Origin: Aquisphaera giovannonii
Lineage (GTDB): Bacteria > Planctomycetota > Planctomycetia > Isosphaerales > Isosphaeraceae
Assembly: GCF_008087625.1 (NCBI RefSeq)
Contig: NZ_CP042997.1
Coordinates: forward strand, 1 to 64,000
DNA: 64,000 nucleotides
Direction: 5' to 3'
Shown: piece by piece, positions 1-64,000 of the stretch
Numbering within the stretch: the stretch's first letter is position 1
Layout: every line of letters starts with the position of its first letter
Notes under the pieces: model-generated
Told to the model about the DNA's origin: nothing
The model's input: the letters and a program-made list of their open reading frames with translations, nothing else
Databases searched by the model: none
Translations under genes and position numbers: made by a program

Positions 1-1137
1 GTGGCTCACCCGCCGACGCACGAGCCGCCCCCGCCCCCGCGCGACCCCTGGGAGGGGTTCCTGGCGGGGCCGGAGAACGAGCTTGCGGTGGCCAGCATGC
101 ACGCCCTGGCCCGGGGGGATCGCGAGGGGCTCTCGCCCCTGCTCCTGCACGGGCCCTCGGGCGTGGGCAAGTCCCGGCTGCTGGACGGCCTGGCGGCCGA
201 GTGGATTCGCAGGAGGCCGGGCGACTCCCTCGCGAGGACCGACGCCGCGGGCTTCGCCGACGCCTGCTTCGACGCCGCCAACGAGGGCGCGTCCGACGCG
301 CCGCCGCCCGGCGAGCCCGGCCCGGCTCCCGGGGACGTCGGCGGGCTGGGCTGGGCCGGCCTCCGCGAGCGGTTCCGGTCGGTCGGGCTGCTGATCATCG
401 ACGACCTCGAGGGCCTGGAGCGGATCCCCCTGGCGTGCGAGGAACTGATCCACACGTTGGACGCCCTGGATGCGTCGGGCGGCTCGCTCGCGGCCGCCTG
501 CCGGACGCCCCCCAACCAGTGGCCGCGCACGCACTGGCCGCCCCGGCTGGTGAACCGACTGGCGGGCGGCCTGGCCGTCCGCGTGGAGCCGCCCGGCCCG
601 GCCCTGCTCCGCCGCTACGCGCTGGAGCGGGCCCGCGCCGGGGGCGTGGTCCTCGCCGCGGAGGCGGTCGAGTCCCTCGCCTCGTCGGCCGACGGCTACC
701 GGACGCTCGACGGCTGGATCGCCCGCCTGGCGCTGGGGGCCCGCGCCGCGGGGCCTCGCGGCCGGACCAGCGCGCTGAAGCCCATGGACCTGGCCACGGT
801 CTCCTCCATCCTCGAGGACGAGGCCGACCTCGCGACGGCCGGCTGGACCGTCGAGCGGATCGCCCGGTTCGTCGCGGCCCGGTTCGGGGTCAAGCTCTCC
901 GCCCTCCGCGGCGCGGGGCGGTCCGCCGCGGTCGTCGAGGCGAGGCACCTCGCCATGCACCTGGCGCGGTCCCACACCGCCCTGAGCTTCGCCGCCATCG
1001 GGGCCTACTTCGGCGGCCGCGACCCCGCCACGGTCCGCCACGCCTGCAAGGCCGCCGCCGCCCGGATCGCCGCGGATCCCTCGATCGGGGCCCTCTCCGC
1101 CCCCCTGCCCCCGCCCCGGCCCCGTTCGCCGGAATGA
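1..1137 (+). CDS. dnaA: Divergent DnaA-like replication initiator
   Basis: AAA+ initiator of the DnaA family, 378 aa. Visible parts: Walker A GPSGVGKS (about residues 51-58), Walker B LLIIDDLEGL (about 131-140), a sensor-II-like RTLDGW near 235, and a C-terminal helix-turn-helix with the signature GGRDPATVRHACK near 338-350. The family normally binds 9-bp DnaA boxes at oriC and melts the origin. It is short for the family (usually about 450 aa) because the N-terminal domains I and II are almost missing: the AAA+ core begins by residue 18 after a proline-rich leader. The DNA-contact motif reads D-P-A where the E. coli protein has D-H-T. The first base of the window is the G of the GTG start, which suggests a sequence rotated to dnaA. 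No dnaN or gyrB follows. It may be the main initiator or a paralogue. Confidence 0.82.
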   Translation: MAHPPTHEPPPPPRDPWEGFLAGPENELAVASMHALARGDREGLSPLLLHGPSGVGKSRLLDGLAAEWIRRRPGDSLARTDAAGFADACFDAANEGASDAPPPGEPGPAPGDVGGLGWAGLRERFRSVGLLIIDDLEGLERIPLACEELIHTLDALDASGGSLAAACRTPPNQWPRTHWPPRLVNRLAGGLAVRVEPPGPALLRRYALERARAGGVVLAAEAVESLASSADGYRTLDGWIARLALGARAAGPRGRTSALKPMDLATVSSILEDEADLATAGWTVERIARFVAARFGVKLSALRGAGRSAAVVEARHLAMHLARSHTALSFAAIGAYFGGRDPATVRHACKAAAARIAADPSIGALSAPLPPPRPRSPE

Positions 1138-1176
1138 CGCCGACGCTCGGGGAAGCCCGCCCGCACCCCGGGGCTC

Positions 1177-1206
1177 TTCAGGAACGCTCCGCGGACCTGC
1201 TATAAT
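1177..1206 (+). promoter_or_regulatory. Candidate promoter for the protease gene
   Basis: A perfect TATAAT lies at 1201-1206, 45 bp before the ATG at 1252. The matching -35 region is weak (TTCAGG at 1177-1182, 18-bp spacer). It is the only AT-rich step in the gap after dnaA. The -10 is convincing, the -35 is not. Confidence 0.4.
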
Positions 1207-1251
1207 CCACTCTTGTGAGCAATTCCCCGCGCACTCGGAAGGGCCGCGCCG

Positions 1252-2763
1252 ATGCCGATCAACATCCGATGCCGCTGCGGCCGGTGCACCCCGGTGGAGT
1301 CCGTCGCGTCGGGCACGCGGCCGACGTGCCCCGCCTGCGGCCGCGTGCTCGTCGCCGCCCCCAGGGCCCCGGCGACGGCCCCGACCGCGGCCCCGGGCCC
1401 GATGCCGGCCGCGGGCCGTCCGACGCCGCCCCCCCCGTCGCCGCCACCGCTGCCCGCCGCTCCATCGCGCGAGGGGAAGCCGCGGCGGCTCGCGCCCGGT
1501 CGACGCGGGATCCTTGCGGCGGTGGGCGCCGTCGGCGGACTCGCCGCCCTGCTCGCGGTCGTGCTGATGTGGCGAGGGTCCGACGGGCGCGAGGCGGCCG
1601 CCGCGCCTCGGCTCGTCGCCGGCGCGGTCCCCGGCGTGCCGCCGTCCATCGGGCCGGCCCTTGAGCCGGCCCGGGCAGCCGCCGGCCCCGCGGGACGACC
1701 GGCGGCCGCCCCCGTCGCCGCCCCCGAGGCGCGGCCGCTCAGCACCCGGGAGATCGTCGAGCGGACGGAGGCCTCGGTGGCCCTGATCAAGGGGAAGGGC
1801 GGATCCGGGTCGGGCTTCCTGATCGGCCCGGGCACGGTCGCGACCAACTCCCACGTCATCCGGCGGGAGATGATCCGCAACCTCGAGGTCTACTTCCCGT
1901 CGGCCGCGGGGGCCGACAAGGGGCCCCATCGCGCGGCGCTCCGCTACGAGGACCCCCGCCGCGACCTGGCGATCCTCGCGATCGAGAGCGGCCTGCCGGC
2001 GATCCCGATCGCGAGGTCCCACCGCTTCGCCCGCGGCGAGGACGTGACGATCATCGGCAGCCCGGGCCTGGGGCACGGCCAGCTCCTCCTCCAGAACGCC
2101 GTCTGCAAGGGGGTGCTGAGCTCGGAGACGGACATCGACGGCATGCACTACTACCAGCTCAGCGCGGCGGTGAACCCGGGCAACTCCGGCGGGCCGGCCA
2201 TGAACTCCGCCGGAGAGGTCATCGGCATCGTCACCCTGAAGTCCAGCACCGAGGAGGCCATCGGCTTCTGCATCCCGATCGGCGACGTCGCCGCCGCCCT
2301 CCGCGGGCTCGGGGGCCCGGGCGGGGCGGGCGACGAGGCGGCGGCGGCGCGCAAGCACGGCGTGGCGGCCGTCTATCACGGCCTGCACCGCTTCTGCGAG
2401 GTCCACGCGAAGGCCCTCAACCTGTACCTGCAAGGGATGGCCGACGCGATGCAGCAGGGCCGGCCGGCGACCGACGGCTTCCGGGCCGCGCGGGAGGCCA
2501 TCGGCGGCGACCTCCGGCAGGTCGAGGAGGACGCCGACGACCTCAAGGCCGAGCTCGATCGGCTCGGCGGCGACGCGGCCCCGGGGGGGGCGGGCCGCGC
2601 CCTGCGGGGACTCTGGGATGCCTACTCGGACATGAAGCGGCTGATCGACCGCCCGCAGGGCACGTTCGAAGGCTTCCGCACCCGGGCCTTCCAGGCGAAG
2701 GACCGGTTCGCCAGGGCGTCCGGGAGCGTCGAGGGCGAGCTCGGCCTGAGCCCGGACGACTGA
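1252..2763 (+). CDS. Zinc-ribbon, membrane-anchored trypsin-like serine protease
   Basis: Predicted S1-type (HtrA-like) serine endopeptidase, 503 aa. Order: an N-terminal zinc-ribbon-like segment (cysteines 7, 9, 12, 26, 29), a Pro/Ala-rich linker, one membrane segment at about 86-106, then a trypsin fold. Catalytic triad: His201 in TNSHVI, Asp238 in RRDLAIL, Ser312 in NPGNSGGP. The region after about 350 is helical and charged, with no PDZ domain seen, so it is not a classical DegP. The zinc ribbon would be cytoplasmic and the protease outside the membrane. Start chosen for the GGAAGGG Shine-Dalgarno 8 nt upstream of the ATG. The next genes share the short N-terminal CxC...CxxC module, hinting at common membrane signalling or quality control. 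The protease assignment is firm; the substrate is unknown. Confidence 0.82.
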   Translation: MPINIRCRCGRCTPVESVASGTRPTCPACGRVLVAAPRAPATAPTAAPGPMPAAGRPTPPPPSPPPLPAAPSREGKPRRLAPGRRGILAAVGAVGGLAALLAVVLMWRGSDGREAAAAPRLVAGAVPGVPPSIGPALEPARAAAGPAGRPAAAPVAAPEARPLSTREIVERTEASVALIKGKGGSGSGFLIGPGTVATNSHVIRREMIRNLEVYFPSAAGADKGPHRAALRYEDPRRDLAILAIESGLPAIPIARSHRFARGEDVTIIGSPGLGHGQLLLQNAVCKGVLSSETDIDGMHYYQLSAAVNPGNSGGPAMNSAGEVIGIVTLKSSTEEAIGFCIPIGDVAAALRGLGGPGGAGDEAAAARKHGVAAVYHGLHRFCEVHAKALNLYLQGMADAMQQGRPATDGFRAAREAIGGDLRQVEEDADDLKAELDRLGGDAAPGGAGRALRGLWDAYSDMKRLIDRPQGTFEGFRTRAFQAKDRFARASGSVEGELGLSPDD

Positions 2764-2784
2764 CGGCCGCGGGCGCGGGCCCGG

Positions 2785-2812
2785 TTGACGATCGATCTTA
2801 TATTCGTATATT
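2785..2812 (+). promoter_or_regulatory. Sigma-70-like promoter for the 2835 gene
   Basis: TTGACG at 2785-2790 and TATATT at 2807-2812 with a 16-bp spacer, inside an unusually AT-rich stretch (2791-2820) just upstream of the ATG at 2835. The resulting leader is only about 15-20 nt. Among the best promoter matches in the window. Confidence 0.6.
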
Positions 2813-2834
2813 GAAATAATCGGGAACCTCCCAG

Positions 2835-3557
2835 ATGAGCATCCGCTTCGCTTGCTCCTGCGGGAAGCAGCTCCAGGCCAGGGACGAGCACGCGGGCCGC
2901 AAGTCCCGCTGCCCGGACTGCGGCGCGACGCTCGTCGTCCCCGCGGGCGGCGAGCCCCCGAGCGCGACGCCGACGCCCGCCCCGCCACCGGTCATGCACG
3001 TGGACTACGACCCCACCCCGGACCTCGCCGCGACGGCGACGGCGACGATGGCGACGGCGGCGACGCCGAGGCCCGCGGCCGGCCCCTGGGTCGAGGACGA
3101 CGACCCCGCGCCCGCCGCCAAGGTGCCGGCCCCGCCGCCCCTGCCGCCCGCCGGGGCGGCCGCTCCGGCCTTCGCCCTCCCGCCGTCGCCGTCCCACGCG
3201 TCCGCCCTCGGGCTCGCGACGGCCCGGGAGCCCTGGTCGTTCACGCTCGTCGATCGGTACGCGGTCGTCGCGAGGAACTGCGTGCTGGCGGTCTCCGCGG
3301 TCCTCATCGGCCTCGCCGCGATGGGGTACGCCTACGAGCTCTACGTCCTGCTCGCCTACCAGGGCCCGGCCAGGATGGGCGTCCTGGGCTTCGCCCTGAT
3401 GCTAGGGGCCTCCACGCTGGCGTTCCTGCTCGGCGTGGCGCTCTTCCTGCTGGTCTTCGTCCTGCCCATCATGCTCTTCCTGGCGATGCTCCACATCACG
3501 GTGGACGGAGCCCGCAGCCTGCGGGCGATCCGGGCCATCCTCGAGAGGCGGGGGTGA
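2835..3557 (+). CDS. Zinc-ribbon membrane protein of unknown function
   Basis: 240 aa. An N-terminal zinc ribbon with CxC at residues 7-9 and CPDC at 26-29 (the small module that opens many planctomycete proteins) is followed by a long low-complexity Ala/Pro/Thr linker (about 38-125) and a hydrophobic C-terminal half with two or three membrane segments (about 148-175 and 183-217). The tail is basic and probably cytoplasmic. It ends 4 bp before the next gene, so the two are almost certainly cotranscribed from the promoter just upstream. I recognise no enzymatic motif. The combination of a cytoplasmic metal-binding head and membrane tail suggests a scaffold or sensor, but that is inference. Confidence 0.72.
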   Translation: MSIRFACSCGKQLQARDEHAGRKSRCPDCGATLVVPAGGEPPSATPTPAPPPVMHVDYDPTPDLAATATATMATAATPRPAAGPWVEDDDPAPAAKVPAPPPLPPAGAAAPAFALPPSPSHASALGLATAREPWSFTLVDRYAVVARNCVLAVSAVLIGLAAMGYAYELYVLLAYQGPARMGVLGFALMLGASTLAFLLGVALFLLVFVLPIMLFLAMLHITVDGARSLRAIRAILERRG

Positions 3558-3561
3558 ACCG

Positions 3562-5511
3562 ATGCCCGAACCCTGGTACGTGAAGCGGGCCGGCCGCGTG
3601 CTCGGCCCCTTCGGCGATCCCGAGATCCGGGCGTTGATCGGGCGGGGCACCGTCGACGCCGAGACGCCCGTCCGCCGGGGCACCGACGGCGAGTGGACCC
3701 CCGCGGCCTGCGCCGGGCTTCCCGTCGCCGAGGCCGCGCCGGTTGACGCGCGGCCGGCCCCGACCGCGGACGAGCCGGCGACGTGGCACTTCGCGCGCGA
3801 CGGCGTCCAGTCGGGCCCGCATTCGCTGGCGACGCTGCGCGGGCTCGTCGCGGCCGGGACGCTCGGGCCGGGGGACCTCGCCTGGTCGCCGGGGATGGAG
3901 GAGTGGCGGCCCTGCGGGCTGATCCCCGAGCTCGCCTCGGCCCGCCCGGTCGCGACGGCGACGGCGGCCGCCCTCGACGAGCCGGAGGTCGAGGTCGAGG
4001 TCGTCGGGGCCGAGGACGCCGGCGCAGGTGCCGGCCGGCCCGCCTGGCTCCTGCCGGCCGTCGCGGCCGTGGTCGGGGTCCTGGCCTGCTCCCTGGGACT
4101 CTGGGCGCTGTCGCGATCGACCGGGAAGCCCGGGGCCCGGCCCGCTCCACCGCCCGCGGTCGCCGGGGTCGTCCCGGTCCCCGTGCCGGTCCCGGCCCCG
4201 GCCCCGGCCCCGGGCGTCCACGTCGCGCCGTTCCCGCCCGTGCCCCCGCCGTTCGCCGTGCCCCGGGCCACCCCGCCGGCCCCCGCCCCGGCCGCAGCCT
4301 TGGCCGCGACCCCGCCGGCCGAGATGCTGATGCGCCAGGTCATGACGTCCATCCGAGGGCGCCGGCTCGAGGAGGCCCGCGAGCTGCTCGCCCGCTACCG
4401 CGAGGCGGCGCCGCCGCGGGACGACGGGCTGGCGGACCGGCTGGAGCGGGACATCGAGACGGCGAGCTCCCGGGACGAGGCCGATCGCCTGGCCGCCTCG
4501 CTGGACGACGCCTCGCTCCGCGCCTCGGTCGTCAACGGCGGGCGGGCCCTGGCGGAGCGGCTGGGGACGGCCGAGCTGCGGGCGGCCTACCGCACGACCC
4601 TGAACCAGGCGCTCCGCCGCGAGCTGGACCGCCGGCGGCCCGGACAGGCGGCCGGCGTGTTGCCCCGCGATGGCGCCTGGCGCGGGATGGCGCCGCGGGA
4701 CCCCGGCCAGCCCGGCATGGCGCCGATGGGCCGGCGGGGAGCCTCGGAGCCGCAGGTCGCCTCGCTCTCGTCGCAGGGCCGCACCGGCGCGAGCCTCGAC
4801 GACGTGCTCGCGAAGCCGGCCGAGTTCGTGGGCAAGCCGATCCTCCTGGAAGGCCTGTTCAAGCTCTCCACCCGCGTCGGACCCGTGAAGGATCGCGACC
4901 GGCCGATGGGCCTCTCGATGCCGCTGGCGAGGAACGACGAGCGGACCGTCTGCACCGGCGACCGGCCGATCGCGGGGAGCGACCTCTACCTCCTCGTCGA
5001 CGCGTCGGTCGCGGACCTGCTCCGGCAGGCGGCGGCCAGGCTCGACATGAGGCCGAGCCCCCGCCCGACCTATCGGGCCATCCTCGGGGCCACCGTGCGC
5101 CCGGTCGCGGACGACGACCTCCGGGCCGCCGGCCCCGCCCCCGCGACCGGCCCGCTCGCCATCGTGGTGGACGGGCTCGAGGTCCTCGGCCTCTGCGACT
5201 ACATGAAGGTCGCCGATCACCAGTACGACGAGGCCTTCCGCGTGCTCGCGATCGACCGCACGCACGCCGCGCTGAGGTACGGCGACGGCGCGCTCTGGGT
5301 CGAGCATTTCGGCGGCGAGGAGAAGTTCGTGAAGCCCGTCCGCCAGAAGCTCCAGCAGGTCCAGCGGCGGCTCGCGGCCGAGAAGCGGCAGGCCGTGGCC
5401 GAGGCCGCCTTCGGCCAGGCCTTCGCCGGCGCCATGCGGGCCGCCGACACCTACAACGGCATCCGCGCCATGCAGGACGCCGCCTGGCGGCGCGCCCTGG
5501 GGGCGCGATGA
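3562..5511 (+). CDS. Tandem GYF_2 (DUF4339) membrane protein
   Basis: 649 aa. Two GYF_2/DUF4339 modules sit at about residues 4-50 (WYVKRAGRVLGPF) and 74-125 (WHFARDGVQSGPH). GYF-type domains are known for binding proline-rich peptides. A single membrane helix follows at about 161-184, then a Pro/Ala/Val-rich spacer (190-255) and a large C-terminal region. The latter has a helical stretch (about 255-355) and a folded domain (about 410-590) that I cannot name. Pro-rich linkers are abundant in neighbouring proteins and are plausible intracellular ligands for the GYF modules. The gene starts 4 bp after the preceding one, forming a two-gene operon. A second, separate GYF_2 protein is encoded at 7356-8153. 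Confidence 0.75.
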   Translation: MPEPWYVKRAGRVLGPFGDPEIRALIGRGTVDAETPVRRGTDGEWTPAACAGLPVAEAAPVDARPAPTADEPATWHFARDGVQSGPHSLATLRGLVAAGTLGPGDLAWSPGMEEWRPCGLIPELASARPVATATAAALDEPEVEVEVVGAEDAGAGAGRPAWLLPAVAAVVGVLACSLGLWALSRSTGKPGARPAPPPAVAGVVPVPVPVPAPAPAPGVHVAPFPPVPPPFAVPRATPPAPAPAAALAATPPAEMLMRQVMTSIRGRRLEEARELLARYREAAPPRDDGLADRLERDIETASSRDEADRLAASLDDASLRASVVNGGRALAERLGTAELRAAYRTTLNQALRRELDRRRPGQAAGVLPRDGAWRGMAPRDPGQPGMAPMGRRGASEPQVASLSSQGRTGASLDDVLAKPAEFVGKPILLEGLFKLSTRVGPVKDRDRPMGLSMPLARNDERTVCTGDRPIAGSDLYLLVDASVADLLRQAAARLDMRPSPRPTYRAILGATVRPVADDDLRAAGPAPATGPLAIVVDGLEVLGLCDYMKVADHQYDEAFRVLAIDRTHAALRYGDGALWVEHFGGEEKFVKPVRQKLQQVQRRLAAEKRQAVAEAAFGQAFAGAMRAADTYNGIRAMQDAAWRRALGAR

Positions 5512-5540
5512 TTGCAGGCTACGGATGCAAAGATGCCCCC

Positions 5541-5568
5541 GTGACCACGATCCCACGGTCGTGGTCAC
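5541..5568. repeat. Single REP-like hairpin, family 1
   Basis: Perfect 10-bp arms GTGACCACGA (5541-5550) and TCGTGGTCAC (5559-5568) with an 8-nt loop, lying between the convergent 3' ends of the GYF_2 gene and the sulfatase gene. The arms match the tips of the larger elements at 7144-7328 and 16695-16875. It could also serve as a bidirectional transcription stop, although no T-tract follows. Confidence 0.7.
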
Positions 5569-5597
5569 CCGGCTCGTGAATCTTACTCTTATGTATG

Positions 5598-7103
5598 CTA
5601 CTGCATGGAACCGGGGACGGCCCTGGCCTCGGCCAAATCGCGGCGTAGCCGGTCGACGACATCGGGGTGGTCGGCGGCGACGTTGCGGGTTTCGCCCGGG
5701 TCGGCCTCCAGGTCGTAGAGTTGCGGGCCCGGGTCGTTGCCGGTCTCGGTCGCCGTGTTCGCCTGGACCTTCGGGCCCTTCGACGGCGGGATGAACTTCC
5801 ACCGGCCACGGCGGGCGGCGAGGCCGCCGGCCTGCTCGACGAGCGTCTCCCGGCCCTTCGCGTCCTCGCCCAGCAGGGCCCCCAGGTGGTCCCGCGAGTC
5901 AACCGCCGTGGTTATCGGCCCCGCGCGGCCGACGAGCCTGGCGAAGCTCGCGACGAGGTCGATCTGGCTGACGAGCGCCCGGGACGTGCCGGGCCGGACG
6001 CGGCCCGGCCAGCGGACGACGAACGGCACGCGCGTGCCGCCCTCGAACCGGCTGTACTTGCCCCCGCGGAAAGGGCCCGCCGGCCTGTGATCGCCGAGCT
6101 TCTCCACGGCCTGGTCCCGGTACCCGTCGTCCACGACCGGCCCGTTGTCGCTGGTGAACAGGACGATCGTGTCCGCCGCCAGGCCGGACTCGTCGATCGC
6201 CCGCAGGACCTCCCCGACGGTCCAGTCGAGCTCGACGATGGCGTCCCCGCGCGGGCCCATCCCGGACTTGCCCAGGAACCGCGGGGCGGGGAGCCTCGGG
6301 ACGTGGATGTCGTGCGTCGCGAGGTAGAGGAAGAAGGGCCGGCCCCTGCCCCGCCGGATGAACTCCGTCGCCTGGGCCGTGAAGGCCTCGGCCATCGCCT
6401 CGTCCTTCCAGCGGGCCTTGGCGCCCCCCTTCATGTGGCCGATCCGGCCGACGCCGTCCACGATCGCCATGTCGTGGCCGTGGCTCGGGCGGAGGCGGAG
6501 CAACTCCGGGTTGGCCCGGCCGGTCGGCTCGCCGGGGATCGGCGCGTCGTAGCGGACGACGATGGGGTCGGCCGGGTCGCGGCCCACGACCTCATGATCC
6601 TTCACGTAAACACACGGCACGCGGTCGCCGGTGGCGGCCATGATGAAGCACGCGTCGAACCCGACCTCCAGCGGCCCCGGCGCGATCCGGCCGTTCCAGT
6701 CCAGGTCCCCGGAGCCCAGCCCGAGGTGCCACTTGCCGGCCGCCATGGTGCGATACCCCGCGTCCCGGAAGACCGTCGCGAGCGTCGCCCGGCCGGGCTC
6801 GATGATGAGCTTCGCGTCGCCGGGCAGCACGCCCGTGCCCTCCCGCCGCCAGGGGTACTCGCCCGTGAGCAGCCCGTATCGCGAGGGCGTGCACGTCGCC
6901 GAGGTCGCGTGCGCGTCCGTGAACCGCAGCCCCTGGCTCGCCAGCCGGTCGATGTTCGGCGTCAGCCCGGGCCTCGCCCCGTAGCAGCCCGCGTCCCCGT
7001 AGCCGAGGTCGTCCGCGTAGATCAGCACCACGTTGGGGGTGGCGGCGGCCGCGGGGAGTGTCAGGGACGCCAGCGAGAGAGACACGAGTGCTCGAACGAA
7101 CAT
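5598..7103 (-). CDS. Exported type I sulfatase
   Basis: 501-aa arylsulfatase-family hydrolase that removes sulfate esters, probably from polysaccharides. It has a clear signal peptide (residues 1-21, ending PAAAA), the metal-binding start PNVVLIYADDLGYGD (about 23-37), and the formylglycine signature CTPSR with the modified Cys at residue 71, followed by GLLTG. Later motifs include AGKWHLG and a TSDNGP metal-site motif. Activity requires a formylglycine-generating enzyme, which is not in this window. The start was chosen inside a longer open frame because an excellent AAGGAGG lies just upstream of this ATG and the signal peptide begins here. The gene stands alone between two repeat hairpins. 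Sulfatases are strongly expanded in planctomycetes that live on sulfated algal glycans. Confidence 0.93.
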   Translation of the reverse strand: MFVRALVSLSLASLTLPAAAATPNVVLIYADDLGYGDAGCYGARPGLTPNIDRLASQGLRFTDAHATSATCTPSRYGLLTGEYPWRREGTGVLPGDAKLIIEPGRATLATVFRDAGYRTMAAGKWHLGLGSGDLDWNGRIAPGPLEVGFDACFIMAATGDRVPCVYVKDHEVVGRDPADPIVVRYDAPIPGEPTGRANPELLRLRPSHGHDMAIVDGVGRIGHMKGGAKARWKDEAMAEAFTAQATEFIRRGRGRPFFLYLATHDIHVPRLPAPRFLGKSGMGPRGDAIVELDWTVGEVLRAIDESGLAADTIVLFTSDNGPVVDDGYRDQAVEKLGDHRPAGPFRGGKYSRFEGGTRVPFVVRWPGRVRPGTSRALVSQIDLVASFARLVGRAGPITTAVDSRDHLGALLGEDAKGRETLVEQAGGLAARRGRWKFIPPSKGPKVQANTATETGNDPGPQLYDLEADPGETRNVAADHPDVVDRLRRDLAEARAVPGSMQ

Positions 7104-7143
7104 GAGTCGGTCCTCCTTTGCGTGAAGCATCGAGGTCGTGCCG

Positions 7144-7328
7144 GTGACCACGATCGTCAGATCGTGGTCCGGACGGGCGGAGCCTCCAGCCTCGCACGTC
7201 AGTGCGATCCGATGACCGGCGGCGAGGCCGCCCGGGCCGGCGAACCGGCATCGCCGCATGGCGGTCGGGCTCGCGCCCGAGGCTGGGGGCTCCGCCCGTT
7301 TGAACCACCCGCTCACGCGGGTGGTCAC
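7144..7328. repeat. REPIN-like palindromic element, family 1, copy A
   Basis: A 185-bp element whose two ends are inverted copies of each other over about 55 bp. Both ends begin GTGACCAC, form their own small hairpin, and continue into the shared block ACGGGCGGAGCC then CCAGCCTCG; the centre differs. It lies between the 5' end of the sulfatase gene and the 3' end of the GYF_2/DUF4190 gene. A second copy of the same length class is at 16695-16875. The two-hairpins-inverted design is that of REPIN elements. Confidence 0.75.
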
Positions 7329-7355
7329 GGTGGACCTCGCGGTCGGATGGCCTGG

Positions 7356-8153
7356 TCAGGGCACCCGCTGGCGCAGGCCCTCGACGAACCCCTGGAGCAT
7401 GCCGGTGAGGAAGAAGAAGCCGAAGAAGCCCAGGCCGATGATCCCCAGGACGAGCCCGGCGATGGCCATGCCCCTGCCGGCGATCGCGCCGCGGGACCGG
7501 GAGATCTGGTTCAGGGAGACGGCCCCGAAGATGGTCGCCAGCAGGCTGCCGATCCCGCAGAGGACGAGGATCCCGAGCACCAGGCTGGCGATCGCCAGGC
7601 CGCTCGTCCGGGGCGGGTAGCCGTAGCCGACGGGCGCGGGGGCATACGGGCCGGGATGGGCGGGCATCGGGCCGCCCGCCGGCAAGCTGGCGGGGGGCGT
7701 GGAGCCCCATCGGCCCGCGGGGGAGAGCTCGGGGAGCTGGCCGCAGGGGGCCCAGTCGGCCATGCCGGCCTTCCAGGCGAGCGCCTCCGGCGTCACCTCG
7801 CCGGCGGCGGCCATCCGCCGCATCTCCTGCGTCCCGAACGGACCTTCCTGCCCCCGGCCCCGGGACAGGTACCACGACTCCTCCGCCGGCGGGCCCGGGA
7901 TCCCGTACGAGGGCGAGCCCGGGCCGCCCGCGACCGGATAGCCGGCCTCGGCGCCGGCCCTCGGCGCGTCCCCCCGCGTGGGGAACAGGTCGGCGAAGCT
8001 CGCCGCGGAGATCCAGGTCCGGCGGTCCTGGGAGATCTCGTGGAACCTCGCGAGCTGGCCGCGGTCGCGCATCGCCTCCAGCTCGAACCAGCCGAACGGC
8101 CCGAGCACCTTCCCCCGGTTCCGGACGTACCACGGCGTTTCGGATTCCGTCAT
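7356..8153 (-). CDS. GYF_2 x2 plus DUF4190-like membrane protein
   Basis: 265 aa. Two GYF_2/DUF4339 modules (about residues 7-55, WYVRNRGKVLGPF, and 93-145, WYLSRGRGQEGPF) precede a Pro/Gly-rich linker and a C-terminal pair of membrane helices at about 186-212 and 228-252. The helices have the SLVLGIL and GLVLGIIGL pattern of DUF4190. It is the last gene of the minus-strand block with the coiled-coil, GAP1-like and GTPase genes; only 37 bp separate it from the coiled-coil gene. The start is the ATG with GGAG 9 nt upstream; the longer open frame reads into the preceding gene. Likely role: a membrane adaptor that binds proline-rich segments of its partners, for example the Pro-rich linker of the GAP1-like protein. 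That partner assignment is inference. Confidence 0.75.
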   Translation of the reverse strand: MTESETPWYVRNRGKVLGPFGWFELEAMRDRGQLARFHEISQDRRTWISAASFADLFPTRGDAPRAGAEAGYPVAGGPGSPSYGIPGPPAEESWYLSRGRGQEGPFGTQEMRRMAAAGEVTPEALAWKAGMADWAPCGQLPELSPAGRWGSTPPASLPAGGPMPAHPGPYAPAPVGYGYPPRTSGLAIASLVLGILVLCGIGSLLATIFGAVSLNQISRSRGAIAGRGMAIAGLVLGIIGLGFFGFFFLTGMLQGFVEGLRQRVP

Positions 8154-8190
8154 GGATGAGCAATCTCCGGCCCGTCGTCCTTGGGTTGCG

Positions 8191-11133
8191 TCACGGCCGC
8201 TCGGCCGCGGCCGGCCTGAAGTAGACCGGCCGGCCCTCGACCATCGCCGAGGCGTCCTCGGCCCGGAGCGACGCCACGCCTCTCGCGACGGTCCCGACCC
8301 GCTTCCAGGCCGCCGCCCCGCCCTCCTCACGGGCGGCGACGAGCAGCTCGCCGTCGCCCGCGTCCGCCGCCGAGATCGCCGGCTCGACCCGCCAGCCCTG
8401 CGGGCCGGGGGACAGCCAGCCGACGGGATGGGGCCGGCGGGCGAGGCGACCGTCCAGGCCCGCGGCGATCTCCCGGGCGTGCTTGCGGATCTCCGCGAAG
8501 TCGGGCAGGGACGCCACGGCCTCGGCGGCGGCCGGGCGCAGGCGGCGGGCGTCGGCGTTGTCGGGATCCATCCAGGGCACGGTCACGTCCACGCCCGCCT
8601 GGTCGATCCTCGCGAGCGCGTCCCGGCAGGCCTCGCGGAGCGGCACGCTGCCGTCGCCGGCGAGCTCCAGGACCCTCCGCAGGAGGTTCAGTTGCAGAAG
8701 CGGGTCGATCTCCGGCTCCTGGCGGATGGCCGCGGCGAGGTCCATCATCGGCCCGTCCCACTCGCCCCCCCGGGCGAGCTGCCCGAGTGCGGCCTTGTAG
8801 CGCGCGGCGATCCGCGACTGCGGCGCCGCCTCGGAGAGGGCGATGTGCTCGCGGACGATCGCCGCCATGGCCGGCTTCTCGGTGTTGTAGCTCTTGTAGT
8901 AGTGGACGACGCTGCTGTCGTCCGGCGGCCGCTGCGCGAGGTAATACTTGCGGGCCGGCTCGTCGCGGTTCGGCGGCCGGACCTTGACCATCCAGACGGA
9001 GCCGACCAGGGGGTCGGAGAGGAGCTGCTGGAGGCGGCCGGCCAGCGGCTCCGCGCGGCGGGCGACGGCCTGGAGCCGGTCGCGGCAGGCGGCGATCTCC
9101 GCGGCGTCGGGGGACTGGGGATACTTCGCGATCAGGCGATTGCAGAGGTCCAGCCGCTCCTGGTCGCGGCGGGGCCCGCCCCCGGCCGGCTCCTTCGCCC
9201 AGGCGGCCAGGAGCCGGTTCCAGGCGGCGACCGCCTCCCACGCCTGCGCCTCGCGGTCGAGCTGGGGGAGGGCCCTGGCCCTCGGCGACCCCGGTTCGGC
9301 CTCCGCGGCCTTCTTCAGCAGCTCCAGGTAGCGGGACATGGCCTGCGCCTCGTCGGCCCCGGCGGACCGCAGCGTCGCGGCCATGTCCCGCTCGACGGCC
9401 GCGACGCGGCGGCCGGACTCGAGCTGCTTGCCCAGGTTCTCGACGTCCAGCCGGGCGGCCTGCGCCAGCGTCTTGACCTCGCCGTCGGCCAGCTCCGTCG
9501 CGGCCGCGAGCGCGTCGGCCTCCCCGCGGAGCTGCTCGAACTCGTCCTCGGCCGCGCGGGCCTTCGCGGGCTCGGCCTTCGCCCCGGCGAGCGACGCCCG
9601 CAGGGCGGCGACGCGGTCGCCCAGGTCGCGGATCCTCGGGCGGGCCTCGCCCCCCTGCCGCTTGCGCTCCGCCTCCAGCGCGGCGGCCCGCCGCTCCGCC
9701 AGCTTCGCCACGGCCTCCTTCTCCGTCGGCTGCACGGCGAGCTTCCTCGCCTCGTCCATCGGCTTCGACGCCCCGCCCAGCGGGGACGCCTCCGCGGCGC
9801 GGTAGGCCTGTTCGAAGGCGAGCTGCCGCTGCGCCTCCCTGCCCTCGGCGCCCTTGAACATCTCCCTCGCCTCGAGCATCGGCGCCTGCTGGAGGATCGC
9901 GGGGTCGTCCTGCTCGAGCTTCTTGAGGAGGTCGCCGGCGCGGGCGAGCTCGCCGAGCTCCACGGCGTCGGAGACCGCCTGCGCGGCCCGCTCCGCCTCC
10001 TGGGCGCGCGCGGTGCTGCGGACCGAGGCGGCGATCAGGCCGAGCACCAGGAGCACCGCCGCCGCCGCCGATCCCCCGACGATCATCCGCAGGCGGTTGG
10101 CCCTCGCCCGCTCGGCGGCCAGCCGCTGGACGTACCTCGCCTGGAGCGATTCGGGCATCCCTCGCTCGTGGCGGAGCAGCGTGTTGCCCAGCCGCTCGAG
10201 GTCCGCCGGGGCGATCGCGCCGGGCTCGTCGAGGGTTTGGCGGAGCTCCCGGATCGCGTCCTCGTGACGGCGGTCGTCCTCGTCCGCGCGGTCGCGGTCC
10301 TCGAGCCAGTCGAGGATCGGCCGGGCCCGGCGCATGGCGGGGTCGTCCTCCGCCAGGCCCAGGACGCCGACGAGGGACAGCCAGGGCTGCCGGGCGCGGC
10401 GGGCCCGCTCGGGGTCGCGGGCGGCGAAGGCGTCGGCCAGCTCCCCCTCCAGGTCGGCGAGCGCCGCGCGGTTCTGCTGGCCGCGGAGCTGGGCGTCGGC
10501 CTTGCGGAGCCCCTGCACCAGGGCCTTCGGCGGCGGCTCCACCCACGGGGACTCCTCGACCTCGGCGAGGATCTTGCCCAGGTCCTTGACCTCGCGCCGG
10601 CGGGCGGCCTCGGCGCCGTCCTCCTGGAGCTCGCGGAAGCGGACCTTCTCGAAGACGCGCAGGTCCTCGGGCCAGATCGGGTTCGTCGGATCCTGGGCCG
10701 CGAGCTTCCGCATGACGGCGATCCTCGCCCGCACCGGCGCCCGGGAGAGGGCCAGCCGGCGATGCGTCCGCAGCAGGTCCTGGAGCGGCTCCTCCAGCGC
10801 GTAGGCCTCGTTGAGGAATTGAGCGGCGCTCTGGGACACGCGGGGGGCGGCCGGCAGCCCGTAGATGCCGACCAGCTCGTCCCAGGCGTCGCGCTCCGGG
10901 AAGTCGAGCGCGGCGACCAGGTCGAGCAGCCGCGGGTCCGCCTCGGCGAGCTGGATCGCCTCCGACCGCAGCCCCTGCTGGAGCAGCCTCTGGCACTGCC
11001 CCAGCCGCCGGGCCGCCTCCGCGCAGGCCTCCGCGTACGAGCCCGCCAGCGCCTCCAGCGCGGGGCTCCGCGTCTGGTCCGTCGCCTGCACGAACGCCCG
11101 GATGTCGTCCACCGCCTGGTGATAGCCGGCCAT
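8191..11133 (-). CDS. Long coiled-coil transmembrane protein of the GTPase block
   Basis: 980 aa. The N-terminal 345 residues are helical and charged. One membrane helix sits at about 350-371, followed by roughly 300 residues of Glu/Ala/Arg-rich coiled coil (about 372-680) and then a mixed C-terminal region ending near RPVYFRPAAAERP. No catalytic motif was seen. It begins 45 bp after the stop of the GAP1-like gene and ends 37 bp before the GYF_2 gene, so it is probably in one transcript with them. Size and layout suggest a membrane-spanning scaffold that carries a signal between a cytoplasmic GTPase complex and the other side of the membrane. I do not recognise a named family. The reading frame is certain over its length; the start is supported only weakly by an AGGCAGG upstream. 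Confidence 0.72.
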   Translation of the reverse strand: MAGYHQAVDDIRAFVQATDQTRSPALEALAGSYAEACAEAARRLGQCQRLLQQGLRSEAIQLAEADPRLLDLVAALDFPERDAWDELVGIYGLPAAPRVSQSAAQFLNEAYALEEPLQDLLRTHRRLALSRAPVRARIAVMRKLAAQDPTNPIWPEDLRVFEKVRFRELQEDGAEAARRREVKDLGKILAEVEESPWVEPPPKALVQGLRKADAQLRGQQNRAALADLEGELADAFAARDPERARRARQPWLSLVGVLGLAEDDPAMRRARPILDWLEDRDRADEDDRRHEDAIRELRQTLDEPGAIAPADLERLGNTLLRHERGMPESLQARYVQRLAAERARANRLRMIVGGSAAAAVLLVLGLIAASVRSTARAQEAERAAQAVSDAVELGELARAGDLLKKLEQDDPAILQQAPMLEAREMFKGAEGREAQRQLAFEQAYRAAEASPLGGASKPMDEARKLAVQPTEKEAVAKLAERRAAALEAERKRQGGEARPRIRDLGDRVAALRASLAGAKAEPAKARAAEDEFEQLRGEADALAAATELADGEVKTLAQAARLDVENLGKQLESGRRVAAVERDMAATLRSAGADEAQAMSRYLELLKKAAEAEPGSPRARALPQLDREAQAWEAVAAWNRLLAAWAKEPAGGGPRRDQERLDLCNRLIAKYPQSPDAAEIAACRDRLQAVARRAEPLAGRLQQLLSDPLVGSVWMVKVRPPNRDEPARKYYLAQRPPDDSSVVHYYKSYNTEKPAMAAIVREHIALSEAAPQSRIAARYKAALGQLARGGEWDGPMMDLAAAIRQEPEIDPLLQLNLLRRVLELAGDGSVPLREACRDALARIDQAGVDVTVPWMDPDNADARRLRPAAAEAVASLPDFAEIRKHAREIAAGLDGRLARRPHPVGWLSPGPQGWRVEPAISAADAGDGELLVAAREEGGAAAWKRVGTVARGVASLRAEDASAMVEGRPVYFRPAAAERP

Positions 11134-11177
11134 GTTGCGCTGCCTGCCTGCTTGCGTTCCTGCGATCGGTCCGAGCG

Positions 11178-13625
11178 TCAGGGCCTCTTCGCGTCCTCGG
11201 CATACTTGCCGAACTGCGCTAGCTCGACAAAATGGTCGTCGTCCAGTTTGAGGACGACCGTGAAGCTGAGGTCCGCCCGCGTGGCATTCATGATCCGCTC
11301 CAACTCGGCCCGGTACGACTCGAGCCGCTTCCGGGTCTCCTCGAGCTCGCGGTCCTCCTTCTCGACCTTGCGAAGCTGCTCGTCGATGTCCTTGACGTCA
11401 CCCTTCCTCGCGGATGCCCTCTCCTTCTCCAACGCGCCGAGTCGCTCGGCGTTCCCATTCCGTCGCCCGGGGATGGCGTCCAACGTCGCCTTATCATCAT
11501 GGATCGCCCGGGCGTTGAATGCGAGGTTGATCATCAGATTCGGCCCGTCGAGCTGGAGGCGTACCGCCGCGTATCTCGACTCGCCGATGTCCGCCTGGAC
11601 TTCACGGCATGGCTCGTGGCCAGCCCCCCCGACGAGGAGCGTGCTCGCCGCCGCATCGGGCGATTTCACGTCGATCCGCCAGCGATCCAGGTACAGGGGC
11701 CATTGGCCGTCGGCGGGTGGCCTGTCGGCGGCCTCGTGCTCGGGCCTCACGAGGATCTCGCCCCGCCTGGCATCGCGGACGGGCCTGGAGGCTTCGCCCT
11801 CCTTCATCCAGGGGAACGACCTTCCGCGAGGGCTGTAGTCGTTCGGGCGGACGACCCGGCCCGGCTCGACGAGCGGGACCGGCCCGGTCCCCTCCGTCAG
11901 CGGCGATGCCCGCAGCAGCACATAGGCCCTGTCGCCGGCCGTCTCGATCTCGAGGAGGCTCTTGCGCAGGACGCCCGCCAGGTCGGGGCGCGAGGCCGCC
12001 AGCCCGGACCAGCGGAACTCGACTTGATCCGCGCGCTTCGTGAAGAGCCCGAGGCTGTTCTCGCCCAGCGTGCTCGTCGTGTTCTGGCAGATCTTGAGGC
12101 CCTCGTCCGTCTCCTGGGCGGCGATCGGCGAGCCCTCCCGGAGGGGCGGGAGGAGCAGGCGGATTCGCCCGATCTCCGACCCGAGCCGGCCCGCGGTGGC
12201 GATCGTGACGGGCTTCTCCGCGCCCGCCCTCCCGTCCAGGCCGGACGTCAGGCGGGGCAGCTCGGCGAAGAGCACTGGGCGCGACCGCGGTTCGCCGAGC
12301 GTGTCGGCCGGAGGCTTCGGCGCCTCGGGAGGCGGGTTCACTTCCGCCCCCTTCGGCTCCTGCGGCTTCGGCTCGCCGGCGACCTTCGTGGGCTCCTGCG
12401 GCTTTGCGGGCTCGGCGGGCTTCGGTTCGGCCTTCGCGGCGGACCCCTGCGGTGCCGAGCTCTCGGCGGCCTTCGGGGCCCGGTCCGCGGCGGCCTGCTT
12501 CTTCTCGGCGTTCTCCCTCTCCGCGGCGAGGATCGCGTCGGCCGCCTTGCTCCGCAGGCCGAGCGCGCCGAGGAGGCGATCAGGGCCGACGAGCCACAGC
12601 CCGCCGCCGCCGGCGAGGATCAGGCAGGCCGCGGCGATCAGGGCGACGAGGCCGCGGCCGCGGCCCGGCGGCTCCTCGGGCTCGAGGCGCCCCGCCCTGC
12701 CGGCCCGGGCGTGCGGGGCGTCGGGCGGGAGGGGGATCATCTCGATCGGCGGGCCGTCCCCTCCGCCGGGTCGCCTCGGGCCGGCCGGCGAGGGCCTCGG
12801 CCGGGCCGGGGCGGGGGCGCCGGCCCGCCGCTCGCCGGTCCTCGCCAGGTGGACGAGGTCGCCGCCCTCCGCCTTCGGCAGCCGGGCGGTCAGGTCGATC
12901 CGCAGGCAGTTGGGCAGCCTCGCCGACTGGTCGGCCTCCGGCGAGCCCGCCAGCACGCCCCGCCAGGCGCAGGACAGCCCCTGGGGGAGCCCCGTGAAAT
13001 ACGTGTTGAAATCCACGTCCCAGCGTCGCGACGGCGGCAGCAGGGCTATGGCCTCGGCGAAGAGCGGCAGCAGGTCCATGCCCGGCCGGAAGACGAGCGC
13101 GGCGACGCGCGACGGGTCGGCGAGGAACGCCTCCGCCAGGACGCCCGCCCAGCCGGGGTCGCCCGCGATCGCCCCCCACGCGCGGGCGATGCCCGGCGGC
13201 CGGTCGCCGCGCGGCGGGACGCGGCCGGCCTCGATCGTCGCCGGCTCGCCGTGCCAGGACGCCTCCAGGAATCCCGGCTGCATCAGCAGCCAGGCCGGGC
13301 CGCCCTCGGGACGCTCCTCGGGCCCGAGGACGACGTGGTGCGCGTGCTTGTTCGGCCGCGACGAGTAGTCCAGCCCCGCCGCCGAGACCCGGGAGAGGAC
13401 GCTGGAGGAGCGGCCGCCCAGGGCCAGCCGGTGATGCGAGAAGGCCACCGGGTTGAGCGCCGCGTCCGGGTCGTGCGGCGGGACCGCCGGGCGATATCCG
13501 CTGAGCCCTTCCAGCCGCTCGCGGAGCGAGCCCGGCATTCCCGCGGTGCAGGCCACGGTGCAGAACCCCCGGCTGCCGGGGAGCAGCCCGCGGGGCACCG
13601 ACGTGTAATGCAGCTCGTGGCTCAT
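11178..13625 (-). CDS. GAP1-like GTPase-associated protein with membrane segment
   Basis: 815 aa. The N-terminal about 260 residues resemble the GTPase-associated protein 1 (GAP1) N-terminal domain. They open with a HELHYTSVPRGL strand, have SGYRP near 42-46, FSHHRLALG near 62-70, and SSRPNKHAHHVVL near 88-100, the pattern I associate with that family. GAP1 proteins are reported as partners of TRAFAC-type GTPases in predicted biological-conflict systems (Aravind group, from memory). A Pro-rich linker (about 268-322), a membrane helix (about 326-346), a Lys/Glu/Pro-rich linker (about 370-440) and a large C-terminal region follow; the last 120 residues are coiled coil. The start has GGAGGG 7 nt upstream. 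The upstream GTPase gene on the same strand supports the assignment. The GAP1 call is by eye. Confidence 0.68.
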   Translation of the reverse strand: MSHELHYTSVPRGLLPGSRGFCTVACTAGMPGSLRERLEGLSGYRPAVPPHDPDAALNPVAFSHHRLALGGRSSSVLSRVSAAGLDYSSRPNKHAHHVVLGPEERPEGGPAWLLMQPGFLEASWHGEPATIEAGRVPPRGDRPPGIARAWGAIAGDPGWAGVLAEAFLADPSRVAALVFRPGMDLLPLFAEAIALLPPSRRWDVDFNTYFTGLPQGLSCAWRGVLAGSPEADQSARLPNCLRIDLTARLPKAEGGDLVHLARTGERRAGAPAPARPRPSPAGPRRPGGGDGPPIEMIPLPPDAPHARAGRAGRLEPEEPPGRGRGLVALIAAACLILAGGGGLWLVGPDRLLGALGLRSKAADAILAAERENAEKKQAAADRAPKAAESSAPQGSAAKAEPKPAEPAKPQEPTKVAGEPKPQEPKGAEVNPPPEAPKPPADTLGEPRSRPVLFAELPRLTSGLDGRAGAEKPVTIATAGRLGSEIGRIRLLLPPLREGSPIAAQETDEGLKICQNTTSTLGENSLGLFTKRADQVEFRWSGLAASRPDLAGVLRKSLLEIETAGDRAYVLLRASPLTEGTGPVPLVEPGRVVRPNDYSPRGRSFPWMKEGEASRPVRDARRGEILVRPEHEAADRPPADGQWPLYLDRWRIDVKSPDAAASTLLVGGAGHEPCREVQADIGESRYAAVRLQLDGPNLMINLAFNARAIHDDKATLDAIPGRRNGNAERLGALEKERASARKGDVKDIDEQLRKVEKEDRELEETRKRLESYRAELERIMNATRADLSFTVVLKLDDDHFVELAQFGKYAEDAKRP

Positions 13626-13802
13626 GGGGCGTTCCCTCCGCCGCGGCCGGCGACGAGCCGCCCGGGAATTGCTGGATAGGCCTGGCGCACGCGGCGAGAT
13701 CGGCCCCGGTGCTCGTCCTCGCGGAGCCTGACATGATCCGCAGGCCGGGCCGCGTTTTCCGGTCTCCTCCCCCTACCGCGGGAGTCGGAGGTCATCTCCA
13801 TC

Positions 13803-13966
13803 CCCTCTCCCGCTCGGCGGGAGAGGGCTAGGGTGAGGGTCTTCAGGCCCCGGCCTTGCGGTCCGAGCTGACCTTCGGGGGCACCTTGCTCGTGGGCCTC
13901 CGGCGATTCGTCACCCGAGCCTCGCTCCGCCCTCACCCCACCCCTCTCCCGCCGAGCGGGAGAGGG
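13803..13966. repeat. Inverted pair of 25-bp CCCTCTCCC hairpins
   Basis: Two hairpins, CCCTCTCCCGCTCGGC... at 13803-13827 and its inverted partner at 13942-13966, each able to fold on itself, separated by 114 bp. Both continue into a GGGTGAGGG-type flank, so the whole unit is a larger inverted repeat. It fills most of the 477-bp gap between the GTPase and GAP1-like genes. Repeats of this kind are widespread in high-GC bacteria. The gap also contains a spurious small frame that is just translated repeat. No other gene is visible between 13626 and 14102. Confidence 0.75.
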
Positions 13967-14102
13967 AGATAGTTCTTCACCTCTGCTTACGCTCATGGAA
14001 TTCTCAACGGGCGGGTCGGGGATTCACTTGCGGGTAAAGCACGACTTGCCAGGCTGAGTTGAAGGGGATCTCGGCTCCGCCGCGGGCCCTCCCCTCGGCC
14101 CG

Positions 14103-15419
14103 TCATCCCTGCGTCCTCGCCGTCCCCTTCCGCTTCAGCCGCGGCACCAGGCCCGGGAGGACCCGGCAGAGGATGTAGAGCAAGGGCACGGTCACCCAGT
14201 GGGGCCGGATGTCGGCCGGGCGGATGGTCAGCAGGCCCGTCTCGCGGTCCGCGTCCGTCCGGCTGCCCAGCGCGCTGACGGCGATGTACGTGACGTTCGT
14301 CGCGAAGGCCTCGGCCGCGGCCACGGTCTCCGGCGAGTACTGCCGGAGGATCTCCCGGAGCCTGGCCGAGAGGGCCTCGATCTCGTCCACGTCCACCCCC
14401 ATCGCGCCGGCGGCCTTGCGGTAGGGATCCTCGGCCTCGGCGCCCAGCAGGTGGGACCATTCGTCGAACTTGGAGAGGATGACGACGGTCGGCCGGTCGT
14501 AGCGGGCGTTGTGCGCGAGGCCGCCGTGCTTGCGGATCCGCACGGCGGCCTCGGTGAGCAGCGTCTCCTGCCGGCTGAGGCGGTTGTCCCGGCTGGCGAC
14601 CGCGCCGAGGTCCCGGTTCCGGCAGGCGGCCCGGAAGCGCCGGTCCTGGGTCGGGTCGAACAGGAAGAGCAGCCCCCGGGCGTGCGCCAGGTGCCGCGTC
14701 ACGGGGCTGCTCGCCCGGTCCTGCCCCGGCTGGAAATGCTCGCCCGCGTTGTCATACAGGCAGAGGATCCGCGACAGCCCCGCGGCCGCGGCCGGGTCCT
14801 TACCCGCGACCGGGTGGCCGGCCTGGGGCTGCAAGGCGAAGAGGAACGGCCGGGGATAGCTGACGACCTGCTGCCCGTAGCCGACGGTGTCATACAGCTC
14901 GCCCTGGAGCTCGGTCTTGCGGATCAGGCTGCCGAGCGGGACGGGGTCGTCCTCGCGGGGGTTGAGGAACAGCGACTCCTCGCAGTCGTTGAGCGCCAGG
15001 TTGGCCGCCGGGTCGGCGTCGGTGAAGGCGATGCCGAAGCCCTGCGGCAGGAGCCGGCGGAGCTGCCAGGTCATCGCCGTGAGGAAGAACGACTTGCCGC
15101 TGGCCGGCCCGCCCAGGATCGAGAGGAACAGCGGCTCCGCCTCGACCATCGCCCGGGGGATGCCCAGGTGGCACCTCGGGCACGCCAGCGAGTGGCACGT
15201 CATCCCCTTCGCGTCGATCGCGTCGCCTTCCACCGTGAACCGGCTGGGCAGGAACCTCTGCTGCTGCTCCGGCCCGAGCAGCGGGTCGCCCAGCAGGTCC
15301 ACGTGCTCCGAGACCCAGAGCACCTGCTCCGGCGCGAACGCCTCCCAGCAGTGCGGGCACGTCACGCGGGGCAGCAGGGCGACCGTCGCGGCCTCGTTCC
15401 TGGATGAAAGCGTGGACAT
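14103..15419 (-). CDS. Zinc-ribbon TRAFAC-like GTPase
   Basis: 438 aa. The N-terminus has cysteine pairs CPHC (21-24) and, after an insert, CPRC (80-83), probably a zinc ribbon. A P-loop GTPase core follows: G1 GGPASGKS (103-110), G3 as DNAGEH (223-228) and G4 as SKFD (316-319, in place of NKxD). The DxAGE form of G3 and the long insertions are features of the GTPases that accompany GAP1 proteins in predicted conflict systems (family knowledge; by-eye match). The C-terminus is hydrophobic then basic and may touch the membrane. It is the first gene of the minus-strand block with the GAP1-like, coiled-coil and GYF_2 genes. The start chosen has a GACGGGG upstream; a longer form from 15473 is possible but would remove the leader. 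Confidence 0.75.
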
Positions 15420-15565
15420 GAATCCCCGTCTCGAGGCGTTCCCGGCGTCATCTCGCTGGGTTGTTGCAAACATTCACCGACCTGTCCGCAAGTCTACTTG
15501 GGCCGTCGGGGACGAACAAGTGCCCGGTCATCCCTTGCGGCGGGCCATCCCGAGGACAAAGCCCC

Positions 15566-15600
15566 GTGGGAGCCGGCTCCGCCCGGCGACCGGGTGAGCC
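15566..15600. repeat. REP-like repeat, family 2, copy A
   Basis: 35-bp unit beginning GTGGGAGCCGGCTCC and ending GACCGGGTGAGCC. The same unit occurs at 41644-41678, 50703-50737 and 60381-60415, always between genes. This copy lies in the 339-bp divergent gap between the GTPase gene and the fpg-like gene. Confidence 0.75.
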
Positions 15601-15639
15601 GCGGCCGGCGCGGAAACCCCACCGACGCAAGCCTTGACC

Positions 15640-15666
15640 TTGCCCAGATTGCCCGGGCGGTATACA
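15640..15666 (+). promoter_or_regulatory. Candidate promoter for the Fpg-like gene
   Basis: TTGCCC at 15640-15645 and TATACA at 15661-15666 with a 15-bp spacer; a second -35-like TTGACC lies at 15634-15639. The ATG is about 90 nt downstream. It is the only AT-containing -10-like site in this gap. Confidence 0.4.
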
Positions 15667-15758
15667 CATGCGGCGAGCGACATGAGGCAGCGAAGGTGCC
15701 CGCGCGGATCGCGAAGCCGATCGCCCTCGAGAGCGTTCATCGAGTATTCCGAGCCCCC

Positions 15759-16646
15759 ATGCCCGAGCTCCCGGACATCGCCGTCTACATCGAGGCCCTC
15801 GAGCCGCGGATCGTCGGCAAGAGGCTGGAGGGAGCCCGCGTGCGGAGCCCCTTCCTGCTGCGGACGTTCGACCCGCCGCTATCGGCCGCGGCGGGGAAGG
15901 TGGTGCGCGAGGTCCGGCGCGTGGGGAAGCGGATCGCGATGGGGCTGGAGGAAGACCTCTGGCTGGTGCTCCACCTGATGGTCGCCGGGCGGCTGCACTG
16001 GAAGGCTCCGGGGGCGAAGGCCGGCGGCAAGGTCCACCTCGCGGCGTTCGACTTCGAGACCGGCACGCTGCTCCTCACCGAGGCCGGGACGAAGCGGCGG
16101 GCGTCGCTGTACCTGCTGCGCGGCGAGCCCGCGCTGAAGGACCATGACCCCGGCGGGCTGGAGGTGCTCTCGGCGCGGTTCGAGGACTTCCTGGCCGTGC
16201 TCCGCAGGGAGAACCACACGCTCAAGCGGTCGCTCACCGACCCGAAGCTGTTCAGCGGGATCGGCAACGCGTACTCCGACGAGATCCTCCACCGCGCGAA
16301 GCTATCGCCGTTGACGCTCTCGCGGAAGCTCCCCGAGGCCGATGCCGTGCGCCTGTTCGAGGCCGTCCGCGCGGTGATCGTCGAGTGGACGGATCGGCTC
16401 CGCGACGACCTCGCGGGCGGCTTCCCGGAGAAGGTCACCGCGTTCCGCCCGGAGATGGCCGTCCACGGGCGATATGGCGAGCCCTGCCCCGCCTGCGCGG
16501 CCCCCGTCCAGCGGATCCGCTACGCCGACAACGAGACCAATTACTGCCCCCGCTGCCAGACCGGCGGGCGGATCCTCGCCGACCGGTCGCTGTCGCGGCT
16601 CCTCAAGGACGACTGGCCGCGGAGCCTGGACGAGCTGGAGGTGTGA
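15759..16646 (+). CDS. Formamidopyrimidine-DNA glycosylase family protein
   Basis: 295 aa. Base-excision repair glycosylase/lyase of the Fpg/Nei family, which removes oxidised bases. The N-terminus [10 protein letters not shown] provides the catalytic Pro2 and Glu3. The helix-two-turn-helix region includes [13 protein letters not shown] (about 167-179), matching the conserved GIGN-Y element. The C-terminal zinc finger is CPAC (about 246-249) and CPRC (about 267-270). The LPDIAVY version, rather than the LPEVET of canonical MutM, marks a side branch, so substrate range may differ (8-oxoguanine or oxidised pyrimidines). The start is the ATG giving the invariant MPEL; the frame stays open upstream but that part is translated repeat. 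Single gene, with the family-1 repeat element downstream. Confidence 0.9.
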
Positions 16647-16694
16647 GGCGCCCCGCGCTCCTCGAGAGGACGCCGACCGCCTCGCCTCGCACGG

Positions 16695-16875
16695 GTGACC
16701 GCGATCGTCAGATCGCGGTCCGGACGGGGCGCAGACCTCCAGACTCGCACGTCAGTGCGATCCGGGCGCGAAGGCCCGCGCTCGTCGATTCGTGGGCCCT
16801 GCCCCGGCTGGTCCGGCTCACGCCGGAGGCTGGAGGCTTCGCCCGTTTGAACCACCCGCTCACGCGGGTGGTCAC
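16695..16875. repeat. REPIN-like palindromic element, family 1, copy B
   Basis: 181-bp element equivalent to 7144-7328. It starts GTGACCGCGATCGTCAGATC and ends CACGCGGGTGGTCAC, with the same inverted ACGGG...GAGGC blocks and the same CGCACGTCAGTGCGATCC step on the left side, but a different centre. It sits between the convergent ends of the fpg-like and ThuA genes (gap 16647-16915), where it could also stop transcription from both sides. Confidence 0.75.
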
Positions 16876-16915
16876 GTCTGCATGACGCTCGCGTGAACCC
16901 TTGATAAGATTCCAC

Positions 16916-17647
16916 TCAATCGGGGCTGGGCGCCAGCCCCGCCGCCCACGCCGTGCCGCGGCGGTAGAGCTGCTGGGTGCCCGGGGTCTTCAGGGCGTCG
17001 ACGTCGTGGCCGAGGGTGCAGTGGAAGACGCGGCCCTTGCCGTATTCGCTGGCGAAGGCCATCGGGTGGTCCTTGCCGTCGAGCTTCGACCGCGCGGTGG
17101 CGAGCACCGCGATCGGGTGCGTGCCGTCGAGGCAGGTGTAGAGCTCGTCGGCCGTCTCGAACGGGGCCAGGCCCTTCGTCGCGGGGTGGCTCGCGTCGGC
17201 GATCCGGACGGTGAACGTGCCGTAGGGGTCGTGCGGCGGGAGCTCCGGGTTGTAGACGCGGCCGGCGATCTCCGCGAACTCGGGCCAGCCCTGGAAGGCG
17301 CCGCAGGCGAAGTGGACCAGGACCAGGCCCTTGCCCCCCTCGACGAACCGCTTCAGGCTGGCGCGGGCCTCCGGGCCGGGGTCGGGCGATTCCCAGTTCA
17401 TGTAGTTGAGCACCACGGCGTCATACTCGTGGAGCTTCGGCGACGCCAGGAACGACGGGTCGGGCTGGACCTCCGTCGTCATCCTCGCGTCCTCGGCCAG
17501 GAACTTCGCCAGCAGGGGCGCGGTCTCCTTCCAGTGGTGGCCGGGATACTCATTCCCGGTCAGGACCAGCACCCGGGCCTTCTCCGGCGGACCCGGGGCG
17601 GCGAGGGCGAGGGCGGCCAGCGCCGCCGCAATCAGGCGCAATCGCAT
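16916..17647 (-). CDS. Exported ThuA-domain protein
   Basis: 243 aa. The first 17 residues form a signal peptide (MRLRLIAAALAALALAA). The rest is a ThuA domain of the class I glutamine-amidotransferase-like fold: VLVLTGNEYPGHHWKET at the start, DAVVLNYMNWE near 75-85, GLVLVHFACGAF near 106-117, and a HCTLGHD motif near the end. ThuA proteins are linked to trehalose and related sugar use and often sit near Gfo/Idh/MocA oxidoreductases in planctomycetes; here one lies just upstream on the same strand (17881-19188). Start chosen for GAGG 6 nt upstream and the signal peptide. The catalytic role is unclear for the whole family. Confidence 0.87.
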   Translation of the reverse strand: MRLRLIAAALAALALAAPGPPEKARVLVLTGNEYPGHHWKETAPLLAKFLAEDARMTTEVQPDPSFLASPKLHEYDAVVLNYMNWESPDPGPEARASLKRFVEGGKGLVLVHFACGAFQGWPEFAEIAGRVYNPELPPHDPYGTFTVRIADASHPATKGLAPFETADELYTCLDGTHPIAVLATARSKLDGKDHPMAFASEYGKGRVFHCTLGHDVDALKTPGTQQLYRRGTAWAAGLAPSPD

Positions 17648-17732
17648 GGTGACCTCAGAACGGGTGAAAGGATGCGGTGTCCCGTGGGACCTTTGGAATA
17701 CCCCCAGGAAGGGCGAAGCGAAATCCGGCTCT

Positions 17733-17822
17733 CCCCCTTACGAAGGGGGAGTCGGAGGGGGTGGATCGCCCGAGCCGAGGCGGTCGAATTCACCCCCCTG
17801 AATCCCCCCTTCGTAAGGGGGG
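17733..17822. repeat. Inverted pair of CCCCCTTACGAAGGGGG repeats
   Basis: Arms at 17733-17762 and 17792-17822 are inverted copies of a 30-bp sequence built on CCCCCTTACGAAGGGGG, each arm itself a short palindrome, with 29 bp between. It occupies the 233-bp gap between the ThuA gene and the oxidoreductase gene on the same strand, so it is likely to be transcribed as a strong hairpin. No gene is seen in the gap. Confidence 0.75.
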
Positions 17823-17880
17823 AAGCAGGTTCGCGCCCCCTCCTTACCCAATTCCACGAGCCAGCTTCCGCGACGATCGC

Positions 17881-19188
17881 TTACACGTTCCTCGACGTCC
17901 CCGGCACGGCGCAGACGGGGTACACGCCCTTGGCGTCGGGCCTCGCCGGGGGCTCCATGGTCCAGGTGCAGGCCTCGGGGCGGGGCGCGTGGAAGAACTC
18001 CGAGCGGCTGACGTCGTCCCAGGTCACCTCCTGGCCGCTGTAGCAGGAGAGCTGGCCCATGATCGCGACCAGCGTGCTCCTAGCCGCGTAGTCTCCGCAA
18101 TTGAGCGGCCTGCCGGCGCGGATGGACTTGATGAACTCCGCGTGCTCGACCACGTACGGGCTGACGTTCGGGCCATTGTAGCGCCAGGGGGCCTTCCCCG
18201 TGATGACGCCGGATTTCAGGTGCGCCTCGCCCTTCGTGCCCAGGACGATGCTCGAGTCCTCGTTGTAGCAGTTATTGGTCGTCCGGCAGAAGGCGTAGAG
18301 CCTCAGGCCGTCGGCGTAGTGGTAGACCACCGAGTGGTGGTCGAAGACGTCGCCGAGCAGGTCCTGAGGGCCCGACCGGCCGCCCAGGCCGTGGCAGCGC
18401 GCCGGGGGCGTCTCCCTCAGGACCCACGTCGCGCGGTCGAGGTTGTGGACCAGGGACTGCACCACGTCGTCGCCGCAGAGCCAGGAGAAGCGGTACTGGT
18501 TGGCGTACTGCGCCTCCAGCTCGCGCGTGCCCCGCGGGCGGGCGACCTGCCCGTACGGGCCGCGGATGAAATTCTCCTCGATGGAGACGATCTCGCCGAT
18601 CTGGCCGTCGTGGACGCGTTTCACCGTCTCGCGGATCATCGGCGAGAAGCGGCTCATCAAGCCGGAGAGGATCCCCAGGTTCTTCTCCTTCGCCAGCGCC
18701 GTGGCCCGGCGGACGACCTGGATGCCCAGCGGGTCGATCGCGTGCGGCTTCTCCACGAAGGCGTGCCTGCCGGCCTCGATGCCGGCCTTCAGGTACATGG
18801 CGTGGAACTTGGCGGCGCACGCAATGATCACGTAGTCCACGCTCTCGATGACCCGCTTGTAGGCATCCAGCCCGACGAAGCAGTGGGCGTCATCGACCCG
18901 GACCTGCTCCGGCTTCTCGGCCCGGAGCAGCGACCGACTGGACTCGACGCGGTCGCGGAAGAGGTCGCCCATGGCGACGAGCCGGACGCCCGGATCCGCG
19001 GCCATGGCGTCGCCCGCGGCGCCGGTGCCCCGGCCGCCGCAGCCGACGATGCCGATCCGGATGATGTCGCTCCCGGCGGCGTGCACCCCGCCGGCCGCCA
19101 TGACCCCCGCGATCCCCGCGGCGGCGGTCGTTGCCTCCTTCGCGAACTCTCGACGCGTGCTCTGCCCGCTCGGCTTCGAAGGGCTCAT
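17881..19188 (-). CDS. Gfo/Idh/MocA oxidoreductase with Tat-type signal
   Basis: 435 aa. NAD(P)-dependent sugar oxidoreductase family. The N-terminus carries a twin-arginine-like signal (STRREFAKEA then an Ala-rich hydrophobic stretch, about residues 10-36). The Rossmann domain begins IRIGIVGCGGRG (about 42-53) and contains the family EKPHA motif (about 146-150). The long C-terminal alpha/beta domain is typical. It is divergent from a second family member at 19547, with 358 bp between them, and upstream of the ThuA gene. The start is the ATG with GCAGGAG 8 nt upstream; the larger open frame lacks a ribosome site. Likely exported and acting on a carbohydrate-derived substrate; the substrate cannot be read from the sequence. 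Confidence 0.9.
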   Translation of the reverse strand: MSPSKPSGQSTRREFAKEATTAAAGIAGVMAAGGVHAAGSDIIRIGIVGCGGRGTGAAGDAMAADPGVRLVAMGDLFRDRVESSRSLLRAEKPEQVRVDDAHCFVGLDAYKRVIESVDYVIIACAAKFHAMYLKAGIEAGRHAFVEKPHAIDPLGIQVVRRATALAKEKNLGILSGLMSRFSPMIRETVKRVHDGQIGEIVSIEENFIRGPYGQVARPRGTRELEAQYANQYRFSWLCGDDVVQSLVHNLDRATWVLRETPPARCHGLGGRSGPQDLLGDVFDHHSVVYHYADGLRLYAFCRTTNNCYNEDSSIVLGTKGEAHLKSGVITGKAPWRYNGPNVSPYVVEHAEFIKSIRAGRPLNCGDYAARSTLVAIMGQLSCYSGQEVTWDDVSRSEFFHAPRPEACTWTMEPPARPDAKGVYPVCAVPGTSRNV

Positions 19189-19546
19189 CGTCGTGCTCCT
19201 GCTGTCGGGATGGACCGGGGCGAGGCGGGATCGAAGGCGTGCGAGGCCGAAGGGCCTCGACGGCCGCCGGCGGCGGGGCGAGGGGTCGCGGGGGGCGACG
19301 AGACGGAAGGCGGGGGCCGTCCTCCGCGACGGCTTGCTCATCCTTGGTCTAACCCGCGCCGGGGGCGCTGTCAATCGCCTGGCGGGCATCGGGCGACGCG
19401 AGGAACGCGCGCCTCGCTCTCACCTATGGCATTCCTTGCCGCCGGGCGCGATACTCCAGCATCCCTACCCGCCACGACGGCGACCCGCCGTCGAGTCGAG
19501 CGGCCCCCCCCGCCGCGTCCTCGTGCGATCGCGAAAGGAGCCCACC
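19189..19546. other. Divergent intergenic region, 358 bp
   Basis: Must hold the control region of both flanking oxidoreductase genes. I see only weak promoter-like pieces (GATACT at 19450-19455) and no clear operator, repeat or small gene. Confidence 0.4.
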
Positions 19547-20752
19547 ATGTTCGACGACCTCTCCCGCCGTTCCTTCCTCGGGCAGGCGGCCTTCGCCGCG
19601 ACGGCGGCATCGGCGCAGGCGCAGACTCAGGCGCAGGGCCAGGGCCCCGGCGAGAAGATCCTGGGCGCGGGGGGCGTGGCGACCTCGGCGCGATCGAAGA
19701 AGGTCTGGCGGCCGGTCTCCGATCGGAAGATCCGCGTGGGGATCGTCGGCTACGGCGTCTGCCAGTTCGGCGCGGCGTTCGGGTTCCAGGACCATCCCAA
19801 CGTCCAGGTCGTCGCCGTCAGCGACCTCTTCCCGGACCGCTGCGCGAACCTGGCGAAGGCCTGCCGGTGCGAGAAGACGTATCCCTCGCTGGAGGAGCTG
19901 GTGAAGGACGACTCGATCGAGGCCGTCTTCGTCGCGACGGACGCCCCCAGCCACGCGAGGCACTGCATCGAGGCCGTGAGGCGCGGCAAGCACGTCGCCT
20001 GCGCGGTGCCCGCGGCGTTCGGCTCCGTGGAGCAGGCCCACGAGCTGTACGAGGCGGTGCTCGCCAGCGGCAGGACGTACATGATGTTCGAGACCTCGGC
20101 CTACCACGCCGAGTGCCACGCCATGAGGCAGGTCTACCGCGCCGGGGGCTTCGGGAAGCTCGTCTACTCCGAGGGCGAGTATTATCACGACTCGGTCGAG
20201 CAGATCCCGTCGTACAAGGAGTGGCGGGTGGGCCTGCCGCCGCAGTGGTATCCCACGCACGCGACGGCCTACTACGTGATGGTGGCCGGCGGCCATTTCA
20301 CCGAGGTCTCCTGCCTGGGCATGCCCAGCCTGAAGGGGCCGATGCAGCCGGGGAAGAACCGGTACGGCAACCTCTTCGGCACCGAGGTCGCGCTCCTGCG
20401 GACGAGCGAGGGGGGGATGTCCCGGATGGCGATGTCCTGGGACACCAAGGTCCCCGGCAATGAGACCGGCCGCGTCTTCGGCCAGCGCGGGTACATGGCC
20501 GGCATGACCTATCACGGCGACGCGAAGGACCTCCCCGACCTGGAGCGCCCCGCCCTGCCCCCGGGCGTCAACCCCGGCGGCCACGAGGGCTCCCACGGCT
20601 ACCTCATGAACGAGTTCGTCACCGCCATCCTGGAGGACCGCAAGCCGCTGGTGGACATCGTCGCGGCCCTGGACATGACCGTCCCCGGGATCGTCGCCCA
20701 CCAGTCCGCCATCAAGGGCGGCGAGACGCTCCGCGTGCCGCGGTGGGCGTGA
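19547..20752 (+). CDS. Gfo/Idh/MocA oxidoreductase, second copy, Tat-type signal
   Basis: 401 aa. The N-terminus MFDDLSRRSFLGQAAFAAT is a textbook twin-arginine signal. The nucleotide-binding domain begins IRVGIVGYGVCQFG (about 64-77). Where most family members have EKP, this one reads AVPAAFG, so the usual catalytic Lys of that motif is missing; the protein may be non-canonical or use another residue. The middle has the GEYYHDS and GGHFTEV elements of the substrate domain. Start supported by GAAAGGAG 7 nt upstream. Divergently arranged with the 17881-19188 gene. The last 36 bp of the gene are duplicated as part of a 41-bp direct repeat on the far side of the toxin-antitoxin pair. Confidence 0.87.
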   Translation: MFDDLSRRSFLGQAAFAATAASAQAQTQAQGQGPGEKILGAGGVATSARSKKVWRPVSDRKIRVGIVGYGVCQFGAAFGFQDHPNVQVVAVSDLFPDRCANLAKACRCEKTYPSLEELVKDDSIEAVFVATDAPSHARHCIEAVRRGKHVACAVPAAFGSVEQAHELYEAVLASGRTYMMFETSAYHAECHAMRQVYRAGGFGKLVYSEGEYYHDSVEQIPSYKEWRVGLPPQWYPTHATAYYVMVAGGHFTEVSCLGMPSLKGPMQPGKNRYGNLFGTEVALLRTSEGGMSRMAMSWDTKVPGNETGRVFGQRGYMAGMTYHGDAKDLPDLERPALPPGVNPGGHEGSHGYLMNEFVTAILEDRKPLVDIVAALDMTVPGIVAHQSAIKGGETLRVPRWA

Positions 20753-20757
20753 GGCGA
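20717..20757 (+). repeat. 41-bp direct repeat, left copy
   Basis: Perfect 41-bp sequence covering the last codons, stop codon and 5 bp beyond of the oxidoreductase gene. It starts GGCGGCGAGACGCTCC and ends GTGAGGCGA. The identical right copy is at 21605-21645, on the other side of the toxin-antitoxin pair. Confidence 0.9.
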
Positions 20758-20791
20758 GGCCGGGCCCGGGTGAACTCGATTCGACCGCACC

Positions 20792-20820
20792 TTTCCTGCC
20801 GGGCGGGCCAGGCATAATAT
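20792..20820 (+). promoter_or_regulatory. Candidate promoter of the toxin-antitoxin pair
   Basis: TTTCCT at 20792-20797 and TAATAT at 20815-20820, 17-bp spacer, about 40 bp before the GTG of the antitoxin gene. It lies inside the segment bracketed by the 41-bp direct repeats, so the module carries its own promoter. Confidence 0.4.
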
Positions 20821-20858
20821 GGTGAGTGGAAGATCGTTGCGTAAGGGAGTAAGTTGCC

Positions 20859-21158
20859 GTGCGTATCCCCGTCCTGATCGAGAGGGTCGCTGGTGATGGA
20901 TTCCGGGCCCGGGGCGGGGACCCCTTGTCCCTTTGCGCAGAGGGCAGGACGGAGGAGGAAGCCGTCGCCCGCCTCAGAGACCTGATCGAAGACCGCCTGG
21001 CTGTCGGTGCCAAGTTGATCAGTCTGGACGTCGGCTCGGCGGACCATCCCCACGCCCCGATTCCCGGTTGGGACGCGGATGACCCCCTCTTCGACGAGTG
21101 GCAGGAGGCCATGAGGGAGTATAGACGCCAGGTTGAGGACGACCCGAATCGAATATGA
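20859..21158 (+). CDS. HicB-like antitoxin of a VapC-type pair
   Basis: 99 aa. The first about 60 residues look like a partial RNase-H-type HicB fold (VLIERVAGDGFRARG, then a CAEGRTEEEAVARL helix). The C-terminus is acidic and helical, with DEWQEAMREYRRQ, suitable for wrapping a PIN-domain toxin. GTG start with AAGGGAG 9 nt upstream. The stop overlaps the toxin ATG by 4 bp (ATGA), giving translational coupling with antitoxin first, the usual order. HicB antitoxins normally pair with HicA, so pairing with a PIN toxin is a mixed arrangement. Autoregulation is likely but no DNA-binding domain is obvious. Confidence 0.72.
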   Translation: MRIPVLIERVAGDGFRARGGDPLSLCAEGRTEEEAVARLRDLIEDRLAVGAKLISLDVGSADHPHAPIPGWDADDPLFDEWQEAMREYRRQVEDDPNRI

Positions 21159-21583
21159 GCCTGTATGTGCTCGACACCGACATGCTGACGCTGGCCGAAC
21201 GCGGGCATCCGGATGTCGCCTCGCGCATCAGGGCCTCGAACCCGGCCGCGCTTGCCATAACCGTCATCAGCGTCGAGGAACAGCTCACCGGCTGGTACGC
21301 GGTGCTGCGAAGGGCCCGCGATCACGCGAGTCTTGCACGAGCCTACCAGCGATTGGCCCAGGCCGCCACGTGGTGCGGACGGTGGACAATCCTGCCGCAT
21401 TCGGAGTCCACGATCGCCCGCGTCGTGGCGCTCCACCAGATGAGGCTGAACGTCGGCAAGATGGACCTGTCGATCGCCGCGATCGTGCTTGAGCACGGCG
21501 GGGTGCTGGTGACGCGGAATCGTCGCGATTTCGCCAGGGTTCCCGGACTCCTCATCGAGGACTGGTCGCTGCCCATCGCCTGA
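21155..21583 (+). CDS. PIN-domain toxin, VapC-like
   Basis: 142 aa. PIN-domain ribonuclease. Acidic active-site residues are visible: Asp7 in LDTDML, Glu43 region in SVEEQLTGW, Asp109 in KMDLSIAAI, and Asp129 in RNRRDFARVPGL. VapC toxins cleave tRNA or rRNA to stop translation and are held inactive by the antitoxin encoded just upstream with a 4-bp overlap. Length is normal for the family. The pair is bracketed by a 41-bp direct repeat, which points to acquisition or duplication as a unit. Target RNA cannot be predicted. Confidence 0.87.
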   Translation: MSLYVLDTDMLTLAERGHPDVASRIRASNPAALAITVISVEEQLTGWYAVLRRARDHASLARAYQRLAQAATWCGRWTILPHSESTIARVVALHQMRLNVGKMDLSIAAIVLEHGGVLVTRNRRDFARVPGLLIEDWSLPIA

Positions 21584-21604
21584 TCCACCTCGTGCCGATC
21601 CGAA

Positions 21605-21645
21605 GGCGGCGAGACGCTCCGCGTGCCGCGGTGGGCGTGAGGCGA
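21605..21645 (+). repeat. 41-bp direct repeat, right copy
   Basis: Identical to 20717-20757. Here it is not part of an intact gene: it is a second copy of the 3' end of the oxidoreductase gene lying 22 bp after the toxin gene. The rest of the gap to 21802 shows no gene. Confidence 0.9.
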
Positions 21646-21802
21646 TGTGGCCGAGGCCGAGGCGCGAGGGGCGGAGCGTCCGGGCGGATGTCGTGGAGCG
21701 TACTGACGCCGCGGGGTCGCCGTCGCCCGTTGATGGCCGCGGCGGGGCGTGCCGGCCCCGCTGGCCGCGCCGCGAATGGGCACGGGCCCGACCCGACCGC
21801 GG

Positions 21803-22093
21803 TCAGTGCGGCTCCGCCCCCCGGATCCTCACCCGGGGCGGGTCGCCGGGGCCGGCCGGATTGCCGGCCTCGTCGTGGGGATCCTCGGCGACGTTGAGGA
21901 CGTGCTCGGTCCTCGGGTCGGTGATCGCCTGCAACGTGAGCATGCTCCGCCCGCAGCCTCCTCGGGGCTTCCTGCGGAGGTAATAGAGGAAGCCCCGGTC
22001 CTCGAGCCCGAGCGCCAGGCGGTGCAGCCCGTACAGGGCCAGCGGGCTGCCGAGGACCATCAGGACCAGGCCGACGACCTTGAAGCTGCCCAT
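21803..22093 (-). CDS. Small single-pass membrane protein
   Basis: 96 aa. A membrane helix at about residues 5-26 (VVGLVLMVLGSPLALYGL) is followed by a short basic loop and a soluble tail rich in Asp, Pro and Gly. The middle GGCGRSMLTLQAITDP looks conserved rather than low-complexity. GGGGAGG lies just upstream of the chosen ATG, which is strong support for a real gene and this start; the longer open frame has none. I recognise no family. It is divergent from the enolase-superfamily gene, 195 bp away. Confidence 0.7.
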   Translation of the reverse strand: MGSFKVVGLVLMVLGSPLALYGLHRLALGLEDRGFLYYLRRKPRGGCGRSMLTLQAITDPRTEHVLNVAEDPHDEAGNPAGPGDPPRVRIRGAEPH

Positions 22094-22221
22094 GCCATCC
22101 TCCCCGGGATGCGTGCCATTCCGCCCCGCTTTCGAAATACGGGACAGCTCGACCGGCCGTGATCGCCGCGGCGGGGCCGGCCGGGGGGGGGCGAGGTGCT
22201 CGATCCCCATCCGCCACCTGG

Positions 22222-22227
22222 TACAAT
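22222..22227 (+). promoter_or_regulatory. Candidate -10 element for the enolase-superfamily gene
   Basis: TACAAT at 22222-22227, about 62 bp before the ATG at 22289. No convincing -35 lies at 16-18 bp upstream. Confidence 0.3.
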
Positions 22228-22288
22228 CCCCTTCCGATCGCGGGGCGGTGCTCGTCGTCGCGGGTCCTCATCACGGGAGGGTCGATCC

Positions 22289-23560
22289 ATGTCCTGGAAT
22301 CGTCGCCGCGTCCTGGGCGCGGCCGTCGGGGCGCCGCTGGGGCTGCGGGTTGGGGCGGCGATGGGGGCGGACGACCGCGGGGAGACGCCCCGCGCCGTCT
22401 CGGTCGCGGAGCTGGCGAAGGTGGCGGCGGCGCCGGTGCTCCGCGCGGAGGAGCTCCCGGCCCCGGTGACGATCGCGGCGATGGAGCTGCTCCGCAACGG
22501 CCGCGAGTTCCTCGTCCGGGTGCGCGACCGCGACGGCGTCGAGGGGATGAGCGCGACGAACTCGATGCACATGGTCTACCTGCATCCGATCTTCGTCGGC
22601 CGCATCGCGCCGTTCTTCGCCGGCAAGGACGCCCGCCAGCTCGAGGACCTGCTCTGGGAGCTGTACCGCCACGCCGACAATTACAAATATCAGGGCCTGG
22701 CGCTCTGGGTCTGCGTCGCGGCGGCGGAGATCGCGGTGCTCGACCTGCTGGGGAAGAAGGCGGGCAAGCCGGCCGGCGAGCTGCTCGGCGGGGTGAAGCG
22801 GCGCGAGATCGCCGTGTACACGGCCAGCGGCACGCGCGGGAACACGCCGGAGGAGGAGCTCGCCGACCTGAAGAAGCTCGTCGCGGAATCGGGCGCGAAG
22901 GCCCTCAAATTCCGGCTCGGCGGCCGGATGAGGCGGGACAGCGCCGACTCGCGGCCGGGGCGCTCGGAGGCGCTCATCCCGATGGTCCGCGAGGCCTTCG
23001 GGCCGGACATGACGCTGTATGCGGACTCGAACAGCTCGTACGACGCGGAGGAGGCCATCCGCATCGGCCGCATCATGGAGAAGTATCAGTACGCGTTCTA
23101 CGAGGAGCCCTGCCACTTCGACGACCTCGAGGCCACCCGCGCCGTGGCCGAGGCGCTCGCGATCCCGGTCGCCCTGGGCGAGCAGGAGTCCAGCGAGGCC
23201 GGCTTCCGGCGGATGATCGCGATGCGGGCCGCCGACATCGTCCAGCCCGACCTGCACTACTACGGCGGCTTCATCCGCTCGCTCCGCGTGGCCCGGATGG
23301 CCGCCGCCGCGGGGATGCCCTGCACCCCGCACATGTCGGGCTCCGGGCTGGGCTACCTGGACGCCGCGCACTTCGCGTCGCTCCTCGACAACCCGGTCCC
23401 GTTCACCGAGTACAAGGGAAACTCCGCCATCCCGATCTCCAGCCCGACCTCCTCCCTGAAGCCCGAAGGCGGCATCGTCCGCATCCCCACCGGGCCGGGC
23501 TTCGGGATCACCATCGATCCGGCCTACCTCCACGAGGCCCGGCCGGTAAGGGCGAGCTGA
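22289..23560 (+). CDS. Exported enolase-superfamily (mandelate racemase/muconate lactonizing) protein
   Basis: 423 aa. The start MSWNRRRVLGAAVGAPLGL is a Tat-like signal. The capping domain is followed by a TIM barrel with the superfamily metal ligands in order: Asp in YADSNSSYD (about 249), Glu in YEEPCHF (about 272) and Glu in LGEQES (about 299), then HMSGSGLG near 347, which supplies the barrel-end His. The KxK-type base position reads ALKFRLGG. Family members abstract a proton next to a carboxylate, for example dehydration of sugar acids, which would fit the nearby sugar oxidoreductases. Start supported by GGGAGGG 7 nt upstream. The exact substrate cannot be assigned by reading. Confidence 0.88.
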   Translation: MSWNRRRVLGAAVGAPLGLRVGAAMGADDRGETPRAVSVAELAKVAAAPVLRAEELPAPVTIAAMELLRNGREFLVRVRDRDGVEGMSATNSMHMVYLHPIFVGRIAPFFAGKDARQLEDLLWELYRHADNYKYQGLALWVCVAAAEIAVLDLLGKKAGKPAGELLGGVKRREIAVYTASGTRGNTPEEELADLKKLVAESGAKALKFRLGGRMRRDSADSRPGRSEALIPMVREAFGPDMTLYADSNSSYDAEEAIRIGRIMEKYQYAFYEEPCHFDDLEATRAVAEALAIPVALGEQESSEAGFRRMIAMRAADIVQPDLHYYGGFIRSLRVARMAAAAGMPCTPHMSGSGLGYLDAAHFASLLDNPVPFTEYKGNSAIPISSPTSSLKPEGGIVRIPTGPGFGITIDPAYLHEARPVRAS

Positions 23561-24169
23561 CGGGCCGGAGTGGCGCACGCCGCGCCGCCTACCGCGGGCG
23601 AGGCGTCGGGGCGATGGCGCGTGCCGTGGCGCGGACGCGCCAGACGAGCCCATCCCAACCGCGCCCGATCCCCGTCAGCCCGCCCGCAGGTGCCGAGGCA
23701 CGATTCCGGACGCGATATGCGCCTATTGCATGCATGTAAGTATTTCGCCCCCGCGGGATATCCGCCGATACACGCTTGAAATGTGTTTCAAAATCTGGTG
23801 TCGTAACTCCCAGTTCAGCATGGATGGCGGGTTGCTGCTCCTGAGGTGTGACTCACATCTCCCACCCGTCGCGCGGATGCTCTTCGTACAACCTGTTGGA
23901 GACGCGTTGCGTGTCGTCCGCTAGGGCGCGGATGCGGCATGCGGCGTGACCCCGCGGCACGGCCCTGGTCCCGTCTCGCCCGAGCGGCGTGAAGGACCGA
24001 GGTGCCGCCGCCACGATCGTTGCTCCCCGCTGCGGACCCGGCCGCGGCGAGCGCGGGTACCCCCCGCGCCGTCGATCGATCGCCGTGCGCCGCAAGCGGA
24101 CGCGCCACTCGTCGCGAGGGCGGGGAGCCGGATCCGAAGCCCTGCACCCTGGATCGAGGCCGAGGCACC
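23561..24169. other. 609-bp upstream region of the giant surface-protein gene
   Basis: Contains a locally AT-richer block (about 23720-23830) with a small palindrome TGAAATGTGTTTCA at 23777-23790, a possible regulator site. No confident promoter was found. A 64-codon frame at 23730-23924 has no ribosome site and is not called. Confidence 0.35.
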
Positions 24170-27100
24170 ATGAGTCAGGCATCCGACTGGTTTGGCCGCG
24201 AGATGACGGACAGGACCGAGGGTCAGCTGAAGGCGCGGCGGCGGTCGCGGGCCCGCTCCGCGATGTCCGAGGTGCTGGAGCCCCGGACGCTGCTCTCCGC
24301 GGCCCGGGCCGTGCCCGCGGTCGTCGCGGCGACGCCCTCGCCGACGATCGAGCGGTCGGAGCCGTTGCGGGTCGTCCTGATCAGCAGCGCCGTGGCCCAG
24401 GCCGGGCAGGTCGCCGGGGCTGCCGGTCCGGGGGTGATCGCGCTGACGTACGACGCGGCGACGACGAGCACGGCCGGCCTGGTGGGCCTGCTCGAGGGCC
24501 TCTCCGCCTCTCACGGGGGGGCGCCGATCGCGCAGCTCGGCATCGTGGCCCACGGCACCGAGGGGCGTGTCTCCGTGGGGGGCGGCGACGCCTGGGACGA
24601 GGCGGGCCTGGACCGCGACGCGGCCGCCCTGGAGAGCCTCCGCGGGCTCCTGGCCCCGGGCGCCCGGCTCGACCTCTACTCCTGCTCCGTCGCCGCGGGG
24701 GCCGACGGCAAGGCCCTCGTCGATCGCCTGGCGTCGCTCACCGGCGCCGACGTCTACGCCAGCGACGACGCCGTCGGCAGCGGCTCCCTCGGCGACTTCA
24801 CCTGGGAGTACGTCACCCACGCCGCCCCCGGCACCGCCGACCTCCTCCCCGCCTCCTCCCTCGAGCGGATCCCCGGCCTGAAGCTGGACGACCCCTACGA
24901 GCCGAATAACTCCCAGGCGCAGGTGAACGCGGCGCCGGCGGGCGGTGCCAATTCGCCCAACCTGGGCACCCTATCGGGGCTGAAGACGATCTCCGGCCTG
25001 GCGCTTGAGGACGGCGTCGATTGGTATCGGTTCCAGACGACGGGGGTGGCGACGACGGCCGATTATGTCTCGCTGACCTTCAGCCATAGCCAGGGCGACA
25101 TCGACCTGTACGTGTACCGGTCGGACGGGGCGACGCTGGTCAACTCGGACACCGGCGACAACATCTACTACGCCTACGACAACGCCTCGATCTCGCTGCG
25201 CGGCGAGCTGGCCGGGACGTTCTACGTCAAAGTCGTTGCTCACTCGTCCAGCCACCCGACCATCCCAACGTACGGGCTGTCGATCCACGCGCCGACGGGC
25301 CCGGCGGACGACGCATACGAGGAGGACGACAGCAAGGCGCAGGCGGACGCGGCCACTCCCGGGGCCGCCAATTCGCCCAACCTGGGGACGCTGTCGGGCC
25401 TGACGTCCATCCCGGGCTTGGTGCTGGGCGACGCGGCGGACTGGTATCGGTTCCAGACGACGGGCGTGGCGACGACGGCGGACTACGTGTCGCTGACGTT
25501 CGACCACAAGCAGGGCGACATCGACCTGTACGTGTACCGGTCGGACGGGGCGACGCTGGTCAACTCGGACACCGGGGACAACATCTATTACAACTACGAC
25601 AACGCCCAGGTGTCGCTGCGTGGCGAGCTGGCCGGGACGTTCTACGTGAAGGTGGTGGCGCACGGGACGGGGGCCTACCAGCCGCCGGGGATCGCCTCCT
25701 ACGGGCTGTCGATCCACGCGCCGACGGGCCCGGCGGACGACGCATACGAGGAGGACGACAGCAAGGCGCAGGCGGACGCGGCCACTCCCGGGGCCGCCAA
25801 TTCGCCCAACCTGGGGACGCTGTCGGGCCTGACGTCCATCCCGGGCTTGGTGCTGGGCGACGCGGCGGACTGGTATCGGTTCCAGACGACGGGCGTGGCG
25901 ACGACGGCGGACTACGTGTCGCTGGCGTTCGACCACAAGCAGGGCGACATCGACCTGTACGTGTACCGGTCGGACGGGGCGACGCTGGTCAACTCGGACA
26001 CCGGGGACAACATCTATTACAACTACGACAACGCCCAGGTGTCGCTGCGTGGCGAGCTGGCCGGGACGTTCTACGTGAAGGTGGTGGCGCACGGGACGGG
26101 GGCCTACCAGCCGCCGGGGATCGCCTCCTACGGGCTGTCGATCCACGCGCCGACGGGCCCGGCGGACGACGCGTACGAGGAGGACGACAGCAAGGCGCAG
26201 GCGGACGCGGCGCCGGCGGGGGGGACGAACTCGCCCAATTTCGGGGCACTGCTGGGTGCGTTCTCCGTGCCCAACCTGGTGCTGGGTGACGCGGCGGACT
26301 GGTACCGGTTCCAGACGACGGGGGTGGCGACGACGGCGGACTACGTGTCGCTGACGTTCGACCACAAGCAGGGCGACATCGACCTGTACGTGTACCGGTC
26401 GGACGGGGCGACGCTGGTCAACTCGGACACCGGGGACAACATCTATTACAACTACGACAACGCCCAGGTGTCGCTGCGTGGCGAGCTGGCCGGGACGTTC
26501 TACGTGAAGGTGGTGGCGCACGGGACGGGGGCCTACCAGCCGCCGGGGATCGCCTCCTACGGGCTGTCGATCCACGCGCCGACGGGCCCGGCGGACGACG
26601 CGTACGAGGAGGACGACAGCAAGGCGCAGGCGGACGCGGCGCCGGCGGGGGGGACGAACTCGCCCAATTTCGGGGCACTGCTGGGTGCGTTCTCCGTGCC
26701 CAACCTGGTGCTGGGTGACGCGGCGGACTGGTACCGGTTCCAGACGACGGGGGTGGCGACGACGGCGGACTACGTGTCGCTGACGTTCGACCACAAGCAG
26801 GGCGACATCGACCTGTACGTGTACCGGTCGGACGGGGCGACGCTGGTCAACTCGGACACCGGGGACAACATCTATTACAACTACGACAACGCCCAGGTGT
26901 CGCTGCGTGGCGAGCTGGCCGGGACGTTCTACGTGAAGGTGGTGGCGCACGGGACGGGGGCCTACCAGCCGCCGGGGATCGCCTCCTACGGGCTGTCGAT
27001 CCACGCGCCGACGGGCCCGGCGGACGACGCATACGAGGAGGACGACAGCAAGGCGCAGGCGGACGCGGCCACTCCCGGGGCCGCCAATTCGCCCAACCTG

Positions 27101-30100
27101 GGGACGCTGTCGGGCCTGACGTCCATCCCGGGCTTGGTGCTGGGCGACGCGGCGGACTGGTATCGGTTCCAGACGACGGGCGTGGCGACGACGGCGGACT
27201 ACGTGTCGCTGGCGTTCGACCACAAGCAGGGCGACATCGACCTGTACGTGTACCGGTCGGACGGGGCGACGCTGGTCAACTCGGACACCGGGGACAACAT
27301 CTATTACAACTACGACAACGCCCAGGTGTCGCTGCGTGGCGAGCTGGCCGGGACGTTCTACGTGAAGGTGGTGGCGCACGGGACGGGGGCCTACCAGCCG
27401 CCGGGGATCGCCTCCTACGGGCTGTCGATCCACGCGCCGACGGGCCCGGCGGACGACGCGTACGAGGAGGACGACAGCAAGGCGCAGGCGGACGCGGCGC
27501 CGGCGGGGGGGACGAACTCGCCCAATTTCGGGGCACTGCTGGGTGCGTTCTCCGTGCCCAACCTGGTGCTGGGTGACGCGGCGGACTGGTACCGGTTCCA
27601 GACGACGGGTATAGGCGGAGTTAACGACGCCGTGACCCTGGCGTTCGACCACAAGCAGGGGGACATCGACCTGTACGTGTACCGGTCCGACGGGACGACG
27701 CTAGTCGGTAGCGACACCGGGGACAACATCTATTACAACTACGACAACGCTTCCGTCTCCCTCAAAAGTCAGCTTCCTGGCACCTACTATGTGAAGGTGA
27801 TCGCTCACAACACCGGCGCCTACACGCCGCCTGGCATCGCCAACTATACGTTGGCCTTTTCACCCCCGGCGGCGATCGGCGACGACGCGTACGAGGAGAA
27901 CGACAGCAAGGCCCAGGTCGATGCCGCCACGGCCGGGGCCGCGAACTCGCCGAACCTGGGCGTGCTGACCTCGGCGCTCACGATCCCGCACCTGGTGATG
28001 AACGACGCGGCGGACTGGTTCCGGTTCCAGACCCAGGGCGTTGGCACGACGAGCAACGCGATCAGCATCACCTTCGACAAGGCGGCCGGGGACCTGGACC
28101 TGGTCCTCTACCGGTCCGACGGCACGACGGTGGTCCGTTACGCCGACAACGACTACTACAACGGCAACACGGGCACGGAGACGATCAGCCTGGCGGGCGT
28201 CCCCTCGGGGACGTATTACGCCAAGGTCTATCCCCACACAGCCGGCCTCGGCATCGCCGATTACACGCTGACCATCGCCGCGCCCGGCGCCACGGGCGAC
28301 GACGACTATGAGGAGAACGACGGCAAGGCGCAGGTGGACGCCGCAGCGGCCGGGGCCGCGAACTCGCCGAGCCTGGGCGTGCTGACCTCGACGCTTACGA
28401 TCCCGGGCCTCGTCATGGACGACGCCGCCGACTGGTTCAAGTTCCAGACCCAGGGCGTCGGCACGACGGCCAATTCGGTCAGCATCAGCTTCGACAAGAA
28501 CGCCGGCGACCTCGATCTGGTCCTCTACCGCAGCGACGGCACGACGGTGGTCCGTTACGCCGACAACGACTACTACAACGGCAACACGGGCACGGAGACG
28601 ATCAGCCTGGCGGGGGTGCCCGCGGGCACGTATTACGCGGTGGCGTACCCGCACACCCAGGGCTTCGGGATCGCCAGCTACTCGCTGACGATCGCGGCGC
28701 CGGCCGCGACCGGCGACGACGCGTACGAGGAGAACGACAGCAAGGCGCAGGTGGATGCGGCGCCGGCCGGCGGGACCGACTCGCCGAACCTCGGCGTGCT
28801 CACGTCGACGGTCACGATCCCGCACCTGGTGATGAACGACGGGGCCGACTGGTTCCGGTTCCAGACCCAGGGCGTGGGCACGACGGCCAACTCGGTCGGC
28901 ATCAATTTCGACAAGAATGCCGGCGACCTCGACCTGGTGCTGTATCGATCCGACGGCACGACCGTGGTGCGGTCTGCGGACAACGACTACTACAACGGCA
29001 ATGCGGGGACGGAGACGATCAGCCTGGCCGGCGTTCCGTCGGGGACGTATTACGCCAGGGTCTACCCGCACACCGCGGGCTTCGGGATCGCCGATTACAC
29101 GCTGACCATCGCCGCGCCCGGCGCCACCGGCGACGACGCCTACGAGGAGAACGACAGCAAGGTTGACGTGGACTCGTCGTCGGTCGGGAGCGACAATTCT
29201 CCCAACCTGGGGACGCTCGTCTCGTCGGTGACGATCCCGGACCTCGTGATGGACGACGCCGCCGACTGGTTCCGGTTCCAGACGGCCGGCAGCGGGACCA
29301 CCAGCAATTCCATCCACATCGACTTCGACAAGAACGCCGGCGACCTGGACCTGGTCCTGTATCGGGCCGACGGCACCACGCTCGTCAGCTATGCGGACAA
29401 CGACTACTACAACGGGAACACGGGCTCCGAGGCGATCAGCCTCGCCGGCGTTCCGTCGGGGACGTATTACGTCAAGGTCTACCCGCACACCGCGGGCTTC
29501 GGGATCGCGAACTATTCGCTGACCATCGCGGCCCCCGGCGCCACCGGCGATGACGCGTACGAGGAGAACGACAGCAAGGTCCAGGTCGACGCCGCCGCGG
29601 CGGGCGGGGCGAACTCTCCGAACCTGGGAGTGCTGACGTCGAAGCGGACGATCCCGCACCTGGTGATGAACGACGCGGCGGACTGGTTCCGGTTCGAGAC
29701 CCAGGGCGTCGGCACGGCGAGCGACTCGGTGAGCGTCAGCTTCGACAAGGCGTCCGGCGACCTGGACCTGGTGCTCCTCCGATCCGACGGGATCGCCGTC
29801 GTGCGGCACGCGGACAACGACTACTACGACGGCAACACGGGCACCGAGACGATCAGCCTGGCGGGCGTCCCCTCCGGGGTCTATTACGCCGTCGCCTATC
29901 CCCATCGGGCGGGCTTCGGGATCGCGGACTACGCGCTGACGATCGCCGCCCCCGGCGCGACGGGCGACGACGCGTACGAGGAGAACGACAGCAAGGTCCA
30001 GGCGGACGCGGCGCCCGCCGGGGGGACGAACTCGCCGAACCTCGGCCTGCTGACCTCGCCCCTGACGATCCCGGGCCTGGTGCTGAATGACGCGGCCGAC

Positions 30101-33100
30101 TGGTTCCGGTTCCAGACGGACGGGAACGGGACCGCGGCGGACTCGGTCTCGATCACCTTCGACAGGAATGCCGGCGACCTCGACCTGGCGCTCTACGCGT
30201 CCAACGGGACGACGGTCGTACGCTACGCCGACAACGACTATTACGACGGCAACACGGGCACGGAGACGATCAGCCTGGATGGCGTGGCCGCCGGGACCTA
30301 CTACGCGGTGGCGTACTCGCACACGCCGGGCTTCGGCATCGACGGCTACAGCCTGCACCTCGATCCGCCCCCGCCCGCGGCCCGGCCCGGCACGCTGCAG
30401 CTGAGCGGCGCGACGTATTCGGTGGGCGAGTCGGACGGCACGGCGACGATCACCGTCACCCGCGCGGACGGGAGCGACGGGGCGGTCTCGATCCACTATG
30501 CGACGTCGGACGGGACGGCGAAGGCCGGCTCGGACTACACCGCGACCTCCGGGACGCTGAACTTCGCCAACGGCGAGACCAGCAAGACCTTCACCATCCC
30601 GATCACCCCGGACTTCCTCGTCGAGGGGGACGAGGCGCTGAACATCGCCTTGTCGTCGCCCGGGGGCGGCGCGACCCTGGGCAGCCCGGCCTCGGCCGTG
30701 CTGACGATCAGGGACGACGACGCCTACGGCTCGTTCGGGTTCTCGTCGACGAGCTACTCCGTCGCCGAGGGGGGCGGATCCGCCACGATCACCGTCTACC
30801 GGACCGGCGGCACCGCGGGCGCGGTCTCGGTCCATTACGCGACCTCGGACGGGACGGCGAAGGCCGGCCAGGACTACACGGCGGCCTCCGGGACCCTCAG
30901 CTTCGCCAACGGCGAGACCAGCAAGTCCTTCACGGTGCCGATCACCGACGACTCGCTCGCCGAGGGGGACGAGTCGCTCAACCTGTCCCTGTCGTCCCCC
31001 GCGGGCGGCGCCTCGCTGGGCGGCCCGACGACCGCCGCGCTGACGATCGTGGATGACGACGTCGCCGGCACCGTGCAGTTCTCCGCAGCCTCCTACAGCG
31101 TGTCCGAGGGGGGCGGCACGGCGACGATCACCGTCACCCGGAGCGGCGGCACGGCGAGCGGCGTGACGGTCCACTACGCGACGTCGGACGGCACGGCGAA
31201 GGCCGGCTCCGACTACACGGCGAGCTCCGGGACGCTGACCTTCGGCGCCGGCGAGACCGGCAAGACGTTCACCGTGCCGATCACCGCCGACACGCTCGTG
31301 GAGGGGGACGAGACGCTCAACCTGACGCTGTCCTCGCCGGGCGGCGGCGCGACGCTGGGGACGCCGTCCACGGCCGTCCTCACGATCGCCGACGACGACG
31401 TCGCCGGGACCGTCCAGTTCTCGTCCGCCGCGTACAGCCGGGCGGAGGGGGGCGGCACGGCCACGATCACGGTGACCCGCTCCGGCGGCGCGGCGAGCGG
31501 CGTGACGGTCCACTACGCGACGTCGGACGGGACGGCGAAGGCGGGCCAGGACTACACGGCGGCCTCGGGCACGCTGACCTTCGCCGCCAACGAGACCACC
31601 AAGACCTTCGCGGTGCCGATCACCGACGACTCGCTCGTGGAGGGCAACGAGACCGTCAACCTGACCCTCTCGTCGGCCTCGGGCGGCGCGACGCTGGGGA
31701 CGCCGTCCGCGGCCGTCCTCACGATCGTGGACGACGACGTGGCGGGGACGCTCCAGTTCTCGTCCTCGTCGTACAGCCTGGCGGAGGGCGGCGGCGCGGC
31801 GACGATCACCGTCACGCGCTCCGGCGGCTCCGCGGGGGGCGTGACGGTCCATTACGCGACCGCCGACGGGACGGCGACGGCCGGCTCGGACTACACGGCG
31901 GCCTCCGGCACGCTGGCCTTCGCCGCCGGCGAGACGAGCAAGACCTTCACGGTCGCGGTCCTCGACGACCACGTCACCGAGGGGAACGAGACGGTGACGC
32001 TGACGCTCTCGTCGCCGACCGGCGGCGCGACGCTCGGCGGCCCGTCGGCCGCGACGCTGACGATCCTCGACGACGACGACGACGCGTACGAGCCGAACAA
32101 CTCGAAGGCCCAGGTCGACTCCGCCTCGCCCGGCGGGCTCGACTCGCCCAACCTGGGCGTCCTCACCTCCGCGCTGACGATCCCCAACCTCGTGATGAAC
32201 GACGGGGCCGATTGGTTCCGGTTCGAGACCAAGGGCGTCGGCGCCGTGGCCGACTCCGTGAGCGTCACCTTCGACCCGGCGGCCGGCGACCTCGACCTGG
32301 TGCTCTACCGGGCCGACGGGACCACGGTCGCCCGCGCGGCCGCCAATGACTACGGCGTCGGCAACCAGAGCCCGGAGACGATCGGCCTGGCGGGCCTGCC
32401 GTCCGGGGTGTATTACGCCGTCGTCACCCCGCATGACCCGCTGGGGTCGAACCCGAACTACACCCTCAGGATCGTGCCGCCGGCCGCGACGGGGGACGAC
32501 GCGTACGAGGAGAACGACGGCAAGGCCCAGGTCGACGCCGCCTCGCCCGGCGCGGCGGACTCGCCGAACCTCGGCGTCCTGACCTCGACCACGACCATCC
32601 CGAAGCTCGTGATGGACGACGGCGCGGACTGGTTCAAGTTCCAGACGCTGGGCGTGGGGACGGTGGACGACCGCATCAGCCTCGCCTTCGACCCGGCGGC
32701 CGGCGACGTGGACCTGGTCCTCTACCGGGCCGACGGCACGACCGTCGTGCGGGCCGCGGACAACGACTACGACGACGGCAACACCGGCCAGGAGTCGATC
32801 AGCCTGGCGGGCGTCCCCTCCGGGACGTACTACGCCCTGGTCACGCCGCACGCGCCGGGCTTCGGCATCGACCGCTACGACCTGGAGATCGACGCCCCGG
32901 GGGCGACCGGCGACGACGCCTACGAGGAGAACGACAGCAAGGCGCAGGCGGACGCCGCCTCGCCCGGCGCCGCCAATTCGCCCAACTTCGGCACCGTGGA
33001 CACGCTGAAGTCGGTCCTGGGCCTGGTGATGAACGACGGCGCGGACTGGTTCCGGTTCCAGACCGCCGAGAAGGGGACCGTCGGCAACGCGGTCACGATC

Positions 33101-36100
33101 ACGTTCGACCCGGCGGCCGGCGACATGGACCTGTACGTCTACGCGGCCGACGGCACCACGCTCGTCTCCGCCGGCGACAACGACCACGACCGCGGCAACG
33201 GCGGCATCGAGGCCGCGAGCCTGGACGGCCTGCCGGCGGGGACGTACTACGCGGTCGTGGTGCCGCACGCGTCGGGCTTCGGTATCGACCGCTACGACCT
33301 CGAGATCGCCCCGGCGTCGGCGCTCGTCTCGATCGCCGTCAACCCGTCGAACCCGACGGCGCCGAAGGGGACGACGCAGGCGTTCACGGCCACCGGGACG
33401 TACTCCGACGGCTCGTCCCTGGACCTGACGGCCCTCGTCTCCTGGGCGTCGTCGTCGCCGGCCGTCGCGACGGTCGACGGCGCGGGGCGGGCGACGGCGC
33501 TGGCCGTCGGCACGACGACGATCACCGCCTCGCTGGGCGGCATCACGAGCCCCGGCGACACCCTCACCGTCAGCCCCGCGGCGCTGGTCTCGATCGCGGT
33601 CGCGTCCCCGTCCGGCACGTTCGAGTTCGGCTCGAGCCAGCAGCTCGTCGCCACCGGGACCTACACCGACGGCGGGACCGCGGACCTGACCGGCGTGGTG
33701 AGCTGGGCGTCCTCCGACGCCTCCGTGATCACGGTCAGTCCGGAGGGCCTCGCCACCGCGCACGGGACCGGAAACGCGACGATCACCGCCGGCCTGGGCG
33801 GCGTGACCAGCCCCGGCTTCTCGCTCGCCGTGACGCCCGCGGGGACGACGACGGCGGCCTCGGATGCCTCGGCCACCTACAGCACCTCCGGCCAGTCGAT
33901 CCCCCTCTCCGCGACGGTCGGCGGCGGGGGCGGCGGGGCGATCAACGCCGGGAGCGTGACGTTTACCCTGGTGGACGGCGACGGCAACGGGGTGGGCACG
34001 CCCATCACCGTGCCCGTCGTCGACGGGGTCGCCTCGGGGAACTACGGCCTCCCCGCCGGGACGCCCGCCGGCTCGTACGCGATCCGGGCCTCGTACGGCG
34101 GCTCGGCCAACTATTCCGGCTCATACGACTCCGGCCATGGCCTGACCCTGGGCGCGGCCGGCACCGCGACCGCGGCGTCGGGCGCGTCCGTCCCGTTCAG
34201 CGAGTCCGGCCAGTCCGTGCCCCTGACGGCGAGCGTCACCAGCGGCGGCGGGACGGTGGACGCGGGGGACCTGACGTTCACCCTGCTGGACGGCGGCGGC
34301 CATGCGGTGGGCTCGCCCCTCACCGTGCCCGTGCAGGGCGGCGTCGCCTCGGGCAGCTACGCGCTGCCGGCCGGGACGCCGGCCGGCGCGTACACGATCC
34401 GGGCGTCCTACGGCGGGACGCCGAACTTCGGCGGCTCGTCGGATTCCGGCCGGAGCCTGATCGTGGGGGCGTCGGGCACGGCCATCGCGGCGTCGGGCGG
34501 TTCGGTGCCCTTCAGCCTCTCCGGCCAGGCCGTGCCCCTGTCGGCGAGCGTCACGAGCGGCGCGGGGGTCGTGGACGCGGGGAGCGTGACGTTCACGCTG
34601 GTGGACGGCGGCGGCAAGGCGGTGGGCACGCCCCTGACGGTGCCGGTGGCGAACGGCGTGGCGTCCGGGAATTACAACCTCCCGGCGGGCTTGCCGGCCG
34701 GCTCATACGCGATCCAGGCGTCCTATGGCGGGACGCCGGATCTCGGCGGCTCGAGCGACAACAGCCAGGCCCTGGCCGTCACCCCCGCGGCGACGACGAC
34801 CGCGGCGGCGAACGCCTCGGTCCCGTTCAGCGGCTCCCCGCAGTCGGTGCCCCTCACCGCGACCGTCTCCAGCCCGGCCGGGACGGTCGGCGCGGGGAGC
34901 GTGACGTTCACGGTCCTGGACGGCGGCGGCAAGCCGGTGGGCACGCCGCTGACGGTGCCGGTCCAGGGCGGCGTCGCGGCGGGCAGCTACCCGCTGCCGG
35001 CGGGGACTCCGGCGGGCGCGTACACGGTCCAGGCGTCCTACGGCGGGACGCCCGACCTGTCCCCGTCGTCCGACTCGTCGCACGGCCTCACGGTCGAAGC
35101 CGCGGACGTGACGGTGGAGGTGGCCTCGGTCGGCTGGAACCAGGACTCGGCCCCGCTCGCGGACGCCGCCGACGGCATCCGGCTGCTCCCCCCCGGCCGG
35201 GCCAACGACCTCCCCTGGTTCAACATCGACCGGATCGTGGTCACCCTGAGCGAGGCCGTGGCGCTCACCGCCGCCGACGTCAGCGTCCGCGGCCTCAAGG
35301 CGGACTACGGGCCGGTCACCCTCTCCGGGGTCGGTACGACGACCGTGACCGTCACCCTGGCGAAGCCGGTCGCGGCGGCCGACCTGCTGACGCTGAAGAT
35401 CGGCAACGACCGGGTCGTCGCCTACCGGAGGCGGATCGACATCCTGCCGGGCGACGTCAACGACGACAAGGTCGTCAACACGACCGACGGCGTCCTGCTC
35501 CTGAACCAGGCGACGCCCGCGCACGCCTTCCAGCTGAACGACGACATGGACGGCGACGGCTCCGTGACCAGGGCGGACTTCCTGCTCTATCGCCCCGCGA
35601 TCGGAACGACCCTGCCCGCGCCGCCGCCGCAGCTCGCCGCCGGCGGATCCGGCCCCGCGACGGCGGCCGCGATCTCCGACGGGGCGCTGCACGCGGCCCT
35701 CGACGAGGCGATCGCGGCCTGGGCGTCGGCCGGCCTGCCCGCGGCCGGCCTGGCGCGGCTGAGGGGCGTGGCCGTCCGGCTCGCCGACCTCCCCGCCGGA
35801 TACCTCGGCACCGCCGCGATCGGGGGCACGACCGTGGAGATCTCCCCCGACGCCGACGGCCGCGGCTGGTCGACCGGGGCCGCGCCCGTGCCCGGCCGTG
35901 AGGACCTGGTGACGGTCCTCGCCCACGAGCTCGGCCACGCCCTGGGCCTCGCCGATCGCGACCCGGCGGCCGCGCCCGGCGACCTCATGGCGGAGACCCT
36001 CGCGCCGGGCGTCCGCCGGCTCCCCGCCCCCTCCGACGTGGCCGCGATCGCCGCGTCCGGCTCGCCGGACGGCCTGCGGCCCGCCCCGGCCGGCCGCGAC

Positions 36101-36328
36101 GCCGCCGAGGCCGCCGCGATCGGGATCGCGACCTCGCCGGCCTCGCCCCCGCCCCGGCCCGCGACGAAGGGGGCGGCCGTTTCCTTTTCGCATCGCCCCA
36201 TGACCGTCGGGGCCGGCCCGGCCGGTTTCACGGCCCGCTACGCCCCGCCCGCCGGTATAATCGCCGCCCGGAAGGCCCCGGCCGGCCTCACCGACACCAC
36301 CTCCAACCCCGGGAAGATCGCCGAATGA
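24170..36328 (+). CDS. Giant LEPR-XLL surface protein with PPC, Calx-beta, Ig-like repeats and C-terminal metzincin site
   Basis: About 4,052 aa. Order: basic N-terminus with the planctomycete LEPR-XLL motif (VLEPRTLLSA, about residues 36-45); a DUF4347-like domain (about 62-235); 13 pre-peptidase C-terminal (PPC) modules, seven of 143 aa (about 241-1236) and six of 139 aa (about 1237-2066); five Calx-beta domains (about 2073-2639); three more PPC modules (about 2640-3048); two Big_2-type domains (about 3049-3224); four Ig-like repeats of about 105 aa (to about 3644); a dockerin-like Ca-binding segment (DVNDDKVVNTTDG then DMDGDGSVTRADF, about 3760-3800); and a zinc-protease site HELGHALGLAD with His3919, Glu3920, His3923, followed by a Met-turn-like LMAETLAPG. 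ATG at 24170 chosen over an upstream GTG for its GAGG. Predicted secreted or surface adhesin/protease; its stop overlaps the next gene by 4 bp. Confidence 0.85.
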   Translation: MSQASDWFGREMTDRTEGQLKARRRSRARSAMSEVLEPRTLLSAARAVPAVVAATPSPTIERSEPLRVVLISSAVAQAGQVAGAAGPGVIALTYDAATTSTAGLVGLLEGLSASHGGAPIAQLGIVAHGTEGRVSVGGGDAWDEAGLDRDAAALESLRGLLAPGARLDLYSCSVAAGADGKALVDRLASLTGADVYASDDAVGSGSLGDFTWEYVTHAAPGTADLLPASSLERIPGLKLDDPYEPNNSQAQVNAAPAGGANSPNLGTLSGLKTISGLALEDGVDWYRFQTTGVATTADYVSLTFSHSQGDIDLYVYRSDGATLVNSDTGDNIYYAYDNASISLRGELAGTFYVKVVAHSSSHPTIPTYGLSIHAPTGPADDAYEEDDSKAQADAATPGAANSPNLGTLSGLTSIPGLVLGDAADWYRFQTTGVATTADYVSLTFDHKQGDIDLYVYRSDGATLVNSDTGDNIYYNYDNAQVSLRGELAGTFYVKVVAHGTGAYQPPGIASYGLSIHAPTGPADDAYEEDDSKAQADAATPGAANSPNLGTLSGLTSIPGLVLGDAADWYRFQTTGVATTADYVSLAFDHKQGDIDLYVYRSDGATLVNSDTGDNIYYNYDNAQVSLRGELAGTFYVKVVAHGTGAYQPPGIASYGLSIHAPTGPADDAYEEDDSKAQADAAPAGGTNSPNFGALLGAFSVPNLVLGDAADWYRFQTTGVATTADYVSLTFDHKQGDIDLYVYRSDGATLVNSDTGDNIYYNYDNAQVSLRGELAGTFYVKVVAHGTGAYQPPGIASYGLSIHAPTGPADDAYEEDDSKAQADAAPAGGTNSPNFGALLGAFSVPNLVLGDAADWYRFQTTGVATTADYVSLTFDHKQGDIDLYVYRSDGATLVNSDTGDNIYYNYDNAQVSLRGELAGTFYVKVVAHGTGAYQPPGIASYGLSIHAPTGPADDAYEEDDSKAQADAATPGAANSPNLGTLSGLTSIPGLVLGDAADWYRFQTTGVATTADYVSLAFDHKQGDIDLYVYRSDGATLVNSDTGDNIYYNYDNAQVSLRGELAGTFYVKVVAHGTGAYQPPGIASYGLSIHAPTGPADDAYEEDDSKAQADAAPAGGTNSPNFGALLGAFSVPNLVLGDAADWYRFQTTGIGGVNDAVTLAFDHKQGDIDLYVYRSDGTTLVGSDTGDNIYYNYDNASVSLKSQLPGTYYVKVIAHNTGAYTPPGIANYTLAFSPPAAIGDDAYEENDSKAQVDAATAGAANSPNLGVLTSALTIPHLVMNDAADWFRFQTQGVGTTSNAISITFDKAAGDLDLVLYRSDGTTVVRYADNDYYNGNTGTETISLAGVPSGTYYAKVYPHTAGLGIADYTLTIAAPGATGDDDYEENDGKAQVDAAAAGAANSPSLGVLTSTLTIPGLVMDDAADWFKFQTQGVGTTANSVSISFDKNAGDLDLVLYRSDGTTVVRYADNDYYNGNTGTETISLAGVPAGTYYAVAYPHTQGFGIASYSLTIAAPAATGDDAYEENDSKAQVDAAPAGGTDSPNLGVLTSTVTIPHLVMNDGADWFRFQTQGVGTTANSVGINFDKNAGDLDLVLYRSDGTTVVRSADNDYYNGNAGTETISLAGVPSGTYYARVYPHTAGFGIADYTLTIAAPGATGDDAYEENDSKVDVDSSSVGSDNSPNLGTLVSSVTIPDLVMDDAADWFRFQTAGSGTTSNSIHIDFDKNAGDLDLVLYRADGTTLVSYADNDYYNGNTGSEAISLAGVPSGTYYVKVYPHTAGFGIANYSLTIAAPGATGDDAYEENDSKVQVDAAAAGGANSPNLGVLTSKRTIPHLVMNDAADWFRFETQGVGTASDSVSVSFDKASGDLDLVLLRSDGIAVVRHADNDYYDGNTGTETISLAGVPSGVYYAVAYPHRAGFGIADYALTIAAPGATGDDAYEENDSKVQADAAPAGGTNSPNLGLLTSPLTIPGLVLNDAADWFRFQTDGNGTAADSVSITFDRNAGDLDLALYASNGTTVVRYADNDYYDGNTGTETISLDGVAAGTYYAVAYSHTPGFGIDGYSLHLDPPPPAARPGTLQLSGATYSVGESDGTATITVTRADGSDGAVSIHYATSDGTAKAGSDYTATSGTLNFANGETSKTFTIPITPDFLVEGDEALNIALSSPGGGATLGSPASAVLTIRDDDAYGSFGFSSTSYSVAEGGGSATITVYRTGGTAGAVSVHYATSDGTAKAGQDYTAASGTLSFANGETSKSFTVPITDDSLAEGDESLNLSLSSPAGGASLGGPTTAALTIVDDDVAGTVQFSAASYSVSEGGGTATITVTRSGGTASGVTVHYATSDGTAKAGSDYTASSGTLTFGAGETGKTFTVPITADTLVEGDETLNLTLSSPGGGATLGTPSTAVLTIADDDVAGTVQFSSAAYSRAEGGGTATITVTRSGGAASGVTVHYATSDGTAKAGQDYTAASGTLTFAANETTKTFAVPITDDSLVEGNETVNLTLSSASGGATLGTPSAAVLTIVDDDVAGTLQFSSSSYSLAEGGGAATITVTRSGGSAGGVTVHYATADGTATAGSDYTAASGTLAFAAGETSKTFTVAVLDDHVTEGNETVTLTLSSPTGGATLGGPSAATLTILDDDDDAYEPNNSKAQVDSASPGGLDSPNLGVLTSALTIPNLVMNDGADWFRFETKGVGAVADSVSVTFDPAAGDLDLVLYRADGTTVARAAANDYGVGNQSPETIGLAGLPSGVYYAVVTPHDPLGSNPNYTLRIVPPAATGDDAYEENDGKAQVDAASPGAADSPNLGVLTSTTTIPKLVMDDGADWFKFQTLGVGTVDDRISLAFDPAAGDVDLVLYRADGTTVVRAADNDYDDGNTGQESISLAGVPSGTYYALVTPHAPGFGIDRYDLEIDAPGATGDDAYEENDSKAQADAASPGAANSPNFGTVDTLKSVLGLVMNDGADWFRFQTAEKGTVGNAVTITFDPAAGDMDLYVYAADGTTLVSAGDNDHDRGNGGIEAASLDGLPAGTYYAVVVPHASGFGIDRYDLEIAPASALVSIAVNPSNPTAPKGTTQAFTATGTYSDGSSLDLTALVSWASSSPAVATVDGAGRATALAVGTTTITASLGGITSPGDTLTVSPAALVSIAVASPSGTFEFGSSQQLVATGTYTDGGTADLTGVVSWASSDASVITVSPEGLATAHGTGNATITAGLGGVTSPGFSLAVTPAGTTTAASDASATYSTSGQSIPLSATVGGGGGGAINAGSVTFTLVDGDGNGVGTPITVPVVDGVASGNYGLPAGTPAGSYAIRASYGGSANYSGSYDSGHGLTLGAAGTATAASGASVPFSESGQSVPLTASVTSGGGTVDAGDLTFTLLDGGGHAVGSPLTVPVQGGVASGSYALPAGTPAGAYTIRASYGGTPNFGGSSDSGRSLIVGASGTAIAASGGSVPFSLSGQAVPLSASVTSGAGVVDAGSVTFTLVDGGGKAVGTPLTVPVANGVASGNYNLPAGLPAGSYAIQASYGGTPDLGGSSDNSQALAVTPAATTTAAANASVPFSGSPQSVPLTATVSSPAGTVGAGSVTFTVLDGGGKPVGTPLTVPVQGGVAAGSYPLPAGTPAGAYTVQASYGGTPDLSPSSDSSHGLTVEAADVTVEVASVGWNQDSAPLADAADGIRLLPPGRANDLPWFNIDRIVVTLSEAVALTAADVSVRGLKADYGPVTLSGVGTTTVTVTLAKPVAAADLLTLKIGNDRVVAYRRRIDILPGDVNDDKVVNTTDGVLLLNQATPAHAFQLNDDMDGDGSVTRADFLLYRPAIGTTLPAPPPQLAAGGSGPATAAAISDGALHAALDEAIAAWASAGLPAAGLARLRGVAVRLADLPAGYLGTAAIGGTTVEISPDADGRGWSTGAAPVPGREDLVTVLAHELGHALGLADRDPAAAPGDLMAETLAPGVRRLPAPSDVAAIAASGSPDGLRPAPAGRDAAEAAAIGIATSPASPPPRPATKGAAVSFSHRPMTVGAGPAGFTARYAPPAGIIAARKAPAGLTDTTSNPGKIAE
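25306..27450 (+). repeat. Five near-identical 429-bp tandem repeats inside the giant gene
   Basis: Units start at about 25306, 25735, 26164, 26593 and 27022. By translation, units 3 and 5 (R3 and R6 of the protein) are the same, units 4 (two successive copies) are the same, and the first differs by a single T/A change. Two versions alternate in the first third of the unit (ATPGAANSPNLG... or APAGGTNSPNFG...), while the last two thirds are almost unchanged in DNA. The flanking units before 25306 and after 27451 are clearly diverged. Confidence 0.88.
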
Positions 36329-37023
36329 CCCTCCGCAAGAATCCGTCGCGGCTCGTGCTCGCCGTCGCCCTCGGCCTGGCCGGCCTCGCCTCCGGACAGG
36401 CCCGCGCCGGCCTCGTCCTGACGACCTCGTCGCCGCCGGGGACGCCCCTCGTGGTCGACGCGGGGATGAGCTCCGGGCCGATGTCCCTCTCCACCTACAG
36501 CGATAACTCGCCCGCGGACGTCATGTCGGCGTGGAACGTCCAGCTCATCATCGTCGCCGACCCGGGGACGACCGGCCAGCTCACGTTCCTGACGCCCGGC
36601 ACGGGGACCCCCGCCAACCCGCCGGATTACGTCTTCGGCGGCGACGGCCTGGGCATCGTCGTCATCAACACGGGCGAGACGCTGTCGGCGAACGACTTCT
36701 TCGACCCCGCCGTCGGGCCGGGCGCCGCCGTGCCGGCCTCGCCCGGGGCGAACCTCCTGCAGCTCACGTTCTCGGCCTCCGCCGACGCCGCGGGGCTCTT
36801 CGGCATCTACGCCGTCCGGGGCTCCGCGACGACCCAGTGGACCGACGCCGATTTCACCACCCGGTTCTTCGAGAACGTCCCGGACGGCACCGGGGTCGTC
36901 CGGATCGGCGACGTGCTCGTCGCCGGCACGGCCGTGCCGGAGCCGTCGTCGCTGGCGATGGCCTGCGCCGGCCTCGTCGCGGTCGCGGGCCTGGCCGCCC
37001 GGCGTCGCCGCCGCCGGCGCTGA
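36325..37023 (+). CDS. PEP-CTERM sorted exported protein
   Basis: 232 aa. A signal peptide (residues 1-28, ending GQARA) precedes a beta-rich body. The C-terminus is the canonical PEP-CTERM signal: VPEPSS, a hydrophobic helix, then an Arg cluster (AARRRRRRR). Such proteins are processed by exosortase and attached to the envelope or released; no exosortase gene is in the window. The ATG overlaps the stop of the giant surface-protein gene (ATGA), so the two are translationally coupled and probably work at the same surface. The body itself matches no family I recognise. A TATAAT at 36256-36261 inside the end of the giant gene could give extra expression. Confidence 0.87.
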   Translation: MTLRKNPSRLVLAVALGLAGLASGQARAGLVLTTSSPPGTPLVVDAGMSSGPMSLSTYSDNSPADVMSAWNVQLIIVADPGTTGQLTFLTPGTGTPANPPDYVFGGDGLGIVVINTGETLSANDFFDPAVGPGAAVPASPGANLLQLTFSASADAAGLFGIYAVRGSATTQWTDADFTTRFFENVPDGTGVVRIGDVLVAGTAVPEPSSLAMACAGLVAVAGLAARRRRRRR

Positions 37024-37204
37024 CGGGGCGTGACGCGTGGCCCGCGGCCGGCCCGGAGCCCGGGCCCATCTCGGCGGCCACCGCCGGCCGGGGGCGTCGG
37101 CGATGGTGGGCGGCCTCTGCGGCTTCGTGACGGGCCGCCCGTGCGTGGCGTGGCGCCCCAGGACCGGCACTCGCCGCAGGCTCGCCGCCCGTTCGGGATC
37201 CGCC

Positions 37205-39823
37205 CTAATCGGCGTGCCCGGCCGGCGGGGGCCGCCGATCGGTCCTGCCCTGCTCGCGCAGGGCGTCCGCGAGGTTGGCCCGGGCCTCGGGGAATTCGGG
37301 CCGCAGGCGCAGGGCCTCCCGGTACTCGGCCACGGCCGGCTCCCACCGGGCCTGGGACCGGAGGGTATTGCCCAGGATGAGGTGGACGTTGGGGTTGTCG
37401 GGCGCGAGCCGGAGCGCCGCGCGGGCCGCGGTCGCCGACTCCTCCAGGGCCGTCTCGGCTTCCTTCGGGCGGCCATGCCTCCTCAGCATCCCGCCGAGGC
37501 AGGACAGGTGCCGGGCACGCCTCACGGGGTTCCCCCCGGCCTCCTCCGCGAGCTCGCGGAAGATCGCCTCGGCCTCGTCGGCCCTTCCCCGGTCCGCCAG
37601 CAGGTGGGCCAGCAGGTGGCCGCTCGCCGGCTCCAGCGCGCGGGCGGTGGCGTAGTAGGCGATCGCCTCCGCCTTCCCCTCCGGCGACTGCCCGGCCAGG
37701 TATTGCCCCAGGGCCTCGTTGAGGCGGACGTCGCGGGGGTGCCGGAGCAGGCCGCGGCGGAGGACGGCCGCGGCGGCGGGGTCGTGGAGGCCCCCGGCAT
37801 CGCGGATCGCGCCGGCCAGCAGCGCGACGGAGGCCGGCCGGAGCCGGTCGACGGACTCCGGGGCCGCCAGCCGGAGCAGCGCGTCCCGATCGCCGCCCGC
37901 CCAGGCGTGGCGGACGGCCTGGCGCGTGGGCTCCGGGTCCAGGGCCTCGGCGAGCGCCAGCGGGCGTCGCCAGGCCGATTCGTCGCCCGGGTTTGACGTC
38001 CGGGCGAGCGCGGACCAGTCGTCCAGCCCCGCCGCGGCGGCGACGCGGACCGCCTCCGGACGTCCGGCCAGGGCGCGCACGGCGAGGGCGGGCTCGCGGC
38101 CGTCGTCGAGCACCAGGCCGGCGTCGGCCAGGGTGGACCGCAGGGCGTCGATGGTCCCCGCCTCGCCGAACTCCGGGCGCATCGACTGGGCCGAGGCCAG
38201 GGCGGCCATCAGCTCGCGGTCCCTGCGTGCGGCACGGGCCGCGGCGGCGACGGCCTCGGCCTCGCTGGCCGCCTCGTCGCGGAGCCGGGATATGCTGGCG
38301 GCCAGGTCGGCGTTGAGGCCCGCGGTGCCCGCCAGGGCCGCCAGGTCATCGGCGGCGGCCCGCGCCGCGGCCCAGGCGGACGCGTCGCCGCCGGAGCCCC
38401 TCGCCGTCCCCAGCCGGGCGGATGCTTCGGCCAGGGCGGACTCGAAGCGGCGTTCCGTGGCGCGGCGGCGGGACGCATTCCAGAGCCAGCCGGACAGGCC
38501 CAGGCCGACGGCGATGAGCACGGAGGCGGCCAGGCCGATGGCCAGGCGGCGCCGCGTGCGCTCCGCCTCGGCCCGCGCCTGGGCCCGGGCGCTCGCCAGC
38601 TCGGCGTCGCGGAGGCGGCCCTGGACGCCGGCGAGGTGTGCCGTCACGGCATCCGCGACGGCGCGGGCGTCGCGAGGGCGGGCCTCGACGGAGGGCGCCA
38701 GGCAGGACCGCACCAGGGCGGCCAGTTCCGGGTCGGCGCCGCACGCGGCCAGGCGGGATTCCGCGTCGGCCGTGTCCGCGGCCGCCGCCTTGCGGAGCAC
38801 CTCGGCCGACGAGGAGCCCGCGTGGGCCGGCCCGCCGGTGAGGACCTCGCAGAGGATCGAGCCGAGGGCGAAGACGTCGGCCCGCTCGTCGAGGCGGTCC
38901 GTCTCGCCGCGGGCCTGCTCCGGGGGCATGTACGGCGGAGTCCCCATCACGCTCCCGGCGTGGGACTCGTCGGCGGCCGAGCCGCTGCGGCCCGTCGCCA
39001 CCGGCGAGTCGGCCGGCGCGGGCATCGACCTCCGCTCGTCGGCGACGCCGCCCCTGGCGAGGACCTTGGCGAGGCCCCAGTCCATCACCTGGACCTCGCC
39101 GAAGCTCCCCACCATCACGTTGGACGGCTTCAGGTCCCGGTGGATCACGCCGCGGGCGTGGGCGTAGGCCACCGTCTGGCAGACGGCCTCGAAGATGGAC
39201 AGGAACCGCGGCAGGTCGTCGGCCGGCGAGGGCCGGGCCCCCAGCAGGGCGGCGAGGGTGCGGCCCCTGACGAGCTTCATGGCGAAGTAGGGGCGGGCGT
39301 CGGCGAAGGCCCCCAGGTCGTAGACCGGGACGATGCCGGGGTGCTGGAGCTGGCCGCCGATCTGCGCCTCCTCGATGAACCGCCGGACCAGCTCGGGCTT
39401 GTCGCGGTGCCTCTCCAGCAGGACCTTGACGGCGAGCTCGCGGCCGAGGTCCGGATCCCTCGCCTTGAGGACGGCGCCCATGCCGCCGCGGGCGATCTCG
39501 CCGAAGAGCTGGAGCTTGCCGGTGCGGTCGCCGGGGCGCGGCATCTCCGGCGAGGCCGGTGCGACGACGGGCTCGGGCGCGGACTCGGGGTCGCCGTCGC
39601 GCAGGAGGACGCTCGGCATGGGGCCGAGCGAGTCCCCCAGCCTCGCCAGCGTGCTCGGGTCGGCCGGGCCGACGGCCACCGTGATGTCCGCGTCGCCGTC
39701 GACGGCCGCCGACTCCGACGCCCCGGCCAGCCCCTGTCGCAGCAGGCAGGTCGGGCAGAGGCCGGCGAGATCGCCGCCCGGCACCTCGGCCCCGCAGGCC
39801 TTGCATCGCGTCGCGTCGCCCAT
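37205..39823 (-). CDS. Transmembrane Ser/Thr protein kinase with TPR-type tail
   Basis: 872 aa. N-terminal zinc ribbon CKAC (7-10) and CPTC (23-26); Hanks-type kinase at about 104-390 with Gly loop ARGGMGAV, Lys133, HRDLKPSN (Asp230) and DWG at 248-250 in place of DFG; TPPYMPPEQA marks the activation end. A membrane helix lies at about 428-448, followed by helical repeats that become TPR-like near the end (ALRLAPDNPNVHLILGNTL). It is downstream of the ECF sigma-factor gene on the same strand, 93 bp away. ECF-kinase neighbours are a known planctomycete arrangement in which the kinase is thought to control the sigma factor. GGAGG precedes the ATG. A larger paralogue is at 41750-45247. Confidence 0.93.
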   Translation of the reverse strand: MGDATRCKACGAEVPGGDLAGLCPTCLLRQGLAGASESAAVDGDADITVAVGPADPSTLARLGDSLGPMPSVLLRDGDPESAPEPVVAPASPEMPRPGDRTGKLQLFGEIARGGMGAVLKARDPDLGRELAVKVLLERHRDKPELVRRFIEEAQIGGQLQHPGIVPVYDLGAFADARPYFAMKLVRGRTLAALLGARPSPADDLPRFLSIFEAVCQTVAYAHARGVIHRDLKPSNVMVGSFGEVQVMDWGLAKVLARGGVADERRSMPAPADSPVATGRSGSAADESHAGSVMGTPPYMPPEQARGETDRLDERADVFALGSILCEVLTGGPAHAGSSSAEVLRKAAAADTADAESRLAACGADPELAALVRSCLAPSVEARPRDARAVADAVTAHLAGVQGRLRDAELASARAQARAEAERTRRRLAIGLAASVLIAVGLGLSGWLWNASRRRATERRFESALAEASARLGTARGSGGDASAWAAARAAADDLAALAGTAGLNADLAASISRLRDEAASEAEAVAAAARAARRDRELMAALASAQSMRPEFGEAGTIDALRSTLADAGLVLDDGREPALAVRALAGRPEAVRVAAAAGLDDWSALARTSNPGDESAWRRPLALAEALDPEPTRQAVRHAWAGGDRDALLRLAAPESVDRLRPASVALLAGAIRDAGGLHDPAAAAVLRRGLLRHPRDVRLNEALGQYLAGQSPEGKAEAIAYYATARALEPASGHLLAHLLADRGRADEAEAIFRELAEEAGGNPVRRARHLSCLGGMLRRHGRPKEAETALEESATAARAALRLAPDNPNVHLILGNTLRSQARWEPAVAEYREALRLRPEFPEARANLADALREQGRTDRRPPPAGHAD

Positions 39824-39916
39824 GGTCGCCCTCGCCTCCTCGCCGGCCGTCGATCGGGATTCATCCTCGCCTGCCAGGGAGAGACGGAAAGGCCGGCGAA
39901 CGTTACGGGAGGCACC

Positions 39917-40651
39917 TCAGTCGGGGGCCAGCGCCGCCAGGAGCGAGCCGATCTCGTCGTCCACGGCCGCCGGGGCCTCGTCGGTCGTGCGGGCGACCTC
40001 CTCGCGGAGGAGCTCGCGGTAGCGTGCCCGCAGGCGGTGGGCGGCGACGCGGACGGCGCCCTCGGTGGTGTTCAGGTCGATGGCGACGGCGCGATAGGGC
40101 GGCGCGTGGTCGTCCCCCTGGAGGGCGGGGCGGAGCCGCTCGAAGAGCGCGGACTTGCCGGCGGCGGCGCTCTCGCCCTCCAGGCGGGCCAGCACGCGAC
40201 CGAGCAGGGCGAGGGCCCACTCGCGGTCGAAGAGCCGCTCCGGGGTGAGGCGGTGCGAGGGCTCGAGGGGCCGGCGGCCCTCGGCCTCGAGGCGGTCGAT
40301 CGGCACGATGCGGCGGCCGCCCCCCCGCTTCAGGGCGCCTTCGGCCTCGCGGCGGTTGGCGAGGAAATGTGAGGCGGCTGCCATCAGGTACGAGCGCAGG
40401 CGGCCCTTCGATCGGTCGAGCGCCGCGAGGTCGCCCCGCTCCAGGAGCGAGGCGAAGACCCCCTGGACCAGGTCCTCCGCCTCGTCCGGCCCCAGCCCCT
40501 TGCGGCGTCCGAAGGCGTAGAGCGGGGGCCAGTAGTCGCGGCAGAGGCCCTCCAGCGCGAGCCTCGCGCCCGGGTCGTCCGGGTCCCCCGCGATCGCGAC
40601 CCGGGTCCAGCAGGTCGTCGGGAAGCGGGCCGCTCGGCTGTCGCCGGTCAT
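39917..40651 (-). CDS. ECF-type RNA polymerase sigma factor
   Basis: 244 aa. Region sigma-2 spans about residues 28-98 (RDYWPPLYAFGRRKGLGPDEAEDLVQ then RSYLMAAA), and sigma-4 about 175-225 (TTEGAVRVAAHRLRARYRELL). The start FPTTCWTRV followed by these elements is the pattern of planctomycete ECF factors linked to Ser/Thr kinases. No anti-sigma gene is adjacent; the kinase 93 bp downstream is the likely regulator. The stop of this gene region and its neighbour are tightly packed: its ATG overlaps the stop of the 115-aa membrane-protein gene by 4 bp, so expression of the three is coupled. Target promoters are unknown. Confidence 0.92.
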   Translation of the reverse strand: MTGDSRAARFPTTCWTRVAIAGDPDDPGARLALEGLCRDYWPPLYAFGRRKGLGPDEAEDLVQGVFASLLERGDLAALDRSKGRLRSYLMAAASHFLANRREAEGALKRGGGRRIVPIDRLEAEGRRPLEPSHRLTPERLFDREWALALLGRVLARLEGESAAAGKSALFERLRPALQGDDHAPPYRAVAIDLNTTEGAVRVAAHRLRARYRELLREEVARTTDEAPAAVDDEIGSLLAALAPD

Positions 40652-40995
40652 GCGGCGGGCCCGTCGATCCAGCGGTCCGCGAGGCCCGCCGAGGCCGCGA
40701 CGCCCGCGGCCCGCGGCTTCCGGGACGAGGCCGGGGCGCGGAAGACCGAGACGAGCGTCGCGAACCCGTAGACCGCGAACGTGGCCGCCCAGATGACCAG
40801 GCTGATCCCCCCCAGGACGAGCATCAGCGGCACGACCGTGTCGCGCCCCCCGGCCGCGACCAGCACGGGGAAGGACGTCAGGACGACCGCCAGGTTGAGC
40901 AGGGCCGACCGCCAGATGACGCCCCGGAGCGTCAGCCGCGCGGGCTCGAGGTCGCGGCGTCGAGGGCGCTTCGGCTTCGCGAGATCCGGGATCAT
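40648..40995 (-). CDS. Small two-helix membrane protein upstream of the ECF gene
   Basis: 115 aa. A basic head (KPKRPRRRD) is followed by two membrane helices at about residues 30-48 and 55-82 and a short Ala/Arg-rich tail. It ends 4 bp inside the start of the ECF sigma gene (ATGA overlap). A membrane protein coupled to a sigma factor could act as an anti-sigma anchor, but there is no recognisable anti-sigma domain, so this is conjecture. Start chosen at the ATG giving the compact protein, with a G-rich GGGGGG upstream. Confidence 0.7.
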   Translation of the reverse strand: MIPDLAKPKRPRRRDLEPARLTLRGVIWRSALLNLAVVLTSFPVLVAAGGRDTVVPLMLVLGGISLVIWAATFAVYGFATLVSVFRAPASSRKPRAAGVAASAGLADRWIDGPAA

Positions 40996-41162
40996 GGCAA
41001 CCCCCCGAAAGGGTCGAGAAGACGCGAGGAATACCCCGGCATGGAGGAGGAACACGGACGAGCCCGGATCGCCGGCGAGTGCACCGCCCGAACTCGCCCG
41101 CCGACGATCCGGGCTCGGGTCGAAACGTGAAGGGACATCCGTGTCAAACGCGTCGAGGTCGA

Positions 41163-41387
41163 TCAGCGGTCGCCCCATTCGTCGCGCCCGGCCCGGACCT
41201 GGGCCAGGATGTCGTCGCCGCTCCGGGGGACGGCGGCGGTGCCGAACGCGTCGGCGATCGATCCGCGGGGCCGGGGCGGGCCGGGGATGATGACCAGCTC
41301 GGCCACCCCCTCGGTGTCGGGCAGCGGACCTTCCGGGATGAACGTCCGGCCGGCGTAGCGTCCGCGGACGATGAGCGGCTGGTCCAT
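41163..41387 (-). CDS. Small antitoxin-like protein, possibly DUF104/AF2212-type
   Basis: 74 aa. The first half, VRGRYAGRTFIPEGPLPDTEG then VAELVII, resembles the beta-hairpin start of AF2212-like (DUF104) antitoxins, which precede PIN toxins. The second half is acidic and flexible. CCGGAGG lies just upstream of the ATG, so it is very likely expressed. No intact toxin gene follows: the next 167 bp before the 115-aa gene only hold a frame opening LIDLDAFDTDVPSRF, which faintly recalls a PIN start. Function by weak resemblance only. Confidence 0.6.
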   Translation of the reverse strand: MDQPLIVRGRYAGRTFIPEGPLPDTEGVAELVIIPGPPRPRGSIADAFGTAAVPRSGDDILAQVRAGRDEWGDR

Positions 41388-41643
41388 GGGAATGTCCTCC
41401 GGAACGGATGTAGCCAAGATACCGAACGCGGCCCCGCGCCGGAAGTCTCCGGGGGACGGGACGAGCGACGTGGCCGCGCGTGCAATCCGGCTTCGCCATC
41501 CCGGGCCCATGGTAAGCCCCGCGGAGCAGTCGAGGAGACGAGGCGTCGGGATCGCGCCTCGGACGTGGGACCTTACTTGATTGTACCGACCGGGGCTGCG
41601 GGCTGGAGCCCGATTGTTGCGAGAGGCACGGGGAAAAGGCCCC

Positions 41644-41715
41644 GTGGGAGCCGGCTCCGCCCGGCGACCGGGTGAGCCAATGCCGGCGCGGTCGCCGGGC
41701 GGAGCCGGCTCCCAC
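41644..41715. repeat. REPIN-like element, family 2, with perfect 26-bp inverted repeats
   Basis: Arms at 41644-41669 and 41690-41715 are perfect inverted copies (GTGGGAGCCGGCTCCGCCCG...), with a 20-nt loop. It is the only complete double copy of family 2 here; single copies lie at 15566, 50703 and 60381. It sits in the 362-bp gap between the kinase gene (3' end) and the small gene at 41163-41387. A TACAAT on the minus strand at 41585-41580 could be a -10 for the small gene; otherwise the gap is empty. Confidence 0.85.
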
Positions 41716-41749
41716 CCAGAATGGGATCCCATTGACGACCTGTGCCGTG

Positions 41750-44700
41750 TCAGGGTGCCTTGGCCGCCTTCTCGAGCAGCCTGTCGACTTGGACCCAGAG
41801 GGCCTTCCACTTCGCCCGCTCGGGCCCGGGGAGGCCGGCCAGGGCTTCGGGCTCGCGGAGGGCGGCAAGGTCGGTGTCCTGCTGCCAGTGCTGGAGCGTG
41901 CGAAGGACCTCCAGCCGGGCCGTGGGCGTGCCGGACCGGAGCACCCCGGACCACGCGGCGAGCTCGGACTGGAGCCAGCCGAGGGCCTGGGCCCGGAGCG
42001 TCGCGCGGGCGTCGTCGAGCTTCGGTGCGTCCTCGCCACGCCCGGCGGCGGCCAGGGCGGCGGAGCAGGCGGCGTTGTAGGCGTGCACGGCGTGGCGGTC
42101 GTCGGCGAGCTTCGGGTCGGCCCGGAGGGCGTCGCTGAAGAGGCGGGCGGCCGTGGCGTACCGGCGGCGGTCGTGGGCCATCAGGGCGAGGTTGACCCCC
42201 TCGTCGGCGTCCGCGGGCCGATCGTCCCCCCTTAGCACCGCCGGCAGGCGTTTCGCGAGCAACGCCTGGCGCTCGGTCCGGCGGACCCACTCGCCCGAGG
42301 CGTTCGTCCATCCGGGCCGCTTCGAGCCGATCTCGTGGCCGCGGCGGAGGTCCGCCAGGGCCTCGTCGTATTTCCCGATCGCGGCCCGGATGAGCCCGAG
42401 GCTGCAGAGCGAGTCGGGGTCGTCGGGCTGGAGGCGGACCGCGGCGAGGGCCTCCGCCTGGGCCTCCGCCATCCGGCCCAGGCCCTGCAGCACCAGGCCG
42501 AGGTTGAAATGGGCCAGCGGGTCGTCCGGGTTGATCCCGATCGCGGCGCGGAATTCGGCCTCCGCCTCGGCCAGCTTGCCCCGGGCCTGGAGGGTCGAGC
42601 CGAGGGTGTCGTGGGCGAGGAGGTCGTTGGGCCGGAGCCGGACGGCGGCGCGCAATTCGGCCTCGGCGTCCGCCAGCCTCCCCTGGCGGATCAGGGCCAG
42701 GCCGAGGTTGAAGCGGGCCGGGCGGTCGTCGGGCCGGAGGCGGATGGCCGTCCGGAGCTCGGATTCGGTCTCGGCCGACCTGCCCGCCTCGTGCAGGACC
42801 ATGGCCAGGCCGATGTGGCCCCCGGCGTCGTCGGGCCGGAGGCGGACGGCGGCGCGGAATTCGGCCTCGGCCTCGGCCAGGGCCGCGGCGGCCTCGGCCG
42901 ACCGGCCCTGCTCGCCGAGGAGCTGGCCCAGCTTGTGGAGGTTCGTGCCGCGGATGATCGGCGTGCCGCGGATCCCGGCGAGCTCGCGGAGGATCCGCTC
43001 GGCCTCCTCGGCGCGGCCGCTTTCCTTCAGGAGCGCGGCGAGGGCGTAGCCGCAGGCCGGCTGGAGCGCCCAGGCGATCCGGTAATACTGCATCGCCTCG
43101 GCGCGGCTCTCGGGCGGCCCCTCGGCCAGGAACTCGGCCAGGGCCTCGTTGAGGCGGGCGTCGCGAGGGTGGTTGAGCAGGCCGCGGCGGACCACGGCCG
43201 CGGCGGCGCGGTGGTCGCGGGCGCCCTTCGCATCGCGGAGCGCGCCGGCCAGCAGCAACACGGAGGCGGGCCGCAGGCGATCGACGGACTCCGGCGCCGC
43301 CAGCCGACGGAGCTCGGCCTGATCGGCGGCCGCCCAGGCGCGGCGGACGGCCAGCCGCGTCGGCTCGGGGTCCAGGGCCTCGGCCAGGGCCAGCGGCCGC
43401 TTCCACGCCTCGTCGCCGAGTTTCGCGGTGCCCACCCGGGCCAGGAAGGCCCACTCGTCGAGCCCCGCCGCGGCCGCCATGCGCACGTCTTCGGGCCGAT
43501 TCTCCAGCGGGCGGACCGCCGCGGCCGGGTCGCCCGCGCCGGCGACATCCACGCCGGAGGCGGCCAGGGCCGCCCTCAGCGCGTCGATCGTCTCCGCGTC
43601 CCCGAGCTCCGCCTGCATCGAGCGGGCGGAGGCCAGGGCGTCGATCAGCGCGCCGTCCCTGCGCGCCGCCTCCGCCTCGGCGGCGACGGCGGCGGCCTCC
43701 CGCTCGGCGTCGTCGCGGAGGCGGGCGATCCGGGACGAGAGCTCGGGGCCGAGGCCCGCGGGCGCCGCCAGCGCCGCCAGGTCGCCGGCCGCCGTCCGCG
43801 CCGCGGCCCAGGCCGAGGCGTCCCCGCCGGAGCCCCGCGCCCTGCCGAGGAGCGCCGAGGCGTCGGCCAGCGACGACTCGAAGCGGCGATCGGTGGCGCG
43901 TCGGCGGGACTGGTCCCACGCCCAGCCCCCCAGGCCCAGGCCGACGGTCAGGAGCACCGAGGCGGCCAGCCCGACGGCCAGGCGGCGGCGCTTGCGCTCC
44001 TCCTCGGCCCGCGCCTGGGCCTGCGCCCGCTCCAGCTCGGCGGCGCGGAGCCGCTCCTGCACGCCGGCGAGGTGCGCGGTCACGGCGTTCGCGACGGCGC
44101 GGGCGTCGCGCGGGCGGGCCTCGGGTGCCGGTGCCAGGCAGGCGCGCGCCAGGGCGACGAGCTCCGGGTCGGCGCCGCAGGCGGCCAGGCGGGCCTCCGC
44201 GTCGGCCAGCTCGGCGTCGGCCGCCCTGCGGAGCACCTCGGCGGGCGGGCCGCCGGCATACGCCGGGTCGCCGGTGAGCAGCTCGCAGAGGATCGAGCCC
44301 AGCGCGAAGACGTCGGCACGCTCGTCCACGCGGCGGGTGTCTCCCCTCGCCTGCTCCGGGGGCATGTAGGCCGGAGTGCCCAGGACCGAGCCGGGCCGCG
44401 AGTCGTCGGCGCCCGAGCCGCTCCGCGCCGTGGCCACGACGGTCTCCGCCGGCTCGGGAGTCGGGGCCCGCTCGTCGGCGACGCCGCCCCTGGCGAGGAC
44501 CTTGGCGAGGCCCCAGTCCATGACCTGGACCTCGCCGAAGGAGCCGACCATGACGTTGGACGGCTTCAAATCGCGGTGGATGACGCCGCGGGCGTGGGCG
44601 TAGGCCATCGTCTGGCAGACCTGCTCGAAGGCGGAGAGGAACCGCGGCAGGTCGTCGGCCGGCGAGGGTCGCTCCTCGAGCAGGTCCGCGAGTGTGCGGC

Positions 44701-45247
44701 CCTTGACGAGCTTCATGGCGAAGTAGGGCCGCGCGTCGGCGAAGGCGCCCAGGTCGTAGATGGGCACGACGCCCGGATGCTGGAGCTGGCCGCCGATCTG
44801 CGCTTCTTCGACGAATCGCCGCACCAGGTCGGGGTTGTCGCGGTGCCTCTCGAGGAGGACCTTGATGGCCAGCTCCCGGCCGAGGCCGGGGTCGCGGGCC
44901 TTGAGCACGGCGCCCATGCCGCCGCGGGCGATCTCGCCGAAGAGCTGGAACCGGCCGGGGCGGTCGTCGGTCGGCGGCATCTCCGGGGAGGCCGGCGCGA
45001 CGACCGGCTCGGGGCCCGACTCCGGGTCGGTGTCGCGGAGCAGGACGCTGGGCAGGCCGCCGAGGGACTCGCCGAGCCTCGCCAGGGCGTCGGGATCGGT
45101 GGGGCCGACGGTGACGCCGAGCTCGGGCCCGCCGGCGGTCGACCCGCCGAGGCCCTGGCGCAGCAGGCAGGCCGGGCAGAGGCCGCCGAGGCCCGCCGGG
45201 GCCGCCAGGCCGCCGCCGCAGGCCCGGCACGTCGTCGCGTCGCCCAT
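41750..45247 (-). CDS. Large transmembrane Ser/Thr kinase with TPR array
   Basis: 1,165 aa. Same design as the kinase at 37205-39823: zinc ribbon CRAC (7-10) and CPAC (24-27), kinase with ARGGMGAV loop, Lys129, HRDLKPSN (Asp226) and DWG at 244-246, one membrane helix near 425-450, then helices. It differs by a much longer TPR array (about 740-990; repeated xAEAEFRAAxRLxPDD units). Sequence similarity runs from the first residues (MGDAT-C-ACG) through the membrane segment, so the two are products of a local duplication with later growth of the TPR part. GGAGG precedes the ATG. It is divergent from gyrA. TPRs suggest binding of protein partners; the signal is unknown. Confidence 0.93.
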   Translation of the reverse strand: MGDATTCRACGGGLAAPAGLGGLCPACLLRQGLGGSTAGGPELGVTVGPTDPDALARLGESLGGLPSVLLRDTDPESGPEPVVAPASPEMPPTDDRPGRFQLFGEIARGGMGAVLKARDPGLGRELAIKVLLERHRDNPDLVRRFVEEAQIGGQLQHPGVVPIYDLGAFADARPYFAMKLVKGRTLADLLEERPSPADDLPRFLSAFEQVCQTMAYAHARGVIHRDLKPSNVMVGSFGEVQVMDWGLAKVLARGGVADERAPTPEPAETVVATARSGSGADDSRPGSVLGTPAYMPPEQARGDTRRVDERADVFALGSILCELLTGDPAYAGGPPAEVLRRAADAELADAEARLAACGADPELVALARACLAPAPEARPRDARAVANAVTAHLAGVQERLRAAELERAQAQARAEEERKRRRLAVGLAASVLLTVGLGLGGWAWDQSRRRATDRRFESSLADASALLGRARGSGGDASAWAAARTAAGDLAALAAPAGLGPELSSRIARLRDDAEREAAAVAAEAEAARRDGALIDALASARSMQAELGDAETIDALRAALAASGVDVAGAGDPAAAVRPLENRPEDVRMAAAAGLDEWAFLARVGTAKLGDEAWKRPLALAEALDPEPTRLAVRRAWAAADQAELRRLAAPESVDRLRPASVLLLAGALRDAKGARDHRAAAAVVRRGLLNHPRDARLNEALAEFLAEGPPESRAEAMQYYRIAWALQPACGYALAALLKESGRAEEAERILRELAGIRGTPIIRGTNLHKLGQLLGEQGRSAEAAAALAEAEAEFRAAVRLRPDDAGGHIGLAMVLHEAGRSAETESELRTAIRLRPDDRPARFNLGLALIRQGRLADAEAELRAAVRLRPNDLLAHDTLGSTLQARGKLAEAEAEFRAAIGINPDDPLAHFNLGLVLQGLGRMAEAQAEALAAVRLQPDDPDSLCSLGLIRAAIGKYDEALADLRRGHEIGSKRPGWTNASGEWVRRTERQALLAKRLPAVLRGDDRPADADEGVNLALMAHDRRRYATAARLFSDALRADPKLADDRHAVHAYNAACSAALAAAGRGEDAPKLDDARATLRAQALGWLQSELAAWSGVLRSGTPTARLEVLRTLQHWQQDTDLAALREPEALAGLPGPERAKWKALWVQVDRLLEKAAKAP

Positions 45248-45523
45248 GGTCGTGGCCTCCGCATCGCGGGACGAGGGATACCGGAGATTTCGCCGCCCAA
45301 CCTCGAGAGACGGGGATCGCGGCGGGCGTTACGGACATGCCATCGGGCGACCCCGCCCGGCCCGAATCCGGAGCCAGCTTATGACGAATCACGGCCGGAT
45401 TCGAGCGCCTTGATGCGGCCGCGGGATGGGCGCGGGCGGCGGGGCCGGCGTGGGGGCCGCCTCGTCTCGCAGAAACTATTGCGGGGATTGAATTTAAGGG
45501 GATGCGTCGGGGGGCCGTCGAGG

Positions 45524-45552
45524 TTGCGTCCGGGGGCCGCTTCGGGTACAAT
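45524..45552 (+). promoter_or_regulatory. Sigma-70-like promoter of gyrA
   Basis: TTGCGT at 45524-45529 and TACAAT at 45547-45552, 17-bp spacer, about 100 bp before the GTG start of gyrA. It is the best promoter match in the 407-bp divergent gap between the kinase gene and gyrA. Confidence 0.6.
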
Positions 45553-45654
45553 AAGCCACCTATAAGAAACGCCGCCCGCCGGGGGGGTGTTGCGCGAGGA
45601 TGCGCGGCATGTCGGCGGCGTTATGTCCGGCCCCCGTCAAGGGATGGAGATATC

Positions 45655-48351
45655 GTGAGTACCGCCGAAGCCCCGCCGCCCGCCCCGCTCGCGCCGACGC
45701 CGCTGAACATCGAGGAGGAGCTGAAGGAAAGCTACCTCACGTATGCGATGTCGGTCATCATCAGCCGCGCCCTGCCGGACATCCGCGACGGGCTGAAGCC
45801 GTCGCAGCGGCGGATCCTGGTGGCGATGCGGGACCTCGGGCTGACGCCCGGGGCGTCGACGAGCAAGTGCGCGGGCATCGTCGGCGAGACGATGAAGCGG
45901 TACCACCCGCACGGCGACAACTCGATCTATCCCACCCTGGCCCGCATGGCCCAGTGGTGGAACATGCGGCACCTGCTGATCACCGGGCAGGGGAACTTCG
46001 GCAGCATCCACGGGCTGCCGCCGGCGGCCATGCGGTACACCGAGGCGAAGCTCAGCCCGGTCGCCGCGGAGATGCTCGAGGACATCAACCTCGACACCGT
46101 GGACTTCCAGCCGAACTACGACGAGAAGTACCAGGAGCCGCGGGTCCTGCCGGCCAAGTTCCCGAACCTCCTGGTCAACGGCTCCGGGGGCATCGCCGTC
46201 GGCATGGCCACGTCGATCCCGCCCCACAACCTGGGCGAGGTCTGCGACGCGCTCGTCGCCTACATCGACAACCCGGCGATCGACCTCGACGAGATCATGG
46301 AGCACATCCCCGGCCCGGACTTCCCCGGCGGGGGGACGATCTGCGGCCAGATGGGCATCAAGGAGGCGTACCTCCACGGCCGCGGCCGGGTGGTGCTGCG
46401 GGCCCGGTCGGTCACCGAGGAGCAGAGGGACGGCCGCTCGCAGATCGTCTTCACGGACATCCCCTACCAGCTCACCAAGGAGCCGCTCCTCAAGAAGCTG
46501 GCCGAGCTCGTCAACAACGGCCGGATCACGGGCGTCTCCGACATCGTGGACGAGAGCGACCGCAAGCAGCCCGTGCGGATCGTGGTGAAGCTCAAGAAGG
46601 GCGAGGACCCCAACGTGGTCCTCAACCAGCTCTACGAGTTCTCGCCGCTGCAGGACACCTTCAGCGTGATCATGCTGGCCCTGGTGGACGGCCGGCCCAA
46701 GACGCTCCCGCTGAAGGAGTTCCTCCGGCTCTTCGTCGAGCACCGCGTCGTCGTCATCCGCCGGCGGACCCAGTACCAGCTCCGCCAGGCCAGGCAGCGG
46801 GCCCACATCGTCGAGGGCCTGCTGATCGCGCTGCACCACATCGACGAGATCATCCGGATCATCCGGACCTCGCGTGACGACAACGAGGCGCGGGCGCGCC
46901 TGATGGGCATGGAGGTCTCCGCCCAGATCCTCCGGCGGGCGCTCGACGACGAGTCCGCCAAGGCGTCCACCAGCCTGACGCGGATGCAGGCCGACGCGAT
47001 CCTGTCGATGCAGCTCCGCCGGCTGACCGGCCTGGAGGCCGACAAGCTGGCCGCGGAGTACGCCGCCCTGAAGGCGGACATCGACCGCTACGAGGCGATC
47101 CTCGCCGACGAGCAGCTCATCCTGGGCCTGATCCGCGAGGACCTCCTGGAGCTGAAGTCGAAGTACGCCGACGCCCGCCGCAGCGCCATCTCCGACGAGG
47201 AGGTGGGCGACTTCGACAAGGAGGCGCTGATCCGCGAGGAGTACATGGTGGTGACCGTCACCCACGACGGCTTCATCAAGCGCCAGCTCCCCTCGACGTA
47301 TCGCGCGCAGGGCCGCGGCGGCCGCGGCATCGCGGCGACGAACACCCGCGACGGCGACTTCCTGGAGCACATGTTCGTCGCGCTGACGCACGACTACATC
47401 CTCTTCTTCACGGACAAGGGGAAGGTCTACTGGATCAAGGTGTACGACCTGCCGATGGCCACGCGGACCTCCGGCGGCCGGGCGATGGTCAACCTGCTCC
47501 AGCTCTCCGAGGGGGAGAAGGTCACCGGCCTGGTCCCCGTGCGGGAGTTCCGCGAGGACGAGTCGCTGCTGATGGTGACCCGCCGCGGGACGGTGAAGAA
47601 GACCGAGCTGACCGCCTTCCGACGGCCGCTGGGCCGGGGGATCATCGCCCTGGGCCTGGACGAGGGGGACACGCTCATCGGCGTCCAGCGCGTGAAGGCC
47701 GGCGACCAGGTCATCCTCAGCACCCGCGACGGCATGGCGATCCGCTTCGACGAGTCCGACGTCCGCTCCATGGGCCGCCCCGCGCACGGCGTGCGCGGGA
47801 TCAGCCTGGAGGACGGCGACGAGGTGGTGGGCATGGTCGTGGCCAACGGCCAGGACGACCCGGCCAGCCTGCTGACGGTCTGCAGCCACGGCTACGGCAA
47901 GCGGACGATGCTGGCGGAGTACCGCTCCCAGAACCGCGGCGGCAAGGGGCTCATCGACATCAAGACGAGCGACCGCAACGGCCCGGTGGTGGCCGTGGCC
48001 AAGGTCACCGACGCCGACGAGGTGATGCTCACCACGGCGAAGGGCGTCCTCATCCGCACCCGCGTCGCCGACACCCGGCCGATCGGCCGGAACACCCAGG
48101 GCGTCCGCCTCATCCGCCTGGACGACGGGGACACCCTCAGCAACCTCGCCAAGCTCCCCGAGGAGGAGCTCACCGCCGACGGCCCGCTCGTGCCCGACAT
48201 CGAGGTGGCGGGCGACGGCGACGGCCCGGCCCCCGACGGCCTGGCCGCGGCCGACGAGGCCCCCCCGGCCCACCTGCTGGACGACGGCGTCGCCGAGGCC
48301 GAGGCCAGCGACCACATCGACGACGGCGACGCGGGCGACGAGGAGTCCTGA
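45655..48351 (+). CDS. gyrA: DNA gyrase subunit A
   Basis: 898 aa. Type IIA topoisomerase breakage-reunion subunit; with GyrB it introduces negative supercoils. The winged-helix region has [15 protein letters not shown] (about 49-63) and catalytic Tyr128 in [10 protein letters not shown]. The C-terminal beta-pinwheel begins near 520 and carries a GyrA-box-like QGRGGRG near residue 552, favouring gyrase over topoisomerase IV. Quinolone-contact positions are unusual: the E. coli Ser83 and Asp87 positions read Asn89 and Pro93. The tail is long and acidic (about 850-898). The start is a GTG with GGAG upstream, which gives the expected short N-terminus before [19 protein letters not shown]; the longer frame has no family match. 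gyrB is not adjacent. Confidence 0.93.
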
Positions 48352-48355
48352 CGCG

Positions 48356-48372
48356 CGGGCGCGTCGCGCCCG
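48356..48372 (+). terminator. Candidate hairpin terminator after gyrA
   Basis: CGGGCGCG (48356-48363) and CGCGCCCG (48365-48372) form a perfect GC stem starting 4 nt after the gyrA stop. There is no T-run, so it would be an atypical terminator. Confidence 0.35.
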
Positions 48373-48496
48373 GGCCGCCCGCCGCCTTCGCCTTGCGGCG
48401 TTCGGCCCATGCCGATACCCTCGGGCGCCTCGGACCCCCCGCGCGGGGCGGCGGGGCGGGGCGGGACGGGACCCAAACGGACGGGCGAGGATGCGC

Positions 48497-49498
48497 ATGG
48501 AGCACGCGATCAAGAACATCCTGGTGACGGGCGGTTGCGGGTTCATCGGCGCCAACTTCATCCGGCTGGAGCTGGCCGAGCGCGAGGGCCCCTCGATCAC
48601 GAACGTCGACGCCCTGACCTACGCCGGCAACCCGGACAACCTCGCCGACCTGGCCGGCAACCGGCGCTATCGGTTCGTCAAGGCGGACATCGCCGACCGC
48701 TCGGCGATCTTCGACCTGGTCGCCTCCGGCGGCTTCGACGCGATCGTCAACTTCGCGGCCGAGAGCCACGTGGACCGCTCGATCGACGACGCCACGCCGT
48801 TCCTCCGCACGAACGTCCTGGGGACGCAGACGCTCCTCGACGCCGCGAGGGCGGCGAAGGTCCCGCGGTACGTCCAGGTCTCCACCGACGAGGTCTACGG
48901 CACGCTCGGGCCCAGGGACCCGGCGTTCGAGGAGACGACGCCGCTGGCCCCCAACAGCCCCTACTCCGCCAGCAAGGCCGCGGCCGACTTCCTGGTCCGC
49001 GCCGCGTACCACACGCACGGCATGGACACCGTGATCACCCGCTGCTCGAACAACTACGGCCCGTACCAGTTCCCGGAGAAGCTGATCCCGCTGTTCATCA
49101 CGAATGCCCTGGACGGGAAGCCGCTGCCCGTCTACGGGGACGGCATGCAGGTCCGCGACTGGATCCACGTCCGCGACCACTGCCGGGGCGTCGCCGCGGC
49201 CCTGCGCCGGGGGCGGCCGGGCGAGGTCTACAACTTCGGCGGCCGCAGCGAGCGGTACAACATGGACGTGACGAAGGCCGTCCTCGAGCTGACGGGCCGG
49301 CCGGAGACCCTGATCCGCCACGTCACCGACCGCCCCGGCCACGACCGCCGCTACGCCGTGAACTGCGCCAAGTCCGAGTCCGAGCTCGGCTGGAAGCAGA
49401 CCGTCACCTTCGAACAGGGCCTCGCCGAGACCGTGGAGTGGTACAAGGCCAACTCCGCCTGGATCGACCGCGTCCGCTCCGGGGCGTACCGGGGCTGA
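48497..49498 (+). CDS. rfbB: dTDP-glucose 4,6-dehydratase
   Basis: 333 aa. Extended SDR enzyme that converts dTDP-glucose to dTDP-4-keto-6-deoxyglucose, the second step of dTDP-rhamnose synthesis. Visible: NAD-binding TGGCGFIG, NVDALTYAGNPDNL, AAESHVDRSI, STDEVYGTLG, the catalytic YSASK, TRCSNNYGPYQFPEKLIP, and RDWIHVRDH, all characteristic of RmlB. Length matches the family. Two ATGs compete; the one at 48497 has GAGG at a good 6-nt distance, while the one at 48491 abuts the GAGG. rmlA, rmlC and rmlD are not in the window. The following gene is another deoxysugar enzyme, 197 bp downstream. Confidence 0.95.
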   Translation: MEHAIKNILVTGGCGFIGANFIRLELAEREGPSITNVDALTYAGNPDNLADLAGNRRYRFVKADIADRSAIFDLVASGGFDAIVNFAAESHVDRSIDDATPFLRTNVLGTQTLLDAARAAKVPRYVQVSTDEVYGTLGPRDPAFEETTPLAPNSPYSASKAAADFLVRAAYHTHGMDTVITRCSNNYGPYQFPEKLIPLFITNALDGKPLPVYGDGMQVRDWIHVRDHCRGVAAALRRGRPGEVYNFGGRSERYNMDVTKAVLELTGRPETLIRHVTDRPGHDRRYAVNCAKSESELGWKQTVTFEQGLAETVEWYKANSAWIDRVRSGAYRG

Positions 49499-49695
49499 GC
49501 CGAGGCTCTGGGGCCGGCGGGCCGTCGCGACGGCCGGAGCCCGGCCCGCCCGCCGGGGCGGTCCCGCGGCATCGCCTCCGGCCCTGCCACGGCCACCCGG
49601 ACCGTCGGCCCGGCCGGGAGCTCCGGCCGGGTCCGGGCTTCGACCAACCTTGCGCCGCGGCACCACAGGGAATGTTGATCGGAAGGGGGCGGCCG

Positions 49696-50661
49696 TTGCG
49701 AGCGCTGGTGACCGGGGCCTCGGGCTTCGTGGGCTGGCATCTGTGCGAGCACCTGGTCGCCGCCGGGGACCAGGTCGTGGGCCTCTCCGCGTCCGGGCGC
49801 TGGCCGGAGGCGCGGGCGGGGCTCTCGCGGTCGGTGCGGCTGGAGGCGGTGGACCTGGCGGACGTGGCCGAGGAGGTGCTGGCGGACCTGATCCGCCGCA
49901 AGCGGCCCGAGGCGATCTACCACCTGGCGGCGCAGTCGAACCCGAGCCGGAGCGTGGACGACCCGCGGGGGACCTGGGCGCTGAACCTCGGCGGCACGCT
50001 CAACCTGCTGGAGGCCGTGAAGGCCGCCGGCGTGGAGCCGAGGCCGCGCGTGATCCTCGTCGGCTCGGGCGTCTGCTACGGCAACCCCGCGCCGGAGCAC
50101 ATCCCGGTGCGGGAGGACTGCCCCCTGCGCCCGAACAACCCGTACGCCGCCAGCAAGGGGGCGGCGGACCTGCTGGGCATCCAGCACGCCCTCGGCCACG
50201 GCGCCGACGTCGTGATCGTCCGGCCGTTCAATCACGCCGGCCCGGGGCAGTCCCCCTCGTACGTCCTCGCGGCGCTGGCGCTCCAGGTCGCCGAGGTCGA
50301 GGCCGGCCGCAAGGCCCGCGTGGAGGTCGGCAACCTCGACGTGGTCCGCGACTTCACCGACGTCCGCGACGTCGCCCGCGGCTATCGCCTTCTGGCGCAG
50401 CGCGGCAGGGCTGGCGAGGTCTACAACCTCGGATCCGGCCGCGGCACGAAGATCGCCGACGCGGCGGATCTCCTCGCCTCGATGGCCCGCGTCCCCGTCG
50501 AGGTCCACGTCGATCCCGCCCGCGTCCGCCCCGTCGACCAGCCCCTCCTCGTCGCCGACTCGAGCAAGCTCCGCGAGGCCACCGGGTGGGAGCCCGAGTT
50601 CCCCATCGAGCGGACGCTCGCTGATATGCTCGACCACTTCCGCGGCGGGCTCTCGGCCTAG
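49696..50661 (+). CDS. NAD-dependent epimerase/dehydratase, GDP-4-keto-6-deoxymannose reductase-like
   Basis: 321 aa from the TTG start. Extended SDR with TGASGFVGWHL, IYHLAAQSNPSRS, catalytic YAASK and RPFNHAGPGQSPSYV. The last motif is the hallmark of GDP-6-deoxy-D-mannose (rhamnose) reductases (Rmd) and related GDP-mannose enzymes. It would act on a 4-keto-6-deoxy nucleotide sugar for surface glycans, in line with RmlB just upstream. Start: the TTG at 49696 has GGAAGGGGG 6 nt upstream and begins right at the first beta strand; an in-frame ATG at 49672 would add 8 residues but its AGGG is only 1 nt away. Partner GDP-mannose dehydratase is not present, so the substrate is inferred. Confidence 0.85.
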   Translation: MRALVTGASGFVGWHLCEHLVAAGDQVVGLSASGRWPEARAGLSRSVRLEAVDLADVAEEVLADLIRRKRPEAIYHLAAQSNPSRSVDDPRGTWALNLGGTLNLLEAVKAAGVEPRPRVILVGSGVCYGNPAPEHIPVREDCPLRPNNPYAASKGAADLLGIQHALGHGADVVIVRPFNHAGPGQSPSYVLAALALQVAEVEAGRKARVEVGNLDVVRDFTDVRDVARGYRLLAQRGRAGEVYNLGSGRGTKIADAADLLASMARVPVEVHVDPARVRPVDQPLLVADSSKLREATGWEPEFPIERTLADMLDHFRGGLSA

Positions 50662-50702
50662 CTCGGGCAAGGTCATGCCTCGACATATGCGGAAGGCATC
50701 AC

Positions 50703-50737
50703 GCGGGAGCCGGATCCGCCCGGCGACCGGGTGAGCC
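50703..50737. repeat. REP-like repeat, family 2, copy C
   Basis: Nearly the same 35-bp unit as at 15566-15600 with small changes (GCGGGAGCCGGATCC at the start). It lies in the 190-bp gap between the convergent ends of the epimerase and ECF-thioredoxin genes. A second 43-bp sequence at 50787-50829 is an imperfect direct repeat (about 85% by eye) of 49558-49600, on the other side of the epimerase gene. Confidence 0.7.
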
Positions 50738-50851
50738 ATGGCCTGAGCGGGCACCTTCGCGTTCCGGGCCTGATGGAATGGCAGCGGCGATCCCGCGGCG
50801 TCGCCTTCGGCTCCGCCACGGCCGCCCGGGAAAGACATCCGCCTCCCCCTC

Positions 50852-53800
50852 TCACGGCCCGTTGATGAGCTCCGCGGCCTTGGCCAGGGCCTCGGCGAAC
50901 CGCCCGACGTAGGCGACCTTCCCCCGGCGGTCGAGGACCGCCGCGGCGGGGATGGCGCGGAGGCCGTAGTCCTTGAAGGTCGCGCCGAACCAGCCCGCTT
51001 CCGCCGCGGGCCGATCGAGGGCCATGGTGAAGGAGAGCCCCCGCTTGCGGGCGAACTCCGCGACCTCGCCCTCGGCGACGCCGCTCTCGTGGACGCCGAT
51101 CACGAGCAGGTCGTCCGGCCGGTCCGCGAAGTGGTCCGCCGCGGCCTGGACCTCCGGCAACTGGCCGATGCATGGCCCGCAGCTGATGCCCCAGAAGTCG
51201 ATGAGGACGACCTTGCCGCGGAGCGCGGGCGGGACAGTCTTGCCGTCGCGCGTCAGCCATGAGGCCGCCTGGATCTCCGGCGCGTCGTCGCCCGGCTTCA
51301 GGACCTTCTCGAGGAACTGGCTCCGGGACGTGAACCGCTCGGCGTAGGCCAACACGTCGCTTACGGGGTAGTGGCAGGTGCCCATCCTGGGGTTCTGCGC
51401 GTCCTCGCGATGGTCGATGATCAGCATCCCCGCCGGCGCGGGCATCGTGAAGTCGAGCGGCCCCGGCTCGCGGGACAGGTCGATGTCGTCGATCAGGGTG
51501 AGCCAGCAGGAGCTCACGACATCCCCGCGTATGTCGAACTCCACGCCCACTCGCGGCACGATCGCCCCGCCCGCGAGCGTCCGCGGGCCGTACTGGCGGA
51601 TCGATCTCCCCGCGCCGCCCCGTCGGTCGCCCCAGGAGTCGACGTGGACGAACCCCGTGCGGGCGTCGACGACCAGCCTCCGGCCGTCGCGGAGGATCGT
51701 CAGCCGGCCGTCGTCGGCTCCTTGCCCGTCGGGCACCCCGTGGCCGGCCGCGGGCCTCGCGCCCGGCGATCGGGACGGGACGGGCCAATGGACGAGGTCT
51801 TCGATCCCGAGGACGGCCCGGCCGCCCTTCGCAACGTCGAAGATGTCCACCTGGGCATTGGAGCCGCCCGAGAGCACCTCGCGGCCGTTGCTGATGGTGA
51901 CCTGGGGAAGGCCCTTCTCCGGGCCGAACCCGTAGTCGTTCCGCCGCCGGCGTCCGTCGTCGAGGATCTCGTAGGTCACCTCCCCGGGTGCCTCGAGGGC
52001 CGGGAATCGCGCCCGGATCGCGGCGACTGGGTCGGCGACGCGGGCCAGGTCGGTGGCGTCGAGGAAGGCCTCGAGGTCCCGGCCGGGGATGTCCCCGCCC
52101 GGGAAGTAGTATCGGCGGATCCGGGCGGCCCCTCGCCGGGACAGCCTCCGCTGGCTTTCCCAACGGTCCGCGATGGCCTTCGGCACGGCGCCCGGCTCGC
52201 CGTCGCGGGCGGCCTCGGCCCCGGGGGCCTCCGCCCTCTCGACCTGGAATCGCACCTCCGCCTCGGCACCCGGGGCGAGCGCGAGGAAGCGGCTCGCGGC
52301 CGAGCCCGCCTGCCCCGCAGGATTGGCGCCAAGCTTCCAGCCGCGCGGGATCTCGGCCGCCGCGAGCCGATATCGCCCGGGCTCGAGCACCGCCCGCAGG
52401 CGGCCGTCGGGGCCGGTCGTGGGGTGGTCCATCGCGCCCGGCCGGCTGCGGAGCTCCTTCCGCTCGCGGCTGGTCTCGGCCTCGTAGTCGAAGCTCACGC
52501 CCTCGACGCCGTCCCCCGTGGCCGCATCGACGGCGCGGACGACCACGGCCGCGGCGGACGGCAGGATCACGATGCTGGGCTCCTGCGCCCCCCGCCGGAC
52601 GCGGATGCTGCCGCGGGCGGGGAGGTCGAGCTCGCCGGGCCGGGGCACCACGACGAATCGATACTCGCCGGGCCGCAGGTGGAGCACGGCCTCCCCCCGG
52701 TCGTCCGCCTCGCCGACGGAGCCGCCGCGGAGCATCGTCGCGTCCGTCTCGGCGCGGACCGTCGCGCCGCGGGCGGGCCGGCCCGTCGAGGCCCGCGTCA
52801 CGTGAAACCGGCATTCGGCCGGCGCCGCGAAGGCGCGATCGAGGGTCGCGTCGTGTCCCAGGCTGAGAATCCCTTCGATGGGGCGCGAGGTCGTCGCGAT
52901 CGTCCCGACGAACGGCTCGAACTCCGGGCCCGGGTCGATCGACGCCAGGAGCTCGGCCTCGCGCGGCAGGCCGTCGATGCGGTACGTCCCGTCGGGCCCT
53001 GTCCTTGCGGACCGCAGCGAGGCGGGCAGGTGGCCGATGCCGTTGAACGATCGCAGGTCCTGCGGGACGGCCCCGCCGGTGGCATCGACGCGGTCGCACC
53101 TCCACGTCCCCGAGCCCCCGGGCCGCATCGCCTCGTCGATGTAGCCGACCTGGATCGGCACGTCGGCCAGGGGCCTGCCCGCGTCGTCGGCGATCCGCCC
53201 GCGGAGCGAGGCCGGCGGGCCGAAGGTCAGGTCGATCCGGATCGGCTCGCCTTCGTGAATGGCGGTACTCGCGGTGAGGTCGCCCTTCTCCGCGGCCGCC
53301 GGGCGAGGCCCGGGCCGGAAGCCCCGGACCCGGTGCCAGGTGAAGCCGAAGCCCGGCGCGGTGCCGGCGACCTGGAACCGCCCCTCCTCGGCCGACGGCA
53401 GCGGGCCCGGCGGCGGCGTCAGCACCGGCAGCGGCACGTCCCGGATCGCGAACCGGCCCTCGGCGTCCGACTTCCCCGTCGCCAGGAGATCGGGCTCCGT
53501 CGCGGTCCGCGAGCGGTTGGCGTTCGTGATGATGATCTCCGCGCCCGCGACCGGCCTGCCCGCCTCGTCCGCGGCCCTCCCCGCGATCGTGAGCGGGATC
53601 GTCCGCCGCCCCTCCCGGAGGGGGCTGCGGGGCGCCGGCCTCGCCGCGGCCTTCGCGGTCGCGGGCCCAGGCGGCGCCTGGGCCGGGGCCTCCGCGGCGG
53701 CCGGCCGGCGGCCTTCCTGTCCCGGGAGCCAGCCGGCCATCGCGGCGGCCCCCGCTCCGAATGCCAGCAGGGCGGCGAGCCCCATCGACGCCGCCTTGAG

Positions 53801-54604
53801 CCGATCCATGAACAGGGCCCTCCCCGCGCGAGCGGCCAGCTCCGCGACGCGAGCGGCGGCACCCACTTGCGCCGCCCTCGTGCTCGCGGCGAGGGCGCCC
53901 AGCAGCGTCTGCTCGGCGAGCTCCGCGGTCATCGCGGCATCCGCGGATTCCGCAATCGTCCCGAGCGCCGACCCGACGGCCGCGGGCGCGAGGCCGCGAC
54001 GGATCAGGCGGTCGCGGAGCTGCCGGCGGCCGCGATGGAGCCGGCTCTTGACCGTCCCCGGAGGCCAGCCGAGCCGGCTCGCCGCGGCGTCGAGAGGCAG
54101 GGCCTCCAGGTCGCAGAGCACGATCGCCGAGCGATACCGATCCGGCAGCCGCCCGACCTCCTCCTGGATCGCGCGGAGGGCGTCCCGGCGCTCGGCCTCG
54201 GCGGGCTCATCCGCCTCGGGCCGATCGCCGGCCCAGCGGCGCTCGCGGGCCCGCCGGCTCGCCCGGGCCGACCGCTGGCAGGCGGACACGCGGAGGGCGA
54301 CGCCGTGGAGCCACGGCCCCAGCGAGCCGGCCTTGCGGATCGATCGGGCCCGGCGGACCAGCACCAGGAACGTGGCCTGGAACGCGTCCTCGGCGTCGTG
54401 CGGGTCGCGCAGGACGCCCCGGCAGACGCGGAGGACCATCGGCCCGTGCCGCTCCACGAGCATCGCGAAGGCGACCTCCGACTCCCCCGGCGACCCGGTC
54501 GCGAACCGCTCCAGCAGCTCGCCGTCGGCCGCCCCCGTCAGCGACCCGCCGGCGAGGACCTCCTCGATCCGCCGATGATACGCATGCTCGATCCGCCCGA
54601 TCAT
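50852..54604 (-). CDS. ECF sigma factor fused to a membrane-anchored thioredoxin-like domain
   Basis: 1,250 aa. Residues about 45-110 are sigma-2 (RDPHDAEDAFQATFLVLVRRA) and about 140-200 sigma-4 (LPDRYRSAIVLCDLEALPLDAAASRLG then GTVKSRLHRGR). After an Ala-rich linker comes a membrane helix (about 273-293), then carboxypeptidase-regulatory/Ig-like modules (about 325-440 and 460-570), a long region of unclear fold, and a C-terminal TlpA/redoxin domain (about 1114-1250) with the CGPC redox site at 1142-1145 and a cis-Pro-like Pro near 1219. The sigma part must be cytoplasmic and the thioredoxin part outside the membrane. Planctomycete ECF factors with long C-terminal extensions are known. The ATG chosen has GAGGAG upstream. 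No frameshift was seen, so it is one gene. Confidence 0.9.
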   Translation of the reverse strand: MIGRIEHAYHRRIEEVLAGGSLTGAADGELLERFATGSPGESEVAFAMLVERHGPMVLRVCRGVLRDPHDAEDAFQATFLVLVRRARSIRKAGSLGPWLHGVALRVSACQRSARASRRARERRWAGDRPEADEPAEAERRDALRAIQEEVGRLPDRYRSAIVLCDLEALPLDAAASRLGWPPGTVKSRLHRGRRQLRDRLIRRGLAPAAVGSALGTIAESADAAMTAELAEQTLLGALAASTRAAQVGAAARVAELAARAGRALFMDRLKAASMGLAALLAFGAGAAAMAGWLPGQEGRRPAAAEAPAQAPPGPATAKAAARPAPRSPLREGRRTIPLTIAGRAADEAGRPVAGAEIIITNANRSRTATEPDLLATGKSDAEGRFAIRDVPLPVLTPPPGPLPSAEEGRFQVAGTAPGFGFTWHRVRGFRPGPRPAAAEKGDLTASTAIHEGEPIRIDLTFGPPASLRGRIADDAGRPLADVPIQVGYIDEAMRPGGSGTWRCDRVDATGGAVPQDLRSFNGIGHLPASLRSARTGPDGTYRIDGLPREAELLASIDPGPEFEPFVGTIATTSRPIEGILSLGHDATLDRAFAAPAECRFHVTRASTGRPARGATVRAETDATMLRGGSVGEADDRGEAVLHLRPGEYRFVVVPRPGELDLPARGSIRVRRGAQEPSIVILPSAAAVVVRAVDAATGDGVEGVSFDYEAETSRERKELRSRPGAMDHPTTGPDGRLRAVLEPGRYRLAAAEIPRGWKLGANPAGQAGSAASRFLALAPGAEAEVRFQVERAEAPGAEAARDGEPGAVPKAIADRWESQRRLSRRGAARIRRYYFPGGDIPGRDLEAFLDATDLARVADPVAAIRARFPALEAPGEVTYEILDDGRRRRNDYGFGPEKGLPQVTISNGREVLSGGSNAQVDIFDVAKGGRAVLGIEDLVHWPVPSRSPGARPAAGHGVPDGQGADDGRLTILRDGRRLVVDARTGFVHVDSWGDRRGGAGRSIRQYGPRTLAGGAIVPRVGVEFDIRGDVVSSCWLTLIDDIDLSREPGPLDFTMPAPAGMLIIDHREDAQNPRMGTCHYPVSDVLAYAERFTSRSQFLEKVLKPGDDAPEIQAASWLTRDGKTVPPALRGKVVLIDFWGISCGPCIGQLPEVQAAADHFADRPDDLLVIGVHESGVAEGEVAEFARKRGLSFTMALDRPAAEAGWFGATFKDYGLRAIPAAAVLDRRGKVAYVGRFAEALAKAAELINGP

Positions 54605-54809
54605 GGCTGCCGGCTCCTCTCCCCCTGTCTTGCCGCGAAAGCCCCTGTAGTGCAAGCCACGGCCCGGGAAGTTCCGACTTTCCGAGAATGGTCCGGGAAT
54701 CCCGGCGAGCCCCCCGCTGCCCCGCGTCCCGGCCGCGATGGCCGCCCTCCCGGCCGCGGCGTATGATGGACGGTGGCGGAGACCCCATCGCCGCGAAGGA
54801 GCTGAGGTC

Positions 54810-55502
54810 ATGAGCACCGCGACCTCCCGGATCAGGCCGGCCGCCATCCCGCCGCTGGAGAATGGCGACGTGCTGACGCGCCAGGAATTCGAGCGCCGCT
54901 ACGACGCGATGCCCGAGCTGAAGAAGGCGGAGCTCCTCGAGGGCGAGGTCTACATGGGTTCTCCCGTCGGCGACGAACACGGCACCTCGCACTCGTATCT
55001 GGGCTACATCCTCACGGGGTACGCGATCGGCACGCCGGGGGTACAGCCGTGCGACAACACGATCGTCCGGCTGACCGAGGCCAGCATGCCCCAGCCCGAC
55101 CTCTTCCTGATGGTGAAGCCGGAGAACGGCGGGCGGATGCGGAGGGGCGAGGGGAGGATCCTCGACGGCGTCCCCGAGCTGGCGGCGGAGATCGCCGTCA
55201 GCAGCGCCAGCATCGACGCGAACCGGAAGCGGCGGGTCTACGAGCGGGCCGGCGTCGTCGAGTATGTCCTGTGGCGGGTCGAGGACGAGGCGCTGGACTG
55301 GCTCGTGCTCCGCGAGGGCCGGTACGAGGAGCTCGCGCCGTCGGCCGATGGCATCCTCCGCAGCGAGGCGTTCCCGGGGCTCTGGCTGGACCGCGAGGCG
55401 CTCCTGCGGGGCGACATGGCGCGGGTGCAGGCCGTCGCCCAGCAGGGCCTCGCCGCGCCCGAGCACGCGGCGTTCGTGGAGAGGTTGAACCGGCCGCGTT
55501 GA
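54810..55502 (+). CDS. Uma2-family (DUF820) putative endonuclease
   Basis: 230 aa. Uma2/DUF820 proteins have a PD-(D/E)xK nuclease-like fold and are hugely expanded in cyanobacteria and planctomycetes. Visible family elements: ELLEGEVYMGSPVGDEHG near 42-59, MPQPDLFLM with the acidic residue near 93-101, ELAAEIAVSSASID near 122-135, and KRRVYERAGVVEYVLW near 139-154. Start supported by AAGGAG 8 nt upstream. It is divergent from the ECF-thioredoxin gene (205-bp gap). Biological role of the family is still unclear. Confidence 0.88.
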   Translation: MSTATSRIRPAAIPPLENGDVLTRQEFERRYDAMPELKKAELLEGEVYMGSPVGDEHGTSHSYLGYILTGYAIGTPGVQPCDNTIVRLTEASMPQPDLFLMVKPENGGRMRRGEGRILDGVPELAAEIAVSSASIDANRKRRVYERAGVVEYVLWRVEDEALDWLVLREGRYEELAPSADGILRSEAFPGLWLDREALLRGDMARVQAVAQQGLAAPEHAAFVERLNRPR

Positions 55503-55652
55503 TCCTCCCGAGGGCCGTCCGGCACCCGCCCCGCCGCGTCCTTGTCCGGCGCCGGGGGCGCCCTTATCATGGGCCGTCATCCGGGGCCTTTCGCACCCGG
55601 GGGAGCCCGGGGCGAGCCGGGGCCGGCGCCGGCGAGGGGAGCATCGACTGGG

Positions 55653-57155
55653 ATGGCCACGACGACCGATTACCTGGCGCTCGACCTGGGCGCGGAGAGC
55701 GGGCGGGGGATGCTGGGCCGCTTCGACGGCGAGCGGATCGCGCTGGAGGAGGTCCACCGGTTCCCCAACCAGCCGGTGAAGCTGCTGGATACCCTGCACT
55801 GGGACCTCCCCCGGCTCTTCGACGACATGAAGGCGGCCATCCGCAAGGCCGCCACGCTGTCCCCCGGCGCGACGCTCGACGGCATCGGCGTGGACACCTG
55901 GGGCGTGGACTTCGGGCTCATCGGCCGGGGCGACACCCTGCTGGGCAACCCGGTGCACTACCGCGACGCCCGGACCGACGGCATGATGGACGCCGCCTTC
56001 GCCGCGGTATCCCGAGAGCGGATCTACGAGGTCACCGGCCTGCAATTCCTCCCCTTCAACACGATCTTCCAGCTCCTGGCCCTGCGACGGGCGAAGTCGC
56101 CGCTGCTCGACGTCGCCGAGACCCTGCTGATGATGCCCGACCTGTTCGGCTGGCTGCTCACCGGCCGCCGGGCCGGCGAGCGCACCGACGCCTCCACGAC
56201 CCAGCTCCTGGACCCCCGGACCGGCGCCTGGTCGGACGAGCTGTGCAAGGCCCTGGACCTGCCCCGCGCCATCCTCCCGGGCCTCATCGACCCGGGGACC
56301 GAGCTCGGCCCCCTGCTCCCCTCGATCGCCGAGGAGGCCGGCCTCTCGCGGCCCGTCGCCGTGATCGCGCCGGGGACGCACGACACGGCCAGCGCCGTGG
56401 CCGCGGTCCCCGCCTCATCATCGTCCTCATCCGCGCCACCCGACTGGTGCTACCTCAGCTCCGGCACCTGGTCCTTGCTCGGCGTCGAAGTTTCGCAACC
56501 GGTCATCAACGCCGAAACGATGCGGTATAATCTCACCAACGAGGGGGGCGTGGCGGGGACGACACGACTGCTCAAGAACATCATGGGACTGTGGCTCGTC
56601 CAGGAAAGCCGTCGGACCTGGGCACGCGCCGGGCGGGAAATGTCTTACGAGGAACTCACCGCCCGGGCCCAGGTTGCCCCCCCTTTTTCCGCGCTCGTCG
56701 ATCCGGACGACTCTTCCTTCCTCTCCCACGGCGACATGCCGTCCCGGCTGGCCGCCTACTGCAAGCGGACGAACCAGGTCCTCCCCTCCGACGAGGGGGC
56801 GATCGTCCGCTGCTGCCTGGAGAGCCTGGCCCTGAAGTACCGCTGGACGATCGAGCGGCTGGAGGGGATCCTCGGCACCACGATCCGGACGATCCACGTC
56901 GTCGGCGGCGGCAGCAAGAACGCCCTGCTCTGCCAGTTCACGGCCGACGCCTGCGGCCGGCCGGTCCACGCCGGCCCGGTCGAGGCCACGGCCATCGGGA
57001 ACATCCTGATGCAGGCCATCGGCCGCGGGAAGCTGGGCTCCATCCGCGACCTCCGCGCCGTGGTCGCCCGCTCCTTCCCGGCCGTCGTCTTCGAGCCCCG
57101 CGACACCGCCGCCTGGGACGACGCCGCCGGCCGCTTCGCCGCGCTAGTGAAGTAG
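55653..57155 (+). CDS. rhaB: Rhamnulokinase
   Basis: 500 aa. FGGY-family sugar kinase that phosphorylates L-rhamnulose. Features: DLGAESGRGMLGRFDG at the N-terminus (RhaB-type, where other FGGY kinases have the DxGTxS form), GVDTWGVDFGLIG (about 77-90), VHYRDARTDG, GTHDTASA, and YLSSGTWSLLGVE with the RhaB-typical NEGG shortly after. Length is normal. The start has GAGGGGAG 11 nt upstream. No rhaA or rhaD is next to it, so the catabolic genes are scattered. Together with the sulfatase it points to growth on rhamnose-rich sulfated polysaccharides such as ulvan or fucoidan-like material (inference). Confidence 0.92.
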   Translation: MATTTDYLALDLGAESGRGMLGRFDGERIALEEVHRFPNQPVKLLDTLHWDLPRLFDDMKAAIRKAATLSPGATLDGIGVDTWGVDFGLIGRGDTLLGNPVHYRDARTDGMMDAAFAAVSRERIYEVTGLQFLPFNTIFQLLALRRAKSPLLDVAETLLMMPDLFGWLLTGRRAGERTDASTTQLLDPRTGAWSDELCKALDLPRAILPGLIDPGTELGPLLPSIAEEAGLSRPVAVIAPGTHDTASAVAAVPASSSSSSAPPDWCYLSSGTWSLLGVEVSQPVINAETMRYNLTNEGGVAGTTRLLKNIMGLWLVQESRRTWARAGREMSYEELTARAQVAPPFSALVDPDDSSFLSHGDMPSRLAAYCKRTNQVLPSDEGAIVRCCLESLALKYRWTIERLEGILGTTIRTIHVVGGGSKNALLCQFTADACGRPVHAGPVEATAIGNILMQAIGRGKLGSIRDLRAVVARSFPAVVFEPRDTAAWDDAAGRFAALVK

Positions 57156-57187
57156 CCCCGCGCCTTGCTCCGGCGGGCCCCGCGCCG

Positions 57188-57802
57188 CTACGATCGCCTC
57201 GGGGCCGGCTCGCCGCAGGATCGGCAGACCGTGGCGCTCATGTGCAGCGGCTTGCCGCATCGCGAGCAGACGCGCAGGCCGGCCTCCATCTTGACGCCGG
57301 AGATGGGCGGCGGCGACAGGGGCGACGAGGGGAGCCCGGGTGCGGCGGCCGCCGCCGGCCGGGGGGCCGCCGGCCGCTCCCGGAAGCGCCTGGCCCACTC
57401 CTCCAGTTGCTCCAGGTCGTGGGCGTCCATGTCGGCGGTCCGCGGGCCTTCCGGGGAGGAGGCCCCGGCCCCGCCGCCCCTCGAGGACGGGCGGGAGGCC
57501 TCCCCGGCGCCCGCGGCGGCGTAGGCGGATTCGGGCACGGGGACGATCCGGCCGCAGTCCGGGCACTTGCCCGCCTCCGGCCGGTCCTGGGCGCGGACCT
57601 TGAGCCTCCGCCCGCAGGGGCAGGCGAAGCGGATGTACCCGTCGCCCGAGGCAGCGTCCCCCGCGGCATCCCCGGCGGCGGGGCCCGGGCCCGGGCTCCG
57701 GCGGATCCGGATCTTCGCCCCGCAGCGGTCGCACTTCAGCCGGTCCGAGGCGTCGGCGGGGATCTCCAGCACCTCGCCGCATCGGCACTTCACGCGAGCC
57801 AT
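57188..57802 (-). CDS. Triple zinc-ribbon protein
   Basis: 204 aa. Three small cysteine knots: CRC (6-8) with CDRC (24-27); CPC (61-63) with CPDC (80-83); and CSRC (179-182) with CRSC (193-196). Between the second and third is a Ser/Gly/Pro linker with a short helix DLEQLEEWARRFRERP (about 129-144). No enzyme motif. It begins 2 bp after the stop of larE on the same strand, so the pair is an operon. A link to metal or sulfur handling for LarE is possible but only from context. The same zinc-ribbon module occurs in several other proteins of the window. Confidence 0.78.
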   Translation of the reverse strand: MARVKCRCGEVLEIPADASDRLKCDRCGAKIRIRRSPGPGPAAGDAAGDAASGDGYIRFACPCGRRLKVRAQDRPEAGKCPDCGRIVPVPESAYAAAGAGEASRPSSRGGGAGASSPEGPRTADMDAHDLEQLEEWARRFRERPAAPRPAAAAAPGLPSSPLSPPPISGVKMEAGLRVCSRCGKPLHMSATVCRSCGEPAPRRS

Positions 57803-57804
57803 GC

Positions 57805-58731
57805 TCACCGCCCGTTGCCGTTGCCGTTCGCGTTGCCCTTGCCATTGGTCGGGGCGCCGGCCGACGGCCGCAGCGTCAGGCTGTCCGCGGAGATCAGGCC
57901 GTTCAGGCTGCCGGAGCGGAACCCTTCCAGGTCGAGCGTCACGAACTTGAATCCCAGCTCGCGGAAGGCCGGCACGAGCGCCTCGCGGACCTCCGGCCGG
58001 ACCAGGCCCGGCAGCTCCTCGACGGGCACCTCCACCCGGGCGAGGTCCCCGTTGTGGTAGCGGACGCGGAGCAGCCGCAGCCCGCGGGCGCGGAGCCACT
58101 GCTCGGCGCGGTCGATCATCCGGACGCGCTCCGGCGTGACCGCCTCGCCGTAGGCGATCCGGCTGGAGAGGCAGGGCGTCGCCGGCTTGTCCCAGGTCGG
58201 CAGGCCCCACGCCCTCGCCAGCGCCCGGACGTCCTCCTTGCCGAGCCCGCATTCCTGCAGCGGGTGGCGGACGTCGTTCTCGCCGGCGGCCCTCATGCCC
58301 GGGCGGTGGTCCCCCGCGTCGTCGGTGTTCGCCCCGGAGGCGATCACGTCCGCGCCCAGCTCCGCGAGCAGCCCCGACAGCCGGCCGTAGAGCTCGCTCT
58401 TGCAGAAGTAGCAGCGGTCGGGCGCGTTCTTCAGGTAGTCCGGGTTGGCGAACTCCTCGGTGCGGATGACCCGGTGGCGGATGCCGATCTTCCGGGCCAG
58501 CTCCTGCGCCTCCTCCAGCTCGCCGGAGGCCAGGCTGTCCGACACGGCCGTCACGGCGATCGCCGCGTCCCCGACCGCCTCGTACGCCGCCTGCGCGACG
58601 ACCGTGCTGTCGATCCCCCCGGAGTACGCCACCGCGACCCGGCCGTACCCCCTCAGGGCCTCGATCAGCGCATCGCGCTTCGCCGCCAGCGACGGCTCCG
58701 TCCCGGTCCAAGTGCTCAGGCCCTGGCTCAA
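57805..58731 (-). CDS. larE: LarE-like ATP-dependent sacrificial sulfur transferase
   Basis: 308 aa. PP-loop enzyme that adenylates a carboxylate and transfers sulfur during synthesis of the nickel-pincer cofactor of lactate racemase. Visible: PP-loop SGGIDST (37-43), CYFCKSELYG with Cys107 and Cys110, GANTDD (133-138), and PCLSSRIAYG with Cys187, equivalent to the sulfur-donating Cys of the single-Cys LarE type. Having three cysteines suggests the iron-sulfur-cluster type, which can act repeatedly. Start: a TTG at 58731 with GGGGAGG 7 nt upstream is far better than the ATG at 58761, which has no ribosome site. larA, larB and larC are not nearby. The tail is Asn/Gly-rich low complexity. Confidence 0.88.
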   Translation of the reverse strand: MSQGLSTWTGTEPSLAAKRDALIEALRGYGRVAVAYSGGIDSTVVAQAAYEAVGDAAIAVTAVSDSLASGELEEAQELARKIGIRHRVIRTEEFANPDYLKNAPDRCYFCKSELYGRLSGLLAELGADVIASGANTDDAGDHRPGMRAAGENDVRHPLQECGLGKEDVRALARAWGLPTWDKPATPCLSSRIAYGEAVTPERVRMIDRAEQWLRARGLRLLRVRYHNGDLARVEVPVEELPGLVRPEVREALVPAFRELGFKFVTLDLEGFRSGSLNGLISADSLTLRPSAGAPTNGKGNANGNGNGR

Positions 58732-59415
58732 CGCACACCTCCCCGGACCGACGCGACGCAACGCGGCGCGGGACCGACCGCGATCCCCGCCCCACCTCCA
58801 CCCCCCGATTGTAGGGCCACGCCCCCCCGCTCCTCAAGCCGCCGCGCCCCCGGCCGGGGAGATGGACGCCCCGGCTCGGCGGTCCGGCCCCCGCCTCGTG
58901 GGTTCGCTCGTCGCCCGTCGAGTTTCCGCCGTCTCGTCGCAAATGCTGGCCTGGCATGAGTTTGATCTGGGGAAAACTCCGCTTTGCCGTCGCGTCGAGG
59001 GGCGCGATTCGGCCCCTGGCTGGCTTGGCGGTCGGCGAGGGCTCGCGGGGGGCCGACGCGTCGAGCCCCCATCCCGCGGCCCCCATCGCCGGATGAAGTG
59101 GACGGTCCGTTCGCCAGGATTCGGTCCCCGGTCGTCATCGGGTCCCTCCGCGTCCCGGGTTCCCGAGGACGGACACGCGGTATCTCGCATCTTCTGACCA
59201 GTAAGATCCCCCACCGGGGGCCCCCGGTTTCACGGGCTCCGTAGAATATCCCGGCCGCGGCCCAGGTGGCCGGGACCGCGGCAACCCGGCGGTCCCCACG
59301 GCGCCATCGGGGCCGGGGGGGGGCGGGTAGGCTGCGGCCGTCCCCTCGTCCCGTCGCCATCCGTCGATCGGACTCGGCCTCCCCGCGTCCCGCGAAATGC
59401 CGCGAAGGGTGTCCC
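58732..59415. other. 684-bp divergent intergenic region
   Basis: Lies between larE and the nuclease-like gene. Frames here have no ribosome sites or recognisable motifs. Notable items: a perfect 16-bp palindrome ACCGGGGGCCCCCGGT at 59213-59228 and a TAGAAT at 59242-59247. Nothing else was seen. Confidence 0.4.
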
Positions 59416-60345
59416 GTGAATCCCATCCAGACCAACAAGTGGTACGGCAGCAAGACCCGGCCCTCCTGGGCGGGGCCGGTGACGATCAAGTTCGAGAGCG
59501 TCCAGCACCTCCATCACGGGCAGTTCTACCGGACGACGGAGGTGATCGGCATCATCGCCCCGGGGGCGACCTCGGGCCGCCCGTCGGCCCCGGAGCCGAT
59601 CAGCCCGCAGCGCGTGAGCACCGCCAAGAACGAGCCGGCGCGGTATCGGTACGACGAGGAGACCGGCGTGAACGCCTACAACACCGGCTCCGTGGACCAG
59701 GAGAAGGGCCACATCATGGCCCTGGAGCTGGGCGGGCCGGACATCCCCGAGAACATCGTCCCGCAGTGGGCCAAGTGGCAGGGCAGCGGCGAATGGCGTC
59801 GCATGGAGGTCGAGATCCACGACATGGCCGCCCAGGGCGACCCGTCGGACCCCAAGTCGCCCGGCTACCGGGTCATGTTCCACGCCCTGGTGCTGTACCC
59901 CGAGGGCCTCAAGGTCGAATGGGCCGGCCTGCGACGCGTCTGCACCCCCAGGGGCTTCAGGCTCGTCCTCACCAAGCTCGACAAGGTCTCCGGCAAGCCC
60001 CTCGGCGGCGCCGCGCTCACCTACGAGAAGGAGCAGGCCCAGAACGAGACCGACCAGATGCTCGCCCTCCGCGCCTTCGAACGCCTGGAGGGCGCGGACA
60101 TGGACTACGACGACGTCGTGAAGAAGGCCGAGAAGGGCAAGAGCAAGAGCGAGTTCGTCTCCACCGGCCAGAACCCCCTCTACGCCCCGCCGCCGATCAA
60201 GTCCAACGCGGCCCCCGTCGACTTCGGGGCCTACATGCAGCAGTGCGGGATCAAGTACAGCATCGACGCCAACAACGACATCGCCGACGAGTCCGACGAC
60301 GAGGACTACGACCCCAGCAAGGACAAGATGGAGATGGATACGTAG
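59416..60345 (+). CDS. DNA/RNA non-specific endonuclease-like protein (Endonuclea_NS_2 type)
   Basis: 309 aa. The central segment DQEKGHIMALELGG ... ENIVPQWAKWQ ... EWRRMEVEI (about residues 94-134) matches the beta-beta-alpha metal nuclease core in which a His (His99) follows Gly and an Asn (Asn113) binds the metal. No signal peptide or membrane helix is seen. The C-terminus is strongly acidic (DESDDEDYDPSKDK). The start is a GTG with AAGGG 6 nt upstream, which removes a meaningless Arg-rich extension. The match is by eye; the fold could have been reused for a non-nuclease role. No immunity-like gene is adjacent; the next gene is an unrelated SDR. Confidence 0.65.
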   Translation: MNPIQTNKWYGSKTRPSWAGPVTIKFESVQHLHHGQFYRTTEVIGIIAPGATSGRPSAPEPISPQRVSTAKNEPARYRYDEETGVNAYNTGSVDQEKGHIMALELGGPDIPENIVPQWAKWQGSGEWRRMEVEIHDMAAQGDPSDPKSPGYRVMFHALVLYPEGLKVEWAGLRRVCTPRGFRLVLTKLDKVSGKPLGGAALTYEKEQAQNETDQMLALRAFERLEGADMDYDDVVKKAEKGKSKSEFVSTGQNPLYAPPPIKSNAAPVDFGAYMQQCGIKYSIDANNDIADESDDEDYDPSKDKMEMDT

Positions 60346-60380
60346 ACGAATCGCGATGCGGTCACGCGAATGCCACTCTC

Positions 60381-60415
60381 GTGGGAGCCGGCTCCGCCCG
60401 GCGACCGGGCGAGCC
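60381..60415. repeat. REP-like repeat, family 2, copy D
   Basis: 35-bp unit GTGGGAGCCGGCTCC... ending GACCGGGCGAGCC, one base different near the end from the copy at 15566-15600. It is in the 340-bp gap between the nuclease-like and SDR genes. Confidence 0.75.
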
Positions 60416-60445
60416 TCGGCCGGCGGGATCCGGGCGAAGGCCGTT

Positions 60446-60634
60446 TTCTACCGCGGATGGCGCGGATACCACGGATGAGGGACGATCGAGGGGCCGGGCG
60501 CGGGCAGGGGCCGCGACCTCGCCGCAAGCCCTGCCGGCCGCCGAAGGCCGGGCCGCCGCGACGAGACCTCTACGCCATCCACTCCATCCCGATCCTGGAT
60601 TTCATCCGCGCCATCCGTGCCATCCGTGGTAGAA
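60446..60634. repeat. Inverted pair of GCGGATGG-type repeats
   Basis: Arms at 60446-60477 (TTCTACCGCGGATGGCGCGG...) and 60603-60634 are inverted imperfect copies of a 32-bp sequence made of CGGATGG-like steps, with 125 bp between. Repeats of this type are known to give spurious His/Pro/Arg-rich frames in annotations. No gene lies in the gap. Confidence 0.7.
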
Positions 60635-60685
60635 CCTCCACTTCGGGCACCGGCGCAGACACGTTGTGAACCCCGGGAGGTCGAC

Positions 60686-61399
60686 ATGAGTTCCGAGCGC
60701 AAGGTCGCCGTCATCACGGGCGCATCGCAGGGGATCGGCGCGGGGCTGGTCCAAGGGTTCCTCGATCGCGGCTATCGCGTGGTGGCCAATTCGCGGTCGA
60801 TCGAGCCCGTCGAGTCCGCGGACCGGCTCGCGGTCGGCGGCGACGTCGCCGATCCGGCCGTGGCGGAGCGGGTGATCGCCGACGCCGTGCGGGCGTTCGG
60901 CCGCGTGGACACGCTGGTCAACAACGCCGGGATCTTCATCTCCAAGCCGTTCACCGAGTACACCGAGGCCGACTTCGCCCGCAAGACGTCGGTGAACCTG
61001 GCCGGCTTCTTCTTCATCTCGCAGCAGGCCGTGCGGCAGATGTTGACGCAGGGCGGCGGGCACGTCGTGAACATCACGACGACGCTCGTGGGCCAACCGG
61101 TCAAGGGCGTCCCCTCCGCGCTAGCCTCCCTCACCAAGGGCGGCCTCGACGCCGTCACGCGGTCGCTGGCGATCGAGTACGCCGACAGGAACATCCGCGT
61201 GAACGCCGTGGCCCCGGGCGTGATCCGGACCCCGATGCACGGCCCCGAGGCCCTCGCCTCCCTGGCCGGACTCCACCCCGTGGGCCGGCTGGGCGAGATA
61301 CAGGAGATCGTCGACGCGGTCCTCTACCTGGAGGCCGCCACCTTCGTCACCGGCGAGACCCTCCACGTCGACGGCGGCGCCCACGCCGGGCACTGGTGA
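60686..61399 (+). CDS. Short-chain dehydrogenase/reductase-like protein lacking the catalytic Tyr
   Basis: 237 aa. Classical SDR fold: TGASQGIG (11-18) cofactor loop, NNAG (79-82), VNAVAPGVIRTPM near 195 and the C-terminal VDGGAHAG. The active-site helix reads ALASLTKGG: Lys151 is present but the Tyr four positions before it is Ala147, and the Ser position reads Thr in NITTTL. A subgroup of SDRs with this ASLTKGG motif exists in my recollection. It may catalyse a different reaction or act as a binding protein. Start supported by GGGAGG 5 nt before the ATG. No operon partner. Confidence 0.85.
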   Translation: MSSERKVAVITGASQGIGAGLVQGFLDRGYRVVANSRSIEPVESADRLAVGGDVADPAVAERVIADAVRAFGRVDTLVNNAGIFISKPFTEYTEADFARKTSVNLAGFFFISQQAVRQMLTQGGGHVVNITTTLVGQPVKGVPSALASLTKGGLDAVTRSLAIEYADRNIRVNAVAPGVIRTPMHGPEALASLAGLHPVGRLGEIQEIVDAVLYLEAATFVTGETLHVDGGAHAGHW

Positions 61400-61543
61400 G
61401 GTCGTCCTGGGCCGGCCGGGCCGACCGGGACGGACCGGGGCCCTCGCGACGAAGACCGCCGCCGCGGCCCGCGAAGGAGGGTGGCCCTGGCGGAGACGCG
61501 GAGCCCCGGCACTTCGAAGGGGACCGGGGCCCCCGCCGCGCGC

Positions 61544-63550
61544 TCACGCGTGCCGTCGCTTGTGCGAGACGCGCGTCGTCGTCGAAGTGTCCTTGGTCGT
61601 CGAGAGGGCCTGCACGGCCGTGCCGAGGGGGGCGTACGTGATGGTGGCCCGGCCCGACTTGCCCCCCGCCGCGGCCTGGATCACGGCCGTCCCCGTGCCG
61701 CTGGAGGGCGCGGTGTAGCGGCCGTACCGGTTGAGGGATCCGCGGCCGCTGACCTTCGTCCACGTGAAGCTCGGCTGGGTCGCCAGGGGCTGCGCGAACT
61801 GGTCGAGCGCGCTGGCGGCGAACTGCTGCCGGGCCCCGTCGGCCACGCTCGCCGTCGACGGCGAGACGACGACGCTGGTGAGTGTCTGATTGACGGTGAC
61901 GTTCACGGTGCTGGTCGCGGTCAGGCCGCCGGCATCGGTCGCCGTGACGCGGAACGTATAGGCCCCGGCGCGGTGGAAGGTGACGACCGCGTTCCGGGCC
62001 GCGTTGGTCCCGTTCGCGCTGAAGGTGGGGCTCCCCCCCGACGGCGAGGCGGTCGCCTGCCAGGTGTACTTCAGGTTCGACTCGCCGCCGTCGTCGGCGC
62101 CGAGCACGGACAGGCTCGCCGTGGTCCCGGTCACCGGGCTGGGCGATGCGGCGGCCGCCGTGGCGATCGTCGGCGCCTGATTCCCGGTCGTGCCGCCGTA
62201 GGTGAAGCGGTCGGCGGCGGTCACGGCGGAGGTGCCGTAGCCGAAGACCGGATTCTTGATGTTCCGGGCGTCGCTGGCCGTGACCCCCGATTGGACGCGA
62301 ACGTCCACCGTGCCCGTCCCCGCCGGCACGACCGCCGTGACGTGCGAGTCGTCGACCACCGTCACGCTCGTCGCGGCGACGCCGCCGAAGAGGACCGAGA
62401 GCCGCCCGGCGGCCCCGGAGAAGTTCAGGCCGGTGACGGTGACCGTCGCCCCCGCCGAGCCGGACGAGGCGCTCAGCCCGGTGACCACCGGCGTCGTGTC
62501 GACGACCTCGAAGTCGCTGAAGGTGAGGCTCTTCAGACCCCGCGTCGAGTCCTGGATGTCGGCGTCGCTCCAGGTCAGGGTGAAGTTGTTGCCGGCGTCG
62601 ACCGAGTAGCTGGCGCCGCTGGCGTAGAAGTTGCTGCCGTTGTCGGCGACGATCACGCCGTAGTCCTTCATGGCCTGGGCGACGACCTTGGACTGGGGGT
62701 TGAGCCCCGAGATGTCCACGTTCGCCTTGAGCCGCAGCCGCGCCCCCATCGGGGCCAGCACCGAGGCGTCGGTGCCGGTGTTGGCGACGTGCGAGGCCGG
62801 GTAGACGTACTTGTTGAGGATGGTGCTGTTCTGGAGCGTGATCCGGATCGCGTGATTGATGACGCCCTGCCCCCCCTGGCTCGCCGGCAGGGCCTCGTCG
62901 GGCCGGACCAGGCCCGGGAGGATCGCCAGGCCGGCGGCGTCGGCCGAGGTCCAGCCGAGGGGGCGGAAGGTGTCGGTCTTCATGTCCCAGACCGACTCCT
63001 GGGCCGCGTGCCAACGCCCGTCGGCGTTCTCGCCGGGGCGCGAGGCGTTGTAGAACTCGTAGGCGACGTCGTTGTCCACGTCCCAGACGATCAGGTGGGA
63101 GTCGCCGCGGTTGGCCAGGCCGGCGACCGGGCCGTTCTGGTTGTCGCCCTCGAGGACGGCGTTGGCGGGTATGGGGGCGTCCATCAAGTCGCTCTCGTCG
63201 GGGTATCCGTCGACCACGACGCGGACCTTCGGCTGGGAGTTGCCGTGGACGACGTTGAAGGGGATGCCGTAGAGGGGATTGCCGCCGCGGGAGTCCTGGC
63301 CGAAGTCGGGGTGGAAGCGGCCGTCGCCGTAGCGGCCGATGATGTTGTTGATGATCGCGGCGGAGTTGGAGGCGACCGGTGCGGCGGAGACGTTCTGGTT
63401 CCAGGCGTTGTCGGAGGGGAAGAGCTGCTGGCCCAGGAGGGTCAGGAGCTGGCGCGACTCCAGGGCGTCGACGCGGGGTAGAGCCCTGCGGCCGGTGGCG
63501 GGGCGGCCCGGCCGGGAGTGGGGGGAGGGGCGTCGGGTGGTGCTGGTCAT
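61544..63550 (-). CDS. LEPR-XLL-type surface protein with IPT and Ig/PKD-like domains
   Basis: 668 aa. The basic N-terminus leads to ALESRQLLTLL (about 29-39), a variant of the planctomycete LEPR-XLL export motif. A folded region of about 320 residues follows that I do not recognise by name (PSDNAWNQNVSAAPV, then YGIPFNVVHG near 92-101, NRGDSHLIVWD near 147-157 and HAIRITLQNS near 229-238). Next are an IPT/TIG-like domain (about 352-435), a PKD-like domain (about 448-550) and a Big_2-like domain (about 555-640). The tail is Thr-rich and ends in a basic cluster KRRHA. AGAGG precedes the ATG. Likely secreted or wall-attached, possibly binding or cleaving glycans, but no catalytic motif is visible. 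Confidence 0.82.
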   Translation of the reverse strand: MTSTTRRPSPHSRPGRPATGRRALPRVDALESRQLLTLLGQQLFPSDNAWNQNVSAAPVASNSAAIINNIIGRYGDGRFHPDFGQDSRGGNPLYGIPFNVVHGNSQPKVRVVVDGYPDESDLMDAPIPANAVLEGDNQNGPVAGLANRGDSHLIVWDVDNDVAYEFYNASRPGENADGRWHAAQESVWDMKTDTFRPLGWTSADAAGLAILPGLVRPDEALPASQGGQGVINHAIRITLQNSTILNKYVYPASHVANTGTDASVLAPMGARLRLKANVDISGLNPQSKVVAQAMKDYGVIVADNGSNFYASGASYSVDAGNNFTLTWSDADIQDSTRGLKSLTFSDFEVVDTTPVVTGLSASSGSAGATVTVTGLNFSGAAGRLSVLFGGVAATSVTVVDDSHVTAVVPAGTGTVDVRVQSGVTASDARNIKNPVFGYGTSAVTAADRFTYGGTTGNQAPTIATAAAASPSPVTGTTASLSVLGADDGGESNLKYTWQATASPSGGSPTFSANGTNAARNAVVTFHRAGAYTFRVTATDAGGLTATSTVNVTVNQTLTSVVVSPSTASVADGARQQFAASALDQFAQPLATQPSFTWTKVSGRGSLNRYGRYTAPSSGTGTAVIQAAAGGKSGRATITYAPLGTAVQALSTTKDTSTTTRVSHKRRHA

Positions 63551-64000
63551 CGCGGATACCTCTGCGTCGCCGCGGCGGGCGCCCGGTGCGGGCGCGCGCC
63601 CGGTGCGGGCCCGGCCCGCGGCGGGGCATCTCCCGGCGGGGCGTGGGTCGGCGCGGCGGCGGATGGATTGAGATCGATTGAGGAGGTCGATGCGTCGGGC
63701 CGGACGGCCGACGCGGCCGAATGCCGACGGGGGACGGCCCCCCGGGCGGTGGGGGCGAGCAGACCCTCGCCCCCGCCCGTTGGCCGTCGACCCGAGGGCC
63801 GCACGGCCATCGTCGCCGTACGCGTGGGCATCCGCAAGAGGAAACGGTACGAAAATTACATAGCTATTTAGATAGATGAGTGATTAAAATTTGCCTGTCT
63901 GACAGGGATGACGAATCGCATCGACCCCAGCACCGTTGCATGGGGCGGGGCCGCCCCGGGCGCGGTGGTGCGGCCGGGAGGGCCGTCGATTGGGAGGGCG
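63551..64000. other. 450-bp upstream region with an AT-rich island
   Basis: Upstream of the minus-strand surface-protein gene. Bases 63850-63895 are strikingly AT-rich for this genome and end in a small palindrome CCTGTCTGACAGG at 63894-63906. This is a likely promoter/regulator region, but no clear -10/-35 pair could be fixed. No gene is called; the window ends here. Confidence 0.4.

Follow-up and report, generated by a model that had tools for sequence, protein, structure and literature searches.

A conserved DO-GTPase/GAP1-N2 gene block of planctomycetes with a GYF protein as a candidate membrane-anchored GTPase switch

Introduction

The closest described relatives of the genes analyzed here are the DO-GTPase/GAP1-N2 systems predicted by Kaur et al. 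(2020; PMC7159879). In the relevant passages of that work, the DO-GTPases are placed among the TRAFAC GTPases, a pattern of constant core components combined with variable effectors is argued for, and the planctomycete representatives are described as carrying a pair of GYF domains that is fused to a region rich in transmembrane helices. Within the open-access literature searched, GAP1-N2 is named in this paper alone, and its main text names neither longin, roadblock, DENN nor TagF. Passages of two other papers bear on longin-related proteins: TagF, a repressor of type VI secretion, has been reported to be similar to the longin domain of Sec22b (PMC3325213), and longin domains have been traced to Roadblock proteins, the prokaryotic GAPs of MglA-like GTPases (PMC3521125). 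A phrase search for bacterial or prokaryotic longin and DENN yielded no match in the open-access literature searched.

Here, a block of four genes from Aquisphaera giovannonii is compared with these systems. It is located in a 64-kb stretch of DNA (the window) that forms the start of contig 1 of the 10.5-Mb genome. The original prediction had taken the four genes for a possible conflict or signalling system of undescribed layout. The layout is not new, because GYF-coupled planctomycete DO-GTPase/GAP1-N2 systems are described in the passages of Kaur et al. (2020; PMC7159879). Judged by its domain content, the block belongs to this branch, with FNIII absent and a constant helical protein, designated CC, present. 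What appears to be new is the constancy of CC, which is a constant component where FNIII proteins had been reported, the exchanged C-terminus of the GYF protein, the longin/DENN-like model of GAP1 and the absence of the block from the dnaA-fpg interval of a congener. A prediction made in one sentence in 2020 is thereby turned into a defined system of constant GTPase, GAP1 and CC plus one exchanged part, and since these parts are now defined, the role of each can be tested.

Materials and methods

The genome of A. giovannonii and those of 58 relatives contained 44 further places with GAP1-N2. Forty of these were examined, 39 in relatives and one in the own genome; the four left out were G023, G004:C23, G020:C107 and G010. 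A scan of named genomes with a GTPase alignment returned at least 541 confirmed loci, the best 80 of which were used. Gene-order counts relied on thresholds of at least 120 bits for GAP1, at least 100 bits for CC and at least 70 bits for GYF. The reference lists hold matches of at least 100 bits, by which five GYF matches, L098 and L126 among them, were left out. Domain scans covered 51 of 76 GAP1 proteins, a manual selection without truncated rows, second pieces and near-duplicates, 50 of 53 CC proteins (without L115, L117 and L142) and 39 of 41 GYF proteins (without L115 and L117). The TagF comparison set consisted of 18 of 20 loci (without L176 and L178).

Composition and conservation of the block

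In the list of open reading frames for the window, the block appears as four long frames between positions 7356 and 15419, all on the minus strand, in the order GTPase, GAP1, CC and GYF (Table 1). The start of the GYF gene at 8153 was chosen to fit its relatives, the listed frame being longer and beginning at 8330. From the GTPase gene to the GYF gene, the intergenic gaps amount to 477, 44 and 37 bases. The first of them contains a 37-nt inverted repeat, so that co-transcription of all four genes is not certain. Hydropathy predicts one membrane helix each in GAP1 and CC, two in the GYF protein and none in the GTPase, in agreement with the membrane location originally proposed for three of the four products.

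Table 1. Genes of the block and candidate or neighboring genes in the window
Feature	Length	Position	Strand	Basis
DO-GTPase2-type GTPase	438 aa	14103-15419	-	PF19993
GAP1-N2 + GAP1-M protein	815 aa	11178-13625	-	PF20013 + PF20014
CC, single-pass helical protein	980 aa	8191-11133	-	without Pfam family
Tandem GYF_2 adaptor with DUF4190 two-TM region	265 aa	7356-8153	-	PF14237 (two stretches) + PF13828
Trypsin-like protease, candidate extra component	503 aa	1252-2763	+	Trypsin_2, 93.3 bits
Zinc-ribbon-like (by eye) membrane protein	240 aa	2835-3557	+	PPPLP at 100, three hydrophobic segments
Second tandem GYF_2 protein, candidate extra component	649 aa	3562-5511	+	GYF_2, 90.5 bits

The GTPase matches the DO-GTPase2 family of Pfam barely above the cut-off (29.4 bits against 27). 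It has a split zinc ribbon (C21/C24 and C80/C83) and a P-loop, and the four cysteines, G108-K109-S110 and D223-N-A-G-E227 are invariant in all 11 aligned rows; the last of these motifs provides the Walker B glutamate of the DO-GTPase family. The best match in a profile search of solved structures, a BMS1 homolog (E 0.046), was taken as sub-threshold. GAP1 lies above the cut-offs for GAP1-N2 (105.2 bits) and GAP1-M (55.4 bits), as does the GYF protein for GYF_2 (80.9 bits) and DUF4190 (52.7 bits). The GAP1, DO-GTPase and GYF_2/DUF4190 identities suggested earlier are thus borne out by profile, that of the GTPase narrowly. Two non-planctomycete loci scanned, L127 and L139, have GTPases with an N-terminal FHA domain, which in L127 is accompanied by a GYF domain; the GTPase N-termini of L130, L144, L145, L148 and L151 resemble these by eye.

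A GAP1 like that of the window is found in 11 of the 40 further GAP1-N2 places, and in nine of the 11 the complete set of four genes follows in the order of the window. Of the other two, L034 is interrupted by a contig end and L038 is without a recognised GTPase. In the larger scan (best 80 of at least 541 loci), 45 loci offer at least 8.5 kb of downstream sequence. The GTPase is followed by GAP1 and CC in 43 of them, all four genes stand in order in 36, and seven have the first three genes without a separate gene for a GYF protein. The nine loci without a GYF gene are the orphan GTPases L076 and L078, L142, titled Phycisphaerae, and six others titled Lentisphaeria, Victivallales, Oligosphaeraceae or Kiritimatiellota. 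Among the same best 80 of at least 541 loci, 72 have at least 1 kb of downstream sequence, and five of these show no GAP1 there (L074, L076, L077, L078 and L086). The GTPases of the first four are 65-68% identical to that of the window over the best segment, L077 comes with just 1.6 kb of downstream sequence, and L086 has no more than a weak GAP1 match, which lies upstream. The order is kept in loci titled Isosphaeraceae, Pirellulales and other planctomycetes and partly in Lentisphaerota-type loci. The four genes form a conserved unit, and neither a lack of GAP1 and TRAFAC profile matches nor homologs that are scattered and never adjacent, the findings named beforehand as refuting, was encountered. 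The distribution is patchy: with a threshold of 400 bits, CC was detected in 15 of the 59 genomes, among them the own one, and in 13 of the 37 from the family, but in neither of the two congeners. Several of the genomes are fragmentary.

CC is without a Pfam family at E<=1. Its model (m9fd93312ec10; mean pLDDT 90.1, pTM 0.53) comprises a conserved all-helical N-domain (residues 1-345), a transmembrane helix at about 350, long helices (377-706), an alpha/beta part and finally a beta-rich C-terminal part. By hydropathy, the single helix of the window protein spans 350-368, and one helix at 343-359 is predicted in 49 of the 50 proteins. Mean pairwise identity is 0.37 in the N-domain versus 0.21-0.25 beyond it (11 rows). 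Full-length profile searches of solved structures with CC, and likewise with GAP1, gave matches that were taken as low-complexity, coiled-coil or sub-threshold. The sole Foldseek match of CC at E<=0.001, the Ski2-3-8 complex (E 9e-4, TM 0.07), and its best VIA match, a spectrin-repeat entry (Z 10.8, rmsd 33.8), were read as generic helices; both searches used the whole model, and a new fold is not claimed. CC was also considered as an equivalent of GASH, the domain that marks GASH-containing GAP1-N1 systems. No GASH is among the families matched by the 50 CC proteins (E<=0.01), which leaves room for a diverged relative, and GASH itself is unmatched in the own genome; of 199 genomes sampled from the phylum, one has a match.

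With the GAP1-N2 systems in the passages of Kaur et al. (2020; PMC7159879), the block shares the zinc-ribbon DO-GTPase with its Walker B glutamate, GAP1-N2 and GAP1-M, and the transmembrane helix of GAP1. The planctomycete branch described there has the GYF pair fused to a transmembrane-rich region or trypsin, as here; in the window, its features are represented by two GYF_2 stretches with DUF4190, two transmembrane helices, and GAP1 and GTPase in the same gene run. In contrast to the systems in those passages, FNIII and a GAP1-C match are lacking and the constant CC is found instead. FNIII gave no match in the four proteins of the block (E<=1), the 51 GAP1 proteins (E<=0.001) or the 50 CC proteins (E<=0.01), and the block is accordingly assigned to the GYF branch alone; Ig-like families have one GAP1 member each among the 51 scanned (E<=0.001). 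GAP1-C gave no match in the window protein (E<=1) or the 51 GAP1 proteins (E<=0.001). It (PF20052) was likewise unmatched in the own genome and in control genomes, and a diverged form is possible. CC is not mentioned in the passages and section 29 of Kaur et al. (PMC7159879) and may stand in the supplement.

GAP1 as a possible GTPase regulator

GAP1-N2 and GAP1-M were both found in all 51 GAP1 proteins scanned, that of the window included. The window protein has a single transmembrane helix at 325-343, preceded by a proline-rich linker and followed by a variable C-terminal region. A helix at 325-368 is present in 43 of the 51 proteins, two of them with a second hydrophobic segment, and seven of the eight proteins without it come from non-planctomycete PVC loci. 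Mean pairwise identity (12 rows) is 0.53 in N2 and 0.50 in M, and 0.16 after the helix.

In the model of GAP1 (m76aebdaee4d9), the mean pLDDT exceeds 90 in 26 of the first 27 ten-residue blocks. The first 100 residues run strand-strand-helix (with a short helix after it)-three strands, which is the order of longin domains. When residues 1-286 were compared with VIA-align, all fold matches fell below the caution line of Z 8, under which a common arrangement may suffice. The first row is the Rab35-GEF domain of DENND1A (Z 7.6, rmsd 5.2, 234 residues aligned), and a Lokiarchaeota longin domain (Z 7.5, rmsd 3.9, 118 aligned), DENND1B with Rab35 (Z 7.3, rmsd 4.5, 225 aligned), a DENND10 entry (Z 6.8, rmsd 5.4, 241 aligned) and TagF (Z 6.7, rmsd 5.1, 217 aligned) are also listed. 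Rows 1 to 20 are all longin, DENN or TagF, seven by title, three as folliculin complexes and ten as PA0076, SEA, GATOR1/KICSTOR, CPLANE and Fuzzy-Inturned chains, which we take to be of longin, DENN or TagF type. The first unrelated row, a PAS domain, has rank 21 (Z 5.4). More than 200 residues, i.e. both lobes, are aligned only by the three DENN rows and TagF (9t0n).

Other searches were negative. Foldseek found nothing at E<=0.001 with the GAP1 model, TagF taking ranks 1 and 2 with a best E of 0.013. The GAP1-N2/M profile had no match at E<=10 among 177,635 PDB sequences, GAP1 and GTPase profiles did not match each other, and TagF_N is unmatched in the own genome. The similarity to TagF concerns the fold and the register of a D-x3-R turn, which is equal in the best local hhalign alignment, but hhalign found no significant similarity between GAP1 and the 18 TagF proteins (P 0.45).

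The resemblance of the model to GTPase regulators of the longin/DENN type is suggestive. A longin part in GAP1 is likely and a DENN-like character of N2 and M as a whole possible, in both cases as judged from the model. Regulators of this type have a longin fold with a DENN-like alpha/beta lobe after it. The predicted fold of residues 1-286 resembles that of the eukaryotic regulators DENND1, FLCN-FNIP, C9orf72-SMCR8 and GATOR1, which, like GAP1, accompany a membrane GTPase. They act with Rab or Rag, whereas the partner of GAP1 is a DO-GTPase, and a sequence-level match is lacking. It is tentatively proposed, with more doubt than confidence, that the N2 and M domains of GAP1 make up a longin-DENN module of bacteria and serve a TRAFAC GTPase as a true GEF or GAP; the module would have its anchor in the membrane and receive input from sensors on the far side. 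If this were true, PVC bacteria would possess the fold of Rab and Rag regulators, as part of an accessory, immune-like switch whose outputs are interchangeable. GAP1 could then be assayed directly for its biochemical activity, and the PVC group would supply a bacterial candidate for the origin of the DENN module of eukaryotes.

The GYF protein and its exchanged C-terminus

All 39 GYF proteins scanned contain GYF_2, and at least one membrane helix is predicted in 34 of them. Their C-terminal partners at E<=0.001 are DUF4190 in six proteins (some below the Pfam cut-off), T2SSE in four, trypsin in three, TM2 and PLDc_N in two each, and RDD and PrsW in one each. About 20 of the 39 C-termini have no Pfam match, and to call these effectors is a guess. 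DUF4190 is the module in the window, L032 and L036, trypsin in L073, TM2 in L041, PrsW in L037 and RDD in L097; near relatives differ, as DUF4190 in the window and L036 versus trypsin in L073 illustrates. On the evidence of these domain assignments, the C-terminus of the GYF protein is swapped between loci, a secretion ATPase being among the partners, and this matches the pattern of constant core and variable effector in the passages of Kaur et al. (PMC7159879). GYF-borne T2SSE, PrsW, TM2 and RDD are not named in section 29 of that paper.

The ATPase characterizes a short subtype of seven loci (L098, L108, L109, L123, L126, L129 and L131). In all seven, CC is reduced to its N-domain and a tail anchor (377-378 aa) and GAP1 ends in a tail anchor. 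The GYF domain is fused to an ATPase resembling PilB/GspE, and GPTGSGKT is intact in all six complete proteins; T2SSE was assigned by Pfam in four members and by eye in the others, including L098 and L126.

The original prediction had GYF modules holding proline-rich linkers. PPxLP, one of ten patterns tried and picked after looking, occurs in 12 of the 43 linkers before the GAP1 membrane helix versus 0.9 expected, the maximum in 2000 shuffles being five, and in one of 28 other proline-rich linkers of the loci (Fisher P 0.011 versus GAP1 linkers). PPPLP is present in the nearby trypsin-like and zinc-ribbon-like proteins. The classical GYF ligand is of the PPG type, and PPG followed by a hydrophobic or basic residue is not enriched in the GAP1 linkers (4/43 versus 1.9 expected); neither is PPPL (3/43 versus 0.9 expected; 127 of 2000 shuffles as high). 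PPxLP was not found in three short-type GAP1 linkers examined. The enrichment supports, without proving, that GYF modules bind proline-rich linkers, but the missing PPG-type enrichment and the window's own GAP1 linker, which lacks PPxLP and carries IPLPPDAP, speak against this part of the prediction.

A possible mechanism and its alternatives

With roughly even confidence, we propose that the block encodes a membrane-anchored GTPase switch of the planctomycete, GYF-coupled branch of DO-GTPase/GAP1-N2 systems. GAP1 and CC would be single-pass proteins, their conserved N-terminal halves being taken as cytosolic and their fast-diverging far sides as sensors of an event in the envelope. The longin/DENN-like module of GAP1 would control which nucleotide state the DO-GTPase is in, the helical N-domain of CC would hold the complex at the membrane, and the tandem GYF protein may dock on membrane-proximal proline-rich linkers and carry the output module (membrane or protease) that is exchanged between loci. 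A signal would in this arrangement pass from the far-side domains to the output module, which might act as an effector, conceivably against invaders. The short-type loci keep GTPase, GAP1 and the N-domain of CC without far-side domains, so that envelope sensing could not be general.

On this reading, the block would be an accessory, envelope-sensing GTPase switch with variable output, probably related to conflict or stress. The conflict or signalling role suggested at the outset fits the accessory, variable character seen in module exchange, patchy distribution and absence from congeners. For a putative antiviral role, PADLOC contributed no more than two weak matches, which both fall in GAP1 (PD-T4-6, E 0.0031, residues 306-446; LmuB, E 0.019, residues 729-795). 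Neither PADLOC nor NCBIfam provided a usable family for the four proteins.

The seven short-type loci, with tail-anchored CC N-domain and GAP1 and a GYF domain fused to a T2SSE-type ATPase, point to a different function, in which the GTPase would control the organization of an envelope machine such as a pilus, a secretion system or a surface complex by an MglA-like polarity logic, the GYF adaptor recruiting a machine part and defence playing no role. We consider this unlikely, if not lightly dismissed. In L109, an ORF that looks prepilin-like by eye (GFTLIELLVVI; 18426-19667) follows 2.7 kb past the ATPase gene, but prepilin-like ORFs are very numerous in planctomycetes, and beyond this one no pilus or secretion gene was seen by eye around L098, L109, L126 and L131. 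A match to the NCBIfam gliding protein GltJ, which would fit by the analogy of GltJ with MglA, is due to the GYF domain and lies far below the cut-off (37.6 of 450 bits); the open-access literature searched yielded no paper on GltJ and a GYF domain. MglA/MglB pairs a prokaryotic GTPase with a longin-related regulator, since GTPases like MglA have Roadblock proteins, which are related to longin, as their GAPs (passages in PMC3521125), but GTPase family and gene set differ from those of the block. Patchy distribution and the exchange with proteases and other membrane modules also argue against an envelope machine.

The membrane helices in three of the four products would equally suit an envelope-stress response resembling PSP, in which far-side domains would detect damage to the membrane or wall, and proteases or membrane modules would carry out the repair. 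This appears rather improbable, as a core stress response would not usually have its output exchanged among closely related loci or be missing from both congeners. That the genes are merely co-located and unrelated, as GTPases of the same subtype without neighboring GAP1 and the inverted repeat in the GTPase-GAP1 gap might suggest, is contradicted by the order kept across planctomycetes (43/45 and 36/45; best 80 of at least 541 loci) and by the fusion of GYF to the GTPase in L127, and is hardly credible.

The dnaA-fpg interval

The dnaA region (21-1140) and the fpg region (15750-16644) of the window are collinear in one congener (G002). The distance between dnaA and fpg is 14.6 kb in the window versus about 2.0 kb in that congener, where a TPR gene lies between them, and the short interval there indicates gain or loss of the block, in a single step or in several, together with the genes that share the interval with it.

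Besides the membrane-anchored switch proposed above, the interval in the window carries a trypsin-like protease, a zinc-ribbon-like protein, a second GYF protein and a sulfatase (Table 1). The zinc-ribbon-like protein has no Pfam match, and no relative of it was found beside other blocks. The protease has an N-terminus that is zinc-ribbon-like by eye, PPPLP at 64, a transmembrane helix at 87 and H/D/S motifs at 198, 238 and 310; relatives lie beside the block in L032 and L035 (the same locus as L087). The second GYF protein has one transmembrane helix at 163, and its C-terminal domain matches no Pfam family. In L032, a relative of this C-terminal part adjoins the block; a shorter match lies beside L037/L079. 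L032 is among the closest blocks, its GTPase being 69% identical. It has relatives of the protease and the second GYF protein in the same place, the frame of the former apparently being interrupted before the domain is complete, and no sulfatase, an arrangement which indicates that these two proteins may belong to the system.

Repeats and neighbouring genes of the block

Both flanks of the four-gene block carry copies of a palindromic element roughly 190 bp long, which resembles a MITE or a large REP element and has matches at no fewer than 41 places genome-wide, a lower bound because 40 of the 392 first-look candidates were scored. Within the block, the 477-base gap between the GTPase and GAP1 genes contains a 37-nt inverted repeat whose arms are 95% complementary. 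Copies of the palindromic element also adjoin the neighbouring sulfatase gene, the closest relative of which in the congener G002 (84%) is located on a different contig.

Features in the window and at related loci
Feature	Position	Remark
Palindromic element	7136-7329, 16687-16876	window; partial copy 5538-5566
Inverted repeat	13803-13839, 13930-13966	window; arms
Sulfatase	5601-7328	between second GYF protein and block
Second DO-GTPase	L033:8719-10348	own genome, near 9,089,000
Compact locus	L153:8379-11936	G019
Tandem GYF proteins	L136:15193-16945	end of block
Macro-domain-like ORF	L074:9033-9431	by eye
Macro-domain-like ORF	L077:7989-8492	by eye

Variant loci and further DO-GTPases

At the compact locus L153, inspection by eye revealed GYF/GTPase-like pieces, an N-domain of CC (the helical protein of the block) of 377 aa and a GYF protein; the reading frame of the GTPase is apparently broken, and no GAP1-N2 match was found on this contig. 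At L136, the block ends in two tandem GYF proteins, one with a TM2 domain and the other without. Macro-domain-like ORFs, recognised by eye, adjoin orphan GTPases of the block's subtype at two loci (L074 and L077). GTPase and GAP1 of that subtype are also present at L088, on a contig titled Ectothiorhodospiraceae, which may reflect transfer or mis-binning.

The genome of A. giovannonii encodes a second DO-GTPase (L033), unlike that of the block, which matches both DO-GTPase1 and DO-GTPase2 and is adjoined by a short GAP1-N2 protein. By eye, a GTPase similar to it adjoins the GAP1-N2 place at locus L054 of a congener.

The DO-GTPases of L127 and L139 bear an FHA domain at the N-terminus, which suggests that they receive phospho-dependent input. 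Loci with such FHA-bearing proteins are titled Kiritimatiellota, Victivallales and relatives. An N-terminal FHA domain was likewise noted by eye in the DO-GTPases of L130, L144, L145, L148 and L151.
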